From Nitrospirales bacterium (lineage in GTDB: Bacteria > Nitrospirota > Nitrospiria > Nitrospirales > UBA8639), in assembly GCA_029261295.1 (NCBI GenBank), contig JAJDBP010000002.1, forward strand, positions 124,001 to 188,000: a DNA stretch of 64,000 nucleotides. Direction: 5' to 3'. The position numbers were made by a program, and so were the translations under genes. The notes below the pieces were generated by a model that searched no databases, was not told where the DNA came from, and worked only from the letters and a program-made list of their open reading frames with translations. Below, piece by piece: positions 1 through 64,000 of the stretch (position 1 is its first letter; each line of letters opens with the position of its first letter).

Positions 1-373
1 GATGGTTTTGATATTCCCGAAAGGCCTCCTGCTGGAGAATTTGACGTTGTTGCCCTTCGGCCTTTTCAGCAGTGTGATCAAATGATAGTGAAGTCTCCGA
101 TTCAGATTCTGAAAAGGCCGGTTTATCAGGAAGACCTGTTGAAGTTTCTAGAACAGACGGGTTGGAAGTTTCAGTGGGTACACCAGGATCTGGATCTGAG
201 CGATCAAAATCTACTAACACCTGTAAGTCTGTTAAGCCCTGAAGTGTGGCTAGGTCTTTGAGGGTTGCAATCTTAAAAGAATTCGTAGGAAACGGGTGGC
301 TGAACCAGGATCCTTCGATCTTAATAAATAACCCAAGTCGTAGGGTGCTGGGTTCTATAGGGGCGAATGACAT
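1..373 (-). CDS. HD-GYP family protein, N-terminal part (runs off the window)
   Basis: An open frame reads leftward from ATG at 373-371 and leaves the window without a stop. The first 60 residues carry a pattern typical of the DUF3391 domain that precedes many HD-GYP cyclic-di-GMP phosphodiesterases: a LRLGLFIKI stretch, then SWFSHPFPTNSFKI, then an LQVLVDFD strand. An acidic, Ser/Thr-rich linker follows up to the window edge. The catalytic HD-GYP part is not visible, so the enzymatic role is inferred from this N-terminal domain alone. A second HD-GYP protein lies at 4582-5685. No clear Shine-Dalgarno sequence precedes the start. Confidence 0.6.
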   Translation of the reverse strand, partial: MSFAPIEPSTLRLGLFIKIEGSWFSHPFPTNSFKIATLKDLATLQGLTDLQVLVDFDRSDPDPGVPTETSNPSVLETSTGLPDKPAFSESESETSLSFDHTAEKAEGQQRQILQQEAFREYQNH

Positions 374-732
374 ATCAATGAAGGAATATAGGAAAGATTA
401 AAACAGTCATAGAATGGTCCGTAACAGAAATATCCCATTTCTTGATAATGTTGGAAACAAAGAGATTTTTACGCTTAAGAACAGAACAAGCCAGTCCCTC
501 CCTGGCCTCGTGTTGCCTACGTAAATTCTCTCATGATCTTTTCGGAGGACTGCCCCTGAAAATTAAGAGAATGTCTGGGGCAAGCCCTCGCGGTTGAAGA
601 GGAGCCAGGGTCGGTGAGTTTTCAAGGACAATAGTGCGTATAAATAGCTAAGTATTATTATGCGGGTGGCGGGACTGAAAACTAAATGTTACGGCCAATG
701 TGGAGGGCAAACGGATAGGTACCATGCTAGTC
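374..732. other. Intergenic region without recognised gene
   Basis: This 359-base gap lies between the stop of the receiver gene and the start of the partial HD-GYP gene. No open frame with a convincing ribosome binding site, no tRNA and no strong intrinsic terminator was found. The stretch at 545-640 is richer in G and C than its flanks and was checked for a cyclic-di-GMP riboswitch, but the GEMM core bases were not found. It presumably carries the promoter of the leftward HD-GYP gene. Confidence 0.5.
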
Positions 733-1434
733 CTATAGTGAAGGATCAGGTGTGTCCTCAGGGACTTTTTTGGTTTCGGTGGTTTCGTATAATACCGTTT
801 CTAAGTATTTACGCAAACCGGCTAAATCTTTAGATCTGAAGGCGCTCTTGGTTTTCTGAAGAACTTGAATCGTATGAAAAATTGATTCACGAAGACGGAA
901 ATAGTGTGATTTGGATGAATCAGTAAGTGTAGAAGGTTTGGCAGAATACAAAACTTCTTCTTCCGAGGAAAGCCGAAAGACATTCGCTGCTGCTTCTAAT
1001 GCTGTGAGCTCTTGAGCGCGCTGCTGAGATTCTTCTCGTGCTAAAGTGAGACTGGCCAACAGGTGTTTGTGGTGAATTCCTTCCCGGACAGCCTCTAATA
1101 ATCTGGGGAAATCAATCGGTTTAATCATGTATTCCAGAACATTTAATCGAACGCTTTTGACAGCAGATGGAACAGACGGGTAGCCAGTGACCACAATCAC
1201 AGGTAAAGATTTTGACCGTTCTCGTAACTCTCCAACTGTTTCCATGACCCGGTTTCCCGGCATGTTCAAATCAGTGATGAGGAGATCAAATTCGTTTTGG
1301 GTTAAGGCTTGTGAGAGTTCATTTACATTATGAACTGCCTGGCAATCGTAACCCTCATCCTCAAGGAGTTCCTTCGTGGCTTCTAAAAATGTTGGCTCAT
1401 CGTCGGCTAATAAAATGTTGCCATGATGTCCCAT
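733..1434 (-). CDS. Response regulator with single receiver domain
   Basis: The protein has 233 residues. Residues 5-125 form a CheY-like receiver: acidic pair D11-D12, phospho-acceptor D55 in a TDLNMPG context, a conserved Thr in VVVTGYP and the Lys in IKPIDF. The remaining 100 residues are mostly helical and charged, with no DNA-binding or enzymatic domain that I recognise. The start codon abuts the stop of the upstream histidine kinase with no gap (stop 1435-1437, start 1434), so the two are almost certainly co-transcribed and translationally coupled. It is the likely phosphorylation target of that kinase and could act as a phospho-relay or protein-interaction output. Confidence 0.85.
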   Translation of the reverse strand: MGHHGNILLADDEPTFLEATKELLEDEGYDCQAVHNVNELSQALTQNEFDLLITDLNMPGNRVMETVGELRERSKSLPVIVVTGYPSVPSAVKSVRLNVLEYMIKPIDFPRLLEAVREGIHHKHLLASLTLAREESQQRAQELTALEAAANVFRLSSEEEVLYSAKPSTLTDSSKSHYFRLRESIFHTIQVLQKTKSAFRSKDLAGLRKYLETVLYETTETKKVPEDTPDPSL

Positions 1435-4400
1435 TTACGCATCCTTTCTGGGTAAGGTAATCCGAAAAGCACTTCCTTGTCCTATTGTACTGCAACAGTC
1501 AAGTTCTCCTCCCATGGACTGAACCAAACTATGACTAATGGCGAGTCCTAACCCCATCCCACCTTCCTGCTGCGCTTGTTTCGTTGTAAAAAACGGTTCG
1601 AAAATGTGAGATATGATGTCTTTTGGAATGCCTTCTCCCTGGTCAGCAACTTCAATACAAATGGTCCGAGGTTCAATTTGGCAGGCTATCTTAATTGTAC
1701 CTTCTGGAGTAGAAGCGTCAATACCGTTCTGGATCAAATTGCAGAGGACCTGAGTGAGTTCGCCTGACGGCAGATGGGAAAACATTGGGGCCGGAAGGTC
1801 TAATAGAGAAAGGGTGATATGTTTTGAAGAGGCTCGCGCATGCATGATCTCAATCGCGTCATGAATTGGTATGTGGAGGTCGATGAGGGTAGGGGTGGGG
1901 CTACTGGGTCGGTATAATTGATACAGGTGTTTGGTGATCTGCGCGATCCGATCAATACAGTCCTCGGCTTTGGCCATATAATGAAAATTGGGGTGTTCAG
2001 GTGGAATGCCTCGTTTCAGCAAGAGCAACGATTGCGAAATGCTGGCCAACGGATTGTTAATCTCATGAGCGACGCTGGCAGCAATTTGGGCGAGAGCTGC
2101 TAACTTTTCGACTTGCATGCGTCGCTGCTCTAACTCCTGAATACGTTCGGTTCGCTGTGTCACTGTTTTTTCTAATTCCACATTGTGTTTCTGAATGGCA
2201 TCCTCAAGGTATTTTCGTTGGGTGATGTCCTCTACAACACACATGTGGAATGAAGGGTCCCCACCAATGTGCCACATGGGAGAAATCGTCATGTTGACCC
2301 ATACGATGTGCCCCTCTTTGTGAAAGTAGCGCTTCTCCATAGAGAAGTTAGAAATTTCTCCGGATCGCAGCTGCGTCATTTGGTTCTGAATATTTGGGAG
2401 GTCGTCTGGGTGAGAAATATCCTGGAAGGGCATATGTAATAATTCTTTTTGAGAAAAGCCAAGGATGCTGCAATAACGTTGATTGATTTTGATGAATTTC
2501 CCAGAATTTGATTGAACCTGGGCCACTCCTACCGCAGCCTGTTCAAACATGATTCGAAATCTTTCTTCACTTTGCCGCAGTGCTACCTCACTTTTTTTCC
2601 GGTCAGTAATGTCTATCAAATTGGCCACTCGATAGAGCGTCTGTTCATTGAGGTCCTTGATAGCTGAAACGGTTTCTAATGCTGGAAATGTAGTGCCGTC
2701 CTTTCGGATGTGAAGAGCCTCAAAGGAAAGGAACCCTTTTTTGTGAATTTGTTCAATAATTTGGGGAAGGTGGCTTCGAAATTCGGGTGCATAAACTTGT
2801 TCCATAGGCATTTCTTCTAATTCTCGAATAGCATATCCATGCATTCGAGCATAGGCTTCGTTCACCATGTCGAAGATGCTGGATTCTTTCTTGCTGACGG
2901 CAACTCCCCATTGGGTATGCTGAAAAATCGTGGCCCATTTCTGGAGTTGAGATTGGGCATTTTCCCATTCAGTAATATCGCGCCCGATGCAAATGACCCC
3001 ATACGGTTGGTGATCCTGGTCAACCAGTCGATCCACATTCCATAAGATCTGGCGTTTTTCTCTCTCAATGGTCATCACCACATTCTGGAAATCTCGGGAA
3101 GGTTTTCCCTGGAGAACATTTTTAATATCAGCCAAAATCGGCACACGATCAGTCCCTTGAATAAAAAGTTCGAAATAATTCTTATCAAGAACCTCTTCTC
3201 GGGTTCTGCCATAGAGACGTTCAGCTTCTCGATTCCATTCCACGATCCATCCGTCTGGTGTGAGCCCAATGATGATGCTTCCCGCTGTTTCTACTAAGGA
3301 TCGAAAACGATATTCACTGGCTCGTAATTCCCGTTCAATTTTTTTGCGAGCTGAAATATCTTGGACCATGCCTCGGCGCTCAATAATCTTCCCAGTTTCA
3401 TCATAAATGAGCCGAACCGTCAGACTGACCCAAATATGACTGCCATCCTTTTTGATCATCTCTAATTCTTCATCTTGAATGGAGACACCCTGTTGAGTTC
3501 TCTTTTGAACGTTTTTGGCTTTTTCATACCCCTCTTGGGTCGGCGCATATAGAGTCAACACGTGTTTCCCGATGAGATCATTGTATGAGTATCCGAGTAG
3601 TTCACTTGCGCGATGGTTCACTCTGGTGATGTGGTCATCAAATGAAGCAGAAAAGTACGCTAACGGAGCAGATTCATAGAGATCGCGAAATTGGTCTTCG
3701 CTAGCCTTGAGTGCCTCTTCAGCTTTCTTGTGTTCGGTCCTGTCCCGACTGATCACGACAATTTCTTGAACCTGGTGCCTTTCGTTAATTAGTGGGAGAT
3801 AGGTGACAGCCATGAAGCGGGTTTTTTCACTAAGGAAAGAAAACCATGCTTCATAGGAAATTTCCTCCCCCTGAAAGCTGCGATCGAGCAAGGGCTTTAC
3901 TGTTTGGGAGTAGATGGATTCTCCAAGTAACTGTGATACAGACATTCCAACTATTTCTTGGGCGGACTTTCTGTGAAACTTTTCATAGCTCGGGTTAACT
4001 CGCTTGTACCTGTGATCGCGGTCAAGAATAGACATGTGATCTTTGGTGGCCAGGAATACCTTGTCAGAAAGTAAGCTGGATTCAGCTTGGTGAAGATAAA
4101 GGCGACCCATGATTGCGGTGGTCCAAATTGCGAATAGTGCGAATGTTCGATTCACCAGAACTATCCATAATTCACTTCCTAGAGGAGAGAGAAAAATTCC
4201 TACTATCGTCAGCAAGGAACAGGCCGATGCGGTCCAAAATGGGAGCTGTGGGTTTCGATGTCTAATACTGATGAGGATAACCAGGATATACGGCACACCT
4301 CCTGCTATTCCTAAGGGAAGAGCTAGGTCTGCAATAAAAATGACCCCGGCCACGGAGACAAGGATTTTCCAGGTGGAATCAGGAAATTTTCGGTTGGATG

Positions 4401-4452
4401 ATTCTGGCAAACCGCGTAATGCGTCCATTTTTTTGGTTGGATTGAGACGCAA
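1435..4452 (-). CDS. Multi-PAS membrane sensor histidine kinase
   Basis: The protein has 1005 residues. Residues 27-115 contain about four hydrophobic segments without a sizeable periplasmic loop. Five PAS domains follow at roughly 130-240, 250-372, 378-500, 503-625 and 630-755, then a short coiled coil, a HisKA domain with phospho-acceptor H796 (VAHEINNPLAS) and a HATPase domain with N box around N909, G1 at DQGEGIP and G2 at GMGLGL. It would sense several internal or membrane signals and phosphorylate the adjacent receiver protein. The long frame starts at TTG (4450-4452). An in-frame ATG eight codons later is an alternative, and neither has a good Shine-Dalgarno sequence. Confidence 0.9.
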   Translation of the reverse strand: MRLNPTKKMDALRGLPESSNRKFPDSTWKILVSVAGVIFIADLALPLGIAGGVPYILVILISIRHRNPQLPFWTASACSLLTIVGIFLSPLGSELWIVLVNRTFALFAIWTTAIMGRLYLHQAESSLLSDKVFLATKDHMSILDRDHRYKRVNPSYEKFHRKSAQEIVGMSVSQLLGESIYSQTVKPLLDRSFQGEEISYEAWFSFLSEKTRFMAVTYLPLINERHQVQEIVVISRDRTEHKKAEEALKASEDQFRDLYESAPLAYFSASFDDHITRVNHRASELLGYSYNDLIGKHVLTLYAPTQEGYEKAKNVQKRTQQGVSIQDEELEMIKKDGSHIWVSLTVRLIYDETGKIIERRGMVQDISARKKIERELRASEYRFRSLVETAGSIIIGLTPDGWIVEWNREAERLYGRTREEVLDKNYFELFIQGTDRVPILADIKNVLQGKPSRDFQNVVMTIEREKRQILWNVDRLVDQDHQPYGVICIGRDITEWENAQSQLQKWATIFQHTQWGVAVSKKESSIFDMVNEAYARMHGYAIRELEEMPMEQVYAPEFRSHLPQIIEQIHKKGFLSFEALHIRKDGTTFPALETVSAIKDLNEQTLYRVANLIDITDRKKSEVALRQSEERFRIMFEQAAVGVAQVQSNSGKFIKINQRYCSILGFSQKELLHMPFQDISHPDDLPNIQNQMTQLRSGEISNFSMEKRYFHKEGHIVWVNMTISPMWHIGGDPSFHMCVVEDITQRKYLEDAIQKHNVELEKTVTQRTERIQELEQRRMQVEKLAALAQIAASVAHEINNPLASISQSLLLLKRGIPPEHPNFHYMAKAEDCIDRIAQITKHLYQLYRPSSPTPTLIDLHIPIHDAIEIMHARASSKHITLSLLDLPAPMFSHLPSGELTQVLCNLIQNGIDASTPEGTIKIACQIEPRTICIEVADQGEGIPKDIISHIFEPFFTTKQAQQEGGMGLGLAISHSLVQSMGGELDCCSTIGQGSAFRITLPRKDA

Positions 4453-4581
4453 CTCTTTTAGTATGAGGAGGGTGTATGGAAGTATAACTCATCAAATGAT
4501 CAGGATAAAGCCGGGTTGTTACGTGGCTCCGACATCCCTTGATATAAAACGGGAAAGAAACGATAGATTGAAAAGGATAAA

Positions 4582-5685
4582 TTAAGCGAGGTAACTGGAT
4601 TCGACCAGATTAAATTGAGGAGTGTCTATATCGGAGTGGGTGCGTTGAATATCGATAATGACAGGAAGAAGTTCTTCGAACATTTCTATCAAGCGAGGGT
4701 CGAAATGTATGCCAGATAGGGATCGGATTTCCTGCAGTGTTTTTTCAAGTGGCCAGGGTTCCTTGTAGCAACGTCTAGAGGAGAGTGCATCAAAGACATC
4801 GGCTATCGCACAAATTCGTCCCACTAGAGGAATATCTTCCCCGCTTAATTTATTCGGGTACCCTGACCCATCCCATTTTTCATGATGAGTGAGGGCAATC
4901 AATTCAGCCATTTGAAGGATGGGAGAGTGACTGTTGGATAGTAGTTGCGCGCCGATGACCGTATGTTGCTGCATGATTTCCCATTCGTCTGCATCTAATT
5001 TTCCAGGCTTGAGGAGAATTTTATCGGGAATGCCAAGTTTCCCCACATCATGCATTGGCGTGGCGTGAAACAAGGTGTCACAGTCTTCTTCGCTCAGGTT
5101 GCACGCGCGTCCGATGACCACGGCGTAATGGCTCATGCGGACAATATGGCTCCCGGTTTCATTGTCACGGTGTTCAGCGGCTTGCGCTAATCGATGAACA
5201 ACTTCCAATTGAGTTTCTTTCAGCTCTTGAGTACGCAATCGAACGGTTTCTTCAAGACTGTCTTTTTGCTCAGAGATGGTTTTATGGAGGAGGCTGGCTT
5301 CAAGGAGAATGCGAATGCGCATAAGCACTTCGATTTTATCAAAAGGTTTATGGAGAAAATCTTTTGCTCCTGATTCGAGTGCTCGAAGTCGTGTTTCACG
5401 ATCTTCTTCTGAGGTCAAAACAAGAATGGGTAAATAGGTTTCTTTCTGGATAATTTTTAGTTGCCCCATCACTTGAAAGCCATTGATTTGAGGCATGCGT
5501 ATATCTAAGCAAATGAGATCTGGTTTCACATCTTTGACAAGAGAGACGACTTGGGTAGGATCTTGAGTAGAATGCACATGCATATAACCAGCGTTTTGTA
5601 AAATGCTCTCCAAGAGCAGAATGTTGGTCATTTGGTCATCCACAATTAGAATTGTGGCGTTTTGGCATTGTTGTTGTGTAATCAT
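4582..5685 (-). CDS. Receiver/HD-GYP cyclic-di-GMP phosphodiesterase (RpfG-like)
   Basis: The 367-residue protein begins with a receiver domain (acidic pair at 16-17, phospho-acceptor D61 in CLDIRMP, conserved Thr in LTSEED, Lys in LHKPFD). A coiled-coil linker at about 130-170 leads into an HD-GYP domain with metal-binding H212-D213 in MHDVGKLGIP, and HHEKWDGSGYP at 267-277. In this family the HD-GYP domain hydrolyses cyclic di-GMP and the receiver switches activity. It lies about 130 bases downstream of the multi-PAS kinase start on the same strand but is probably a separate unit. Its kinase partner is not evident; one of the neighbouring kinases is a reasonable guess. Confidence 0.92.
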   Translation of the reverse strand: MITQQQCQNATILIVDDQMTNILLLESILQNAGYMHVHSTQDPTQVVSLVKDVKPDLICLDIRMPQINGFQVMGQLKIIQKETYLPILVLTSEEDRETRLRALESGAKDFLHKPFDKIEVLMRIRILLEASLLHKTISEQKDSLEETVRLRTQELKETQLEVVHRLAQAAEHRDNETGSHIVRMSHYAVVIGRACNLSEEDCDTLFHATPMHDVGKLGIPDKILLKPGKLDADEWEIMQQHTVIGAQLLSNSHSPILQMAELIALTHHEKWDGSGYPNKLSGEDIPLVGRICAIADVFDALSSRRCYKEPWPLEKTLQEIRSLSGIHFDPRLIEMFEELLPVIIDIQRTHSDIDTPQFNLVESSYLA

Positions 5686-5948
5686 GAGATTCTTTTATGT
5701 TTGTCTTATTCTCTATTGACTGATTTATGAGGATGGTTATTTGGCATGAATGGAAAAGGAAAACTTTTTGATTCTGATTCATTTTCGGACAAGCTGCTAG
5801 AAACTTGACTGCAGATATGGAACTTTCTTGGTGTCCGGTTAAGGCACACATCTCTTGTGCGAAAATTCTGTAAGATGGCGATTGTTAGTGAACAGTTAAA
5901 GAAATTGAGAGATGAAAAAAGGAGTTTTGATATAGAAAAGTCAGATTT

Positions 5949-8900
5949 CTATGATTGAGGCGATTGGAGAGTAGTCAGGAATGTGGTGATGTGAGTCACC
6001 GCAGTCTGAAGGGTTTCGATGGTTTGATGACTGTCGATAGGCTTACCTTGTCGGCTAAATTCTTCAAGTTCTTTGGCTAGGGCTTGCAACTCTGTTGCAC
6101 CAATATTGGCACAGATGCCTTTTAACCCATGGGCTCCCTCGGCTAAGGCTTCATGGTCTTTCTGCTCTAGAGCATGTTCGATTTCTCGAACACACGCATC
6201 CACGTCTGAGACAAATTGTTCTAACATTTGTTTCACAAAGTCCGGCCCTCCCAATTCTTGCCATTCTTGAAATTGGGCAAGATTCATTGGAGACTGATTG
6301 GTTTCTTTTTGAGTGGCCTCGTCCGGATTAGCAACTTGGTGTTTCGTTTTAGGTAGTGGTAAAAATTTTGGATCGGGTGAGTTCCCCTTTTCCCGTTGGG
6401 ACATGGAAAGGTAAGGGTTGTCATCTAGAGCCGAAGGAAGCAACCTTGCGAGGATTATTTCTAATTCTTCTGGGTTGATTGGCTTGGAGAGATATTCATC
6501 CATCCCAGCAGCTAAACATTTTTCTCTGTCTCCAGGCATCGCGTTGGCAGTGAGAGCGACTATTGGAATTCGAACATGCTGAGGATTAGAACGGACGGTC
6601 TGAGATTTAGACTCGTCGGTATTCTTTTCAGCTTCAGCTGACCTGATCGTACGAGTGGCTTCATAGCCATCCATTTCTGGCATTTGGCAGTCCATTAAGA
6701 TAAGAGCATAAGATTCGTTTAGGACCGCTTGTACGGCCTCCTTCCCGTTCATGACTACATCACACGATAAGCCAAGGCGTTTCAATAACAAAACAAGGAG
6801 TTGTTGATTAATGGCATGGTCATCAGCGATTAAGATCTTAAGGCGTAATTGACGTTGCGCTTCTTTGATGGTGTGTCGAGTGACCAATGGCCTAGATTGG
6901 GACGAAGTATGAGAATCTGGAAAGCCTATAACCGTAGATAAACTGTCATGAAGATGGAGCTTATGGATCGGTTTGGTTAAATACGCATCAAATCCAGCCT
7001 GTTGGGCATCTGCAGCTTCACCCCGTTGTCCGAACGAGGTGAGTAACACTAACTTTGTTTGGGAAATTGAAGCTTCTGACCTAATGCGATTGGCCAATTG
7101 CAACCCGTCATATCCAGGGAAATTTCGATCAAGGATGACAAAGTGAAAGGGGCGATTATCGGCTGCCGCATTGCACAATGTGTTAAAGCCTTCTTCTGGA
7201 TTCACGGTGATAAAAGGCTGCATCCCCCATTCTTGAGTATAGGTCTGGAGAAGGAAGAGGTTCGTGGGGTTATCATCAATGCAGCATATTCGCAAATCTT
7301 GCAATTCTTTTCGAGAGACCAATGTGTGGGTTTGACGGACGGGCTGTTTTAGGAAGGGGACTGAAAACCAAAATAACGTCCATTTATTTGGTTGGCTTTC
7401 CACTCCAATCTGTCCTCTCATGAGATCAACGAGTTGTTTGCAAATGGCTAGGCCAAGCCCGGTTCCACCAAATTTTCGGGTCGTAGAATTATCGGCTTGG
7501 CTAAAGGCCTTGAACAGTTTGTCTTTGACATCCTGAGAAATTCCTTCTCCTGTATCCCATATATGGAAACGCAATTCTACTTCCGTTTCGTTTTCTTCGG
7601 CTAAAAGGATTTGAACACTGACTTCTCCTTTGGCAGTGAATTTAATGGCGTTGCCAACCAAATTCAGAAGAATTTGGCGAAGTCGCCCTGGGTCTCCCTT
7701 AAGGCTGGTAGGAACATCGGGAAAAATAAGCCCTGTGAGTTCAAGGTTTTTGGAGGAGGCACGTTCAGCTAAAAGATCTAGGCTGTCTTCAACCGTAGCT
7801 CCTAAATTGAAGTCAATTGATTCAAATTCGAGTTTTCCTGCTTCAATTTTCGAGAAATCTAAAATGTCATTCAAGAGCGTGAGGAGGGCATGGCCTGAAC
7901 TTTTGACTGTATTGGCTAAAGAATATTGATGGGGTGTGAGGGCAGTCTCCAATAGTAATCCCGTCATACCTAAGATCCCATTCATGGGGGTTCGAATTTC
8001 ATGGCTCATGGTGGCTAAGAAATTTGACTTGGCTTTAACTGCTTGAAGTGCGGCATCGCGGGAAATAGCTAATTCTTCGTTTTTAATTTTTAGGTCAGAG
8101 GCCATCTCTTGAACCTGTTGAGCAATTCGTTGTCGTTCGGTTATTTCATCCTGCAAGAGGGTATTAGCTGTAGACAGTTCAGTGGTTCGTTCCCCAACAA
8201 GGCTGGACAAATGATGACGGTGCTGAGCCAGTTCTTGGTCACGGTCCTGGATTTCTTGGAGCATCGCGTTGAATCCATCAATCAGCGTTCCAATTTCATC
8301 CGGTGAATGTTCAGGGGCTCGCAAGGAATAATCTTGTTTTTCCGAAATACGAGTTGCCACAGCCGTGAGATTCACCAAGGGGAGTAAAATGGCCTTTTGG
8401 AGACGGGCAGAAATCACGAGCGACAAGAGGCTGGAAAGAATCAAGGCCACCAGACTGACCAGAAGAAGTTCATCAAACCGTTGATAGACGGGCCGCAAAT
8501 TGGAAAGAAGGTAAATCGTTCCTACCTGTTTATCATCTAAGTAGATCTTTCGAAATATTTCAATTGATTCCCATGTGATGCGGGAACTTACGGGTGCAGA
8601 AAGATGAATAAAGTCAGGCGGAGTTCCAGGTTGATATTGAGAGAGGACCTTTCCTCTAGGGGTAAATAGTACCGCTTGAAGAATGTTGGGTTGATGCCGA
8701 AAGACAAATAAGATCTCCTGAGCGGCTTCCTTATCTTGAAACACGAGGGCTGCTGAGCTGTTTTCCCCTACTAACCCTGCTTGCTCGACCAACTCTCCTA
8801 CTAAGGATTCACGAATGTGCCATAAGTCATTGAGGACCAATACTGAAGAAGCCAAGAGAATGCTTAACCCAGAAGTGAGTACCAAGATCAAGAGGAATTT

Positions 8901-8960
8901 CTTTTTGAGTGAAATCCTTTGGAATATCTGTATGAATTTTTTGGCTGGTTTCAATTTCAT
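5949..8960 (-). CDS. Hybrid histidine kinase with CHASE8-like sensor, two receivers and HPt
   Basis: The 1003-residue protein has a membrane segment at 21-43, a periplasmic domain at about 45-160 resembling CHASE8, a second membrane segment at 165-185, HAMP at 185-240 and a coiled coil. HisKA follows with H320 ([11 protein letters not shown]), then HATPase (G boxes DTGEGI and GTGLGL), receiver 1 (D611), receiver 2 (D757) and an HPt domain with H944 (AHGLKG). Receiver 1 has ILDRNFPG around its Asp. The start overlaps the stop of the upstream YfiR-like gene by four bases (ATGA). In the Yfi system a YfiR protein in the periplasm represses a CHASE8 membrane protein, so this kinase is probably controlled in the same way by its neighbour. 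Confidence 0.92.
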   Translation of the reverse strand: MKLKPAKKFIQIFQRISLKKKFLLILVLTSGLSILLASSVLVLNDLWHIRESLVGELVEQAGLVGENSSAALVFQDKEAAQEILFVFRHQPNILQAVLFTPRGKVLSQYQPGTPPDFIHLSAPVSSRITWESIEIFRKIYLDDKQVGTIYLLSNLRPVYQRFDELLLVSLVALILSSLLSLVISARLQKAILLPLVNLTAVATRISEKQDYSLRAPEHSPDEIGTLIDGFNAMLQEIQDRDQELAQHRHHLSSLVGERTTELSTANTLLQDEITERQRIAQQVQEMASDLKIKNEELAISRDAALQAVKAKSNFLATMSHEIRTPMNGILGMTGLLLETALTPHQYSLANTVKSSGHALLTLLNDILDFSKIEAGKLEFESIDFNLGATVEDSLDLLAERASSKNLELTGLIFPDVPTSLKGDPGRLRQILLNLVGNAIKFTAKGEVSVQILLAEENETEVELRFHIWDTGEGISQDVKDKLFKAFSQADNSTTRKFGGTGLGLAICKQLVDLMRGQIGVESQPNKWTLFWFSVPFLKQPVRQTHTLVSRKELQDLRICCIDDNPTNLFLLQTYTQEWGMQPFITVNPEEGFNTLCNAAADNRPFHFVILDRNFPGYDGLQLANRIRSEASISQTKLVLLTSFGQRGEAADAQQAGFDAYLTKPIHKLHLHDSLSTVIGFPDSHTSSQSRPLVTRHTIKEAQRQLRLKILIADDHAINQQLLVLLLKRLGLSCDVVMNGKEAVQAVLNESYALILMDCQMPEMDGYEATRTIRSAEAEKNTDESKSQTVRSNPQHVRIPIVALTANAMPGDREKCLAAGMDEYLSKPINPEELEIILARLLPSALDDNPYLSMSQREKGNSPDPKFLPLPKTKHQVANPDEATQKETNQSPMNLAQFQEWQELGGPDFVKQMLEQFVSDVDACVREIEHALEQKDHEALAEGAHGLKGICANIGATELQALAKELEEFSRQGKPIDSHQTIETLQTAVTHITTFLTTLQSPQS

Positions 8961-9508
8961 GGGGAATAGGTCTTGGCTAATCGAAGTAACTTAGAACTCA
9001 CTTTTAAATTACTGTTTTTAATGGCTTGAGTATTGATTGCGAATCGCATTTTTTGTTTTTCAACGAAAAAGTGAACCATGCCACCATGTTTGATGAAATC
9101 GAGGGTCTCACCCACGGTGAGCACATCTTTTTGGTTAATGTATCGACGAATGGTCTGTATGGTGGCTTTCCCAGAATTCGAGACATAGAGCATATGACAA
9201 TGTTGGATTTCTGCGTTTGGAGGATTACGTCGAATCTCAAAAAGATGGTCTCCAATTTTTTTGTGAGACAGGGTCGTTTCTAATGATTGATCAAAACGAG
9301 TATCTCCTAGGACACAAATTCGAAGGTACCCATCTGTGGCATGGAAGGTTGGCTCTGGCCATTCCACAAAATTGGCGAAATGATAAAAAAAGGCCGCTTT
9401 CACTTGATCTTCTCTAGGGCCCTCGGCCTGGCTGGCACTAGGCAGCCATGTGAAGGCGACGACGCTGAGGATGAGGGAATACAGAATGCGAAAAGTGACG
9501 GCTTCCAT
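8957..9508 (-). CDS. YfiR-family periplasmic regulator (DUF4154)
   Basis: The 183-residue protein starts with a signal peptide (hydrophobic core at about 8-22, cleavage likely after SQA near 28). The mature part has the family pattern: KAAFFYHFANFVEWPE, then RICVLGDTRF, IQHCHMLYVS and a C-terminal MVHFFVEKQKMRFAIN segment. YfiR proteins sit in the periplasm and bind the extracytoplasmic part of a partner membrane protein. The gene overlaps the following CHASE8-like kinase by four bases and follows a TonB-dependent receptor gene, an order that implies one signalling unit. One cysteine lies in each of two strands (RICVLG, QHCHML); these may pair, as disulphides do in YfiR. Confidence 0.88.
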   Translation of the reverse strand: MEAVTFRILYSLILSVVAFTWLPSASQAEGPREDQVKAAFFYHFANFVEWPEPTFHATDGYLRICVLGDTRFDQSLETTLSHKKIGDHLFEIRRNPPNAEIQHCHMLYVSNSGKATIQTIRRYINQKDVLTVGETLDFIKHGGMVHFFVEKQKMRFAINTQAIKNSNLKVSSKLLRLAKTYSP

Positions 9509-9587
9509 AGTTAGTGGTGTTTCATCAACAGAGAGAGAGGTGTGCCTTCAGTAAGAGTTCCTTGTGCCCGTGCCATAATTGAAACGA

Positions 9588-11597
9588 TTAATACTGCCAG
9601 GTAATTTTTCCATAGACGCTACGCTGCACTTCCGTAGGTTGTGTGGTCAAAAATAGGGAAGGCGCTGCTTCCGGATGGTGATTGTCCAAAAGGTTTTGGC
9701 CGACGAGTGACAGGTCAAGGTTTGGTAACGGTTTCCATCCTAGCCTCAGGTCAAGTTCCACATAGCTGGCAATGTTGGGAGCAGAGAGTTTATCAACGAC
9801 TCGGAGCCAGGAATCGAATTCCACTTGGTAGGGCAGGGTGATCAAAGAACGAAGTGAGCCTTGATGATGAGGGGTGGCTCTTCCCGTCGTATTGAGAGAC
9901 GAATTAATTGGGCCATCCACGCTCATGTTGATGTAAGAATAGGCTCCCCGTATTTGCCACCATTCTTGTAATTGAACATTCGTTGCGAATTCTGCCCCAA
10001 TTGTGTCCACTTTCAAATTGTTTTCTAGAGTACCAGTCGGGGGAAGGAGACTAATGACTCGAGTTCCTCGGACATGATCGTATTGGTTATAGAAGCCTGT
10101 CATATCGAAGGTGAACCGCTCGAATGTATTCAATCGATACCCAATTTCGAATGCCAGTAATTCTTCAGATTTAAATTTTTTATTGCCTAAAAACCTTGTA
10201 GGAACGGGGGTTGTGGCATTTGGGGCAAAAGTTAGCTGGCTATTATCTTCCAGTCGGGAAGGCACACGGACTGCACGAGAAATAGCGCCCCACACACTAT
10301 GGCCTTCTGCGGGTTTCCAGAGGAACCGCCCATTTGGCTGATGCTCAAATCCGGTAAAATCATTGTCGGAAAGCTTCGTTCCAATGGTGAGGATAAACGT
10401 GTCAGGGATTAGGGTAATTTGGTCCTGGAGAAATCCACTCAATAAGTCAAAAGACTTTGAATCCGGGAAAACTGACGTCCCTTGGGTATTGTTTAAATCG
10501 TCCATCCAATAGCGGTATTCCAAGCCCCAAAGTATTTCTTGGTTACGAAAGAATTCAAACCGATGCTGGAAGTCCACATCGAAAGTATCAATGGTTGCTT
10601 TAATGGTATTTTCGGTTCGTTCATATCGATCGTAGAAAAATTGAAGTGCCATATCCGATTCTGATCCCCAGCGATGTTCCCAGCGTGTGAGGAAATGACC
10701 ACCAGACATTTCCAGATCTTCATTTCCTGTTGTGAATCCATAGGGAAAGGTTGGGGTCGTTGCGACGTTACTCTGTTGTCCACCGTCACCGGTATAGAGC
10801 TCACCCTGGACCATCACATGATCTTGTGTTGCGGGCTCCCAATCTGTTCGAAATCCACTCCGAAACATGCGCGTATCATCGTGAGCTCCCATCGCATTAA
10901 AGCTCGTGTCTCGATTGAAATATTTTGTAAACAAGCGATAGTGCAAATCTGAACCATGGCTTCCTCCCTGACGGATGGAAACGATCCCTTCCTCTTCTCC
11001 ACCTACGCCACTTATCATAAGGCCCTCTGTATCCTGAGCATCTTTCGTGATGATATTGATCACCCCATTGACTGCATTCACTCCCCAGAGAGCTCCGCCT
11101 GGTCCACGGATGACTTCAATGCGTTCGATATCTTCCAGGATGGTGTCTTGTGTTTCCCAGGTCACTCCAGCAAACAACGGGTTATAGACCGTTCGTCCAT
11201 CGATGAGAACCAACAGTTTGTTGGTAAAACGTTCATTGAATCCACGTGCACTAATATTCCATTGGTTTTTGCTCCCACGCGAAACTTGAATGCCAGGCAC
11301 CATGCGAAGAGCTTCAGGAATGCTGGTTACGCCAGAACGGCGAATGTCTTCCTGCGTGAGGACAAAAATCGCCGCTGCTGATTCCGATAGTTTTTGTTTT
11401 TTCTTTGAGACCGAAGTAACCTCTACAGACATCAATTCTTCCAAGGTGAGTTCAGTCAAATCGGAATGGGAAAAATTATCAGGCACCTCCCCGACTGCCA
11501 CTGCTGCGATACCGAGAAAAACCAGAATGAATAATCCGAGTCGCAAGGCTAAAGGACCTATCTGGTAAAGTGGTTGGTATTCTTTGGAAAAACGCAA
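9588..11597 (-). CDS. TonB-dependent outer-membrane receptor
   Basis: The 669-residue protein starts with a signal peptide and then SDLTELTLEELMSVEVTSVS, the N-terminal motif common in this receptor group. A plug domain follows (residues about 60-170, with IRRSGVTSIPEALRMVPGIQV and IERIEVIRGPGGALWG), and then a beta-barrel ending in an aromatic residue (KITWQY). It should import or sense a ligand using TonB energy; the ligand cannot be read from sequence. The start codon is TTG at 11597, supported by GGAGG eight bases upstream. It is the first gene of the apparent receptor / YfiR / CHASE8-kinase set and could supply the signal that the YfiR protein relays. Confidence 0.9.
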   Translation of the reverse strand: MRFSKEYQPLYQIGPLALRLGLFILVFLGIAAVAVGEVPDNFSHSDLTELTLEELMSVEVTSVSKKKQKLSESAAAIFVLTQEDIRRSGVTSIPEALRMVPGIQVSRGSKNQWNISARGFNERFTNKLLVLIDGRTVYNPLFAGVTWETQDTILEDIERIEVIRGPGGALWGVNAVNGVINIITKDAQDTEGLMISGVGGEEEGIVSIRQGGSHGSDLHYRLFTKYFNRDTSFNAMGAHDDTRMFRSGFRTDWEPATQDHVMVQGELYTGDGGQQSNVATTPTFPYGFTTGNEDLEMSGGHFLTRWEHRWGSESDMALQFFYDRYERTENTIKATIDTFDVDFQHRFEFFRNQEILWGLEYRYWMDDLNNTQGTSVFPDSKSFDLLSGFLQDQITLIPDTFILTIGTKLSDNDFTGFEHQPNGRFLWKPAEGHSVWGAISRAVRVPSRLEDNSQLTFAPNATTPVPTRFLGNKKFKSEELLAFEIGYRLNTFERFTFDMTGFYNQYDHVRGTRVISLLPPTGTLENNLKVDTIGAEFATNVQLQEWWQIRGAYSYINMSVDGPINSSLNTTGRATPHHQGSLRSLITLPYQVEFDSWLRVVDKLSAPNIASYVELDLRLGWKPLPNLDLSLVGQNLLDNHHPEAAPSLFLTTQPTEVQRSVYGKITWQY

Positions 11598-11926
11598 CTT
11601 GAAATCCTCCGACTAAAGTTGACAGAAATGGCCTTATTGAAAATAGCAATTTCCTTTTGCATTGAATGGGCAATAGTGAGGGGGAAGCTGCTTAAGGAAA
11701 TGGGTCAGTTTTCTATTATGTTTTTGTCGGTTCTTGAAGATTGAAACTTAATGTTGGAGAGTGGGAATACCTAACAGTTTAGTGTGTGATGGAATGTTTT
11801 AAGACTCGGAAGAGAGGAAAGGAAATTGAAAAGAGGAAATTCTTGTTGTGTTTAGGCCTTAATAGTATGTAAGGACTAAGATTTTTGCGTGGCGTTCCTG
11901 GGGCGGATCTCTCTCTGCTTACTTTA
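11598..11926. other. Intergenic region without recognised gene
   Basis: These 329 bases lie between the start of the receptor gene and the stop of the Amt-kinase gene, both on the minus strand. No open frame with ribosome binding site and no clear terminator was found. The GGAGG used by the receptor gene lies at its left end. It probably carries the promoter of the receptor / YfiR / kinase set. Confidence 0.5.
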
Positions 11927-14900
11927 TTAGGTATGGTGTAAAGCGTCTTCCAGCTTTTGCCGAGTCGAGTGGAACACATCCTGTAAGGTTGCCTGAAGGG
12001 TGGAAGGGAAGGTGATCGCTCCGGCCCTACAGGCGTTTTCAAGATCCAATGCGACCTGAGCTAAGTCATCTGCTCCCATATTTCGTGAAATGCCCTTGAG
12101 CCCGTGGGCTGATTCCTGGATTTTCTCAAGATCCTGTCCATCCAGAGCTTGTTCAATAAGGGTGACGCAGTGCAGAGCATCTTCCACAAATTGCCGAATC
12201 ATTGATTCGAAAAATTTAGGCCCTCCGCGCTTTTTTAAGTCGGCTAATGTGGCATGATTAATGGGGCTAGAATTCGTGGATATGTTTCCCGCAACGAATG
12301 TGGCATTTTCCTCTGTGATGGTGGGCGAGGGGAGTGTCATTTCTGCCTGCGGCAACCATAAAGCCAAGACCTTGGACAGCTCCTCCGGACGTATCGGTTT
12401 GCTCAGGTAATCATCCATGCCTGCCTCCAAGCATTTTTCACGATCCCCTGGCATGGCGTTGGCTGTCATGGCAATGATGGCTACCCTTGAATGCGTAGTC
12501 GAAAGTGAGAAATGAGGAGATTTTGAACGATCTGTTTCTTGCTTTGTTTTTATTACTTTTAATTTTTCGTTTTCTGCTCTCCTGATTGCGCGCGTAGCAT
12601 CATATCCATCCATTTCCGGCATTTGACAATCCATGAGAATCACATCATAGGAAATACGCGTGAGAGCCTCCAGGACTTCTTTGCCGTTTCCTGCCACATC
12701 GGCGCGAAAGCCTAACTGTTCAACCATTAAGACCCCCAATTGTTGATTCACTTGATGATCGTCGGCCACTAAAATGCGAAAGGCGTGTTTTCCTTCCAGG
12801 TCTTTTAGGAAGTGTGAAGTGACAAGGGGTGGAGGAACTTGTAGATCTTCAGATGGGAGAAAGCCCATCACAGTTTCCATGCACGCTTGGAGTTGGCTCT
12901 TGCGAATGGGTTTGGTCAGATAGCCTGAAAATCCACATTGCTGGGCAGCAGTGGCATCTCCTCGTCTTCCCAATGAGGTCAGAAGGATGAGACGCATGGT
13001 TTGAAGATTGCTATCTAATTTGATCAAATGTGCGAGTTCAAATCCATCCATTTCTGGCATTTCCATATCCAAAATTGCCAGGTCGAAAGGGGTGCCATTT
13101 TGGGCCTGCTGGCGAAGGAGGGCGAGGCAATCGCTAGGGCGTTCAACCAAAGTCCCATCCATATTCCAATGTTGAAAATATTGTTCTAACAATTGACGGT
13201 TGGTGGGATGGTCATCGACTGCACAGACGCGAAGACGTTCCAGTGCGATGGGTTCATGAGAGATGGTCATTGCCAAATCCGGCTGTTTTTGGAAATGAGC
13301 GGTAAACCAAAAGGCGCTCCCTCTCTCCGGACGGTTTTCCACGCCGATCTCGCCCCCCATTTGTTGAACGAGTTGCTTACAAATGGCCAAGCCAAGACCG
13401 GTTCCACCATGACGACGAGTGGTTGAGCTATCGGCCTGGGTGAAAGGACGAAAGAGTTTGGGAAGGATGTCGGCGGGAATACCTTCCCCGCTATCATTGA
13501 TTTCTACACGGATGCCTATGTGATCGTGGGTTTCCTGGAGGGAGGAGATTTTGACGATAATTTCCCCCTCAGAAGTAAATTTAATGGCATTCCCGATAAG
13601 ATTCATAAATATTTGACGCAGGCGTCCTGGATCCCCTTGAAGGGCGGTGGGTACATTGGCAAATACTAATCCGACGAGTTCTAAATGTTTTTTGCCTGCC
13701 GCCTCAGCTAATAACTCTAAGGATTCTTCCAGAGTGGTTCGGAGGTCGAATGGAATTGTTTCAAACTCAAGTTTGCCCGCTTCGATTTTTGAGAAGTCTA
13801 AAATATCATTGATAATTTTCAGCAACGTTTCTCCTGAAGAACGGACGGTATCAGCAAATTGGCGTTGCTGTGTGGAAAGAGTTGTTTCTAACAGGAGCCC
13901 CGTCATGCCAATGACTCCGTTCATCGGAGTTCGGATTTCATGACTCATGGTGGCAAGAAACTGACTTTTGGCCGTGACGGCCATTTCTGCCCGATCTTTG
14001 GCTTCTCGAAGTTCTTGTTCATGTTCCTTGCGATCGCTAATATCTCGAATAATACCGGTGAAGGTGCGTCGAGAGCCGGCATGGATTTCACTCACGGCGA
14101 GTTCCATTGGGAATATTGTCCCATTTTTACGTTTTCCTTCTAATTCACGACTTTTCCCAAAAATAGTTGAAGTGTGCCCGCTCAGATATCGTTGGAGATA
14201 TTCATCATGGTGCTCGTGATGTGGGGATGGCATAAGAAGCGAAACATTTTGGTCAATAGCTTCCTGAGCTGAATAGCCAAATACTCGTTCGGCTGCACTA
14301 TTGTATGATTGGATTATTCCTGATTCATTAATCGTAATGATGGCGTCAGCTGCTGTTTCAACGATGCCTCGAATTCGTGCATCACTCTCTTCCCGAGCGA
14401 GATCTCCTCGAATTCTTTCAAGGACTCGTCCGAGTTGAGTTCCGATAATTTCCATGACTTCGAGTAATCGTGGATTGGGGGATTCTACGTCTCGAGAGAA
14501 AAATTCCAAAACACCCATGACGGATTGCCCCGCCATGACAGGAAAAGCAAACCCACCACGAATGCCTAGTTCCTCCGCCATTTTTGCTCGTGGGAAGTTG
14601 CTATCTTGAGTGATATCCGCAATCCACATTGCTCGACCTTGCCCCAAAACTCGTCCTGGAAGGCCTACGCCACTCTGGAAAATGGTTTGCTCTGTCAGTG
14701 CTTTGAAGGTTTTAAATTCTTCTTCATTTTCTAGGTACCATAGTGTGGAGGGGGTGAGCGTGGAGGCTCGTTCGTCGTCACGGAAGTAGACGTGTGCAAC
14801 CGGCCATTTCGTGAACTCGCAGATGCGATTGAGGCTGGCTTGAAACGCTTCATCAATGGACTGTGCCTGATTCGCGGCAATGGCTATGAGTTGGATCAAT

Positions 14901-16687
14901 TTCATGAACGCTGTTTCTTGCTGAAGGGCGACTTCCGTCTCTTTTTGTTCCGTGATGTCTCTTATAAACGCACAAAAGGAGTAAGAGTTTTGTTTAAACA
15001 AGGGAACCATGGTGACTTCTATTGGAAACTCATGGCCCTTTCGGTGGAGCCCTTGAATTTCAAGACGTTTATTCACGACATGCTGTTGCTTGGTTTCCAA
15101 GAAATATTTGAGTTGGTGTTCTTGCTCAGTGCGATGATTGAGAGGGAGCAGTCTGTCTCGAAAACTCTGTCCTAATATTTCCGCCTTTGGCCACCCAAAA
15201 ATTAATGTTGCTTGGGGATTCCAGTCGGTAATGACGCCTTCTTGGTCGATCGTCACGATGGCATCTAACGCATGGTCAATAATGAGACGAATTTCTTCTT
15301 GACTCTCACGAAGGGCTTGCATGGCCTCCTCGCGCTTGAAGGTTTCTGCGTTCACTCTCTCTAAGACTTGATTGTATTCTGTGGCAATCTGTCCAACTTC
15401 AGTATGGGGTTCAACTTCCACCAATTTTGAGAAATCTCCCTGAGCTCGATGGCTTTCCATTTGGCCCAGTAAGTCAAGGTGGGCGGTGCTGGCTCCATGT
15501 TCGGTCATATTCAGCCCTAGGCGTTCTTCATCCTCCGATACTCTGAGAGGAACAAGTCGGTTCAGAGCTTTTAAGATCACAAAACTCAATCCAAATGCCC
15601 AAAAGAAGCAGACAATGACACCGGTGAGCTGTATACCGAATTGAGTGAGTCGGTCGTTCCCGGTTCCCCATAATTCAGGATTTCCAAACAAGGCTAACGC
15701 GAGTGTCCCCCAAACCCCTGCACAGGCATGAGCGGGGATGGCTCCGATGACATCATCGATTTGCCATTGTTCCAAGACTCGAGTTGCGATGGCGCAGATG
15801 ATGCCCCCCAATCCTCCCACGAGTAATGATGCGGAAGGAGTCATAAAGGGCGCTGATGCTGTAATGGCAACAAGTCCTGCTAGAATGCCATTAATGACAG
15901 AACCGACATCTGGACGTCCAGTTTCCCGCCAGGCAAAGGCTAGGGCGGCCAATCCTCCTGCGGCACCAGCCAAAACAGTATTCACTAAGACGAGGGGGAT
16001 GCTTTGAGAGGCTTGTATGACACTGCCACCATTAAATCCCATCCATCCTACAAAGAGTAAAAACAGGCCTAATGCGGATAGTGGGATATTGTGTCCTTGA
16101 ATGGTGCATTGGCTTGCTCCAAACCGTCCTAGACGAGGCCCAATAACCAATATGGCGGCAAGAGCCACCCACCCAGCTGTGGAATGGACGACTGTGGCTC
16201 CCGCAAAATCCAGGAATCCTAAATCATTGAGCCAGCCCATAGACCGGTTGTCGATACTGCCTTTCCATACCCAATGCCCCATGATGGGATAGATCACCGC
16301 GCTGATCAGTATGGAAATAAGCAAATACCCGCTAAAGCGCATTCGTTCCGCGACGGCTCCAGAAATAATCGTGGTTGCTGTTCCACAAAAGGTGAGTTGA
16401 AACAAGAAAAATGTCCACACTTGAGTATTGGCTCCACCGTTGAATTGAAACTGCGATGTGCCAATCCATCCCATCGCAGAGGTGCCAAACATCAATCCGT
16501 ATCCAAATATCCAAAAAATAATCGAGGCAATACAAAAATCAACTACATTTTTAATGGCCACATTGATACTATTTTTTGCTCGAACCATCCCGGTTTCTAA
16601 GCAGGTAAACCCTGCCTGCATCAATAAGACAAGTGCGGTGCAGGTCAGCATCCAAGTTAAGGGTTGGAATGGGAGGTCGGTTGGCAT
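11927..16687 (-). CDS. Ammonium transporter-hybrid histidine kinase fusion (Amt-HK)
   Basis: The 1586-residue protein opens with a full Amt/Rh channel domain (about 8-390). It keeps D160 and the pore histidines H168 (DFAGATVVHSTAG) and H320 (PAHACAGVWGT), plus the GWMGFNGGS segment. A HAMP-like linker (about 395-450) leads to PAS (465-580), GAF (590-760), PAS (770-890), HisKA with H916, HATPase, receiver 1 (D1207), receiver 2 (D1353) and HPt with H1528 (AHGLKG). Ammonium binding or passage is expected to control autophosphorylation, as reported for Amt-kinase fusions such as Ks-Amt5. No GlnK gene is adjacent, consistent with a sensor role. The final acceptor protein is not encoded nearby. Confidence 0.93.
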   Translation of the reverse strand: MPTDLPFQPLTWMLTCTALVLLMQAGFTCLETGMVRAKNSINVAIKNVVDFCIASIIFWIFGYGLMFGTSAMGWIGTSQFQFNGGANTQVWTFFLFQLTFCGTATTIISGAVAERMRFSGYLLISILISAVIYPIMGHWVWKGSIDNRSMGWLNDLGFLDFAGATVVHSTAGWVALAAILVIGPRLGRFGASQCTIQGHNIPLSALGLFLLFVGWMGFNGGSVIQASQSIPLVLVNTVLAGAAGGLAALAFAWRETGRPDVGSVINGILAGLVAITASAPFMTPSASLLVGGLGGIICAIATRVLEQWQIDDVIGAIPAHACAGVWGTLALALFGNPELWGTGNDRLTQFGIQLTGVIVCFFWAFGLSFVILKALNRLVPLRVSEDEERLGLNMTEHGASTAHLDLLGQMESHRAQGDFSKLVEVEPHTEVGQIATEYNQVLERVNAETFKREEAMQALRESQEEIRLIIDHALDAIVTIDQEGVITDWNPQATLIFGWPKAEILGQSFRDRLLPLNHRTEQEHQLKYFLETKQQHVVNKRLEIQGLHRKGHEFPIEVTMVPLFKQNSYSFCAFIRDITEQKETEVALQQETAFMKLIQLIAIAANQAQSIDEAFQASLNRICEFTKWPVAHVYFRDDERASTLTPSTLWYLENEEEFKTFKALTEQTIFQSGVGLPGRVLGQGRAMWIADITQDSNFPRAKMAEELGIRGGFAFPVMAGQSVMGVLEFFSRDVESPNPRLLEVMEIIGTQLGRVLERIRGDLAREESDARIRGIVETAADAIITINESGIIQSYNSAAERVFGYSAQEAIDQNVSLLMPSPHHEHHDEYLQRYLSGHTSTIFGKSRELEGKRKNGTIFPMELAVSEIHAGSRRTFTGIIRDISDRKEHEQELREAKDRAEMAVTAKSQFLATMSHEIRTPMNGVIGMTGLLLETTLSTQQRQFADTVRSSGETLLKIINDILDFSKIEAGKLEFETIPFDLRTTLEESLELLAEAAGKKHLELVGLVFANVPTALQGDPGRLRQIFMNLIGNAIKFTSEGEIIVKISSLQETHDHIGIRVEINDSGEGIPADILPKLFRPFTQADSSTTRRHGGTGLGLAICKQLVQQMGGEIGVENRPERGSAFWFTAHFQKQPDLAMTISHEPIALERLRVCAVDDHPTNRQLLEQYFQHWNMDGTLVERPSDCLALLRQQAQNGTPFDLAILDMEMPEMDGFELAHLIKLDSNLQTMRLILLTSLGRRGDATAAQQCGFSGYLTKPIRKSQLQACMETVMGFLPSEDLQVPPPLVTSHFLKDLEGKHAFRILVADDHQVNQQLGVLMVEQLGFRADVAGNGKEVLEALTRISYDVILMDCQMPEMDGYDATRAIRRAENEKLKVIKTKQETDRSKSPHFSLSTTHSRVAIIAMTANAMPGDREKCLEAGMDDYLSKPIRPEELSKVLALWLPQAEMTLPSPTITEENATFVAGNISTNSSPINHATLADLKKRGGPKFFESMIRQFVEDALHCVTLIEQALDGQDLEKIQESAHGLKGISRNMGADDLAQVALDLENACRAGAITFPSTLQATLQDVFHSTRQKLEDALHHT

Positions 16688-16940
16688 GAGGTCGTTACAA
16701 TGAATTCTGTGTAAGAAATCTATTCAAGCTCTACAGGTTGAACAGTTGTTGAGCATTCCTTTGATGACAAAAGTTTTTGACCATATTATGAGGATGCCTC
16801 ACCCCTTATGAGAATCAGACTATCTGCCTCTTGTCGGTTTTAGGAAGTTGTTTCTTAACGTTGGAAAATTGTGGAGATTTATGAAGGAACGGCCAGTGGC
16901 CAAAGGGAAACTCGCCTAAAGAATTGGACCGGAGGGGTTT

Positions 16941-19253
16941 TTATCTTTCACTGCTTACTGGAGGCAATTCTTGTTTGGATGGAAGCCATTTCCCAAGGAT
17001 TTGTGCGACACTTTCTGGGCGAATAGGCTTGGACAAATAGTCATCCATACCGGCTTGTAGGCATTTTTCACGATCCTCAGGCATCGCATTGGCCGTCATA
17101 GCAATAATAGGCAGATGTAGGAGAGCGGAGGAAGAGGATGTGGGAGATAAAGAATTCGTTTCTTGGTTTGTAGAGGTTGTCTTTTCCCTCTTCCGGCTGT
17201 TCCCTAGTTTTTGTTCGTCGGTTCTAATGATGCGCGTGGCTTCATAACCGTCCGTGATCGGCATGTGACAATCCATTAAGACAAGGTCGTATGGAATTTT
17301 TTGTATGGCATCAAGTGCTTCTTGACCATTGGCGGCCACATCCGCTTTATGCCCTAGTTGTTCGACCAACATGACAGCCAATTGTTGATTGACTTGATGG
17401 TCATCGACGATCAGGATTCGATGCCCCTCATTTTTTGTCCACTCCAGAGATGAAAATTGTGTGACTACGGGAGTGTCGGGGTGATGAAGAATGTTTGATT
17501 CATGACCCATGATGGCCTCCAAAGTTTTTTTGAGCACATTTCGACGAATGGGTTTCGTTAAATATCCTGAAAAACCTGACTCTTTTGCTTTTTGAGGATC
17601 TCCTGGTCGTCCTAAAGAAGTTAGAAGGATTAGGTGAATATCTGCTATCTGGGGGTCGGCTTTAATCGTGTGAGCTAATGTCATTCCATCCAATCCTGGC
17701 ATTTCCATATCAAGAATAGCCAAATGAAATGGGCATCCACGATACTGAGCCTGTTGAATCATCTGAAGCCCTTCCCTTGGAGTTGGAGCTAATTCCACAT
17801 GCATGCCCCAGCTTCCCGTATATTCCTGGAGAAGTTGCCGATTGACGGGATGATCGTCAATACAGCAAATGCGCAAGCCATCTAATGTTGTTTGTTGAAG
17901 CGGGAGAGTGGTATTGGGCAGTTGTTTCGAAAATTGTGCGGTATACCAAAAGGTGCTACCTTTGCCGGGCTCACTCTCTACCCCAATCGTTCCTCCCATT
18001 TGATGGACTAATTTTTTGCAGATAGCCAAGCCTAACCCCGTCCCTCCAAATTGACGGGTTGTCGAGCTATCAGCCTGCTGGAAGGGCTCAAAGAGGTTTT
18101 GTTGAGTCGATGGCTCGATTCCCATACCAGTATCTGAAACGGCCACTTTAACAGTAACGGTTTGGGAATCCTCTTGGATAAGCGAGGTAATGACTTGGAC
18201 CTCCCCCACCTTGGTAAATTTGATGGCATTGCCGATCAAATTCAACAAAACTTGTCGGAAGCGTCCTGGGTCACCACGTAGCGCGGTGGGAACCTGCGGT
18301 TCAATGAAGCCGACTAATTCTAAGTGAGCACTCGCGGCCTTTCCTGCAAGGAGATCCAGGGTATCTTCAATGGCGAGGTGAAGGTCAAAATTAATAGTTT
18401 CAAATTCGAGTTTCCCAGCTTCAATTTTTGAAAAATCCAGGATGCCATTGATAATCGTGAGCAGTGCCTCTCCAGAATTTCTGACGGTTTCGGCGAATTG
18501 ATGTTGTTGAGAGGTTAAGTCGGTATCCAATAATAATCCTGTCATCCCAATAATTCCATTCATGGGAGTACGGATTTCGTGGCTCATGGTGGCTAAAAAT
18601 TCACTTTTGGCTTTGGCCGCACGTTCTGCGGTCTCTTTGGCGTGTAACATGGCCTGTTCCGCCATGCGTTGTTGGGTAATGTCCCGTACCAGGACGTAAA
18701 AAAAGTATGTATCACCTTGAATGATCGGGATTATGGAAATTTCGATAGGAAATTCTCGACCGTCCTGATGCCGTGCAGTCATTTCAAGGCGTTTATTTGT
18801 GACCTTCCCGCTTCGTGTTTTGGCAAAATCTTCCAGACCCTGTTGGTGGGCTGCCTGTAATTCTTGAGGAATGATTTGCTCAGCCAAAATTTTCCCAAGA
18901 ACCTGTTCCCGTGGCCAGCCAAAAATTGTGGTCGCTTGGGGATTCCATGTCAGAATTTTCCCTTCTGGATTGATGCTGATAATCCCATCTAAAGCGTGAT
19001 CAATCAGGTTTTGTGTTTCCTTCTCCCTATCCTTGAGCTTCAGTTCGCTGGCTTGTCGAAGATCTTCATAGAGTTGTTGCATTTCCTTGGAGGACAGGGC
19101 CAGCGACCGTTCCAGAAGTTCTCGCCCTTGGTCGGCTTCGGCATAGGCATGGCTAACACGCTCTAAAAGGGTATCCCACTCCTTGGAAGACAACGGAAGC
19201 GTAGGATCGGCCAAGCCCAAGCGTTTGAGTTGGCGTTTGAGGAGGGGATGCAT
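16941..19253 (-). CDS. PAS hybrid histidine kinase with two receivers, FIST-associated
   Basis: The 770-residue cytoplasmic protein has an N-terminal charged coiled coil (1-78), one PAS domain (80-195), HisKA with H225, HATPase (G boxes DTGMGI and GTGLGL), receiver 1 (D515) and receiver 2 (D661). It ends after receiver 2 and has no HPt domain, unlike its two close relatives at 5949 and 11927. No membrane segment is seen. It starts seven bases after the stop of the FIST-domain gene, so the two are co-transcribed; the FIST protein probably supplies the ligand signal. A polar, low-complexity insert of about 40 residues lies between helix 3 and strand 4 of receiver 2. Confidence 0.92.
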
Positions 19254-19260
19254 AAAATGG

Positions 19261-20394
19261 TTACTGTTCTGAAATGGTTGTTAAGGTCATCGTTTGGTTA
19301 TGAAGTTCACATCGTCCATTGGTATAGGGAGAGAGTTCGCCATAGGAATAGAACCCAATTTGTTGAGTGCCTTGAGGCAAAACATCCAACGTGGCTTCGA
19401 TTTCCTCTTCGGCACGTTCCCCTAGGACAAGACGTCGTCCGACACAGGTAATGGCGATGGCGAGAGTATTCTTGGACGCTTCAGCATCGGTTTGGATTGC
19501 AGCCTCTGATGCCCCAGTAATGAGGCGATCAAAATTTCCACGCATGAGTTGCACGAGCGAATCTTGAGGGATATTGCCAGCAAAGGTCATGGATTGTTCT
19601 GTTTCATCGACGGCAAGAATCGTTCGCACGAGGTATTCATCACCCGGTCCGGCTTGTTTCAAAGCCAAGGGGAAGAGTAGAGCCGTTGCAGGGAGACCGC
19701 TGGCTCGTTCCCCAAGGTATTCCTTGTAAAGCTCTAAGGCTGGTTTGCCGTCCAGTTCATAGAGTATGTTGTCTTTCGATCGGGTCACACGACGTTCGGG
19801 GCCCAGGTAATCCCAGCCCCCTTTTGATCCATGCCCCAACTGTATATGCTCGCCATAAAATCCGACTGCTGTGACGAATCCACCAGTGGGGGTATTATTT
19901 TGTAGAACCCAGGTTTGCTGGAATCGATCTCCATCTCCGGCCAAGCCCCCGGTAATGACCACGGATTCTGGGAGCACCGAATTCATCCCTCGGATGAATT
20001 CACTCCCGTTGACTTTGAGACCGTCGGAAAGGACCAAGATCCCTCGGAGGTCAGGACGTAAAAGGTCATTGGCTAGTTGTTGGCCAACCTGAAAGGATTG
20101 CGATGATTCAGCAATCGCCACAGTGGTGGTTTGAACGGTGGTCCATTCAAATTGCAAAATCCCTCCCACAAGACTTTCGTCTTTTATCTCACTGCCGAAT
20201 ACTTCTCCCGAAGTCGAGCAGCCAATTACGGGAATGCCGGAAAATGTTTGGCAGACTTCCTGAACCCGATCAGGTGTTTCAAGGAAGCTAGGCGATCCAA
20301 ATAAGATAACCAGAGATTTTTGCGGATCTTGGACAAAGTCCGGGCGAGTGATTGATGGGCTGGAATTATCAAGACAGAATGTTTGAATGTTCAT
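19261..20394 (-). CDS. FIST-domain sensory protein
   Basis: The 377-residue protein fits the FIST_N plus FIST_C architecture. The N-terminal half has [26 protein letters not shown], and a [20 protein letters not shown] region followed by [13 protein letters not shown]. The C-terminal half includes [10 protein letters not shown] and ends with a [17 protein letters not shown] helix and [16 protein letters not shown] domains are proposed to bind small ligands such as amino acids and often act with kinases or cyclases; the ligand here is unknown. There is no signal peptide or membrane segment, so it acts in the cytoplasm. AAGGAG stands five bases before the ATG. The kinase at 16941-19253 follows directly. 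Confidence 0.9.
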
Positions 20395-20689
20395 GGGTTC
20401 TCCTTCACATTCGTAATAGGTTCATTGGGTTATGAGGATGGATGATTTATTCCCCCTCTGGGGGTCTTTTGTGTAGTCAAAAAAATGCAAGTCCATACAT
20501 GAATAATGTAGGGCATACCTTCCTATTCATTTCAATTCATGAAAGATAGGCCTCTGTACCTTCCCTAATAAGAAAGCCCTATATCTTTTTCGGTGGCTTC
20601 GGATGGAATCTGAAATAGCGATGCTTTGAAAGAAAGAATCTCGACAGTCGCTATGTTGTGCCTGGAATACGAACAGCGTTTTGGTTGGA

Positions 20690-22051
20690 TTAGGGTTTGG
20701 ATGTCGTCATCGCTGAAGGCAGAATTGAGCTAGTCGTCTGGGTCTTCTGGGTGAGACGGGCAAATAGTTTTTTCCTGATGGAGAAAAATTTTGGATTGTC
20801 TTCTGACAGTTCGAGGAATTTCCCATAATATTGATTGGCCAAGCGATTATTTCCCAGTCGCTCATAAGCGTACCCCATATTCAAGGGAATGTGTGGAAGG
20901 TTGGCTTCTAGGGATTCTGCTTGCCGTAATTCATGGATGGCCACTTGATAGTCTCCGCGTTGTTGCGCCACGAGCGCACGTTGAATCCACAGTTGCGGGA
21001 TTTTGTCATTCCTCGCCAAGCCACTTAAAAGATATTGATCAGCTTGGTCTATTTCCCCTTTGCCGAGGAGGGCGGTTCCCATCCAGAACCAGGGTTGCCA
21101 ATTGTTGGGTGGATCATGAAATAGTGGGGATAATAACGTGACAGCTTCGTTATATTTCCCTATTCGAATGAAATGTTGGCTCTGGTGTAAGAGGTTGGTC
21201 GATACGGTTTGAACCGGCACAGCTGTTGGGATCACGGACCTCGTTGAATCTGGTCGTGTTTGCGGTGTTGAGAGGCCAGCCATGGTTTTGGTGGATTGAG
21301 TACGAGTTTGGCGTGTTTTGGGAAGTTTTTTCACCGGAATAGTTGTATCTTTCAAAGACAAGACCACAGGATGTGCGGCCTTTGGTTTTTCAAATTTTTG
21401 AGGGCTAATTTTCTGGGTCGAGACATCCGGGTGTTCTTTTTCGGTCCGCTGTTTTGTTGAAGCCAAACTAGCCGTCGTTGCTCTTGGGTTGACTGAGTTG
21501 GGGCCGCTTTCCAAATTTTTGTTTTTCGTTACGAGCGTAGCTTGTGCAAAGCTTCTCGATTCATGTGGAAGGGTCGGTGGTGGAATTTCAGTTGATAGTT
21601 GTGTTGAGGAAGATCCATTAGGTCTTGGTGGTGTAATCGGGGATAGGGTAAGAGCCGTTATTGGTGCTGACGAGTTGGATTCTTTGTTAGAGAAAGTTAT
21701 AGATGGGGATGTTGGGATAGGCGTGGGGGGCGTGGCGACTTCTGTTTTATTATGTGTATCAGTCGTGCTCTCAGGTGTTACGGCTAGGGGAGAGGTTGGG
21801 GAAGAATGGCTGTTGGTCGAAAAGCTAAAGTCTAAATAATCATCTCCCCAAAAAACCAATAGGGAGAGGCCTGCCAGTCCTATGGTTAGGGTGAGGGCAA
21901 TTCTTCCAAGTATTGTTTCTGAGGATTGGAGATGTTGTCTAGCTTCCTTCTCATGGTTATCCTGACCAACGGAAGGTTCTTCTGCCTTACCGAGTGTCGT
22001 CTCGCTGTAATCCGTCTGTAAGCGTTTCAGGGTTTCTGCAATAATGCTCAT
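20690..22051 (-). CDS. TPR protein of MSHA-like unit (MshN-like)
   Basis: The 453-residue protein has one membrane segment at about 50-68 (ILGRIALTLTIGLAGLSLLVFW), a long Pro/Ser/Thr-rich spacer (70-290) and a C-terminal set of about three to four TPR repeats (YNEAVTLLSPLF, WFWMGTALLGKGEIDQADQYLLSGL, YQVAIHELRQAESLEANLP, PLNMGYAYERLGNNRLANQYYGKF). This matches MshN-type proteins, inner-membrane proteins with a periplasmic TPR domain that support type IV pilus or type II secretion machinery. It is third in the order secretin, ATPase, TPR and starts about 90 bases after the ATPase stop. Function is inferred from architecture and neighbours rather than from specific residues. Confidence 0.75.
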   Translation of the reverse strand: MSIIAETLKRLQTDYSETTLGKAEEPSVGQDNHEKEARQHLQSSETILGRIALTLTIGLAGLSLLVFWGDDYLDFSFSTNSHSSPTSPLAVTPESTTDTHNKTEVATPPTPIPTSPSITFSNKESNSSAPITALTLSPITPPRPNGSSSTQLSTEIPPPTLPHESRSFAQATLVTKNKNLESGPNSVNPRATTASLASTKQRTEKEHPDVSTQKISPQKFEKPKAAHPVVLSLKDTTIPVKKLPKTRQTRTQSTKTMAGLSTPQTRPDSTRSVIPTAVPVQTVSTNLLHQSQHFIRIGKYNEAVTLLSPLFHDPPNNWQPWFWMGTALLGKGEIDQADQYLLSGLARNDKIPQLWIQRALVAQQRGDYQVAIHELRQAESLEANLPHIPLNMGYAYERLGNNRLANQYYGKFLELSEDNPKFFSIRKKLFARLTQKTQTTSSILPSAMTTSKP

Positions 22052-22138
22052 GATTTTAATTGGCTGGGTAACAAAAAGATAATTGTGAACCGTTTAGATT
22101 TGGTTTTCTTGTGTCTCTTACCTCTAGCCTGACCTTTA

Positions 22139-22963
22139 CTATTTTAGGAAATCTCCCGCCGCTTTCCAAACGAGGAAGTGCCCAATACTCGGATTCTTTC
22201 TAGCAAAAGCGCCGAGCATGGCTCGATCGCACAGTTGGTTGATGCGTCTTGGCACTCCCCCGGACAATAAAAAGATGAGCCACGGGACACCAAGATGAAG
22301 TTGGAGCCGATGAGTTCGTTCGGCCTTATGGAGTCGATGAAGGATATAGTCACGGGTCTCTCGGTAGCCTAACGGTTGGAGCCGATAGCGCACACTGATA
22401 CGTTGGCGAAGTGGGCGTAAGGCGCGAGTCGCAAGTTTTTGCTCCAGTTCAGGTTGCCCAACCAACAAAAGACACATGAGTTTCTCTTTTTCGGTATCAA
22501 GATTGGATAAGAGCCTGAGGCCTTCTAAAACTTTGGCACTTAATCGATGGGCTTCATCGACAAGCACGACAACTCGTTCCCCATTTTCAGCGAGACGAAG
22601 AAGGACCTTCGGCAATTCTCGTTGAAGGGCGCTCAGGGAAGAATCTTCGGGGATCGTTCCTGTTAAATCTTCATAGATGGAGGTGAGCAAATCGGCATAA
22701 GATTGATCCGGATTGATAAGATAGGCAAAGCGAACGCCTTCGGGAGGATGTCGAAGGAGGTGCCGACACAGGAGTGTTTTGCCGAGTCCTACTTCACCCG
22801 TCAACATAGTGAAACTACTGCTGGCTATGCCGAATCGTAGGTGGTTTAGCGCCTCCACATAATGAGACCCCGCGAAAAAGAAATCGGTATCCGGGGTGAG
22901 GCGAAATGGTGGTTCTGCAAATCCCAGTTCTTCGTAACAGAGGCTCAAGTCAAGTGTTGTCAT
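22139..22963 (-). CDS. ExeA/MshM-like AAA ATPase
   Basis: The 274-residue protein has Walker A at about 57-64 (GEVGLGKT) and Walker B (VVVLVDEAHRL), followed by LRLLSNLDTEKEKLMCLLLVGQPEL and the arginine-rich LRPLRQRISVRYRLQPL segment typical of ExeA/MshM ATPases. The C-terminal part has a winged-helix-like GGVPRRINQLCDRAML. In ExeA systems the ATPase helps place the secretin in the envelope; the longer forms also carry a peptidoglycan-binding domain, absent here. The start overlaps the stop of the secretin gene by four bases (ATGA), showing translational coupling. The N-terminal YEELGFAEPPFRLTPDTDFFF motif is characteristic of the family. Confidence 0.9.
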   Translation of the reverse strand: MTTLDLSLCYEELGFAEPPFRLTPDTDFFFAGSHYVEALNHLRFGIASSSFTMLTGEVGLGKTLLCRHLLRHPPEGVRFAYLINPDQSYADLLTSIYEDLTGTIPEDSSLSALQRELPKVLLRLAENGERVVVLVDEAHRLSAKVLEGLRLLSNLDTEKEKLMCLLLVGQPELEQKLATRALRPLRQRISVRYRLQPLGYRETRDYILHRLHKAERTHRLQLHLGVPWLIFLLSGGVPRRINQLCDRAMLGAFARKNPSIGHFLVWKAAGDFLK

Positions 22964-24570
22964 AGCGAGGCCTTTACAATTTTTGGTGAAATAAAGATAA
23001 CTAACTCGTTTTTTGTTTTGACCGTATATGTGCCGGTAAATAATCTACCCAGCAGTGGAATGTCGCCTAAAATTGGTATTTTTCGTTGGGTCTCTGAAGA
23101 TTCTTCTTGAATGAGTCCACCGATAATAATCATTTCCCCATCTTTCACTCTGACGAGTCCTGATGATTGTTTGACATCCAACACCGGGGCCGTGGCAGTT
23201 CGTTGAGGGGATTCGCGTATTTCACGTAACCGAGAGATAATTGGCGTCACATCCAACATGATCCAGCCGTCATCGGAAATTTGTGGGGTCACCGACAGTA
23301 CTAATCCTACAGTTACTGATCGTGCTTGCTCAGTCACAATATTGCCGGTGCCTGCCGTGCCTTGTGACACGGTGGAAGTGAAGAAGGCTTCATCAGTTGC
23401 CACTTTAATTAAGGCTGGTTGATTATTCAGAGTCACGACCCTTGGTTTGGATACAACGCGAAGCTCTCCTTGCTCTTGTAAGGCTTGGAGAACGCCATCA
23501 AAACTACCATCAGCGAAGGAGATTGTGGTCGTCGCGGCTTTGGCGATAAAGCCTCCAAAAGGTGTCGTGATAATATTTGAGAGTCCAAAATTTCCTGATG
23601 TGTCATAAAAATTTATTTTATTCCAATCAATGCCCAGGCTGTAATTATCATTCAAGCTGACTTCATAAATTCGGGCTTCAATTTGAACTTGTCTGTAGAG
23701 GGCTTGATGGACAGATTGTAGGAAGTGTTCAATTTCATCTACCCGTTGATACCAATCAGTGACTTGTATCGTTCCAGAAAGTCGATTGAGAACCAATCGT
23801 CCGTCTTTAGACATAAGGGTACGAATTTGGCCTTCCAGTTCCTCCCAGAACTTTATTTCGTCTTCCTGGTTAACCGTAATTTGTCCGTTGTTTTGGGAGC
23901 CTCCATCTGAGGTCCCACTTGATCCTGAATTCAGTTGAGCGCGGTTTTGCCCGTTTCCACCTCGGATCAAACGAATGTAATCGACACTCAGGGAACGAGT
24001 TTTAAATCGTTTAATTTGGATCAAGTCTCCCTGCTGTTCCCAGTAAAATCCATGAGCTTCGAGCAGTGCGGTCATGGCACGTTCCAGAGGCAAATCGTGA
24101 AAATCGACGGTGACAAATCCGGTAATCTCTGGTCCAGAAACAATATTGAGTTTGTTGTTCCGAGCAAAGAGGGCTAATGCATCAATGAGAGGCAATTCAT
24201 GTGCGCGGAAGGAATAGAGCGGGCCTAATGTGGGAGGTATCGGGGCAGGAGTGTTATGGCCATGACTGTTGAGGACCATTCGGTCTTCCAGGGAAAATGA
24301 GATATGGGACTTGTGGAAATCAGTTTTGACAGTATTAGCTTCCTTGGGTGAAATTGCCGATGCCGATGCCGAGGTCTGTAGGGCTCTTGCGGGAGTTTCT
24401 GTGTTTTTCCCAGTGGTCGTACAACCCCACAGAGTTAAGAATCCAATGATGAAGACCCCCAATGCCAAAGGCATCAGATTGGGAGTAGGAGGCTCCAGGG
24501 ATTCGGTCTCTCTGGTAATACTCAAATTTGTGTGGAAGACGACCTTTTTCATTGAACTTGATTGAGCCAT
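22960..24570 (-). CDS. MshL-like secretin lipoprotein
   Basis: The 536-residue protein has a long N-terminal extension before a lipoprotein-type signal segment ending at C50 (FLTLWGC). An STN-like domain follows (about 115-180, FRAHELPLIDALALFARNNKLNIV), then an N-domain region with a Gly/Ser/Asn-rich insert, and the secretin core (about 290-535) with VVSKPRVVTLNNQPALIKVA, the VGLVLSVTPQIS strand and GEMIIIGGLIQEESSETQRKIPILGDIPLLGRLF. Secretins form the outer-membrane gate of type II secretion and type IV pili. The order with the ATPase and TPR gene fits MshL-MshM-MshN. The true start could be the Met at residue 7. Confidence 0.9.
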   Translation of the reverse strand: MAQSSSMKKVVFHTNLSITRETESLEPPTPNLMPLALGVFIIGFLTLWGCTTTGKNTETPARALQTSASASAISPKEANTVKTDFHKSHISFSLEDRMVLNSHGHNTPAPIPPTLGPLYSFRAHELPLIDALALFARNNKLNIVSGPEITGFVTVDFHDLPLERAMTALLEAHGFYWEQQGDLIQIKRFKTRSLSVDYIRLIRGGNGQNRAQLNSGSSGTSDGGSQNNGQITVNQEDEIKFWEELEGQIRTLMSKDGRLVLNRLSGTIQVTDWYQRVDEIEHFLQSVHQALYRQVQIEARIYEVSLNDNYSLGIDWNKINFYDTSGNFGLSNIITTPFGGFIAKAATTTISFADGSFDGVLQALQEQGELRVVSKPRVVTLNNQPALIKVATDEAFFTSTVSQGTAGTGNIVTEQARSVTVGLVLSVTPQISDDGWIMLDVTPIISRLREIRESPQRTATAPVLDVKQSSGLVRVKDGEMIIIGGLIQEESSETQRKIPILGDIPLLGRLFTGTYTVKTKNELVIFISPKIVKASL

Positions 24571-25042
24571 TGAGAGGAGTAATATGTTTTAGTTTTCATC
24601 CAAATACTGTTTTCATCATGTCTGATGGCGGAAATGGTATTGGGCTGAATGAACATTTTCCGAAACTCGTTGACTTTTCCAAACCTTGCTAAGCAAGTAT
24701 TTTTTGTACTTATGTAAGGTTCTTCGAAGATACTTCTCTTTCTTTTGTCGGAGATTGATGAGGCAATCTTTATTGTATGGGGGAAATGCAGGCTGGGGAT
24801 GCGACAAGCTTTAGAAAAGAATGTGAAGAAGACAGAGCAAGTTCTGCCTCTGGGGCCTCTTTTAATTCAGAGGTATTTTCCTAGGATGACCTGCGCCGAG
24901 TATTGTATGTCCAGATTATTTAAGAGTGGGCATTTACGTACTCTGAGAAGGGCCTTTTTTAAAAGTTGAAGAGGAGAAGATGAGATTGGTCAGGGGAGTG
25001 AGGAGCTTTTGAACGAGGGATATTCCTTTTCACCCTATGCCA
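24571..25042. other. Intergenic region without recognised gene
   Basis: These 472 bases lie upstream of the secretin gene and downstream of the small TPR gene. A rightward frame at 24745-24969 begins with TTG, has no ribosome binding site and encodes nothing recognisable. No tRNA or convincing terminator was seen. The region should contain the promoter of the three-gene secretin unit, but no clean -35/-10 pair stands out. Confidence 0.45.
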
Positions 25043-25669
25043 CTAAAGTTTGGAATGGGATTTCATATCCATAAGGGCAATGGATGCGAAAGAATCTCCC
25101 AATTGGGATGCTTCATGAAAAAGTCGACGGGCAGTGGTGAGGTCTGTTTGGCCAAAATGGCCTTCAGCATAGAGATACCCTAAATGTACAAGTGCTGAGG
25201 TGAGATGGGGGTCGAGGTTCACGGCTTTGAGGATGGCTTTTTTCGCCAGCCCGAATTTCCCCAAGTGTTTTAAGGAAATGCCTAATCCTAAATACCCTCC
25301 GGCCGATTTCGGATTTTGCCGGAGAGCCTGCTTGTAGGCTGCGATCGCAGCATGAGTGTTTCCCTTTAATAAATAACGCCAGCCTAATGTTGTGTGACCT
25401 TTTGTTGTTAATGATTTTTGTTTCTTCGGCCCTGGCGTAGAATGTGGATTGTGGAGATTCTTGCCTTTTGTCTGACTTCTATGGCTAGAAACTGAACCAG
25501 GAGTTTTTCTCTTAAGAATTTCATTTTCCGTTTTTTGTTTCGAGTGAGACATGGGTGATGGGCTGGAATAAGTCGATGGAAGATCAACATGGCTTCCGAG
25601 CGCGGCTGTGGATGGCAGAATCAGGAGGAGGGTGATCAGGAAGGTTTTATAGTTAATTTCCTCTCTCAT
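25043..25669 (-). CDS. Small exported TPR/Sel1-type repeat protein
   Basis: The 208-residue protein has a signal peptide (hydrophobic core about 9-20, cleavage near ALG at 25), a basic low-complexity spacer (residues 35-90, rich in K, S, T and P) and about three TPR-like units: TLGWRYLLKGNTHAAIAAYKQAL, YLGLGISLKHLGKFGLAKKAIL, and VHLGYLYAEGHFGQTDLTTARRLF, the last resembling a Sel1 repeat. It should act in the periplasm as a binding scaffold. It lies upstream of the MSHA-like unit on the same strand, but 470 bases separate them, so operon membership is uncertain. The specific partner is unknown. Confidence 0.75.
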   Translation of the reverse strand: MREEINYKTFLITLLLILPSTAALGSHVDLPSTYSSPSPMSHSKQKTENEILKRKTPGSVSSHRSQTKGKNLHNPHSTPGPKKQKSLTTKGHTTLGWRYLLKGNTHAAIAAYKQALRQNPKSAGGYLGLGISLKHLGKFGLAKKAILKAVNLDPHLTSALVHLGYLYAEGHFGQTDLTTARRLFHEASQLGDSFASIALMDMKSHSKL

Positions 25670-25855
25670 TTGATTACACGTATCGGAATGCCTACGTAGG
25701 GCTTGATACGCATGATGAGGAATGCTTCAGGAACGAGTCGGATTCAAAAAAAACCTGATAGAACTGCTTAGGGTTGTGAAAAATAAATTATCAATATTAT
25801 TGAACATTTTTTGGAAAATAGATGAGAGGAGAGAAGTCTTATGGGCGAGGGGGAA

Positions 25856-25889
25856 AACAAGGCCTACCAATTTCTTGGTAGGCCTTGTT
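25856..25889 (-). terminator. Intrinsic terminator after the bolA-glutaredoxin unit
   Basis: Two 15-base arms, AACAAGGCCTACCAA and its exact complement, are separated by only four bases (TTTC on the plus strand). Read on the minus strand, the hairpin lies 22 bases past the glutaredoxin stop and continues into TTTTCCCCC. This is the strongest hairpin found in the window and fits a Rho-independent terminator. Confidence 0.85.
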
Positions 25890-25911
25890 AATCAAAAGGA
25901 TAATCGAGAAA

Positions 25912-26241
25912 TTATGCTTGATCAGGGAAAGCTGCTTTTAGAAGGGGTTGGAGTTCTCCCTTTTCTTCCATGGGGCCTAGGACATCAGTGTCGCCATAGA
26001 ATTGGCCATTGATGAAGACTTTGGGTAGGGTCGGCCAGTTCGTCATTTTTGTCAGGGTCTCGCGCTTTTCTGGATTTGGCAGGGCGTTGATTAATTCATA
26101 GGGATAGCCGTACTTGTTAAAAAATTCCATGGTTTCGACAGTAAATCCGCATTGCGGGGCAGTCTTTGTCCCTTTCCCGTAAATGAGAATTTTGTGTTCG
26201 GCAATTTCTTTGTTGATTTCGTCTTCAATGGGTGAACTCAT
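25912..26241 (-). CDS. grxD: Monothiol glutaredoxin (Grx4-type) with CGFT site
   Basis: The 109-residue protein has the monothiol glutaredoxin pattern: LIYGKGTKTAPQCGFT with the active cysteine at C31, WPTLPKVFINGQFYGDTDVL and a C-terminal helix. Grx4-type proteins bind a [2Fe-2S] cluster with glutathione and work with BolA proteins in iron-sulphur cluster trafficking. The usual active site is CGFS; here the last residue is Thr. The ATG at 26241 was chosen over one eight codons upstream because AAGGAGG stands eight bases before it. That Shine-Dalgarno sequence lies inside the last codons of bolA, whose TAG ends four bases before this gene, so the pair is translationally coupled. Confidence 0.93.
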   Translation of the reverse strand: MSSPIEDEINKEIAEHKILIYGKGTKTAPQCGFTVETMEFFNKYGYPYELINALPNPEKRETLTKMTNWPTLPKVFINGQFYGDTDVLGPMEEKGELQPLLKAAFPDQA

Positions 26242-26245
26242 AAGA

Positions 26246-26494
26246 CTATCCTCCTTGGGCTTCATTACGGGTTTTAGCTTGAATTTCTAAGGCATGAATG
26301 CGTCCGTCTTTCATCGGCGCGTCAAGAGCTTGATAAATCATTCGGTGGCGGTCTAACAAATTTTTCCCTTCGAAGGCATCAGAAATCACCTTGACGGTAA
26401 AGTGATCCATCGTGCCCGTGCGATCAAGCACAGAGACTTCGGCATCGCCTAGAGCTTGTTGAAGTTGAGTGCTGAGATCTTCAAATGTCATCAT
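26246..26494 (-). CDS. BolA-family protein
   Basis: The 82-residue protein shows the BolA fold pattern: an N-terminal LSTQLQQALGDAEVSVLDRTGT stretch, then HFTVKVISDAFEGKNLLDRHRMIYQAL, with the conserved RHR-like helix and a C-terminal IHALEIQAKT strand. The histidine in LLDRHRMIY is the expected cluster ligand in BolA-glutaredoxin complexes. It is followed within four bases by the monothiol glutaredoxin gene, whose ribosome binding site is inside this gene. The arrangement supports a role in iron-sulphur cluster delivery or iron sensing. It could equally be called IbaG-like; the subgroup cannot be decided from this sequence alone. Confidence 0.92.
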   Translation of the reverse strand: MMTFEDLSTQLQQALGDAEVSVLDRTGTMDHFTVKVISDAFEGKNLLDRHRMIYQALDAPMKDGRIHALEIQAKTRNEAQGG

Positions 26495-26601
26495 CGAAAT
26501 GGTTCTACCTTCGTGTAAGAATAAAATGGAAAGCCTGTTGGTTCACTATACAGGAGCCAGAATTTTTTGCGCAATCGTGATATTGGCATCTTTTTGGGGA
26601 G

Positions 26602-27336
26602 TTATGAATGTGGCTCCAGACCAGGCTTCAGGACTGTATGGAGAAACGTGCTGAGGCCGTCAAGGACTTGGATTGGGATTTCATGGCCTCCACGAAATTC
26701 GACCCAGCTGACAGGTAATCCCGCATTGTGGATGTGATCTCGCAGCTGTTGGGCCATGGAATGGGCCAGAATAGGATCGTCTATGCCATGACTTTGAAAA
26801 ACAGGGAGCCCCTTACGATTAGGAAGACGGGAGAGCCATTTCTGTTTGGCAATGAGGGTTCCAGAGAGCAGTGCTAGGCCAGCAAATGAAAGATCAGAGT
26901 GCAGAACGAGATCCGTGGACAGCATGGCGCCTTGCGAAAATCCCCCCAAAACCAGCGAATGAGAGGGGACGGATAATGATTCCATGGCGAGCGTCAGGAC
27001 TTCTTGCATTTGAGTGCGAGCGGGTAGTAGTCCACGAGGAATTTCTTCTGATAGGGCCTCCCATTGACCTTGGGCTCTCGCTTGGGTGACGCGTTCCATA
27101 TCCAACATCCACCAGGCTCTTGCATCACCTAAGCCCATGTCCAAGCTTAGTGGTGCGGATGGAAAAAGAAAACGAACGTTATGAGGCACCTTTAAATATT
27201 GCCCTAAAGCGACTAAATCATCTCCTGGAGCCCCAAAGCCATGTAATAGCACTATCAAAGGGCCATCTCCACTACCTTGGCCATCTAATCCCCCAGAAAT
27301 GCATACGTCTAAGCCCGCCCATTGTTCATGTCGCAT
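26602..27336 (-). CDS. Carboxylesterase/phospholipase-family alpha/beta hydrolase (YpfH-like)
   Basis: The 244-residue protein fits the Abhydrolase_2 family. It has IVLLHGFGAPGDDLVALGQYL near the N-terminus (oxyanion region), a VLGGFSQGAMLSTDL nucleophile elbow with the catalytic Ser in GFSQG, LPVFQSHGIDDPILAHSMAQQL carrying the catalytic Asp, and a late His in FRGGHEIPIQVLD. These enzymes hydrolyse short-chain esters or lysophospholipids; the natural substrate is unknown. No signal peptide is seen, so it is cytoplasmic. It lies 107 bases upstream of bolA on the same strand and may be transcribed with it. Confidence 0.88.
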   Translation of the reverse strand: MRHEQWAGLDVCISGGLDGQGSGDGPLIVLLHGFGAPGDDLVALGQYLKVPHNVRFLFPSAPLSLDMGLGDARAWWMLDMERVTQARAQGQWEALSEEIPRGLLPARTQMQEVLTLAMESLSVPSHSLVLGGFSQGAMLSTDLVLHSDLSFAGLALLSGTLIAKQKWLSRLPNRKGLPVFQSHGIDDPILAHSMAQQLRDHIHNAGLPVSWVEFRGGHEIPIQVLDGLSTFLHTVLKPGLEPHS

Positions 27337-27438
27337 GGAATTAAGAAATCCTTACAGGAAAGAAAGAGGGATATTGGTCACAATGGGAAATGGAGAAAGA
27401 CGAGAAGTAAAGAGACGGAGGGTACCTCAATCGTGGGA

Positions 27439-27618
27439 TCAATGCCCCATCTTAGGGGCCCCAGCGTTTGCCCCTTGGGTGATGAGCGGAATTCGCAAAA
27501 CCTGATGGCAATGATTACAAACGACTTTCAAGGTATTCTCATCGGCGTATTCAACTTCTTCTTCTTTTTTCCAAAATAATTTGCTGCATTTTGGACATTT
27601 TCGAACGAGCATTGACAT
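27439..27618 (-). CDS. Small zinc-ribbon protein
   Basis: The 59-residue protein has two CxxC pairs, CPKC (about residues 8-11) and CNHC (about 34-37), separated by an acidic KKEEEVEYADENTLKVV stretch, a typical zinc-ribbon spacing. No enzymatic domain is present. The long open frame extends 26 codons further upstream, but GGAG eight bases before the ATG at 27618 supports this shorter start and leaves room for a promoter between it and the divergent acetyltransferase gene. The family is not recognised; DNA, RNA or protein binding are all possible. Confidence 0.65.
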   Translation of the reverse strand: MSMLVRKCPKCSKLFWKKEEEVEYADENTLKVVCNHCHQVLRIPLITQGANAGAPKMGH

Positions 27619-27694
27619 AGAGACAGCTCCGAAAAAACCAACCGCGATTAATAGTGGACTTAGTGTAATATATCTTGCCACAATCTGCCAACGC

Positions 27695-28114
27695 ATGATC
27701 AGTTATTTCGATTCTCACAATATTGACCCCCAACACCTTCTGGTTTTATTTGAGCAAGCCGATTGGGCGCGTGGCCGAAGTCTCAAAGATATCCAGCAGA
27801 TGCTGGACGAGACCGATTTGACTATCTCGGCCTGGGAAGGAACCCATTTGGTAGGTTTTGGTCGGGTCCTGACAGATTATGTCTATCGGGCCTCGATTTG
27901 GGATGTCATCGTGGACAGGAACTTCCAAGATCAAGATATTGGGAAAGGACTCATCCAACGAATGCTGACCCATCCCTCCCTGGATCAAGTCGAATTATTT
28001 TGGCTCTGCACCAGGCATTATCAAGGGTTTTATGCCTCTCTAGGGTTTTCGGATAAAGAGCAGACTGGTATGGTATGGGATCGACGAAAACAACCTCCAT
28101 TGTCGTCGACTTAG
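27695..28114 (+). CDS. GNAT-family N-acetyltransferase
   Basis: The 139-residue protein from ATG 27695 has the GNAT pattern: ISAWEGTHLVGFGRVLTDYVYRASIWDVIVDRNFQDQDIGKGLIQRML, with Q-D-I-G-K-G matching the acetyl-CoA pyrophosphate loop, followed by FWLCTRHYQGFYASLGFSD. It transfers an acetyl group from acetyl-CoA to an unknown amine or protein. An upstream in-frame ATG at 27581 would overlap the divergent zinc-ribbon gene, and its extra 38 residues look unlike any GNAT N-terminus, so the shorter start is preferred even though no clear Shine-Dalgarno sequence is visible. Confidence 0.85.
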   Translation: MISYFDSHNIDPQHLLVLFEQADWARGRSLKDIQQMLDETDLTISAWEGTHLVGFGRVLTDYVYRASIWDVIVDRNFQDQDIGKGLIQRMLTHPSLDQVELFWLCTRHYQGFYASLGFSDKEQTGMVWDRRKQPPLSST

Positions 28115-28174
28115 CTGGAACGATCTTGTTTGTTGGGAATGGTACGGGCTTAACATCATATTCATGTTGACAGG

Positions 28175-29350
28175 ATGTCATTGATGATTGTGGTCGGACT
28201 CATGTCCGGAACGTCGGCGGATGGTGTGGATGCCGCTGTTGTGGACATTTCCCAAGCTGGCCATCGTTTGGACATTAATTTCATTGGCCATTACGGTCGT
28301 TCTTACTCTCCCCAATTACGGCAACGCATCTTGCAAGTGGCTGAACGGGGAACCATAAAAGAAATCTGTCATCTTCATACGTTACTGGGAGAAGTTTTCG
28401 CGAAAACGGTTTTGGCTGCATTGTCTCAGTATAAGGTCAGATCCAAACAGGTGAAATTAATTGGCTCCCATGGGCAAACGGTTCACCATCTTCCTGAGCC
28501 TACAAACGAGCGAGGTTTGGGAGCCATTCGTTCGACTCTTCAAATTGGTAACCCTGCGGTCATAGCCGAACGCACAGGGATTACGACAGTTTCAGATTTT
28601 CGTTCTCGTGACATGGCTGCTGGCGGGGAGGGTGCGCCTTTAGTCCCCTATACGCATTTTCTCCTCTTCCGAAATACGAAGGCCATTCGTTGGGTCGTAA
28701 ATCTCGGAGGGATTGCGAATGTGACGGCACTCCCACGGGGTGACCGACTCGCCTTGGTTCAGGCCTTTGATACGGGTCCCTGCAATATGCTGTTAGACGC
28801 CCTGGTGACCCTCGGAACCAAGGGGCGTACGACGATAGATCGTGGCGGAAGATTAGCACAACGTGGTCAGGTACATTCCGGATTATTGCGATGGTTCCTC
28901 GCGCATCCTTATTTACGGCGATCTCCTCCAAAGTCAACAGGGCGAGAAATCTTTGGGGAATCGTATGTACAAAAGGTCTTGTCTCAGTCTAGGCGACGAC
29001 ATCTTTCCCTTAACGATCTTTTAGCGACAGGGTGCCAATTTATTGCTCAAAGCATTCGAGATGCTCAGCAGTGGACCAAGCAGGCTCCCGGAGATGTGGT
29101 ATGCGGAGGTGGGGGTATTCGCAATGCTCGCCTCTGGGCGGAAATTCAGAAAATTTTTACACCGAATATTCCGGTTCGAACGATGGATGATTGTGGGTCA
29201 TCCAGTCAGGCCTTCGAAGCTCAGGCGTTTGCAGTATTGGCTCATCAAACCGTTCACGGAATTTGTACCAATGTGCCAAGAGTGACTGGTGCCAGGCATC
29301 CCGTGATTTTGGGGTCTGTGACGCCTGGTCTTCATAAATTTCTAAAGTGA
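28175..29350 (+). CDS. anmK: Anhydro-N-acetylmuramic acid kinase
   Basis: The 391-residue protein begins with VVGLMSGTSADGVDAAVVDI, the ATP-binding signature of AnmK. It also has KLIGSHGQTVHHLP, the TTVSDFRSRDMAAGGEGAPLVPYTH segment, RWVVNLGGIANVT and AFDTGPCNMLLDAL. The enzyme phosphorylates and opens 1,6-anhydro-MurNAc, giving MurNAc-6-phosphate in cell-wall recycling. Length is normal for the family. The start is the ATG at 28175; an ATG three codons later has AGGA at a better distance and may be the real one. No other recycling gene is next to it. Confidence 0.95.
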   Translation: MSLMIVVGLMSGTSADGVDAAVVDISQAGHRLDINFIGHYGRSYSPQLRQRILQVAERGTIKEICHLHTLLGEVFAKTVLAALSQYKVRSKQVKLIGSHGQTVHHLPEPTNERGLGAIRSTLQIGNPAVIAERTGITTVSDFRSRDMAAGGEGAPLVPYTHFLLFRNTKAIRWVVNLGGIANVTALPRGDRLALVQAFDTGPCNMLLDALVTLGTKGRTTIDRGGRLAQRGQVHSGLLRWFLAHPYLRRSPPKSTGREIFGESYVQKVLSQSRRRHLSLNDLLATGCQFIAQSIRDAQQWTKQAPGDVVCGGGGIRNARLWAEIQKIFTPNIPVRTMDDCGSSSQAFEAQAFAVLAHQTVHGICTNVPRVTGARHPVILGSVTPGLHKFLK

Positions 29351-29381
29351 AGTCTCGTTGATGGTTTTAATGGCCAAGTAA

Positions 29382-29924
29382 ATGGATGGTCTGATGCCAA
29401 ATGGTGGATTATCCCTTCTTCTCCTAGGAGTGCTACTTCTTGGAGCCATTTTTTTCTTACAATGGATATGGCGCCGTCCGTTAACAAGGGAATCTGAGAT
29501 TGGAACCTCCTCTGATTCTCATGACAGTGAGGTGACTGCCAGACCATTAATGACGGCTGAAGAGGCCACACTCTTTAACCTTATTCGATTGGCTGCCCAG
29601 GACTATTTACTGGTCTTGGTCAAGTTGCCAGTTATGCAGGTTGTCTCCGTGGTGGATACGGATGAAGAAGCGAGAAAAGCCTTGATGCGAACTATTCAGT
29701 CGGTTCGACTTGATGTGGTGTTGGCACATCCAGGCACTCTTCAAACAGTGACCGTTGTCCATTTCCAAAAAGAAGAGCACGAAGATCCACGGATAGAGAA
29801 ACGTGGGCAGGTTGTTGATACGGTGTTGAAAGCTGCCGGTATCAATATCGTCGTTTTGCAGCTAAACCAAAGCTATTCGGTTGAGTCGGTCATGTCCATG
29901 TTGGGATTAGCTGAAGAAGAGTAA
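29382..29924 (+). CDS. Membrane-anchored DUF2726-like protein
   Basis: The 180-residue protein has one N-terminal membrane segment (about 9-29, GLSLLLLGVLLLGAIFFLQWIW), a short polar linker and a soluble domain. The domain begins LMTAEEATLFNLIRLAAQDYLLVLVKLPVMQVV and ends with KAAGINIVVLQLNQSYSVESVMSMLGL. This resembles DUF2726 proteins, which share a nuclease-like fold, but the catalytic residues cannot be confirmed here. It follows anmK by about 30 bases on the same strand and may be co-transcribed. The function is unknown. Confidence 0.65.
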   Translation: MDGLMPNGGLSLLLLGVLLLGAIFFLQWIWRRPLTRESEIGTSSDSHDSEVTARPLMTAEEATLFNLIRLAAQDYLLVLVKLPVMQVVSVVDTDEEARKALMRTIQSVRLDVVLAHPGTLQTVTVVHFQKEEHEDPRIEKRGQVVDTVLKAAGINIVVLQLNQSYSVESVMSMLGLAEEE

Positions 29925-29952
29925 TGCATTGTCATCTTGTTTGCTAAACGAA

Positions 29953-30573
29953 TTAAGGGGTAATGATAGGCAGAATGGCCTGGAGGCTAGATACCCCAGC
30001 TTTGATGATTTGAGAGGAGTCGGCATTGAGGTCGTGAAGAGATAGAAAACGAGAAATTTTAAAGAACGTTCTACGGTCCAACACTGCCGCAATTTCAGAG
30101 CGATGGTTATGGGTGATGTCCAGGGTAAAACCGGTCCCGGCTTTCCATTCCCATAACGAAGAGCTTAGACTGAGGCTGAGCTGTCGATCAGCTATCTGTG
30201 TGAAGTTGTTGAAGAGGTTGGTGCGATATTGTTTGACGAGTGGGCCTTCCACAATAAGAGAGAACACAATGTGATGGCCCCACCAACAGAGCGAACGGAA
30301 TGAGAGCTTTTCCTGGCGTGTGAAATGGCGAGGGAAATCTAGGTATTGGTATGGACAGTCTTCAAGGTGCTCGCCTTTGACGAATTGATAAGCTTCGCGG
30401 TCAAAATCCTCTGGTGCGAGGAGGGAGTGATGAGACACCTCTGTTTGTAACGCGAGATGGAGTTGTTCTAATGTCCGTTTGAGCTTTGCCGAAATAGCTG
30501 ATTTTTTCAGAAAAAAATCATGATTACTAAAAACTTGCCATTCCTCTGCGGTTAATGAATCAATTCTGTTCAT
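29953..30573 (-). CDS. Conserved-looking hypothetical protein
   Basis: I do not recognise this 206-residue protein. It lacks a signal peptide and membrane segments. It is rich in aromatic residues in the middle (YQYLDFPRHFTRQEKLSFRS, then LCWWGHHIVFSLIVEG), has a central part with alternating polar and hydrophobic residues suggestive of beta strands (LSLSLSSSLWEWKAGTGFTLDI) and a C-terminal helical part. GAGGA five bases before the ATG supports translation. It converges with the DUF2726-like gene and diverges from xthA, so it is probably a single-gene unit. Confidence 0.7.
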   Translation of the reverse strand: MNRIDSLTAEEWQVFSNHDFFLKKSAISAKLKRTLEQLHLALQTEVSHHSLLAPEDFDREAYQFVKGEHLEDCPYQYLDFPRHFTRQEKLSFRSLCWWGHHIVFSLIVEGPLVKQYRTNLFNNFTQIADRQLSLSLSSSLWEWKAGTGFTLDITHNHRSEIAAVLDRRTFFKISRFLSLHDLNADSSQIIKAGVSSLQAILPIITP

Positions 30574-30672
30574 CTGCGTCCTCTAGAACGAACTAGCTGT
30601 TTTGACCATGAGTTCGCGTATCATATCAGGTGGTTTCTACCTTCGCTTGGTCTTTTAGCGCGGCAACCAAAA

Positions 30673-31449
30673 ATGAAAATTGCCACGTTTAACGTGAATT
30701 CTCTTCGAAAGCGGATTGATATCATGTCCCCATGGCTGCGTCGCCATAAACCGGACGTGATGTGTCTTCAAGAGACAAAGGTTCAAGATCAGGATTTTCC
30801 TTTGGAAGCCTTTTCGGATTTACCCTACGTCATCAATTTTTGTGGACAAAAATCTTATAATGGTGTCGCGATTTTAAGTCGAGTAGAGCCGGAGGAAGTG
30901 AGTTTTGGGTTCCAAGATGGGGAAGCTCAGGAGGACCCTACTCGGCTTGCACGGGTAGTTATTCAAGGAATTCCGATTATTAATACCTACATTCCCCAAG
31001 GGTATGCATTAGATTCTCCTAAGTATGCCTATAAGCTTGAATGGTTTCAGCGTTTGAAAAGATATTTTGCGAGAAATCTTTCAGCCAAGAAACACGCTCT
31101 TTGGTGTGGGGACATGAATGTGGCTCCTGAGCCTATTGACGTCCATCACCCCGAAAAGCATAAAAAGCATGTGTGTTTTCATGAAGATGCGCGGCAAGCC
31201 TATCAGGATGCGGTCTCGTGGGGATTTGTGGATGTCTTCCGCCATCATCACCCTCGCAAGCAGCAGTTTACGTTTTGGGATTACAGGCGGCCAGATGCCA
31301 TGGAGGCAAATCGGGGTTGGCGCATTGATCACATGATGGTCACTCCGTCGCTCCTGGCGTATTCTCAAAATATCAAAGTCGATGTCAATCCGCGCAAGGC
31401 CGAACAGCCCTCGGACCATACGATACTCTGGGCGGACTTTTCTGTGTGA
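30673..31449 (+). CDS. xthA: Exodeoxyribonuclease III
   Basis: The 258-residue protein has the complete exonuclease III active site: MKIATFNVNSLR (Asn7), CLQETKVQD (metal-binding Glu at about 34), NTYIPQG, GDMNVAPEPIDVHHP (catalytic Asp and Asn) and QPSDHTILWADF at the C-terminus (Asp-His pair). It cleaves DNA at abasic sites and degrades 3' ends during base-excision repair in the cytoplasm. Length is typical. No Shine-Dalgarno sequence is evident before the ATG. It stands alone, converging with the arginine decarboxylase gene. Confidence 0.96.
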   Translation: MKIATFNVNSLRKRIDIMSPWLRRHKPDVMCLQETKVQDQDFPLEAFSDLPYVINFCGQKSYNGVAILSRVEPEEVSFGFQDGEAQEDPTRLARVVIQGIPIINTYIPQGYALDSPKYAYKLEWFQRLKRYFARNLSAKKHALWCGDMNVAPEPIDVHHPEKHKKHVCFHEDARQAYQDAVSWGFVDVFRHHHPRKQQFTFWDYRRPDAMEANRGWRIDHMMVTPSLLAYSQNIKVDVNPRKAEQPSDHTILWADFSV

Positions 31450-31545
31450 TCAGATCAGACAGAAAAGCCCAGCGATACTTCATGAACAGATGAAGAGCTG
31501 CATGAGGTAGGGAAACAGGCCTGAGCAGAGACATTGCGTAGGGTG

Positions 31546-32136
31546 TTATTTGGCTTTCCGACTACGTGGCTTCTTTTCCTGCGGAACGTTTTCCAGTGGA
31601 ATGAAGACGGCACATGCCACAACGGTGGTCCACAGATTGGGTTTGCCAATGGCTGATTGTGTGATGTTTTGGGTTCGTACAATATCCTTACCCATTTTGA
31701 AGACTTGCTCCCGTTCTTTCCATGCCACGTCAGGATCAAATTCAATGCCCAGAGTGGTGGCGAGCATTTGCGCCGCTAAGTCTTCTGTATATTCACCTGC
31801 TTCTTCGTCGGTTTCCCCATACGCATGATGCTCTGATAAATAGCCATAGTTGACTTTTCTCCCAGATGGAATCGCGACGCCCACCGAAGACGAAATCAGC
31901 CGATTGCGTTCGTTCGTATCAGTTCTTGCCATGACGCAATAGGTGATTTCTCCAGGATTGAGCAGTTTTTCTCCTCGTTTGCGTGGAATAATTTTGCAAT
32001 CAGGTGGAAGGATGGACGACACGCTCACTAAATTACAGTAGGCAATACCCGCGCTCCTTAATGCTTCTTCAAAAGAGGTAAGCTTTTCTTTGTGAATTCC
32101 CACACCTTTGGTGAGAAACATATGTGTTGGGACCAT
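31546..32136 (-). CDS. pdaD: Pyruvoyl-dependent arginine decarboxylase
   Basis: The 196-residue protein matches PdaD-type enzymes. It has the self-cleavage site [12 protein letters not shown], with cleavage expected between S40 and S41 to create the pyruvoyl group, and further conserved blocks [19 protein letters not shown] and [25 protein letters not shown]. It converts arginine to agmatine, the entry to polyamine synthesis. The start at 32136 was chosen over an ATG 11 codons upstream because AGGAG stands five bases before it. No agmatine-processing hydrolase gene is adjacent, but a deoxyhypusine-synthase-like gene lies 2.8 kb upstream on the same strand. Confidence 0.94.
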
Positions 32137-32288
32137 CGTGACTCCTTTGTTGCGTGATGGGTAATGCAAATGCCTGGTGGTCGTGCCTTCCGGAAATCAC
32201 CCAGGGCATCTCCACATTATGCAGGCCCATTTTTAACAAGAGTTGTAGGGAAGGTGCAAGGAGAGAGGCGAGTGGAGGAAAAAGTCTC

Positions 32289-33722
32289 TCAAGACGGCGA
32301 TTTGACGATGAGTAATTTTGGTTCCGTTAACTCCTGAATCGTGTAGCGAACCCCCTCCCGTCCCAATCCAGAGTGTTTTATCCCGCCATATGGCATATGG
32401 TCAGCACGAAATGTAGGAATTTCATTGACTAACACGGCTCCAACTTCCAGGCTTGCGTAAGCGTGGTACATGGCATCAATGTTTTTCGTAAAAATTCCTG
32501 CTTGCAATCCAAATGGGGAGTCATTCATGAGTTGGAGAGCATCTTGAAGTTTGGTGTAGGGGCTGATCGTCACGACGGGCCCAAAAACTTCTTCACAACA
32601 TACTTTCATATTCTGGTGGACATCGGTCAGGACCGTCGCTTCCATGACTGAGCCATGCCGGTGGCCTCCCGTGTGGATTTTGGCACCTTGGGATACGGCT
32701 TCCTGAATCCACGTTTCTACTCGTATGGCAGCTTGGTTGTTTATTAAAGGACCGACGACCGTAGTCTCTAATGCTGGGTCTCCCGTTGGCAATGTTTGGA
32801 CTTTGTCGACAAATGATTGGAGAAATCGGTCATACTGCGATTGATGAACGTAAATGCGTTGAACGGAGATGCAAGTTTGCCCCGCATAGCCAAACCCCCC
32901 AGCGACACAACGAGCAATGGCGATTTCTAGATTAGCGTCGGGTTCAATAATGACACCGGCATTGCCACCTAATTCCAAAAGCACCCGTTTATGTCCGGCC
33001 TTTCCCTTTAACATCCAGCCGACGTTCATTGAACCGGTAAAGCTCAAAGCTTGAAATACGGGATGTTCTACCATACGTTCTGCCAGGGCATTGGAACAGG
33101 GGAGGATGGTCAGCGCGTTTGGGGGAAGGTCGGTGGTGAGAAACACTTCACCTAAGAGTAAGGCGGTCAAAGGAGTTTGAGGAGCTGGTTTCAAAACAAG
33201 AGGATTCCCAGCAGCCAAACAGGGAGCCACTTTATGGGCTACGAGATTCAGGGGAAAGTTGAATGGGGTAATCCCTAGAACCGGCCCAAGAGGAAATCGT
33301 TGAACCGTAGCAGTATAGGCTTCGCCCCCAGGCGTAAGATCCATGGGGATGGTCTCGCCAGGGATGCGTGTGCTTTCTTCCGCTGCCAGTCGAAACGTCT
33401 GAATGCCGCGGTCTATCTCACGGCGAGCGTCGGTTAAAGGTTTTCCAGCCTCTTGACTTAGGGTGGTGGAAAATTCTTCATGACGAGTGGAAATCCCATT
33501 AGCGATGTGGGATAAGGCCTTGGCTCTGACGTGTGCGGGACTCGCCGCGAGTTTTGCCCTCGCTTCTTTCATTGATTCAAGAGCTAGATCGATATGTTGA
33601 GAACCAGCTTGGCAAACCGTCGCGAGAAGATCACCGGAATAGGGGCAAAGTACAGGTTCGACAGACGAAGAGTTGACCCATTGACCGTTGAGTAAAAACG
33701 GCTTTGCCTGTGGGGCAGTCAT
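32289..33722 (-). CDS. NAD(P)-dependent aldehyde dehydrogenase
   Basis: The 477-residue protein is a full-length aldehyde dehydrogenase. It has PFNFPLNLVAHKVAPCLAAG and LVLKPAPQTPLTALLLGE (cofactor-binding Lys), LSFTGSMNVG, catalytic Glu in LLELGGNAGVII, catalytic Cys in GYAGQTCISVQR and the C-terminal PYGGIKHSGLGREGVRY. It oxidises an aldehyde to the acid with NAD or NADP; the substrate is not evident. The sequence style is close to lactaldehyde or glyceraldehyde-phosphate type dehydrogenases. With polyamine genes on both sides, an aminoaldehyde substrate is possible but only inferred. Confidence 0.92.
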   Translation of the reverse strand: MTAPQAKPFLLNGQWVNSSSVEPVLCPYSGDLLATVCQAGSQHIDLALESMKEARAKLAASPAHVRAKALSHIANGISTRHEEFSTTLSQEAGKPLTDARREIDRGIQTFRLAAEESTRIPGETIPMDLTPGGEAYTATVQRFPLGPVLGITPFNFPLNLVAHKVAPCLAAGNPLVLKPAPQTPLTALLLGEVFLTTDLPPNALTILPCSNALAERMVEHPVFQALSFTGSMNVGWMLKGKAGHKRVLLELGGNAGVIIEPDANLEIAIARCVAGGFGYAGQTCISVQRIYVHQSQYDRFLQSFVDKVQTLPTGDPALETTVVGPLINNQAAIRVETWIQEAVSQGAKIHTGGHRHGSVMEATVLTDVHQNMKVCCEEVFGPVVTISPYTKLQDALQLMNDSPFGLQAGIFTKNIDAMYHAYASLEVGAVLVNEIPTFRADHMPYGGIKHSGLGREGVRYTIQELTEPKLLIVKSPS

Positions 33723-33755
33723 AAGAAGGAAATTTAGGTAGTGGGTTGGATACGG

Positions 33756-34019
33756 TTATCCAACTGAGTTGGAATTGGCACTCGGAACTGAATCAGGGGG
33801 TAAGGGTTGTTGCTCAGCTTTTCGAATAAGGTCCTCGGTCCCCCAATCTTTAATCGCTGCTATATTGAAGGGTTCAAATGCACCAATGGCTCCACAGCCA
33901 GGGCAGCCTTCAACGGGAACTTTCGCCCGAAAGACTTCATCAAAACATGTTAAGCAGACAAATAAATCTGGTTCACCTTCTGGACATTCAACTGACCAAA
34001 ACGACAATGAAGGATTCAT
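33756..34019 (-). CDS. Small zinc-ribbon-like protein
   Basis: The 87-residue protein has CLTC (about residues 22-25) and CPGC (about 38-41), a four-cysteine metal site, within an acidic N-terminal half. The C-terminal half is polar and Pro/Ser-rich without a recognisable domain. It lies 33 bases upstream of the aldehyde dehydrogenase gene on the same strand, so co-transcription is likely. The function is unknown; a rubredoxin-like or zinc-ribbon fold is possible from the cysteine spacing. Confidence 0.65.
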   Translation of the reverse strand: MNPSLSFWSVECPEGEPDLFVCLTCFDEVFRAKVPVEGCPGCGAIGAFEPFNIAAIKDWGTEDLIRKAEQQPLPPDSVPSANSNSVG

Positions 34020-34154
34020 GAAAGGTCCCTATCGCGATGAGTGAGAGTTTTACGAAAAATGTATCCGATGAATCCAATGTACCTTGATTCACATAATAAG
34101 ATCAATGAGCGAATACCTTGACGTGTGGACCATCTCAGGCCGCAATTCCTGTGA

Positions 34155-34832
34155 TTAGGAGGAGGCTGGGATTTTCTGGTCTGAAGTCGATTGAAGGTTT
34201 AACAGCTTGTCAATTTCTTCCTTGAAGGTTTCATAGGGGAACGCTCCAGGGATCAAAATAAGATTGGGGTCATCTGGAGCATGTGTTGGGAAAAGGACAA
34301 AGGCAGGTGTCCCTCGAATGCCCAAGGATCCCGCATCCTTGAGATCTTTTTCAATATCAGAAAAATATTTATGGTCGTTTACACATTGGGAAAATTGCCC
34401 CGGTTTCAACTGAAGTTCGGTGGCAAATTTATTGAGGTTTTCAGGGCTAAACTGGCCATCACTATTAAATAAACGGTCATGCATGGGCCAGTAGGCTTCT
34501 TGTTCCCCGGCACAGCGGGCAGCATCGGCTGCACGTAATGGACTCCCTAAGCCTCGTGGGAAGTCTCGATAGACAAAACGGACTTTTCCGGTTTCGATAT
34601 ATTCCGATAATAATTTTGGGAACGTGTCATGAAAAAACTTTTTGCAAAAATGGCATGTGAAGTCTGAATATTCCAACAGGGTAATCGGCGCATTGGGATC
34701 GCCTCGTACCACATCGTCAGTTTGAATCAAAAAATCTGGGGCCTGCGCATAAACAGGGGCGGTTAACAGCATCAGCCCAAGGCATAGAGGAATCAAAAAT
34801 GAAATTGTGCTCGAATGTTTACCGATAGTCAT
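34155..34832 (-). CDS. DsbA-family thiol:disulphide oxidoreductase
   Basis: The 225-residue protein has a signal peptide (core about 10-27, cleavage after VYA near 29) and a thioredoxin-like domain with a C60-H-F-C63 active site (YSDFTCHFCKKFF). The helical insertion carries DAARCAGEQEAYWPMHDRLF and the cis-Pro loop is GTPAFVLF. It matches DsbA/BdbD-type periplasmic proteins that form or shuffle disulphides in exported proteins. AAGGA eight bases before the ATG supports the start. Two extra cysteines lie in the inserted helical domain (DAARCAGE and FSQCVND). No DsbB partner gene is seen nearby. Confidence 0.92.
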   Translation of the reverse strand: MTIGKHSSTISFLIPLCLGLMLLTAPVYAQAPDFLIQTDDVVRGDPNAPITLLEYSDFTCHFCKKFFHDTFPKLLSEYIETGKVRFVYRDFPRGLGSPLRAADAARCAGEQEAYWPMHDRLFNSDGQFSPENLNKFATELQLKPGQFSQCVNDHKYFSDIEKDLKDAGSLGIRGTPAFVLFPTHAPDDPNLILIPGAFPYETFKEEIDKLLNLQSTSDQKIPASS

Positions 34833-34921
34833 GGGGAATTCCTTTCCTCAGTAATTGTCGCATGTGGGTTTAAGCTTGTCGAGGAAAGTGTTGCTGTAAG
34901 GGTAGAAATGAACGTGTAAGT

Positions 34922-36022
34922 TCAGGGATTCCTTTTCTTAACCTGTTCCAATAATCCCATCATTAATAAAGGCCAAACGACCGTTGCGTCGCTCAGGACT
35001 TCGGCAAATTGTCCGCCGTCGTGTTTGGGAACGAATTTTCCCCATGAAACCCCTTCTTCATAGGTGCATCCACTCAAGCCTCCCCAATAATCGGGCTCTG
35101 GACATATTCTTACCCCGTAATGAAAACGAGGTGGGGTTAATTGAGTGCCCATACGGAGGTTCAGGATTTCGATATAGGGCGGAGTCTGTTGCGCCCAATT
35201 TCGAGGTACTCCACCACCAATCGTGAAGATGCCGAGTCGTTTAGCTGAAAGGAGTTTTTCTGTGTAACTATTCAAATCCAAAAATGGATTAAATGTGGGA
35301 CAGGATTGCCGTAACTCATTCCAAATTTCTCGATCAGTCTTTCCTTCGGAGGCCGCTTTTGGTTGGTCGGATTTTCCATGATTCATGCCCCAAATAGAAA
35401 CATCCAAGCCCAATTCGGAATCTGTAAAGGCTGGAATATAGACCGGTACGGATTGTTCATAGGCACTTTTCAAAATACCGGCGCCGGGATAATTATCATG
35501 TAAGGTTTTGCCCAATTCGCGAGTAAGTATCTCGGATGATAGCGAAGTATCAGGTGTGAGACGTTTGAGGGTTTCTCCCACCACCTGTTCAACATGATTC
35601 AGATTCAGTTCCATCTCCAGGGTGTCGTACACCCGGTTGTAGCCTTTTTCAAACAGCTCTGGGTCCGACATCGACGGGTCGTATTTATAATGCGTTTTCC
35701 CGACAGCTTCGGTGAGGCCATGAGCAATCAAGGCACCCGTTGAGACGACGGCTTGTACCATCCCGTGGTCAACCATGCTGCAAATGATTTTGCCCATTTT
35801 AGCGATGGTCATCGCACCGGAAAGCGTCATAATGACGGCGCAGTCCGGGTCTTGAATCATCTTGGAGAGAATGTCAAACCCTTCCCCCAAACGACGACCA
35901 CCAAAGGCCGTCTTTTTCATAGCTTCCAACAAACCAGAAAAGGAGTCAATGGATTCTGGGTCGAGTGCTTCGAGAGCTTCCAGTCCATCGCTCTCACCAT
36001 CGTGAAATGTTCGTTCAGTCAT
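34922..36022 (-). CDS. Deoxyhypusine synthase-like protein
   Basis: The 366-residue protein aligns well by eye with deoxyhypusine synthases. It has an N-terminal LLEAMKKTAFGGRRLGEGFDIL region, VIMTLSGAMTIAKMGKI, VQAVVSTGALIAHGL, GIFTIGGGVPRNWAQQ (NAD site) and EEGVSWGKFVP with the catalytic Lys at K329. Bacteria lack the eIF5A substrate, and bacterial members are thought to transfer the aminobutyl group of spermidine to other amines, for example in homospermidine synthesis. Arginine decarboxylase lies 2.8 kb away on the same strand, which supports a polyamine role. No Shine-Dalgarno sequence precedes the ATG. Confidence 0.88.
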   Translation of the reverse strand: MTERTFHDGESDGLEALEALDPESIDSFSGLLEAMKKTAFGGRRLGEGFDILSKMIQDPDCAVIMTLSGAMTIAKMGKIICSMVDHGMVQAVVSTGALIAHGLTEAVGKTHYKYDPSMSDPELFEKGYNRVYDTLEMELNLNHVEQVVGETLKRLTPDTSLSSEILTRELGKTLHDNYPGAGILKSAYEQSVPVYIPAFTDSELGLDVSIWGMNHGKSDQPKAASEGKTDREIWNELRQSCPTFNPFLDLNSYTEKLLSAKRLGIFTIGGGVPRNWAQQTPPYIEILNLRMGTQLTPPRFHYGVRICPEPDYWGGLSGCTYEEGVSWGKFVPKHDGGQFAEVLSDATVVWPLLMMGLLEQVKKRNP

Positions 36023-36136
36023 AGTTCTGTTTTTTATCCCTTATTTGGGTATTCATGAATAATGAAGAGAATCAATAAATCAGAGGGGAGTTGGCAATGT
36101 CGAGTGGGAGAAGGATGTTTTACAACAAGGCCATAT

Positions 36137-36214
36137 TGGTGATCCCAACGGGATTTGAACCCGTGTCTGCACCTTGAGAGGGTGCCGTCCTAGACCAGCC
36201 TAGACGATGGGACC
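36137..36214 (-). tRNA. tRNA-Glu (CTC anticodon)
   Basis: Read on the minus strand the sequence folds into a complete cloverleaf. The acceptor arm GGTCCCA pairs with TGGGATC, the anticodon stem GCACC/GGTGC closes the loop CTCTCAA with anticodon CTC, and the T arm contains GGTTCAAATCC. The discriminator base is A and the CCA end is encoded. It should read GAG codons. Confidence 0.95.
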
Positions 36215-36373
36215 AGTAATTTGAGGCTTCAATTGGTAATTATCTTAATAGAATGTGTTCAGAATGTACCACCGGACCCATATTTCGTGCAAATAACCAG
36301 AAGCCCAGAAAAGGGAAAAGTCGTTTTCGGTGAGTAAAATACAGGAGGCAGATGAGAACTATCTGAATGTAAT

Positions 36374-36820
36374 TTAAATGTCTGAAGAGGAAAATGATTG
36401 TGGCGGGTGGATCGTGAGGAGTCCGCGCATGAATGGGTGGATGCCGCAGTGATAGGGATAGCGGCCAGGCTTGAGAGGAGGAAGGGCAAAGCGCCCGTTG
36501 GGCCCTAAAAATCCTGAATCAAATGAGCATTTTCGTCCAAAACGGCAGTCATCTGAAATAATGGTATGGGGTTCCTGCGTCCGATTTTTCCAAGTCAGTC
36601 GGGCACCTAATGAAATCGTGAGTTGATTGGGAGAAAAAAATGGAGGTTGTGTTTCAATTTGAATGTCATGTGAAGAAGAGGCTTCGAGCAGGGGAAGACT
36701 TGCTGATATGAGAAAAACACCTGTAAGGACAACCAATCTCTCAAACAATTTCTTCAAAGCCAAGGGAAACCTTTTCTGAAATGGTTTGTTGTTCATGATC
36801 AAGCGTTTTGTCTCAGCCAT
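36374..36820 (-). CDS. Exported cupredoxin-like copper protein
   Basis: The 148-residue protein has an N-terminal membrane or signal segment (about 28-48) followed by a single cupredoxin-type domain. Likely type 1 copper ligands are the His in EPHTIIS and the Cys, His and Met in YHCGIHPFMRG, spaced as in plastocyanin and amicyanin-like proteins. SLGARLTWKNRT and FALPPLKPGRYPY are typical strands. It probably carries electrons or binds copper in the periplasm. The gene starts 24 bases after the HtrA stop on the same strand, so they form an apparent operon. An ATG eight codons downstream is an alternative start. Confidence 0.85.
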   Translation of the reverse strand: MAETKRLIMNNKPFQKRFPLALKKLFERLVVLTGVFLISASLPLLEASSSHDIQIETQPPFFSPNQLTISLGARLTWKNRTQEPHTIISDDCRFGRKCSFDSGFLGPNGRFALPPLKPGRYPYHCGIHPFMRGLLTIHPPQSFSSSDI

Positions 36821-36844
36821 TTCTGGCCACCAAAATTTTTAGTA

Positions 36845-38392
36845 TCAAGGCTTGATCGTCAGAAAAATTGTTCCTTTGCCGCGTTGAATGAGAGCAAGGA
36901 CTGGAGTGTTCGCCTTAAGGTCATTGGCCAGTTGCTCGAAATCTTTGACAGAACGAATGGCCTGACGGTCCACTTCTACCAGAATGTCACCTGGCCGAAT
37001 ACCAGCTTTCTCAGCTGGGGAGGCGGGTTTTACTTGGGTCACGACGACCCCTTGGCCATCCGTGGTTTGTCCTGTTTTGACTGGTTCAACAGTCAACCCA
37101 GCCAATGCATGGTCCCCTTGAATTGAGCCGGGATCAGTTTTCGTCAATGATGCGACATCTTTTGGCATTTCCCCGATGGAAACCGAAAGAGTGACATCTT
37201 TGCCATTGCGGAAGACGGTCATTGGCACAGAAGTATGTGGGGTCGTATCAGCGACTAACCTTCGCAGATGGGTGGGGTTTTTCACCAGAACTTCATTGTA
37301 GGTTCGGATGATATCTCCCCTTTGAATTCCAGCAAGTCCAGCAGGACTCGTGCTGAACACATTCCCTACGAGGGCTCCCTGAGTGTCTGGGGCATTAAAT
37401 TGTTTGGCGAGGTCTTCTGATATATCCTGGATTGATACCCCCAACCATCCGCGGATGACTTTTCCATGACCAATAAGACTTTGCATCACGTGCTTGACCA
37501 TCTGACTTGGGATGGCAAAACCAATTCCCATATACCCACCCGTCCTCGAAAAAATCGCGGTATTGATGCCGATAAGTTGCCCCTGCAAATTCACTAGGGC
37601 TCCACCAGAATTGCCAGGGTTAATAGCCGCATCGGTTTGAATGAAGTTTTCATAGTCCACGATACCGACATTGGCCCGGCCCACGGCGCTAATGATACCC
37701 ATTGTCACTGTTTGGTTCAGGCCAAAGGGATTTCCCACGGCCAGGACGAGTTCTCCAACTTCCAACGAAATCGAGTTCCCCCATGGAAGAGTTGGTAATC
37801 CTCTTGCCTCAATCTTGATCACGGCTAAATCAGTTTTAGGATCGGTGCCAATAAGCTTCGCTGGGAATTTTCGTTTATCACCTAGCAGCACCAGGAGTTC
37901 GTCTGCCTGTTCTACGACGTGGTTATTGGTCACGATATAGCCATCGTCAGATACGATGACACCGGAACCTAAGCCCTGTTCCGGTTGTTGCCGTGGCTGT
38001 TTAAATCGGCGCTCAAATTCTTCTCCAAAAAACCGACGGAAAAAAGGATCATCGGTAAAAGGATTTTCCTGAGATTGCGCTGTGCGTTTAGTCGCTGAAA
38101 TATTAACGACTGAGGCCATGGCGTCTTTAGCGACTTTAGTAAAAGTCTCATTAGATGCTAGGAGCGGAGTAGAAACTTTCATCACGGGAGTTGTATCAGA
38201 GGCGAGGGCAATTGCCGGATGAGGCCCAGATTTGGTGAGTACGGTAGGTGAGTTGGTCGCAGTTGGGGCTTGAGAAGGGGCTTCAGAGCATTGGATTTGT
38301 GTCAATCCCAGCAATCCGATCAAAAAGATAAGGCTAATAGATTGCCCTCGGTGTTTCCAGATCCGTTTTCTTGATATGACAAACTCCCTCAT
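36845..38392 (-). CDS. HtrA/DegQ-family periplasmic serine protease
   Basis: The 515-residue protein has an N-terminal signal or anchor segment (about 18-35), a polar spacer, a trypsin-like domain with catalytic triad H158 (TNNHVV), D188 (KTDLAVIK) and S262 (GNSGGALV), and two PDZ domains at about 305-395 and 425-510. A Q-linker rich in Arg and Gln (RRFKQPRQQPEQG) matches the LA loop. These proteases degrade or refold damaged periplasmic proteins. The signal segment ends near IQCSEA, but this is not a standard lipobox. AAGGAG six bases before the ATG supports the start. The cupredoxin gene follows at 24 bases. Confidence 0.94.
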   Translation of the reverse strand: MREFVISRKRIWKHRGQSISLIFLIGLLGLTQIQCSEAPSQAPTATNSPTVLTKSGPHPAIALASDTTPVMKVSTPLLASNETFTKVAKDAMASVVNISATKRTAQSQENPFTDDPFFRRFFGEEFERRFKQPRQQPEQGLGSGVIVSDDGYIVTNNHVVEQADELLVLLGDKRKFPAKLIGTDPKTDLAVIKIEARGLPTLPWGNSISLEVGELVLAVGNPFGLNQTVTMGIISAVGRANVGIVDYENFIQTDAAINPGNSGGALVNLQGQLIGINTAIFSRTGGYMGIGFAIPSQMVKHVMQSLIGHGKVIRGWLGVSIQDISEDLAKQFNAPDTQGALVGNVFSTSPAGLAGIQRGDIIRTYNEVLVKNPTHLRRLVADTTPHTSVPMTVFRNGKDVTLSVSIGEMPKDVASLTKTDPGSIQGDHALAGLTVEPVKTGQTTDGQGVVVTQVKPASPAEKAGIRPGDILVEVDRQAIRSVKDFEQLANDLKANTPVLALIQRGKGTIFLTIKP

Positions 38393-38552
38393 GAAGCGCT
38401 CCTTATTCTATCACTGTCCATTATTGCTATAGGCAAACCAAGCCAAGGCGTGGGGGCCTTTCTCCTCAAACAACGACTGCTAGAGGTATCTTATCATCCC
38501 TGTGCATGTGGGAGAAATACATGGCTGAAGGTCAAAAAACTACTGGGGGCGA

Positions 38553-39269
38553 TTAGGGGATAGACTTATCCTGGGCTTGATCGAGGCGAGGACCCTGATC
38601 CGTTCCAGTAATCACGAGCGAGGCCATATTGACAAAGAGGCCACATTCAACGACGCCCGGAAGTTGGAGAAGTGTGGTTTCTAGTGTAGCCGGATCGTCA
38701 ATAATTGGAATGTGTACATCAAGAATAAAATGGCCATTATCGGTCAAAAATGGTTGCCCTGAATGTTCTCGTTGAGGTGCCGGCCAACCCATATTTTCAA
38801 AATGCCGTTGTGTGGTTCGCCAGCCGAAGGAAAGAATTTCCACGGGTAGAGGGAAGGGCAAGCCGAGATGGGGGCGTTGTTTTGCTTCATCAACAATCAC
38901 AATAAATTGAGTCGCGGCCCGAGCCACAATCTTTTCACGAAGCAAGGCTCCCCCACCTCCTTTAATGAGATTGAGGTGCGGGTCTACCTGATCGGCTCCA
39001 TCAACAGCTACATCTATGTCCCAAGGTTTATTGTCATCTAGTAACGGAATCCCTAGTTGTTTGGCGTAGGTAGCCGTTGCTTGAGATGTGGGCACTCCTC
39101 GAACACGAAGGCCTTGTGTTATTCGGATGCCCAATGCGGTGAGGAAATGGTGGACCGTTGAACCTGTGCCTAATCCAAGCACCTGACCATCCTGAATATA
39201 TTCAACGGCTTTCTGGGCGGCCTGCGCTTTATGTTGATCGGGTGTGAGAGAAGTAGCCGATGATGCCAC
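38553..39269 (-). CDS. rpiA: Ribose-5-phosphate isomerase A
   Basis: The 238-residue protein has the RpiA signature blocks: GQVLGLGTGSTVHHFLTALG, GVPTSQATATYAKQLGIPLL, DIDVAVDGADQVDPHLNLIKGGGGALLREKIVA and FIVIVDEAKQ. It interconverts ribose-5-phosphate and ribulose-5-phosphate in the pentose phosphate pathway. Length is normal. It starts with GTG at 39269, twelve bases after the stop of the glucokinase gene, so the two form an operon that links glucose phosphorylation to the pentose phosphate pathway. Confidence 0.95.
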   Translation of the reverse strand: MASSATSLTPDQHKAQAAQKAVEYIQDGQVLGLGTGSTVHHFLTALGIRITQGLRVRGVPTSQATATYAKQLGIPLLDDNKPWDIDVAVDGADQVDPHLNLIKGGGGALLREKIVARAATQFIVIVDEAKQRPHLGLPFPLPVEILSFGWRTTQRHFENMGWPAPQREHSGQPFLTDNGHFILDVHIPIIDDPATLETTLLQLPGVVECGLFVNMASLVITGTDQGPRLDQAQDKSIP

Positions 39270-39281
39270 GGGTGAATCTCG

Positions 39282-40337
39282 TTAAGCGTTCATGTCGGCA
39301 GCGACAGAGGCCGCCCCCAATAATGCGGTGTGAGGATTTAAAATAACCCGGACCGGGATTTTGCCGAGGAGGCGTTTATACCTCCCCTTAGCTAAAAACG
39401 ATTTCATGAGCGTGCCATCTTGAAGGGCCGGTAAAATTTTAGGTGCAATGCCTCCCCCAATATAGACACCTCCCATAGCCAACGTTTTGAGCGCCATATT
39501 TCCAGCTTCTGCTCCATAGATGGAGACAAAAAGTTGAAGGGCGTTTTTGCAAATATCGGGCTTGCCTTCAAGGCCAGCTTCGGCAATTAACGTTGCTGGA
39601 TCACCAGTAGGAAGTTTTTCTGCAAACCAGGTTGGTTCGTTTTTCTGGGTATCGCGTAGAAATTGGTAGATAAGATGCAATCCGGGACCAGATAGCACAC
39701 GTTCGTAACTCACATGTAAATAACTGGTGCGCAAATAGCGCAGCAATTCGATTTCCAGATCGTTATTGGGGGCAAAGTCGGAATGCCCACCTTCCGACGG
39801 ACAAATCTGGTAATCCTTCCCAGTCCATACAATTAGCGATTCTCCTAACCCCGTTCCTGCGGCGAGGAGGGCTCGAGTACCATCAGGCGGTGGAGACGGG
39901 GCATTAGGATTCAGGTCTTCAATTTCATCGGGTTCCAAGAGAGGCAGTCCGTGAGCGGTGGCCTCTAAATCATTCAACAATCGGACGTGAGGAATGTGTA
40001 AAAATTCCGCCAGCTTATCGCCTTCAACCGTCCAGGGAATATTGGTGGTTCGACACGTATTGTTGAGGACTGGTCCTGGTACTCCAAAACAGGCGGCGGT
40101 TAAAGGGCTCAAAGAAGAGGGAGGTGTTGTTGAGGAGTCTTCGTCTTCTTCTGAGAGTTCATCTGGATCAGGCTCGGTGACTTCCGGTTCTTCAAGAAAC
40201 TCAGTCAGGACTTCCTCAAGGGATTCGTAATCACCTGTCCATACGGTATCCTCGCGGATAGGGTCGACTCGTCCTTTATCCCAATCATAGAGGGCTAAAT
40301 TGATTTTTGTTCCCCCAATATCGCCAGCAAGAATCAT
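39282..40337 (-). CDS. glk: Glucokinase (ROK-independent Glk family)
   Basis: The 351-residue protein begins MILAGDIGGTKINLALYDW, the phosphate-1 motif of glucokinase, and has FGVPGPVLNNTCRTTNIPW, LLNDLEATAHGLPLL with the catalytic Asp, LLAAGTGLGESLI, and the SEGGHSDFAP region with metal or sugar-binding residues. It phosphorylates glucose with ATP. The upstream half holds a strongly acidic insert of about 30 residues (about 45-75, with EEPEVTEPDPDELSEEDED) absent from E. coli Glk. The rpiA gene follows twelve bases downstream. The start ATG at 40337 fits the family N-terminus exactly. Confidence 0.92.
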   Translation of the reverse strand: MILAGDIGGTKINLALYDWDKGRVDPIREDTVWTGDYESLEEVLTEFLEEPEVTEPDPDELSEEDEDSSTTPPSSLSPLTAACFGVPGPVLNNTCRTTNIPWTVEGDKLAEFLHIPHVRLLNDLEATAHGLPLLEPDEIEDLNPNAPSPPPDGTRALLAAGTGLGESLIVWTGKDYQICPSEGGHSDFAPNNDLEIELLRYLRTSYLHVSYERVLSGPGLHLIYQFLRDTQKNEPTWFAEKLPTGDPATLIAEAGLEGKPDICKNALQLFVSIYGAEAGNMALKTLAMGGVYIGGGIAPKILPALQDGTLMKSFLAKGRYKRLLGKIPVRVILNPHTALLGAASVAADMNA

Positions 40338-40500
40338 AGATTTCTCAATATAAATAGGCCAATAAATGTGACAAGCAATCGATAGCCACCATAGCCTAGA
40401 TAAAATCGCTGAGGCAAGGGAAGGAGGTGAGGTTGGTGAAGACCTTGCAAAAAGTGGTAGCGGGTAATTGCATCCGACGCGTTAAAGTGATTCTCTGTGT

Positions 40501-40550
40501 TGCCGGGTTTCGGCCCGGCAGCCGATCCACTTTTGTTTCGGCAAAAGTGG
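40501..40550. repeat. Twin GC-rich hairpins with the same TTTCGG loop
   Basis: Two perfect hairpins stand six bases apart. The first is TGCCGGG-TTTCGG-CCCGGCA (40501-40520). The second is CCACTTTTG-TTTCGG-CAAAAGTGG (40527-40550). Both have the identical six-base loop. The stretch 40480-40705 around them is richer in G and C than the rest of the neighbourhood and looks like an inserted repeat element. An open frame from 40433 runs through it behind AAGGAGG but has no recognisable protein features. Confidence 0.7.
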
Positions 40551-40744
40551 CCAAAACCATTGACGCCCAGTCCGGCCAGATAAAAGGCGATAAATGCAGG
40601 GAGGGGGGCGGACCAACTCGCTGCGCTCAGACAAGGCCCGCTAGGTATACAAGAGCGTTCATCCCGAGAGCCGGACAGCAGGCATCGGATATAAGGAGAA
40701 GTTGAATCAACGGATGGACGTTTTAGATGAAAAAAATACTGAAC

Positions 40745-40776
40745 ATGTAACTCGTCGCTTAGGGGAACTGTTACAT
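40745..40776. repeat. TGTAAC/GTTACA inverted repeat, copy A
   Basis: ATGTAAC (40745-40751) is followed 18 bases later by its exact complement GTTACAT (40770-40776). The two copies downstream have a 15-base spacer. It is the most divergent of the three copies. Confidence 0.6.
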
Positions 40777-40866
40777 TTTTGACCATATTCAATAAACATG
40801 GGCGTCTTGTAAAGTATTGATTTAAAAAGGGTTAGCCCTCAGGCAACAACTTGAAATTCCTTGGAA

Positions 40867-40895
40867 ATGTAACCGAATGACCCATAGTGTTACAT
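40867..40895. repeat. TGTAAC/GTTACA inverted repeat, copy B
   Basis: ATGTAACCGA leads through a 15-base spacer (counted from ATGTAAC) to GTTACAT at 40889-40895. The copy is 29 bases long and lies 45 bases before the start of the small cassette-like gene. It could be an operator, a hairpin in the 5' leader, or an end of a mobile unit. Confidence 0.6.
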
Positions 40896-40940
40896 TCAAG
40901 ACATAAATGTCGGGAACAGGAGAGAAGACAGACAGTTAGG

Positions 40941-41237
40941 ATGACCATGGACATACGTGATCGCAGAGCTCGAGAGATTCAGGACAAGATTCGGGCAGTA
41001 CTGTTGGAAGATTGGAGTCCGATCGGAGTCCCGGTTCCACGCGATGAGTACGATGGCTACATCGGCAGTGTCTACAGGTTGCTCTACCAAAAGGCGACTG
41101 TCTCTGAAGTTGCTGAACACCTGGCGTCCGTCGAAGACCGTGAGATGGGATTCCAAGTCTCTCCGGAGTCTCTCAGTGAGGTAGCTGCCAAGCTACGCGA
41201 AATCGATGTTCGTCTTGACCCTCATAGTGCAAGCTAA
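40941..41237 (+). CDS. Small hypothetical protein in an accessory islet
   Basis: The 98-residue protein (ATG at 40941; a second ATG two codons later is equally likely) contains DKIRAVLLEDWSPIGVPV, RDEYDGYIGSVYRLL and a VAEHLASVEDREMGFQ segment. I recognise the general pattern of a widespread small-protein family with IGV and DEYDxYI motifs that often occurs in accessory DNA, but I cannot name a function. The start follows GTTAGG directly, and the stop codon TAA lies inside GCTAAC. The gene is flanked by two direct copies of a 29-base inverted repeat. There is no operon partner. Confidence 0.7.
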   Translation: MTMDIRDRRAREIQDKIRAVLLEDWSPIGVPVPRDEYDGYIGSVYRLLYQKATVSEVAEHLASVEDREMGFQVSPESLSEVAAKLREIDVRLDPHSAS

Positions 41238-41295
41238 CAGGTTGATGCCGACGGATGCCGCTCCGCGGTGACACTGATCTGCCACCGCGTTAACG
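41232..41295 (+). other. attC-like end of a possible integron cassette
   Basis: The 64-base stretch begins with AGCTAAC, which contains the stop codon of the preceding gene, and ends with GTTAACG. The left arm, AACAGGTTGATGCCGACG, resembles left arms of attC sites, followed by a CCGC-TCC-GCGG mini-hairpin. The right half, however, is not the mirror image of the left; instead a separate perfect repeat CGCGGTG/CACCGCG (41264-41270 and 41283-41289) is present. The site may be a decayed attC or just a terminator hairpin. No integrase gene is in the window. Confidence 0.35.
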
Positions 41296-41299
41296 TAAA

Positions 41300-41328
41300 A
41301 TGTAACCGACTACGGTGATCTGTTACAT
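41300..41328. repeat. TGTAAC/GTTACA inverted repeat, copy C
   Basis: ATGTAACCGA (41300-41309) and GTTACAT (41322-41328) form the same 29-base structure as copy B, in the same orientation, 433 bases downstream. Together copies B and C bracket the small gene at 40941-41237 and its attC-like 3' region. Confidence 0.6.
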
Positions 41329-41393
41329 GGGGATCATTTCTTGGAGAATTTTTATAACGTAGTTGGGTAGTACCAAAAGTTTCAAAATCCTAG

Positions 41394-41891
41394 CTACAAA
41401 AAAGTCCAATCTGAAAAGGTTGCGGCTTGCCCTAGCAGCGTCCCATCATGTTTGTGGATATTCCAAACTGTCGCTTGTTCTACCAAAAACCTCTTGCCGC
41501 TACCAGAAATTCTGATTCCTTTGTAGTCTCTGATGAATCCATTAATTTTGGCTTGTTCCAGCATACGTGCTCGCTCTTCTCGATTGACAGGTTCAGCCGT
41601 CAAACGTGAGGGAGTTTGTGTAAATTGTTTCCAATCCATTTCCCATAAATCTAAAGCAATCTGGTTGCCGTAATTTAATATGGGATCGTTTTGTAGTCCA
41701 TGGGATGCGACGACGAATGGGCTTGCGAAAAGACGTTGCGCTTGCTCGTCTGCTGTTCCTGCTCTACTAATAAGCTCTTGTTTAAGTAACCGAGCATAGC
41801 TATCGAGGAGAAATTGAGACCACTCAATAACCCAAGGGATTCGCCAATAATTTTCTAATGGGGAAATCAGATTTTCAGTGGGTGGTGTCAT
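41394..41891 (-). CDS. MEKHLA-domain protein
   Basis: The 165-residue protein matches the MEKHLA domain throughout: LLDSYARLLKQELI, LFASPFVVASHGLQNDPILNYGNQIALDLWEMDWKQFTQTPSR, TAEPVNREERARML and a C-terminal FRDYKGIRISGSGKRFLVEQATVWNI region resembling a PAS fold. MEKHLA domains are PAS-related and thought to sense light or redox-linked ligands; no output domain is present here. No signal peptide is seen. It lies 47 bases downstream of the flavoprotein gene on the same strand, so the two are likely co-transcribed. Confidence 0.85.
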   Translation of the reverse strand: MTPPTENLISPLENYWRIPWVIEWSQFLLDSYARLLKQELISRAGTADEQAQRLFASPFVVASHGLQNDPILNYGNQIALDLWEMDWKQFTQTPSRLTAEPVNREERARMLEQAKINGFIRDYKGIRISGSGKRFLVEQATVWNIHKHDGTLLGQAATFSDWTFL

Positions 41892-41938
41892 AAGGGAAAA
41901 GATGAGATTAATGGATCAGACAAAAGAAGAATGGCTGA

Positions 41939-43297
41939 TTATGAAGAAAAGAGTTCGCGGAAATAGGGATTCAACATGCGATTGTGCGGATCAAATTTCT
42001 TGCGTTGGATTTCAAATTTTTGAACGCGATCGCCAAAAGCTTTGTCTATGTATTGTCGCTTGAGTCCATAGGTTTGATTGAAAAGTGGCCGGCCGCCTCG
42101 TTCACTGGCGAAATCATTGTAGGTATGTAAAAAATCGATCCATCCTGGGTTCGCCGTTGAGACGGGATCAATGGTAAGAATAGTGCCATCGTAGCAGTAC
42201 GAAAAGTGAGACTGTTGATCTTGGGTAATGCGATACCCCACGTTGGGTAGATTGCATCGGTATCCGGTCTTTTTATAGTAATCCTGGCAAAACGAAAAAT
42301 AGTCACGCAAGACGACAGGATAGGACTGTTCGGGAAAAGCCCACAAACTAAAAGTATATCGGCTCGTGTCAGAGGTTTCCGGGTACCGAATGATCTGATC
42401 TGGCGCAAACGTATGGTCGCCTTTAATGAGGGTGGTGAGTTTAAAGCGGAGTACCTCATGAAACTTGTCAATTATGCTATAGCGAATATCAAGATTGTCA
42501 ATTTGTTCTGTGACGTCGTGAGCAAATTTTGGCCCGGCTGTTTTCCAGGCATAGTTACGTAGCTTCCACGCGATGCGATCAGGCCACCCTTTTGCCGTAG
42601 GATTGTACTTGCGAAATTCCACGGTCAATTTGTTTTCAAAGGGAAACATATACATCATGATGGATTCTTGTCTGTCGGCCAGCTCTGGAAGGGATTGAAT
42701 AAACTCGTCTAATGAAAATGTCTCGTGATAGACCGCCATGGGTTCAATCGGGCGGATGCGGAATGTTGCCTCATAGACGATTCCAAATAACCCGTAACTG
42801 GAGCGGACGAGTTGCATGAGTTCGGGTTGCGCCTCTTCGGTTACTTCTAAGCGATCACCGGATGGCAGAATCATCTTGACACCAATGGCATAGGAGTTGA
42901 CTTGACCAAACTCACCAGGCATGGAAGCATCTTTGGTCCCGGCACAGGCTGCACTTCCCAATGTGAGATTGCCAATTTCTGTATTCACGTGGAGTTGCAT
43001 GTCGCGTTTTTCAAGCGCCTCTGCCAGGTCGAGATACAGCACACCAGCTTCTGCCGTTACCGTGTCATTTGTGATGTTGAGAATATGGTTCATCTTGGTC
43101 ATTTTTACTAACGTCCCGCCAGTGACCACACCACATCGGGTAACAGAATGATTTGACCCTGTAGCGCGCACAGGAGAAGGATAGCGCTCGGGATTCGTCA
43201 AAACAGCCACAATGTCTTCAGGTGAATGGACTTCCACCACTTCCGCAGGGTGAGAGGCAATATCACCAAACCAATTTCTGACTTCAGATTGTGCCAT
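41939..43297 (-). CDS. FAD-linked sugar-lactone oxidase-like protein
   Basis: The 452-residue protein has an N-terminal FAD-binding domain of the vanillyl-alcohol oxidase type (about 15-185), with VRATGSNHSVTRCGVVTGGTLVKM containing the His expected to carry covalent FAD, and the GNLTLGSAACAGTKDASMPGEFGQVNSYAIGVKMILPSG region. The C-terminal half resembles the D-arabinono-1,4-lactone oxidase domain (DFASERGGRPLFNQTYGLKRQYI). It likely oxidises a sugar lactone or polyol with oxygen or another acceptor; the substrate is unknown. No signal peptide or membrane segment is seen. A MEKHLA gene follows. Confidence 0.85.
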   Translation of the reverse strand: MAQSEVRNWFGDIASHPAEVVEVHSPEDIVAVLTNPERYPSPVRATGSNHSVTRCGVVTGGTLVKMTKMNHILNITNDTVTAEAGVLYLDLAEALEKRDMQLHVNTEIGNLTLGSAACAGTKDASMPGEFGQVNSYAIGVKMILPSGDRLEVTEEAQPELMQLVRSSYGLFGIVYEATFRIRPIEPMAVYHETFSLDEFIQSLPELADRQESIMMYMFPFENKLTVEFRKYNPTAKGWPDRIAWKLRNYAWKTAGPKFAHDVTEQIDNLDIRYSIIDKFHEVLRFKLTTLIKGDHTFAPDQIIRYPETSDTSRYTFSLWAFPEQSYPVVLRDYFSFCQDYYKKTGYRCNLPNVGYRITQDQQSHFSYCYDGTILTIDPVSTANPGWIDFLHTYNDFASERGGRPLFNQTYGLKRQYIDKAFGDRVQKFEIQRKKFDPHNRMLNPYFRELFSS

Positions 43298-43454
43298 GAG
43301 AGTGCTCCAAAAAGAGTGAAATATGTGATGAAGAATTTTCCAATTTTACCGGAAATGGTTAAAATTGACTATTGCATAAAGCCTTCTTAGTGCCCTCCTT
43401 CAAGATAAAGTTTTGGCAGAGAATAGACCTCAGTCATGTGGCCTGTGGAATCGG

Positions 43455-43961
43455 CTAATTTGAAATGGAGGATTGAATAGAGTTGGCTATTTGGTGTGGG
43501 GAAACTTGGTCGGTTGGGATGATTTGGTCAGCGGCAGCCTGGTATTTAGGTGTGCGCTCTTTGAGAATGTCTTCGATTTCTTCCACAAAGGATTTAGTGC
43601 CTGAGAGTGAGGGTCGTTGTGTGTCACCGGAGATTCGTTTCACGATAGTAGGTATCTCAGCAGTTAACCAAAAGATTGTGCTATTGGCTTTCAAGAAGTT
43701 CACATTTTCTTCCTTCAGAATGAGCCCGCCTCCGGTATCGATGATCAAGTCGGTTTGATCCTGAAGTTTCTGACACATCTGTGTTTCTAGCTTTCGAAAA
43801 TGATCCCAGCCATGCTGCTCGACAATTTGGGGGATTGTTTGCCCTGCCTCATGGACGATCTCCGAGTCTGTCGACATGACTTTCCGCCCTAACCATTGCC
43901 CTAGGATTTTTGCCACGGTACTTTTCCCAGTGCCTCTGTAGCCGATGAGAACAATGTTCAT
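43455..43961 (-). CDS. aroK: Shikimate kinase
   Basis: The 168-residue protein has Walker A in IGYRGTGKSTVAKILG, the shikimate-binding STDSEIVHEAGQTI region, WDHFRKLETQ, TGGGLILKE and a lid containing RPSLSG. It phosphorylates shikimate in aromatic amino acid synthesis. The start at 43961 was chosen over an upstream ATG at 44021, because the family begins at MNIVLIG and this start overlaps the aroE stop by four bases (ATGA). The neighbour aroE catalyses the preceding step. Confidence 0.95.
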   Translation of the reverse strand: MNIVLIGYRGTGKSTVAKILGQWLGRKVMSTDSEIVHEAGQTIPQIVEQHGWDHFRKLETQMCQKLQDQTDLIIDTGGGLILKEENVNFLKANSTIFWLTAEIPTIVKRISGDTQRPSLSGTKSFVEEIEDILKERTPKYQAAADQIIPTDQVSPHQIANSIQSSISN

Positions 43962-44812
43962 GAGAAGTGGGTGGTGAGGATGTTGCGCATGGTGTCGATG
44001 GGTGCCGGTTGGCCAGTCCAAAGTTCAAATTGTCCAACCGCTTGATGCAAAAACATTTCGATACCCTGGATGGTGGGGCATCCGGCTGCCTTCGCATCTT
44101 GAAGTAATTGGGTATTGAGCGGGTTATAAACAATATCCATCACGGTTAATCCCGGGTGGAACAATTTTTTGGGGACGCAACTGGCTTCGATTTTTGGATG
44201 CATGCCGATCGGTGTACAGTGAATGAGTAACTGTGCGTCGGCTAATGCTGGACCTAATGTTGATTCATTTAAGGAATTGGCGGTAATAGAGACGCCAGTT
44301 TTTGTTCGGAGATCTTCGGCAAGGATTTGTCGTTCCTGGTCATCGATCCCTAGCAGGGTCAGATTTCCAATGTTTCCTTCCACGCAGAGGCCAAAGGCCA
44401 CGGCTCGAGCGGCTCCTCCGGAACCCAGCATGACCACTCGTTGATTGACAAGATCAACACCTCCTTGCCGCAAAGCTTGAAGTGCTCCAGAGGCATCCGT
44501 ATTTGAACCAACCAGAATCCCCCGGTCTTTGATGATGGTGTTGACTGACCCGATGTGTTTTGCGGTGGTCTCGACAGAATCCAACAGTGACATGATGGAC
44601 ACTTTATGGGGAATGGTCACGCTAAACCCACGTATGTGTCCTAATGCCCGGATACCTTCAATGGCGTTTTCAAGATCTTCAACCGGGAAGGCAAGATACG
44701 CGAAATTTAATCCCAATTTTTCAAAAGCCGCATTATGGATGGCCGGAGAAAGGGAATGATCAACCGGGTTTCCCAATAGGCCACAGAGTTGTGTCTGTGC
44801 TGTGATTGCCAT
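43958..44812 (-). CDS. aroE: Shikimate dehydrogenase
   Basis: The 284-residue protein has the expected blocks: LLGNPVDHSLSPAIHNAAF (substrate Ser pair), GFSVTIPHKVSIM with the catalytic Lys, SNTDASGALQAL with the catalytic Asp, VMLGSGGAARAVAFGL for NADP binding, and the C-terminal GIEMFLHQAVGQFELWTG. It reduces 3-dehydroshikimate to shikimate with NADPH. AAGGA five bases before the ATG supports the start. It overlaps aroK by four bases. Confidence 0.96.
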   Translation of the reverse strand: MAITAQTQLCGLLGNPVDHSLSPAIHNAAFEKLGLNFAYLAFPVEDLENAIEGIRALGHIRGFSVTIPHKVSIMSLLDSVETTAKHIGSVNTIIKDRGILVGSNTDASGALQALRQGGVDLVNQRVVMLGSGGAARAVAFGLCVEGNIGNLTLLGIDDQERQILAEDLRTKTGVSITANSLNESTLGPALADAQLLIHCTPIGMHPKIEASCVPKKLFHPGLTVMDIVYNPLNTQLLQDAKAAGCPTIQGIEMFLHQAVGQFELWTGQPAPIDTMRNILTTHFS

Positions 44813-44995
44813 GCTGTTCCTTACTGGTTTGACGTGCCGTAATGCTCAGCCAACGTTATCACATAACAGAGGCTCGAAATTCAACCGATTGGTCTTGATG
44901 TCATGAATTGAATGATAGTGCTGTAGAGGACAGAAATGGGGAAAAGGGGAATTGCGAAGATCAGGAAGGTGTATTCCGGAGAGCAGTCACCTACT

Positions 44996-45025
44996 CCCCG
45001 GATTTACACTTGATAACGTCCGGGG
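44996..45025 (-). terminator. Possible terminator hairpin after the small lysine-rich gene
   Basis: CCCCGGA (44996-45002) pairs with TCCGGGG (45019-45025) around a 16-base loop. Read on the minus strand the hairpin begins four bases after the stop of the 28-residue gene. No run of T follows, so it may be a transcript-stabilising hairpin rather than a classical terminator. Confidence 0.45.
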
Positions 45026-45028
45026 AAG

Positions 45029-45115
45029 CTATCGTGACGTTTTTTTCTTTGTCGTAGCTTTCTTCATACGAACTGCTGCTTTTTTTACTGGTTTCTTTTT
45101 GGCGACTTTTGCCAT
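45029..45115 (-). CDS. Lysine-rich 28-residue protein
   Basis: The short frame encodes 28 residues: 11 Lys, 2 Arg and no acidic residue, with the repeated AKKKPVKKA-type pattern seen in the C-terminal tails of histone H1-like proteins. Translation is strongly supported by TAAGGAGGTGATC, two bases before the ATG. It could bind DNA, RNA or ribosomes; no known family is claimed. It is a stand-alone gene between aroE and a sensor kinase. Confidence 0.7.
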   Translation of the reverse strand: MAKVAKKKPVKKAAVRMKKATTKKKTSR

Positions 45116-45117
45116 GC

Positions 45118-45130
45118 GATCACCTCCTTA
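45118..45130 (-). promoter_or_regulatory. Exceptionally strong ribosome binding site
   Basis: On the minus strand TAAGGAGGTGATC is complementary over 13 bases to the conserved 3' end of 16S rRNA (GATCACCTCCTTA), and is followed after two bases by the ATG of the 28-residue protein. Such an extended match is rare and suggests very efficient translation, though very long pairing can also slow initiation. Confidence 0.8.
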
Positions 45131-45310
45131 AAAATAAATGAGTAAGCAATTCTATTCACGTTTATCGGCACGCCTGTAAAAATCATGAGTCATTTCGGGA
45201 AATTTTTGCCGGGTGCTTGAAGGCAGCTCGGCAGAAATGGCCGAGGAGAAAAGTTTCTCCAGGCTTTCTCGAGTTGTCACGACACGGAAAATAAGAGGGG
45301 AAGGCCAGGC

Positions 45311-47647
45311 TCAGGTTGAGGTAGAAGGCGCAGTCATGGCTGGTTGAGAAAATCGAAGGTTGAATGTGGTTCCCACGCCCACCGTACTTTTTACGGTGAT
45401 GGTGCCCCCATGGAGTTCCACCAATTGTTTCACGATTGAAAGCCCCAATCCCAATCCTTCGGTGCCTATTTCCGGTTTTCGGTGGGCCTGGTAGAAAGCT
45501 TGGAATAGGTGAGCTAGTGCTTCCTGAGGGATTCCGGGGCCATTGTCAGTGATGGTAAGAAGAATATGATTGGGTGGGTCTGGAATAGCCCTCACTTCGA
45601 TTCGCCCTTTTTCAGGGGTGAATTTATGGGCGTTATGAATGAGATTGGTGAGAATTTGGTGGAGTCTATCCGAGTCCCCATAGATCGTCAGGTTTTCTCC
45701 TTTGGTTTCCATTATCAATTCTTGGTTTTTCGTTTGGGTCAACGGGGTAAATTGTTGGGTGACCTCATCCAGAAGGGTGAGAAGAGAAACTGATTCAGGC
45801 GCGAGTGTAATGGTACCAGCCTCAATGCGGGAGAGATCGAGAAGGTCTCCGATCATTCGGGTTAAGCGATCGGCGTTGGCGTTGATTCTGGTGAGGTATA
45901 GGTGTTGGCGTTCAGCCAGGGGGCCCACCATGCCATGGAGTAAATTTTCAGTGAAGCCCTTGATGGAGGTGAGTGGGGTGCGGAGCTCATGAGAACAGTG
46001 AGCAAGGAATTGGGATTTCACCCGGTCGAGTTCCTTGAGACGGGTGTTTGCCGTTTCAAGGGAATGATTGACCTGTTGTAATTCATTAGTCCGCTCCTGA
46101 ACTTTGGTTTCTAGCCCAATATTCAAGGCTTCAATTTCGTCGTATGCCAACGCGGTATCGAGGGCGATGGCCAGTTGCTTGGCGATGGTGGAAAGTAAAT
46201 TAGTTTCTAGAATCGATACCTGGTCTCCCTCGGGGTTGCCAGCTATCAAGACACCCAACGGTTGATTTTGGCTCACCAAAGCTAGGGCAATTCCATGGTG
46301 GAACCCACCTTCCATTAAGAGTTGTTTGGTTACGGGGTGCGCCTGATCGAGTATTCCCTGTGTATCCTCAATGGTGATGAGTTGCGAACTATTGAGAGCT
46401 TTGTGCAGAAGGTCATCGGGTGTGGCAGGTATTGTGAAGGCTCGAAGATTTTCCGCCCAACCTTGGGGGCCACCTTCCAAGTGAATCCGGTCAAAAAGTT
46501 GGCGTTCTTGATTCCATAAGGCGATCCAGGCTTGGTTAAAATGAAGAGATCGGATAATTGCCTGGAGGCCAAATTGGATAATGTGTTGTTGATTGAGGGT
46601 TGAACTGATTTGAAGGGTGAGCTCATGGAGCATCGTGAGTTCGTCAACGTGTCTTCGGACTTTGACGAGACTCTGTTCTTGTTCGAGATACGCTTCGCGC
46701 AGTTCTTCATGCTGCTGTTCAGCCGATGCTAATTGTTCATGAATAATGTTGCTCCGTTCCTGCAGCTCTTTCCGATCGGTCCATACTCGTCCTACCAAAA
46801 TCAAGGTGAGTATTGGTAAGAGCGTGAAGGCGAGATGTCCCCACCAAGGGTAGTGAGGGGCAAAAACAGTGGTCAGGCCCAATGCGATTAAGCCCATGGT
46901 TGCCCCGGTGAAAAACCAATTCCAAAACGGAGGGGATTGAGGGGTCCATCGAAAGACCCATTCGCAATAAGGAGCCCCTTCAGCCATGCAACAGACATCT
47001 TCTATCGTGGCGGCTGCTTGGTTAAACATGTTCGCCGAGATTTGGGCTATTCCCGCCTTACTGGTATGGCAAATACGCTCCGTGCATCCACGGAGATACG
47101 GGCCAAATTGGTTGAGAACCGATTCTGAAAATCCGAATCGGATGACAGCATGGCCATTCGTCACCGAGAGAACTTCAGGTTTGAATGAATGTTTTGAAAA
47201 TTTTCCGATAAAGTGCGGCATGAGTCGAAAAATCTGAACAATGGAGAAGGGGCGGCCAAGTATCTGAACAATAGGGGGGACCAATTTTTCCTGTCCTAGT
47301 TTGAAAGGATAATCAGGTTGTTCCGAAAGCTGAATCGAAAACTCTGCTAAAAACATGACGAATTCATACGAGTAGCTATTCCACGGGTTTCTCAAAAAAT
47401 TAACGGTGACGTGGTAGGTTGGGTCGGGAATACGCTCATTCAGTAGTATGACGAGTTCGTCTAAGGCAGCAGAGGCTGCATCCGCTCCGTGTTTCTGAGC
47501 CACAATCGATTCAAGGTATTCCAAGTTGGCTCGTACAGTAATGCCGCTGGCATCTTGAATTGTGGCGCCTTGATGGTCTTTCCCGAAGGGGCGAAATTCC
47601 ATATGAGGTCGTTCTAGAATACGATGGGTTTTTGATAACAATTCCAT
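45311..47647 (-). CDS. Membrane sensor histidine kinase with V4R-like N-terminal domain
   Basis: The 778-residue protein has an N-terminal region (about 1-235) whose end (IEDVCCMAEGAPYCEWVFRW) looks like the cysteine-containing end of a V4R/4-vinyl-reductase-type domain. Two membrane segments lie at about 240-285, then a coiled coil (290-335), a GAF-type domain (345-510), a second coiled coil, HisKA with H553 (CSHELRTPL) and HATPase (DNGPGI, GLGLGLSIV). No receiver or response regulator is adjacent. The input is inferred to be a small ligand or a redox state. The C-terminal kinase core is distinct from that of the three kinases in the left region. Confidence 0.88.
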   Translation of the reverse strand: MELLSKTHRILERPHMEFRPFGKDHQGATIQDASGITVRANLEYLESIVAQKHGADAASAALDELVILLNERIPDPTYHVTVNFLRNPWNSYSYEFVMFLAEFSIQLSEQPDYPFKLGQEKLVPPIVQILGRPFSIVQIFRLMPHFIGKFSKHSFKPEVLSVTNGHAVIRFGFSESVLNQFGPYLRGCTERICHTSKAGIAQISANMFNQAAATIEDVCCMAEGAPYCEWVFRWTPQSPPFWNWFFTGATMGLIALGLTTVFAPHYPWWGHLAFTLLPILTLILVGRVWTDRKELQERSNIIHEQLASAEQQHEELREAYLEQEQSLVKVRRHVDELTMLHELTLQISSTLNQQHIIQFGLQAIIRSLHFNQAWIALWNQERQLFDRIHLEGGPQGWAENLRAFTIPATPDDLLHKALNSSQLITIEDTQGILDQAHPVTKQLLMEGGFHHGIALALVSQNQPLGVLIAGNPEGDQVSILETNLLSTIAKQLAIALDTALAYDEIEALNIGLETKVQERTNELQQVNHSLETANTRLKELDRVKSQFLAHCSHELRTPLTSIKGFTENLLHGMVGPLAERQHLYLTRINANADRLTRMIGDLLDLSRIEAGTITLAPESVSLLTLLDEVTQQFTPLTQTKNQELIMETKGENLTIYGDSDRLHQILTNLIHNAHKFTPEKGRIEVRAIPDPPNHILLTITDNGPGIPQEALAHLFQAFYQAHRKPEIGTEGLGLGLSIVKQLVELHGGTITVKSTVGVGTTFNLRFSQPAMTAPSTST

Positions 47648-47738
47648 GGAGTACTCAGACTAGTGAGACACGCGTGGAGAGACTGTAAAGGAAAGGAAGG
47701 AAAGGGTGAAGGGGGGCACCAAATATTTAGGGATAGGG

Positions 47739-49112
47739 TTAGAACTCTAATCGCAATGAGATGGCCCCTACATGGATTGTCGTATCCCATGTGCCATTTA
47801 AGAGCGGTTGTTGATTGTTGTTGATGTCACGGGCATCATACAACAAGACTTGATAGGCAAAATCCAGCCCGATCGCTTTTCCCCCTAGGCTAGTACAGGG
47901 GAGAAGCCCGAGGAGCGTTCCTCCGTTATGGCAGAGAAAACCCATTCCAACCGAAAGGGCATGGTAAGACGAATCTGGGTTGGAAGGATCAAGTGTGCGG
48001 TCTTGGACAGGTGTCCCGGATCGAACATATCCCCCTCTAAATGATACATCCCAGTTTGGTAGGGTGTTGAGAGATAGCAAAGAATACTCCGTCCCTACCA
48101 TCACGACCCAGGCATCTCCATAATTTCTTCGGGCAGGAATAGTGGCTCCATTGGATAGATTAAAATTGAGATTTTCAAAGTCGGTCCAATCGGCATACTC
48201 GACGTCAACTTCCACTTTCCATGCTCGCTGTGAATTTCTGATTGGCCAGACTGCCACGGCCCAGGTGTAAATATCAGGAAGCTCAAGGGTCGTCTGAGCA
48301 CCAGCGAGCTTAGTGCCCCCGGCTAAAAAATCGCCCTCAAGTTGCAAATCCGGGCCATGCCGGAACACAAATGCTAAGTTGAGTTGGGGTTGGCCTTGAG
48401 CATTCCGCCAAGGTGTCCATAAGAGGCTGGCGTTAAACCCTATGGCAGTGTCACTACCATTTCCCTCAAGATTTGTTCCCGCTGGAATGCCGAAGGCGTT
48501 TCCTGGTGCCGCATTTTGTTGAACTTCCGCCTGCCCTTCCCCAAGAAAGTCTGCAAACGTATAGATATCCAATCCTCCGCCGATGGCAATATACTGATTT
48601 ACTTTATAACCGAGTGTTGGCTTAATATCGATAAGCGGAAGAGCGGCCATCGTACTAATGGGGGCTATCAGGCTATTATCTGGATATTCAACTTGCAGGG
48701 CGAAAGGAGAGGTTATGCCTAGGCCAACTGTCCAATTGGGTAAGTTTTTGAGTCCAAGGGCTGGTAAATGAGCGGTGAGGAAAAGGGTGCTAGGAGGGGG
48801 ATTAGAAATGGTCCCTCCAAAATCGCCTTTAACCGTTGGCCCAAGATCGCTTTTAAACCGGAGCGACCCGCCAAGGAGTAACGTTCCTGTTGAAAATTGA
48901 ATACCCTGTAATTGGGTCATCCCGGCTGGGTTATAATGAACAGCGGATGGATTATCAGCATGTGCGGAAAAGGCGGCTCCCTGTCCTGTTGCGGCGGCTC
49001 CGTGATCAAGGACCCGAAACCCTTCGGCCATAACCGAAGAAGGAAAAAGAAGGGAATTCACTAATACAAACAAGAACGTGACAATAAACAGACGGGTTGT
49101 TTGGTTAAGCAC
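47739..49112 (-). CDS. FadL/OmpP1-family outer-membrane transporter
   Basis: The 457-residue protein has a signal peptide and then EGFRVLDHGAAATGQGAAFSAHADNPSAVHYNPAGMTQLQG, the N-terminal hallmark of FadL/TodX channels (NPAGM motif). The rest is beta-barrel-like with an aromatic-rich end (LRLEF, last residue Phe). Family members carry long-chain fatty acids or hydrophobic compounds across the outer membrane; the substrate is not evident. The start is GTG at 49112, supported by GGAGGAG just upstream; an ATG further upstream adds 26 residues that do not fit a signal peptide. Confidence 0.88.
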   Translation of the reverse strand: MLNQTTRLFIVTFLFVLVNSLLFPSSVMAEGFRVLDHGAAATGQGAAFSAHADNPSAVHYNPAGMTQLQGIQFSTGTLLLGGSLRFKSDLGPTVKGDFGGTISNPPPSTLFLTAHLPALGLKNLPNWTVGLGITSPFALQVEYPDNSLIAPISTMAALPLIDIKPTLGYKVNQYIAIGGGLDIYTFADFLGEGQAEVQQNAAPGNAFGIPAGTNLEGNGSDTAIGFNASLLWTPWRNAQGQPQLNLAFVFRHGPDLQLEGDFLAGGTKLAGAQTTLELPDIYTWAVAVWPIRNSQRAWKVEVDVEYADWTDFENLNFNLSNGATIPARRNYGDAWVVMVGTEYSLLSLNTLPNWDVSFRGGYVRSGTPVQDRTLDPSNPDSSYHALSVGMGFLCHNGGTLLGLLPCTSLGGKAIGLDFAYQVLLYDARDINNNQQPLLNGTWDTTIHVGAISLRLEF

Positions 49113-49308
49113 ATCTCCTCCATGAGATGGGGGCATGGGTGAACGGGGCAAAAACGGGGGAAGTGTAAGGAATGTTAGTAAATATAGCAATGTTAGGGTA
49201 GAAAACCCAACATTTGTCAGGAACCCAGTTGTTGAGAGAGATGTTAAATCAAATGATCAAATGGTGTTCTTTTAAAAAAGTAGAGAAAGAAGCACTGGAG
49301 AGAACAAA

Positions 49309-49707
49309 ATGAACGTAAAAAAACTTTTACATACTCGAATGCGTGTGAGTGATATGGAACAGACTCTCCGGTTTTATCGTGAAGTCTTAGGCTTGGAAGT
49401 TGTGGAGCAGAAGGTTTCCCCAAGGGGTTCCCATCTAGCCTTTGTAGCGGTACCAAATAGTGAAGAACTAATCGAGTTATGCAGCTTTCCGGCCAGTGGC
49501 GGTGTCACTGTACAAGAAGATCTCGTCCATTTGGCGTTCGAAGTAGAAGATTTGGATCAGACCATCGAAGAGTTACAAGATAAGAATGTGCCAATCACCG
49601 ATGGTCCCACGCAGTCTTCCTCCGGTAGCCGGTTTATTTTTATCGATGCTCCAGATGGATATGAAATTGAATTGATTCAGCGGGCTCCGGGTGTCGCCAT
49701 CGTCTGA
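49309..49707 (+). CDS. Glyoxalase/VOC-family protein
   Basis: The 132-residue protein fits the glyoxalase I pattern: HTRMRVSDMEQTLRFYREVLGLEVVEQ (metal-binding His), ELIELCSFPASGG (metal Glu), EDLVHLAFEVEDLDQTIEEL (metal His) and DAPDGYEIELIQR (metal Glu). Four probable metal ligands are therefore present, so lactoylglutathione lyase activity is plausible. It is slightly shorter than proteobacterial GloA but similar in style. It is divergent from the FadL gene and is followed by uvrC about 20 bases later on the same strand. Confidence 0.88.
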   Translation: MNVKKLLHTRMRVSDMEQTLRFYREVLGLEVVEQKVSPRGSHLAFVAVPNSEELIELCSFPASGGVTVQEDLVHLAFEVEDLDQTIEELQDKNVPITDGPTQSSSGSRFIFIDAPDGYEIELIQRAPGVAIV

Positions 49708-49728
49708 TCCTTTAGAGAATTGTTTTCT

Positions 49729-51468
49729 ATGGGCCATTCATTACACACACCTTCACATCTTCCTATGACGGCTTCCACGCTACAAAATAGGCAATTGCAA
49801 GGTAAGTTAAATCATCTACCGAAGCAACCAGGGGTGTATCTGTTTAAGGATGGTTCCAATGACATAATTTATATTGGAAAGGCTGCGGTCCTCGCTAGCC
49901 GGGTCCGCTCGTATTTTCAAAAAGGGGCTGATCTGAGTCCAAAAATACGGACTCTGGTTGCCCATGCTGTCGATCTTGAAATCATTCTCGCCAAATCTGA
50001 ACTTGAAGCCCTAATCCTAGAAAGTAACCTGATCAAACGACATCGTCCACGCTTCAACGTGGTATTGCGTGACGACAAGCAATACCCTTATTTGCGCCTA
50101 CCTATTCAGGATGATTTCCCTCGTCTTTCTATTGTGCGGCGGGTGAAGAACGACAAGGCTCTATACTTTGGTCCCTATGTGCCCACTGGGGCCATGCGCG
50201 AAACGTTGAAAGTCATTCGTCGAGTATTTCCGTTAGCCACGTGCAAGATTGAAATTGATGGCACGGCTGATCGCGCATGCCTTGAATTTGAAATCAAACG
50301 CTGCATGGCTCCGTGTACGGGGAACCAAACCCGAGAAGATTATCATCGGATTGTGAAGCAGGTTCGGTGGTTTCTAGAAGGGCGGGATCAGGAATTATTA
50401 GGGACGCTTCGAGATGATATGCATGCGTGTGCTGAACGTGAGGCCTTTGAAGATGCAGCTCGTTTGCGTGATCGTATTGCAAAAATTGAGCGAACATTAG
50501 AAAAACAACGAGTGGCTCAAATAGGTCCAGTTGATCAAGATGTCTTGGGCTTAGCGCATGCCGGTTCTGCTGCTGATGTGCAATTATTATTTGTACGAGG
50601 TGGTCTCTTGATTGGCCGCCGAGATTTTTTCTGGAATGATACGGGTGGGGTGTCGGATGAAGAACTTGTTCAGACGACGCTTGAGCAGTTTTACAATAAA
50701 TCCGTTTTGCCGCCAAAGGAACTGTTACTACCAGTCAATATAGAAAATCAATCCTTGATGCAACGGTGGTTGTCAGAGAAAAAAGGCGAGGCCGTGCGTT
50801 TGTTGGTGCCTGAACGTGGGGCAAAACACCATTTGCAACGGTTGGCCCAAGAAAATGCTATTGCTGCGTTGAATGAACATCTTCGCATTCAATCCGAATC
50901 TCGAGAAGCCGTCGAGGAGCTGCAACAATTATTGGGTTTGAGGTCTTTGCCGTATCGGGTGGAATGTTTTGATATATCTAATACGATGGGGGCGCAATCG
51001 GTGGCCTCGATGGTCGTATGGGAAAATGGGCGTATGAAAAAATCTGATTATCGTCGGTTTCGAATTAAAACGGTGGAAGGGGCCAACGATTTTGCCAGCA
51101 TGCACGAAGTCGTGAAACGTCGCTATGGAGGAACGCTGGCGACGAAGTCCGGTAAAATCTTGCCAACCCCAGATCTTATTGTGATTGATGGAGGAATCGG
51201 GCAACTTGGTGCGGCCATGGAGGCTATGAGGGACCTTGGGTTATCGCAAGTCGTCGTGTGCGGGTTAGCCAAAGCTAAAGGGGAAAAAGCCGAACGCATC
51301 TTTCTTCCAGGCCACAAATCTCCCATTGTCCTGTCCATGAAATCTCCTGCAAGCCTTTTGGTCCAAACCATTCGAGATGAAGCCCATCGATTTGCGATTA
51401 CCTATCACCGCAAGCTGCGTAGCCAAGTCTTGATTCCTACTCAAAGTCTCCGCTCCTCTAAATCCTAA
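49729..51468 (+). CDS. uvrC: UvrC excinuclease subunit lacking C-terminal HhH
   Basis: The protein of about 579 residues has a GIY-YIG nuclease domain (GVYLFKD, DIIYIGKA, RVRSYF, LILESNLIKRHRPRFN), a UVR segment (EAFEDAARLRDRIAKIERTLEK) and the RNase H-like C-terminal nuclease (ECFDISNTMGA, DLIVIDGGIGQL, RDEAHRFAITYHRK). Together with UvrA and UvrB it makes both cuts in nucleotide excision repair. The frame stops shortly after HRKLRS, where other UvrC proteins continue into a (HhH)2 DNA-binding domain; this part is missing and does not appear in another frame. The exact start is uncertain: an upstream TTG at 49720 and a later ATG at 49765 are alternatives. Confidence 0.9.
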   Translation: MGHSLHTPSHLPMTASTLQNRQLQGKLNHLPKQPGVYLFKDGSNDIIYIGKAAVLASRVRSYFQKGADLSPKIRTLVAHAVDLEIILAKSELEALILESNLIKRHRPRFNVVLRDDKQYPYLRLPIQDDFPRLSIVRRVKNDKALYFGPYVPTGAMRETLKVIRRVFPLATCKIEIDGTADRACLEFEIKRCMAPCTGNQTREDYHRIVKQVRWFLEGRDQELLGTLRDDMHACAEREAFEDAARLRDRIAKIERTLEKQRVAQIGPVDQDVLGLAHAGSAADVQLLFVRGGLLIGRRDFFWNDTGGVSDEELVQTTLEQFYNKSVLPPKELLLPVNIENQSLMQRWLSEKKGEAVRLLVPERGAKHHLQRLAQENAIAALNEHLRIQSESREAVEELQQLLGLRSLPYRVECFDISNTMGAQSVASMVVWENGRMKKSDYRRFRIKTVEGANDFASMHEVVKRRYGGTLATKSGKILPTPDLIVIDGGIGQLGAAMEAMRDLGLSQVVVCGLAKAKGEKAERIFLPGHKSPIVLSMKSPASLLVQTIRDEAHRFAITYHRKLRSQVLIPTQSLRSSKS

Positions 51469-51915
51469 TTTCAAATTAATTGCCTCTCCTTAAACTTCAG
51501 GCTAAAAATCTATTTTAAGAGGGGCAGGATTAAATCTGACCAAAAAATATTGAGAATCCTTCTTGGTGGGAAGTTTGGCACGAAAAGAACCGGATTATAT
51601 GCCTCATTGTCCACTACTACACCTGTTATTTTGTGAAGGGGTTTTCGAGGTTCAAATTAAGGGGAGCAATATGGGTAGCGATTATTACCCCTGAGGGGAG
51701 GGGAAGTATGATGTCGGAAAGTAAGAATCTCCCTCCCACTACTTCCTTCTTACAAAGGATGAGATTTAGCTATTTTCTCGGTGTTATTTATAGAAGCTCT
51801 TTCTATCTTGGGAGAATATCCCATCACTTTCACTAATATATTGCCCACCTCTCCTTAAGCTTTTTTCTGCATCAACCGATTTATAGGTCACACCCTTTTT
51901 AGGAGCCTAGTTAAT
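51469..51915. other. Intergenic region with no confirmed gene
   Basis: These 447 bases hold a 67-codon frame at 51633-51836 with no ribosome binding site and no recognisable motif. An imperfect inverted repeat (CCTCTCCTTAAA with TTTAAGAGGGG, about 51484-51527) lies shortly after the uvrC stop and may serve as its terminator, although no T run follows. Nothing else was recognised. Confidence 0.4.
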
Positions 51916-52149
51916 ATGCAATGCCCGCGATGCCAAGGAACGATGATTGTTGATCACTTTGTGGATATGGCCACAAGTGGCGAGATTTGGATGCCCGGAT
52001 GGCGATGTCTGATGTGTGGTGAAATTATTGATCCCATTATTGAAAATCATCGCTTGAAGCAACAAGACCATAAAGAAATTGTTGGAGCCATTTCCGGATC
52101 GACTGCTCGTCCTCCAGCCCCAGTTGCCATTAAGTCTCGTCATCCCTAG
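51916..52149 (+). CDS. Small zinc-ribbon protein
   Basis: The 77-residue protein has CPRC (residues 3-6) and CLMC (about 31-34), framing a short beta-rich domain (GTMIVDHF, IWMPGWRCLMCGEII). The C-terminal half is polar and Pro-rich. AGGAG lies 11 bases before the ATG. The two-CxxC arrangement predicts one zinc site. It is a single-gene unit before leuS; the role is unknown. Confidence 0.72.
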   Translation: MQCPRCQGTMIVDHFVDMATSGEIWMPGWRCLMCGEIIDPIIENHRLKQQDHKEIVGAISGSTARPPAPVAIKSRHP

Positions 52150-52230
52150 TGGCTTGGGATTTCTTGTTCGCTATTCTCCCGATTAATCTATCATTTCAGG
52201 GTCTATTTAAAGAGGGGATCTATCCGATAT

Positions 52231-52258
52231 TTGCTTGTCGGTTCAGCCCCTCTATGCT
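52231..52258 (+). promoter_or_regulatory. Candidate promoter for leuS-lptE-holA
   Basis: TTGCTT (52231-52236) and TATGCT (52253-52258) are separated by 16 bases, giving three of six and four of six matches to the sigma-70 consensus, about 120 bases before leuS. This is a candidate by position only. Confidence 0.3.
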
Positions 52259-52376
52259 AGATTCTTTCTCGTGTTACCAGAGAGAGAAATGTGTTGCCCG
52301 AGTAGGGTTTTTCTCTCCTCTAAGTTAATCAATTCGTAAATTGCACCTCCCCTAATATTTCTTATAAGGCAGCATT

Positions 52377-55007
52377 ATGGCGCAGACGTACGATCATCAA
52401 GCCGTCGAGGCAAAATGGCAAGCCCATTGGGAACAGGCTGGCCTTTTCCAGATCAAGGAAGATTCCACGACTCCTAAATATTATTGTTTGGAGATGTTCC
52501 CCTATCCGTCTGGGCGTATTCATATGGGACATGTGCGGGTATATGCCATTGGTGATGTGGTGGCCCGGTACAAAACCATGCGGGGCTTTCATGTATTACA
52601 TCCCATGGGGTGGGATGCCTTTGGCTTACCTGCTGAAAATGCTGCGATCGAGAAGGGCGTACATCCCAATGTGTGGACGCAGGAAAATGTCGCCTATATG
52701 AAACAGCAATTGCGGCGGATGGGACTGTCCTATGATTGGGAGCGCGAGGTGAATACCTCTCAACCCGACTATTACCGATGGAATCAATGGATCTTTCTCA
52801 AAATGGTTGAACGGGATCTAGCCTATCGTAAACGGTCAGCTGTGAATTGGTGTCCATCCTGCGAAACCGTGTTGGCGAATGAACAAGTCTTGGCTCAAGA
52901 AGGAACAGATGGTGGCATCTGTTGGCGATGTGAGTCGGTGGTCATTCAAAAAGAATTGGAACAGTGGTTTTTTCGTATCACCCAATATGCCCAGGAACTC
53001 TTAGATGGCTGTGACCGATTGACCAGTTGGCCAGCTCGCGTTCTCGCTATGCAGCGGCATTGGATCGGCCGAAGCGAAGGGGTGGAAATTGATTTTCCAG
53101 TGGCAGTTCCGCAGGCCGATCTGTCAGCCATACGGATTTTTACAACCAGACCAGACACGATTCATGGCGCGACGTTTATGAGTCTCGCTCCAGAGTCCCC
53201 GCTAGTGGAACAGCTTATTGCGGGACGGGTTGAGGCCAATTCAGTACGAAAATTTGTTGAGCGTGTCTCTCGATTAGATAAAGCGACACGCACGGCGGTT
53301 GACCGAGAGAAGGAAGGGGTCTTTACCGGGGCTTATGCTCTCAATCCCTTTACTCAGGAGCAGATCCCGATTTGGGTGGCGAATTTTGTGCTGTATGAAT
53401 ATGGCACTGGCGCAATTATGGCGGTGCCAGCTCATGATCAGCGCGACTTTGAATTTGCTCAGCAATATCACATTCCCATTCGACTGGTCATTCAAAATCC
53501 GGACGCCACGCTTGAGCCTCATGCGTTAGAGGCGGCCTACGAACAACAGGCCCACGCTGGCACCTTGGTGAATTCAGGTACATTTTCTGGCCTCTCCGTG
53601 CCGGATGGGAAACGTGCCATTGGGGAACATGTTGAAACTCAGGGCTTGGGAAAACGTACGGTGAATTTTCGATTGCGGGATTGGGGAATGGCTCGGCAAC
53701 GATATTGGGGTACGCCAATTCCCATGTTGCATTGTGAGCATTGCGGTATCGTTCCTGTTCCTGAAAGTCAATTACCCGTTTTGTTGCCTGAAGATGTACC
53801 GTTTACTGGGAAAGGCGGCTCGCCACTCAAAGAATCACCCTCTTTTGCCAAAGTTACCTGTCCCACTTGTGGAGGCACGGCGCGTCGGGAATCCGATACC
53901 ATGGACACCTTTGTGGATTCTTCCTGGTATTTTCTCCGTTACTGCTCGCCGCAAGAGACCCAGCAACCTGTGAACCCACATGCCGCTAAACATTGGATGG
54001 CCGTCGATCAATATGTCGGCGGAATTGAGCATGCGGTGTTGCATTTGTTGTATGCGAGATTTCTTACCAAGGTCTTGCGAGACTTAGGTTTGACGACGGT
54101 GGATGAACCCTTTGTGCAGTTGCTCACGCAAGGCATGGTGACCAAAGAAACCTATTGGTGCGAAGACCATCGATGGGTCCTGCCGTCAGACACGAGCAAA
54201 GAAGGTGGACAACGGGTGTGCGGCCAATGTGGCAAAGCCATTGTCACAGGGCGGACCGAAAAAATGTCGAAATCCAAAAAAAATATTGCCTCGCCAGAAG
54301 ATCTGTGTGATCGATATGGCGCCGACACCGCACGTGTGTTTTCTTTATTTGCTGCGCCACCGGAGAAAGATTTGGAATGGAGTGATACAGGTGTTGAAGG
54401 TTGTTACCGATTTCTCAACCGAATATGGCGGTTGGTCCATGAGCAACTTCCTGTCTTGCAGGAAGGGAGTGCTTCCTCGGGCTCTGAACAAACCCCACTT
54501 TTGAAAGATTTACAGCGGGCTACGCACCAGACCATTCAAAAAGTCACAGGAGATCTCGATCGAGATTTTCAATTCAATACCGCGATTGCTTCCTTAATGG
54601 AGTTTGTTAATCAGCTCTATAAATTGATGAAAGAATATCCAGCCAAGGAGTTGTCACTGGTTGAACGAGCAGGGTGGAAGTCGACATTAGAATCATTGCT
54701 GCTCCTCTTGGCGCCTTTTGCCCCACACCTTACTGAAGAATTATGGCAAACGATCGGCCATTCTACTAGTATTTCGCGACAACCATGGCCCGTGTTTAAT
54801 CCAGAATTGGTGGTGAGTGACGAATGGACGATTCCCCTTCAAGTGAATGGTAAACTACGAAGTAAAATATCCGTTCCGGCAGGATCAACAAAAGATCACA
54901 TTATTGGCTCTGCCGAGAAAGACGCAAAGCTTGTCGAATGTATGCAGGGAAAAACCCCGCGAAAAGTTATTTATGTCGAACAAAAGTTGGTGAATTTTGT
55001 TATGTAA
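52377..55007 (+). CDS. leuS: Leucyl-tRNA synthetase
   Basis: The 876-residue protein has the class I motifs HMGH (49-52, in PSGRIHMGHVRVYAIGD) and KMSKS (629-633). It has MGWDAFGLPAENAA, two zinc-type CxxC pairs in the region around WCPSCETV and CWRCESV, a CP1 editing domain with FTTRPDTIHGATFM and VPAHDQRDFEFA, and a C-terminal anticodon-binding domain. It charges tRNA-Leu. Length is normal. AAGG seven bases before the ATG supports the start. It overlaps lptE by 11 bases. Confidence 0.98.
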   Translation: MAQTYDHQAVEAKWQAHWEQAGLFQIKEDSTTPKYYCLEMFPYPSGRIHMGHVRVYAIGDVVARYKTMRGFHVLHPMGWDAFGLPAENAAIEKGVHPNVWTQENVAYMKQQLRRMGLSYDWEREVNTSQPDYYRWNQWIFLKMVERDLAYRKRSAVNWCPSCETVLANEQVLAQEGTDGGICWRCESVVIQKELEQWFFRITQYAQELLDGCDRLTSWPARVLAMQRHWIGRSEGVEIDFPVAVPQADLSAIRIFTTRPDTIHGATFMSLAPESPLVEQLIAGRVEANSVRKFVERVSRLDKATRTAVDREKEGVFTGAYALNPFTQEQIPIWVANFVLYEYGTGAIMAVPAHDQRDFEFAQQYHIPIRLVIQNPDATLEPHALEAAYEQQAHAGTLVNSGTFSGLSVPDGKRAIGEHVETQGLGKRTVNFRLRDWGMARQRYWGTPIPMLHCEHCGIVPVPESQLPVLLPEDVPFTGKGGSPLKESPSFAKVTCPTCGGTARRESDTMDTFVDSSWYFLRYCSPQETQQPVNPHAAKHWMAVDQYVGGIEHAVLHLLYARFLTKVLRDLGLTTVDEPFVQLLTQGMVTKETYWCEDHRWVLPSDTSKEGGQRVCGQCGKAIVTGRTEKMSKSKKNIASPEDLCDRYGADTARVFSLFAAPPEKDLEWSDTGVEGCYRFLNRIWRLVHEQLPVLQEGSASSGSEQTPLLKDLQRATHQTIQKVTGDLDRDFQFNTAIASLMEFVNQLYKLMKEYPAKELSLVERAGWKSTLESLLLLLAPFAPHLTEELWQTIGHSTSISRQPWPVFNPELVVSDEWTIPLQVNGKLRSKISVPAGSTKDHIIGSAEKDAKLVECMQGKTPRKVIYVEQKLVNFVM

Positions 55008-55731
55008 GTGTTGTGGAACTCTCCCTTTTCCCACAGATGGGCAACGGGCGATAAGGTGGGTTGGTTTAGCGATCCTGATGATTCTGGTTGGGAATGGGTG
55101 TGGATATCAATTTACCGTCGAAGGCCCGGGGCCAGTCATTGGAGGAGGTCTGGTGGCCCAAGGACCTCAGGTTCGTTTGGCCTTACATACCCTGAAGAAC
55201 AATAGTTTTGAACCGAACTTGGAGTTCAAGTATACCCGCTACCTTCGCCAGGCTCTGCAATCAGTGGGCAGTGCGGTCATTGTTGATGAGGATCTTTCTG
55301 CTGATTTTATTTTAGATGGGGTCATTGCTTCCGTGGAGCTTCCTTCTGTGGCGTTTTCCCAAACCCAAACCCAGGAAAGTCGAGTAACGGTTCATCTTTC
55401 TGTGAATGTTAGGCATCGGAAAACAGGAAAAGTTCGGTGGTCGCAATCAAATACCAAGTCTGCTGAATTTTTTGTGGGAGCCTCGTCTAGCGGGAGTGCG
55501 AGCGGGTTACAATTTAACCGAGTGTTACAAGATCGGGCACTGGAACAAGCAGGACAAGGAGTAGCGGAAGATTTGGCTGATCAGTTTTTATCCGCCCGTG
55601 ATCAAGGTCAGTTTAGCGTGGAAACCAGCAAACCTTCTCCCCCTATTAGTTCAGGGCCCAATTCGGATCTCCCTCTTTCCCCAATGCAGGATACCAACCC
55701 GTTCCCTTCATCTACGGGATCAACCCAATAG
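54997..55731 (+). CDS. lptE: LPS-assembly lipoprotein LptE
   Basis: The 244-residue protein has a lipoprotein-type signal peptide ending at C35 (LMILVGNGCGYQF) and the LptE pattern: GCGYQFTVEGPGP, LHTLKNNSFEPNLEFKYTRYLRQAL, and SRVTVHLSVNVRHRKTGKVRW. LptE plugs the LptD barrel in the outer membrane during lipopolysaccharide export. The best start is TTG at 54997, overlapping leuS by 11 bases. No later in-frame start leaves enough signal peptide. The leuS-lptE-holA order is common in Gram-negative bacteria. Confidence 0.85.
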   Translation: MLCKCCGTLPFPTDGQRAIRWVGLAILMILVGNGCGYQFTVEGPGPVIGGGLVAQGPQVRLALHTLKNNSFEPNLEFKYTRYLRQALQSVGSAVIVDEDLSADFILDGVIASVELPSVAFSQTQTQESRVTVHLSVNVRHRKTGKVRWSQSNTKSAEFFVGASSSGSASGLQFNRVLQDRALEQAGQGVAEDLADQFLSARDQGQFSVETSKPSPPISSGPNSDLPLSPMQDTNPFPSSTGSTQ

Positions 55732-55773
55732 CTGATTTTTCTTAGCTGTGTTTGTGTTGAAAGTGATCGTTCC

Positions 55774-56829
55774 ATGAAGATTCAAGAATTGCCAAGGCAA
55801 CTGAAGGAGCAAGGTCCGGCTCCTCTCTATTTGATTCTTGGAGAGGAAGCCTATTTTCGTGACCAGGCATTTGCGATGCTGCAAAAGTCGGAATTAGAAG
55901 GAGATGGTCAGGGAAAAGTAGGAGAGGAAACTTCTGAAGGAGTCTTTGATACGTTCCATTCCGATGTTGTATATGGAGATGAAACCAATGCCTCGGAGAT
56001 TCTTGGGTTAGCGGAAGAAGTGGCGTTTTTTTCTTCTCGGCGACGCTTGTTTGTGAAATGGGCGGAAAAATTGTCAGCCAAAGATGGCGAGGTACTGATA
56101 CCGTATTTTCAGGAACCCAATGAGGCCACCACCTTGGTTTTTATCGGAGCCAAATTAGATGGGCGAACCAAATGGGTTCAAGCCTTAAAAAAACTGGCAA
56201 TCGTATTGGATTGTGCCCCATTGGTAGAGAACCAACGTGCCGGATGGATAACGCAGCAGACACGTCATTTAGGATTTCAACTAGAACCAGCTGCTTTAGA
56301 AATGTTGAAGGATCAGGCCAATGAAGGCCTTTATGCGGTTATGGGAGAGCTGGAAAAGTTAGCAGCCTATTTACCAGAAGGGCAACAGGTGCAGGTTCAG
56401 GATGTGGAACTCGTGCGTGGAAAACCTCCAGGGATTTCCGTCTTTGATTGGTCCGAAGCCGTCTCCCTGGGAGATCATGGTCGGGCATTAGATATTGTGG
56501 CCAAAAATTTGGAAACTGGTGAAGCGCCTCTGAGAATGTTAGGTGCGTTTTTATGGCAAATGCGTCGCATCTGGAAGGCCCGGGCGCTGTTGCTGGAAGG
56601 CAAGGAACAAGGGCAAGCGGCTCGACAAGTTGGCGTTCCTCCATTTCGGGCGCGTGAATTCATGCAACAAGTGCGGCAATGGCAGGAGCCGCATTTTCGT
56701 CAGGCCTGGGCTGGATTTGCCCGTGCAGACTCAGCCCTGAAAGGTGGAAGAGCCTCACACCCGAAACTGATCTTAGATGATTTGGTAATACAATTATGTC
56801 AGGGTAAGCAGCGGCAAGCGGTTCGATAG
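55774..56829 (+). CDS. holA: DNA polymerase III delta subunit
   Basis: The 351-residue protein matches HolA. It begins MKIQELPRQLKEQGPAPLYLILGEEAYFRDQAF, has EVAFFSSRRRLFVKWAEKL, TTLVFIGAKLDGRTKWVQAL, and the C-terminal VSLGDHGRALDIVAKNLETGEAPLRMLGAFLWQMRRIWKARALL domain. Delta opens the sliding clamp as part of the clamp loader. It lies 42 bases downstream of lptE and belongs to the leuS operon. Confidence 0.94.
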   Translation: MKIQELPRQLKEQGPAPLYLILGEEAYFRDQAFAMLQKSELEGDGQGKVGEETSEGVFDTFHSDVVYGDETNASEILGLAEEVAFFSSRRRLFVKWAEKLSAKDGEVLIPYFQEPNEATTLVFIGAKLDGRTKWVQALKKLAIVLDCAPLVENQRAGWITQQTRHLGFQLEPAALEMLKDQANEGLYAVMGELEKLAAYLPEGQQVQVQDVELVRGKPPGISVFDWSEAVSLGDHGRALDIVAKNLETGEAPLRMLGAFLWQMRRIWKARALLLEGKEQGQAARQVGVPPFRAREFMQQVRQWQEPHFRQAWAGFARADSALKGGRASHPKLILDDLVIQLCQGKQRQAVR

Positions 56830-56892
56830 AGTAGGCAGAGATTGCCCAAAAAAGACCCGAATGAATAGCAAGGCGATTCGAAGTCGATTAGG

Positions 56893-57156
56893 TTAGGCAG
56901 CGTTTACTCGATTGGTGAGTCGAGAAATCCAACGGGAAGCAGTATTTCTGTGAAGAGTCCCTTTTGTGGCGGCTTTGTGGAGCTCGGAGGTGGCTGCTTG
57001 TAATGAAGTCTTAGCACCATCAACATTTTTCTCTTGAACGGCGACATCCACTTTCTTCATGAAGGTTTTGACTCGGCGTAAAATGGATCGATTACGTTCT
57101 TGTCGTTTTAATGTTTGCCGAGCGGCTTTAATTGCGGATTGATGTCGATTAGCCAT
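56893..57156 (-). CDS. rpsT: 30S ribosomal protein S20
   Basis: The 87-residue basic protein starts MANRHQSAIKAARQTLKRQERN and has the S20 helices RRVKTFMKKVDVAV and LHKAATKGTLHRNTASRWISRLTNRVN. It binds 16S rRNA. The start at 57156 is preferred over an ATG four codons upstream because GGAGG lies five bases before it. It converges with holA, the usual position of rpsT relative to that gene. Confidence 0.96.
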   Translation of the reverse strand: MANRHQSAIKAARQTLKRQERNRSILRRVKTFMKKVDVAVQEKNVDGAKTSLQAATSELHKAATKGTLHRNTASRWISRLTNRVNAA

Positions 57157-57184
57157 GAAACCCTCCAAAAAGATTAAGAGTACT

Positions 57185-57213
57185 ATTTACCACAGGTTTT
57201 CAATTTTGGTCAA
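57185..57213 (-). promoter_or_regulatory. Candidate promoter of rpsT
   Basis: On the minus strand TTGACC (57213-57208) and GTAAAT (57190-57185) are separated by 17 bases, about 30 bases before the rpsT start. The -35 element is strong and the -10 element is weak. Confidence 0.4.
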
Positions 57214-57323
57214 CTAAAATGGAAACCTCTTCTTGGTTTCATCGAACTGGTTTTGCCGGATTTTCCCTTGTGCTGAGAAGGGGAATATCTTGGAGGTATA
57301 CTGAAAATCGGTGTTCCACGTGC

Positions 57324-57352
57324 TTGCAGGCACTCCAGCCCTCTGATAAGAT
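57324..57352 (+). promoter_or_regulatory. Candidate promoter of tRNA-His
   Basis: TTGCAG (57324-57329) and TAAGAT (57347-57352) are separated by exactly 17 bases; the mature tRNA begins about 33 bases downstream. The match is moderate. Confidence 0.4.
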
Positions 57353-57384
57353 TTGTTCCCTTCAAGTAGATCATACGGCTTAGT

Positions 57385-57462
57385 GGTGGGTGTAGCTCAG
57401 TTGGTTAGAGCGCTGGTTTGTGGAGCCGGAGGTCGCGGGTTCGATCCCCGTCACTCACCCCA
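57385..57462 (+). tRNA. tRNA-His (GTG anticodon)
   Basis: The acceptor arm GTGGGTG pairs with CACTCAC, with the extra 5' G (-1) opposite C73, the hallmark of tRNA-His. The anticodon loop is TTGTGGA with anticodon GTG, the T arm contains GGTTCGATCC, and the CCA end is encoded. Confidence 0.96.
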
Positions 57463-57477
57463 CTTTTTGTAACCACA

Positions 57478-57750
57478 TCAGAATTTTTTGTCTTCTTCAA
57501 ACAATTTTCTGGGTATCTTCAGTTTTGTCATCGGAAGCGTAGGACTTGGTGTAGGTGGAGTGGTCCCTGAAGATGGAAGCCTTGGGCCTGTTTGGTCATC
57601 CCGAAGGAGTTGATCGGAAAACGATCCCAATTGGTGTGCTCGGTTAATCAGTTGGTCTAACTTTTTCACTGCTAAAGACAGACGTTTGAAGGGATCTTTC
57701 TTGACGGTGTTTGTCGGGGTTGATGCGGAAGTAGGGAGTGTTGTCTTCAT
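57478..57750 (-). CDS. Small hypothetical protein
   Basis: The 90-residue protein is Thr/Pro-rich at the N-terminus (SASTPTN), then basic (KKDPFKRLSLAVKKLDQLINRAHQLG) with a probable helix, and Pro-rich at the end. No known domain is recognised. AGGTGG just before the ATG supports translation. It converges with tRNA-His. It may be a real small protein or a chance frame. Confidence 0.45.
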   Translation of the reverse strand: MKTTLPTSASTPTNTVKKDPFKRLSLAVKKLDQLINRAHQLGSFSDQLLRDDQTGPRLPSSGTTPPTPSPTLPMTKLKIPRKLFEEDKKF

Positions 57751-57943
57751 GAGCCACCTTTCGAATGTACTGTATTGTATCCAATATCGCAGAAAAGATC
57801 ATTGAATTGTTTCTGCTAATTGTGCGACATTCCTGTTCGTTTTTGCGCAAAATGAAGTCATGAGTTTTCAATCGGTGTGTAACCAATCCTTTGGACAAAA
57901 TTTGTAGCTGGGCATATTAGTCCACAAATGTACGCGTAGAAAA

Positions 57944-58582
57944 ATGGAAAGTACGATGACGGTATTACAAAAGAAACACTATATGTTTTGGGTGGCAAGT
58001 CTGGTTTTATCTTTTTTTGTTGGAGGAATGGCCTGGGGAGAGGATCTCAATGCTCGTAATAGGGTGACGAAGGGCACATTAGAGTACGGTTTGTTAGGAG
58101 GTTTTTGGAAAGGGAGTAATGTTTTTGAGAATGCCCCCTCGTCCAATCGCCGCGCCATCTATATCTTGCCGCAGTTGGGGCAAGTGTTAACGGATGAAAT
58201 TGGCAGTGGGGTCGTAGCGGGAAATGTAGAGCTGCTTCTTGAGCCAATGGCTGCACATTATTATGAACCCTTTAGTGCTTCTGCTTTTGGTGGGTCCTTG
58301 GTGCTGAAATATAATTTTTTGTCGTTTGGACGATGGATGCCGTTTTGGGATGGTGGGGCAGGGATGCTGTGGACAGATCTTGCGCCACGGATTCCTGAGC
58401 AAAGCACGCAATTCAACTTTATTCTGCAAACTGGCCCAGGAGTGTCGTTTTTCGTGAGCGAAAATCTAGCTATTACGGCCGGTTTTCGATTTCATCATAT
58501 TTCCAATTCTGGAATCGGGGATCGTAATATTGGGCTCAATGCGTGGTTGTTTAATCTTGGGTTCTCTTTCTTTTCCCCTTAA
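57944..58582 (+). CDS. PagL-like lipid A deacylase-family protein
   Basis: The 212-residue protein has a signal peptide (core about 14-27, cleavage near AWG at 32) and an eight-stranded-barrel style sequence. The C-terminal RFHHISNSGIGDRNIGLN matches the PagL pattern, in which His and Ser of HxSN plus a Glu remove the 3-O-acyl chain of lipid A in the outer membrane. The protein ends FNLGFSFFSP. Length is slightly above typical PagL. The lipid target in this organism is unknown. Confidence 0.8.
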   Translation: MESTMTVLQKKHYMFWVASLVLSFFVGGMAWGEDLNARNRVTKGTLEYGLLGGFWKGSNVFENAPSSNRRAIYILPQLGQVLTDEIGSGVVAGNVELLLEPMAAHYYEPFSASAFGGSLVLKYNFLSFGRWMPFWDGGAGMLWTDLAPRIPEQSTQFNFILQTGPGVSFFVSENLAITAGFRFHHISNSGIGDRNIGLNAWLFNLGFSFFSP

Positions 58583-58789
58583 GGTTTCATTCCACAAGAT
58601 TCCTGAGACGTTGAATGTTCTCAATATATCTGATTCTTCAAAAGGCCCTTCTTTCTCTCACCCCCAAATAGATTATTCTCCTCCTCTCAATTAAATTCTG
58701 TAGTTAAAAATTGTGGTGGTAAGGTCGTTGGATGAATCCGATGGTTCTGCCTCATCTTCATGTAAACTTAAAGAAAATCTAAGAAAATT

Positions 58790-58969
58790 TTACTTAGAGT
58801 TTTGTTGTAGGGCGGAAGCTTTTCCAGAGATCGAGACGGTGTCGGTGATATGGAGCGAGGGAGTGGCAGAGGCTTGGGTCTTATTTTGAGGGACGACTGA
58901 ACTTTTGATCAGGGGGAGGGTCAGTTGTGCAATGGCGTTGGCGGCGGTGAGGGCGGCGATTTGGCTCAT
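58790..58969 (-). CDS. Small 59-residue protein of unknown function
   Basis: The frame begins MSQIAALTAANAIAQLTLPL and ends near DTVSISGKASALQQNSK. AAAGGA eight bases before the ATG supports translation. The N-terminal half is Ala-rich and amphipathic; the end resembles the short DTVSISGKA-type motif at the N-terminus of FlgM-like anti-sigma factors, but the rest of FlgM is absent. It could be a small cytosolic peptide; no role is claimed. Confidence 0.5.
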   Translation of the reverse strand: MSQIAALTAANAIAQLTLPLIKSSVVPQNKTQASATPSLHITDTVSISGKASALQQNSK

Positions 58970-59152
58970 AGTTCTGATCCTTTCGTGATTCTCTTCAAGG
59001 AATTCAGATCTTATCGACCATTTTGGGGGTATCCTTGACGATAGCCAGGTATTGGTCCGTTGCTGGAGGTCCGGCTATTATTTTCGAGCTGCTAGGGCGT
59101 ATTCTTCGCTGAATTTTGAGGAGTCGGGAAATTGATTCCTGTCATCAAAGGA

Positions 59153-60517
59153 TTATAAGACTCCGATGGCGTTGAGGAGGACGATGAAGACGGCTACAGG
59201 GGCGATGTAGCGCACAAGGATTTGCCATGTTTTGTAGAGCAGTGGGTTGGATATGTGCAGCTCAGCTTTGGTGTTGTCGGTGGTCATAAGCCAACCTGCA
59301 AAGAGGGCCATGAGAATGCCGCCTAATGGGAGCATGAGATTCGAAGTGATGAAATCTAGCAGGTCAAAAAATGTGAGGCCAAAAAATTTGAGGTCAGCCC
59401 ATAGATTAAACGACCAAACTGTTCCTAGCCCCAGCAACCATGTCGCTACGCCAGAATACAGCGCAGCTTTTATGCGGGACATGTCAAAGGTTTCAATGAG
59501 CCAGGTGACTAATGGTTCGATGAGCGAAATTGATGAGGTCCATGCAGCGACCAGTAAGAGAATGAAAAAGAGCGAACCAAAGACGATTCCTCCTGTCATA
59601 TTGCCAAAGGCGACGGGCAAGGTTTGAAAGATCAGCCCTGGGCCGGAGCCGGGTTCCAGATTATTGGCAAACACGATGGGGAAAATGGCCATGCCGGCTA
59701 AGAGCGCGACTCCGGTATCGGCAATGGCAATCATGATGGATGTACTGGCAATAGAGGTGTCTTTCGGCACATATGAGCCATAAATCATGATTGTGCCCAT
59801 GCCTAGGCTGAGGCTAAAAAACGCCTGCCCCATTGCGGCCAGCATGCTGGATCCTGTGAGTTTGCTGAAATCAGGGGTGAAGAGAAATTCTAAGCCTTTG
59901 CCAAAATAGCCAGTGGTCATGCTATAGCCCACCATCAGCAGCAACAGAAAAAAGAGTGTGGGCATGAGATACTGGACGGCTTTTTCCAATCCGCCTTGGA
60001 CGCCCCCTGCGACGATGGCCATGGTGATGACCATAAATACCGTATGCCAGAAAAATAAACTGGAGGCGCTGCCCACAAAGGTGTTGAAGGTGGACGCGGC
60101 CAAATCCCCGGTGGCTCCGGTAAAGGTCCCAGTCACAGATTTCACGATATAGGCGAGGGTCCACCCACCAATCACGCTGTAGTAGGACAGAATTAACATT
60201 CCTGCGAGGGTGCCTGCCCAGCCGATGATCTGCCACCATTGCCCGGCGTTGTTTTCTGTAGCTAAGGCTTTCATCGTGCGAATTGGTGTGGCACGACCGC
60301 GCCGGCCCAATAAAATTTCTGACATCATCAGGGGGATGCCAAGGGCAGCGACACAGATGATGTATATCAAGACAAAGGCGCTGCCGCCGTTTTGGCCGGT
60401 GAGATAGGGGAACTTCCAAATATTGCCGAGACCGACAGCTGCGCCTGTGGCAGCCAGGATAAAGGTCCAGCGGGAGGACCATTGGCCATGGATGGATTGA
60501 CGATCAGGAATGTTCAT
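59153..60517 (-). CDS. Sodium-dependent neurotransmitter-symporter-family transporter
   Basis: The 454-residue protein matches the NSS family: WTFILAATGAAVGLGNIWKFPYLTGQNGGSAFV (first membrane segment, Na/substrate site), then about eleven membrane segments, including IPLMMSEILLGRRGRATP, QAFFSLSLGMGTIMIYGSYV and the GIPLMM loop. It imports an amino acid or related amine with sodium. It is a single gene; no small partner subunit of the MetS type follows. Confidence 0.93.
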   Translation of the reverse strand: MNIPDRQSIHGQWSSRWTFILAATGAAVGLGNIWKFPYLTGQNGGSAFVLIYIICVAALGIPLMMSEILLGRRGRATPIRTMKALATENNAGQWWQIIGWAGTLAGMLILSYYSVIGGWTLAYIVKSVTGTFTGATGDLAASTFNTFVGSASSLFFWHTVFMVITMAIVAGGVQGGLEKAVQYLMPTLFFLLLLMVGYSMTTGYFGKGLEFLFTPDFSKLTGSSMLAAMGQAFFSLSLGMGTIMIYGSYVPKDTSIASTSIMIAIADTGVALLAGMAIFPIVFANNLEPGSGPGLIFQTLPVAFGNMTGGIVFGSLFFILLLVAAWTSSISLIEPLVTWLIETFDMSRIKAALYSGVATWLLGLGTVWSFNLWADLKFFGLTFFDLLDFITSNLMLPLGGILMALFAGWLMTTDNTKAELHISNPLLYKTWQILVRYIAPVAVFIVLLNAIGVL

Positions 60518-60688
60518 GGGTGTGGAGAATTTTCCGTAGGGGCTTGGAGAGTGTAGTCAAGGCGCTGCCTCGTTTCAAGGGTTTTTGATCATGCCATCGG
60601 TTTCTATGAAATTGAACTTGAGATGTATGGCTGCCTCTGTCTATAGTGACACGCTCCTTTTCTCTCTAATTATAGGGAAGACCTGTTT

Positions 60689-62179
60689 ATGAGTGATGAA
60701 CGACGAGATCGAAAAGTGATTGCCTTGGCCCCGATGCCTCCCGAAAAATCTGCCTATGCGTTGGCACGGTATAGCCGGTCACCTGATTCCATCGAAGAGA
60801 GTTTGCAGTGGGTGCATGCCCATTCGTCTGAAAAGTTTTGGGAACAATTCTATTTTGCCTATGGGCATGGGTCGATTGCGGATCTTGGCCATGTCACGAT
60901 TTGTTTCGAAAATATTTCCGAATTGGCAGCCATTCGTTTGGAAGATGAGTCTCTATGGGACGGTCAGGCCAAATCCAGTCGATATCAAAACTTTGCGGCA
61001 GCTGGGTGCTATGTGCCCAGTGAAATTACGAATAGCGAAACTGAAGGTGTTTACCGTGGCATTTTAGGGAGTCTTTATAATATTTACCGGTTACTGAAGG
61101 GCCCGATTACTAAGCATTTGACGAAGCGTTATCCTCGTCCTGAAAACATGAAGTCTGGCGATTATGAACGGACGATTGGGGCGCGGACGTATGATGTGAT
61201 TCGTTATTTGCTACCCTTGGCAGCCAAGACGAACGTGGGGCAAGTGGTGAGTATTCGTACTCTGGAAAAACAAATGACGCGTTTGCTTTCTGCACAATTA
61301 CCAGAATTACTTGGCATTGGTGAAGACCTGAAGGATGCCTGTGCAAAAGCCCCGTCAAGTACGTGGGCAGATTTGCAGGAAGAATCGTCGAAAAACCTTG
61401 AAGCCATGGCTCCAACCTTGGCGCGCTATGCCGCTCCAAATGATTATCAAAGTACGGTGTATCGAGATGTTCATCGGCACGTCAAAAGCTTGTTGAAGCA
61501 ATCGGGGCTTGATGACCCTCAATCCTGGAAGGGGACTACTCAATCGGTAGATTTAATCGATCCTCATTCCCCATTAGATGAACTGGTGACGACTCTTGTT
61601 TACCGCGTGAGCCAGGCCCCTTATCGATTACTTCTAGATTGGGTGAAAGGGTGGTCTGAGCAAGAGAAACAGGCTGTTGTTGATGCTGCAATGAAAAGCC
61701 GAGGGCCGCATGATGATCTGGCGAAGGAATTCCGTTCAGGTTACGCCTTTATTTTTGATGTGTTAATGGATATAGGCGGATGGCGGGATATGCATCGACA
61801 TCGTCGGTGCCAACAAATACAGCAAAATTTTACAACTGTGCATGGCTATGATGTACCACCGATTTTGGCCGAAGCCGGGGTTGAAAAAGAATATCGACTG
61901 GCTATGGATGCGGTTCAGCAGGATATCGACCGGTTGCGTTTGGATAATCAAGAGGCGGCTTTGTACGCCATTCCCTTTGGGTTCCGGGTCAGATGTTTGT
62001 TTAAAATGGATTTTGCCGAGGTAGAATATATTTCAAAATTGCGTTCCGGTGTCAAAGGACATTGGTCATATCGCACAGTCGCGTGGGAAATGAAAGAGCA
62101 AATGCTCAAGCGGCATCCTTATTTAGGGAGCTTGATTCAGGCGATTTCGCCGGATGTGGAAGATTCTTTGACTCGATGA
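60689..62179 (+). CDS. Long ThyX-type flavin-dependent thymidylate synthase-like protein
   Basis: The 496-residue protein appears to be two ThyX-like halves fused. The N-terminal half has YGHGSIADLGHVTICFENISELAAIRL and then SSRYQ (96-100), the end of the ThyX signature; the C-terminal half has FRSGYAFIFDVLMDIGGWRDMHRHRRCQQIQQ (RHR at 370-372), the start of the signature. The classical RHRxxSxxxxSxRY motif is thus split between halves. ThyX makes dTMP using FAD and folate; activity here is uncertain. It starts ATG and is followed 28 bases later by a TPR gene. Confidence 0.8.
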   Translation: MSDERRDRKVIALAPMPPEKSAYALARYSRSPDSIEESLQWVHAHSSEKFWEQFYFAYGHGSIADLGHVTICFENISELAAIRLEDESLWDGQAKSSRYQNFAAAGCYVPSEITNSETEGVYRGILGSLYNIYRLLKGPITKHLTKRYPRPENMKSGDYERTIGARTYDVIRYLLPLAAKTNVGQVVSIRTLEKQMTRLLSAQLPELLGIGEDLKDACAKAPSSTWADLQEESSKNLEAMAPTLARYAAPNDYQSTVYRDVHRHVKSLLKQSGLDDPQSWKGTTQSVDLIDPHSPLDELVTTLVYRVSQAPYRLLLDWVKGWSEQEKQAVVDAAMKSRGPHDDLAKEFRSGYAFIFDVLMDIGGWRDMHRHRRCQQIQQNFTTVHGYDVPPILAEAGVEKEYRLAMDAVQQDIDRLRLDNQEAALYAIPFGFRVRCLFKMDFAEVEYISKLRSGVKGHWSYRTVAWEMKEQMLKRHPYLGSLIQAISPDVEDSLTR

Positions 62180-62207
62180 TTCTCTAGTACAAGATCGGAA
62201 TTTCAAT

Positions 62208-63227
62208 GTGACAACCAGTTATCAGTCAAGTATTGATCCAAATATTGCGGCCGGGCAATGGGACGCAGTGTATGATGCGGCGTCTCGTTGGTCTGAGCAA
62301 GTTGATTGTGGCCCTTTGCCATTTTTTGCATTGAATGTTGTCTGTTTGTTGCGTGGGGAATTTGCGCAAGCCTGGAGAGTGTATCCTCAGGCTCTTGGGG
62401 AGGAAGCGCAAGTTGAGATCGTTCGGGAATGGGTTGGATCTCTCAAAGACCAATATGCGGATTCACCTCATTTCACCTTGGTGGAAGGAATTTTTCATAC
62501 TCAAGCTGGTTTGCTTGATGATGCGTTCGACTGTTTTGAACGGGTTGTGGAGATGGCACCTGCTTCTCCTTATCCGCATTTTTTTCTTGCTCAAATTCAT
62601 CAACGCCAAGGCCGGATGGACCAAACGGTGAAAGGGTTTCGTGAGGCGATTAAGCGAGATTCTTCCTATGTCGCGGCTCGACTCAAGCTTGGGGTGGTTT
62701 ATCAAGAACAGGGGCATTTGGAAATGGCCATTCCCCAGTATCGGGAAGTCTTGAAGCTTCGCCCTGAAGAGGCGGTGGGTCATACCAACTTAGCCTGCGC
62801 GCTTGCAGAGCAGGGGAAGTTGGACCCGGCGATTGAGGAATATAAGAAAGCCTTAAAAGTGAATCCCGATGATGCAGAGGTTCACTTTGCCTTAGGTGGG
62901 CTCTATGAAAATAAAGGCCGGGTGGATTTAGCCAAACGGCAATATGAAGAAGCGCTGCGGTTAGACCCAAATTTTGCTCCGGCGGCAACGGCCATCGGTT
63001 GGTTTCTGTATGATAAAGGGCAAAATGATTTTGCGATGGATTTTTTTAGTAAAGCCTTAGTCGCTAACCCGAATGATGCGCAGGCTACATTTGGGGTAGG
63101 GCGTATTTACGAGGAAAAGCGGATGCCAGAATTGGCAGTGGAACATTATCAAAAGGCCTTATCTTTAGAAAAAGATCCCGGCCGTAAAATGCGAATCATC
63201 AATTTTATGGACAAAATTTTTGGATGA
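62208..63227 (+). CDS. TPR-repeat protein
   Basis: The 339-residue protein is mostly TPR repeats (about seven, from residue 95 to 330, for example YVAARLKLGVVYQEQGHLEMAIPQYREVLKL and AEVHFALGGLYENKGRVDLAKRQYEEALRL). It lacks a signal peptide or membrane segment and acts in the cytoplasm as a protein-binding scaffold. The start is GTG at 62208. It follows the ThyX-like gene by 28 bases and is probably co-transcribed. The partner is unknown. Confidence 0.85.
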   Translation: MTTSYQSSIDPNIAAGQWDAVYDAASRWSEQVDCGPLPFFALNVVCLLRGEFAQAWRVYPQALGEEAQVEIVREWVGSLKDQYADSPHFTLVEGIFHTQAGLLDDAFDCFERVVEMAPASPYPHFFLAQIHQRQGRMDQTVKGFREAIKRDSSYVAARLKLGVVYQEQGHLEMAIPQYREVLKLRPEEAVGHTNLACALAEQGKLDPAIEEYKKALKVNPDDAEVHFALGGLYENKGRVDLAKRQYEEALRLDPNFAPAATAIGWFLYDKGQNDFAMDFFSKALVANPNDAQATFGVGRIYEEKRMPELAVEHYQKALSLEKDPGRKMRIINFMDKIFG

Positions 63228-63235
63228 GAGATGGT

Positions 63236-63628
63236 TTAGTCTTTACGGAGGGTTTGTTGAATGGCTGCCATTTGTGAGTTGAGATCTCCAGTGTTTTTCA
63301 CTTCTTGGTGAATCTGTTCTTGTAAATAGGAAGAATAGCCGACTTTCTCTACAAAGAGGCGGAAAAACCCATCAGCGGAAAGGGCGGTTTTCGTTCGGAG
63401 TTCATCAAGAATGTCATCGCTGATTGGGATGAGTGTGCTGCCTATATGTAGAATCCCTTTGTAGTAACTATTGGGCCCGCGTAGTTCAAGCCTAATGCCG
63501 GGTTTCGCCTTTACGGTTTTATCTGTCGGAGTCTCTGGAGTTTCGGAACTGCTTGAATTTTCAGGTAAGTTTTCCATAAACGAGGGCAATTGTAGGTCAT
63601 CAGGAATTGGTCTGACAAGGACCGGCAT
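63236..63628 (-). CDS. Hypothetical protein
   Basis: The 130-residue protein has an acidic Ser/Thr/Pro-rich N-terminal third (NSSSSETPETPTDK), then a domain with LELRGPNSYYKGILHIGSTLIPI and a helical end. I do not recognise the family. An internal Met at residue 18 is an alternative start, since neither start has a Shine-Dalgarno sequence. It converges with the TPR gene and diverges from serC. Confidence 0.6.
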   Translation of the reverse strand: MPVLVRPIPDDLQLPSFMENLPENSSSSETPETPTDKTVKAKPGIRLELRGPNSYYKGILHIGSTLIPISDDILDELRTKTALSADGFFRLFVEKVGYSSYLQEQIHQEVKNTGDLNSQMAAIQQTLRKD

Positions 63629-63743
63629 TTTTCTTGACTGCCTGGTGACCCTATGCTAGCGTAACGACCTTTTCGGCGCGGTGTCTCTTGTTTTTCCTGC
63701 CTCCTGCGTCCTTATTTTTAGATGATGGAGATAACAAACGATC

Positions 63744-64000
63744 ATGCCACGAGTGTATAACTTTAGTGCTGGGCCAGCAATGTTGCCCGAAGCCGTTTTG
63801 CGGCAGGCTCAAGAAGAATTTTTAGACTGGCATGGTGCTGGTGCTTCTATCATGGAAATGAGCCATCGTGGCAAGGAGTTTGTCTCGGTTGCAGCGGCTG
63901 CAGAGCAGGATGTTCGTGATCTTTTGGGTGTGCCGAACAATTATAAAGTTCTATTTCTTCAGGGAGGCGCTTCCACGCAATTTGCGACGATTCCCATGAA
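63744..64000 (+). CDS. serC: Phosphoserine aminotransferase, N-terminal part
   Basis: The first 85 residues are visible and the frame runs off the window end. [43 protein letters not shown] and [17 protein letters not shown] are hallmark SerC blocks (phosphate cup and PLP pocket). It makes 3-phosphoserine in serine synthesis. GGAG lies 13 bases before the ATG at 63744. Confidence 0.95.

Follow-up and report, generated by a model that had tools for sequence, protein, structure and literature searches.

A conserved, lysine-rich 28-residue peptide in one Nitrospirales family, with a predicted sigma28-type promoter

Introduction

Among the tiny basic proteins of bacteria, bTHX is an abundant component of the ribosome. 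HctB, the histone H1-like protein of Chlamydia, is also strongly basic but is much longer and is built from repeats. In Chlamydia trachomatis, sigma28 binds only two promoters, one of which is that of hctB (PMC12282069), so that expression of a polycation by a sigma28-family factor has a precedent in Chlamydia. In E. coli, the class 3 flagellar and chemotaxis promoters are recognized by FliA, and 34 FliA-bound sites have been described (PMC4183435).

Here we describe a 28-codon reading frame from a Nitrospirales bacterium that resembles each of these systems in part. It lies in a window of 64 kb (the whole stretch of DNA that was analyzed). The predicted peptide has the length, the charge, and probably the abundance of bTHX and similar small basic ribosomal proteins, but it has no match to a PDB chain at E <= 10 or to Pfam and is confined to one bacterial family. 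Like HctB, it is strongly basic and is apparently under the control of a sigma28-family factor; however, it is from another phylum, it is far shorter, and it is a predicted polycation with no match in Pfam or NCBIfam. We tested for homology to HctB and found none, and we view the resemblance as an analogy, in which the logic is shared. The peptide's putative promoter has the same -10 element (GCCGATAA), 11-nt spacer, and T1 and A3 of the -35 element as the E. coli class 3 promoters, but differs from them at -35 positions 4 and 6. Also, in contrast to the E. coli FliA regulon, the position of the gene is nonflagellar, and the likely sigma factor is an orphan paralog. The features of the locus, in window coordinates, are as follows.

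45181..45188, minus strand: putative -35 element TCATGATT, with an 11-nt spacer to the -10 element downstream; T1 and A3 are invariant across seven genera
45162..45169, minus strand: putative -10 element GCCGATAA of the sigma28/FliA type; CCGATA is invariant in 28 of 28 members
45118..45130, minus strand: extended Shine-Dalgarno sequence TAAGGAGGTGATC, with a predicted pairing energy of -18.7 kcal/mol
45029..45115, minus strand: 28-codon open reading frame MAKVAKKKPVKKAAVRMKKATTKKKTSR, from ATG to TAG, supported by orthologs and by its pN/pS ratio
44968..45010, minus strand: terminator-like hairpin after the stop codon, with a 12-bp inner stem plus GTGTA/TACAC and with no T-run here
44855..44887, minus strand: putative aroE promoter GGTTGAATTT...TTATGTGATAAC, situated after the hairpin and before aroE and conserved in the downstream alignment
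43958..44812, minus strand: aroE (shikimate dehydrogenase), the conserved downstream neighbor, outside the peptide unit

A short reading frame under purifying selection

The 28 residues of MAKVAKKKPVKKAAVRMKKATTKKKTSR include 11 lysines, 2 arginines, and no aspartate or glutamate, which gives a net charge of about +13 and agrees with the first-pass annotation's description of a lysine-rich frame with 13 basic and no acidic residues. That annotation also supposed that gene callers had missed the frame. This is plausible because Prodigal's minimum gene length is 90 nt and the frame, including its stop codon, is 87 nt long. A conserved and probably highly translated protein would then be unannotated merely by falling three bases below a length cutoff.

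Conservation in close relatives had been proposed as the check on this frame, and we found that it is kept, in synteny and under purifying selection, across seven genera. This supports the first-pass reading, which did not include the predicted sigma28-type promoter, the terminator-like hairpin, or the likely connection to a sigma factor that are described below. When we used the 28-residue peptide as a query against 97 genomes, 25 had stop-free matches, and the matches from the same genus and from genus g5 cover all 28 residues. A profile search found the peptide in 27 of the 48 genomes of one Nitrospirales family, and inspecting the region upstream of aroE added one more (genome G025), for a total of 28 members. 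These have 27 to 31 codons and represent genera g1, g3, g5, g6, g7, g8, and g9. A scan with aroE as the query gave us named carriers, including the metagenome-assembled genomes (MAGs) OFTM334, OFTM76, SZUA-312, Dino_bin26, and 8_1_Oct_SF_Bin74, as well as ERR2094167_bin.119. A contig scan with the single protein pattern KKKP[AVG]KKA returned no relatives; the peptide is probably too short for tblastn at E 1e-3. Outside the family, the peptide was not found in any sampled genome (395 Nitrospirota genomes were searched).

Wherever the contig includes aroE, the peptide gene is upstream of it and on the same strand. The preceding gene encodes a histidine kinase in most genera and a FadL-like outer-membrane protein in part of g5. 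Three genomes of the same genus that lack the peptide (G010, G011, and G014) are missing aroE as well, so gaps in these drafts account for its absence. Genera g2, g4, and g10 contain aroE with no peptide frame upstream.

Across 20 distinct 28-codon sequences, pN/pS was 0.24, with pS above pN in each of the 190 pairs. Variation was seen at second codon positions in 8 of 28 columns, as compared to 25 of 28 for third positions. Nine columns were invariant in all 21 aligned members, namely, the start methionine and eight lysines or arginines. Length changes among the orthologs are all in frame and keep the gene near 28 codons.

We also considered whether the locus might encode a functional small RNA with an incidental frame, or whether the frame might be a chance one of low complexity. 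Its short length and structured 3' end would suit a small RNA, but the excess of pS in every pair reflects codon-level selection, and every member has a length near 28 codons, in-frame changes only, and a Shine-Dalgarno sequence. These explanations have a negligible probability: we rejected both a functional RNA alone and a chance low-complexity frame because of the codon-level selection and the synteny. The pattern of substitution and conservation indicates that the frame is almost certainly a real, unannotated gene.

Translation signals

The 3' end of TAAGGAGGTGATC is 2 bases from the ATG. Its 13 bases were originally described as fully matching the 3' end of the 16S rRNA. Because a 16S gene could be read neither in this assembly nor in those of five relatives, the perfect match is one to the generic bacterial sequence GGATCACCTCCTTA and not to the host's own 16S 3' end; pairing with GGATCACCTCCTTA stops at the next base (G). 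TAAGGAGGTGATC is the sole exact copy within the window. Its 12-base core occurs once in the 4.06-Mb assembly, where we estimate that about 0.5 copies would be expected at random, and the 13-mer with one mismatch allowed occurs at six places in the assembly.

Only three members (G001, G005, and G006) have 12 or 13 pairs, and G007 has 11; the remaining members have 9 to 11 contiguous pairs, sometimes with one G-U pair. The predicted energy of pairing with the generic anti-Shine-Dalgarno sequence is -15.1 to -18.7 kcal/mol in 28 of 28 members, and the best of the 46 other long reading frames in the window, with the best start allowed for each, reaches -13.0 kcal/mol. Thus, a strong Shine-Dalgarno sequence is a trait of the family, and the 13-base form is that of the window's clade; we rejected the 13-base form as a conserved device, as only the strong pairing is kept. 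We also rejected an rRNA-like fragment on the plus strand, where GATCACCTCCTTA resembles the 3' end of 16S: only the Shine-Dalgarno sequence is common to both, Rfam identifies no rRNA in the window, and the Shine-Dalgarno sequence accompanies the reading frame in every member. As the first-pass annotation suspected, the peptide is probably abundant, judging from this family-wide signal and the conserved promoter.

A predicted sigma28-type promoter

When the upstream regions of the 28 members were right-aligned, CCGATA was found 42 to 56 nt before the ATG in all of them. Relative to a TAAAG-like -35 element, T1 and A3 are invariant, and most members also have G5 and the exact 11-nt spacing. Genus-weighted information reaches 2.0 bits only at CCGATA, T(-20), and A(-18), with 1.74 bits at A(-15), and these conserved positions are those of the FliA promoter layout, TAAAGTTT-N11-GCCGATAA.

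We then scored these regions with a FliA matrix that was built from the E. coli sites alone (PMC4183435), with no input from the Nitrospirales lineage. Across both strands of the window, the top-scoring site was 45188-45161 on the minus strand, with 17.6 bits. For 27 of the 28 family promoters, no more than 1 of 200 shuffles scored at least as high; the promoter of G025 is weak (7.0 bits, matched by 6 of 200 shuffles). The g5 promoters are compatible with two overlapping registers. As a positive control, flagellin promoters from the same genomes mostly scored 10 to 23, and the regions on the aroE side scored 4.8 or less. It is very probable, from this agreement with an independent matrix, that the peptide's promoter is of the sigma28/FliA class.

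Within the organism's own genome, the pattern TCANG-N16-CGATAA has 15 sites, versus 2 for the reversed pattern, and the majority are inside genes. If the sites of flagellin and the peptide are set aside, the intergenic site that stands out most (L159; G000:C11:4009-4035) precedes a 230-codon OmpA-like reading frame by about 80 nt, which makes this frame a possible third sigma28-type target. Separately, an imperfect inverted repeat at 45177-45207 of the window and in the orthologous regions overlaps the -35 element of the peptide's promoter and could be an operator. The repeat is clearer in the orthologs: AATTCC...GGATTT in g1 and TTCCTA...TAGGAA in g5.

The transcription unit

All 28 members have a hairpin 3' of the stop codon (z of -1.6 to -6.5), which is accompanied by a T-run in most orthologs from g5 and g8. 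Between the hairpin and aroE, most members retain a promoter-like element (GTTGAGTTT...TTATGTGATAACT). Given the hairpin and a separate putative aroE promoter beyond it, the peptide gene is most simply a stand-alone transcription unit; it looks monocistronic, with transcript ends that are predicted.

Alternatively, the frame might be a leader peptide whose lysine-rich translation sets the folding of an attenuator hairpin for aroE. A short frame with a strong Shine-Dalgarno sequence and hairpins just 5' of a biosynthetic gene would fit, and the g1 sequence does allow two mutually exclusive hairpin pairings. However, in g5 and g8 there is only one terminator-like hairpin, usually together with a T-run; the conserved putative aroE promoter is downstream of the hairpin; and the distance between the peptide gene and aroE is not constant (about 200 to more than 400 nt). 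Furthermore, aroE is involved in aromatic biosynthesis, not in that of lysine, and the conserved residues include some other than lysine. We consider attenuation to be very unlikely.

Which sigma factor?

If the peptide is expressed from a sigma28-type promoter as a stand-alone unit, then the sigma factor could be FliA itself. The peptide would then be a protein of the flagellar regulon with a role in motility, such as an mRNA-binding or assembly-timing factor. Its promoter matches FliA sites as well as the flagellin promoters do, and its presence by genus equals that of flagellin (agreement in 10 of 10 genera). However, genome G026 retains the peptide and its promoter without FliA or flagellin, while G028 has FliA without the peptide; the -35 element is TnAnGA for the peptide and TCAAGT for flagellin; and the peptide gene is not near flagellar genes. 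We therefore view a flagellar role as improbable.

The better candidate is an orphan FliA/WhiG-like sigma factor, which is present in G026 and absent from G028. All seven genera with the peptide have it, and g2, g4, and g10 do not, so it tracks the peptide at the genus level; the exception is G017 (a draft that is 83% complete), in which the peptide is present and we could find no orphan sigma factor. Every peptide-bearing genome contains FliA, the orphan paralog, or both, and the presence of the peptide fits the orphan better than it fits flagellin. The same three genera, which may be related, lack flagellin, the orphan sigma factor, and the peptide alike, so that one or two shared losses could yield the association between the sigma factor and the peptide.

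The region of the orphan around RIRGxMLDEIRAMDWVPRS is similar to that of FliA, and the C-terminal recognition segment is TESG[VI]CRVH in the orphan versus TESRICQLH in FliA. We infer that these sequences would fit a shared -10 element and an altered -35 element. The region upstream of the orphan's own gene yielded no strong FliA-type site. The orphan's gene (L147:5926-6843; G000:C22:108942-109856) is convergent with a cell-wall hydrolase gene (PF07486), and the orphan is conserved across seven genera. We also noticed that the flagellin leaders (the upstream regions of L128-L146) share a short, conserved hairpin (CCTCAAGGGACGGATCCTTTGAGG) whose loop contains ACGGAT and which recalls the CsrA-type binding sites near flagellin mRNAs.

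Proposed function and significance

The AlphaFold model of the peptide is featureless (pLDDT of 64), with no predicted fold, and we found no relative of the peptide in Pfam, NCBIfam, or PDB. A comparison of 19 members to Pfam and NCBIfam gave nothing but one chance-level match to an unrelated DUF (E of 9.9). Going by composition alone, the peptide most plausibly binds nucleic acid, as the first-pass annotation suggested.

The main rival to a nucleic-acid-coating peptide is a ribosome-associated one, that is, a highly made, lineage-specific small basic subunit or a hibernation-type protein, similar to bTHX in function. The size, the charge, the lack of a fold, and the near-maximal Shine-Dalgarno sequence would all be suitable, and the invariant positions are lysines and arginines. 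But the peptide has no sequence kinship with solved chains or with Pfam or NCBIfam families, a sigma28-type promoter would be unusual for a constitutive ribosomal gene, and the peptide was not found in g2 or g4, whose ribosomes must do without it. A ribosomal role is unlikely, if less so than the other alternatives to nucleic acid coating that are considered above.

Our preferred reading is that the peptide coats nucleic acid. RNA polymerase with a sigma28-family sigma factor, more likely the orphan FliA/WhiG-like factor beside the cell-wall hydrolase than the flagellar FliA, would initiate at TCATGATT-N11-GCCGATAA. The short leader and the near-maximal Shine-Dalgarno sequence would lead to efficient translation of the 28-residue polycation, and the transcript would terminate at the hairpin, before aroE. 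The peptide would then coat nucleic acid (DNA in the nucleoid, or rRNA) in a cell state that is switched on by the sigma28-family factor. We give this mechanism as a whole, including nucleic acid binding, a probability of roughly 55%, with the identity of the sigma factor, the transcript ends, the abundance, and the binding as its predicted parts.

Should the peptide bind DNA or ribosomes, few proteins with such a role would be smaller, and it could be made synthetically for study. Its promoter is the best candidate target of the orphan sigma28-family regulator and may provide a handle on that regulator in Nitrospirales. More tentatively, and by analogy, these peptides may form a new protein family of the Nitrospirales in which a disordered polycation is one of the main products controlled by an orphan sigma28-family regulator and remodels the nucleoid or silences ribosomes in a particular state. 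This would be an independent counterpart, in free-living bacteria, of sigma28 and HctB in Chlamydia.
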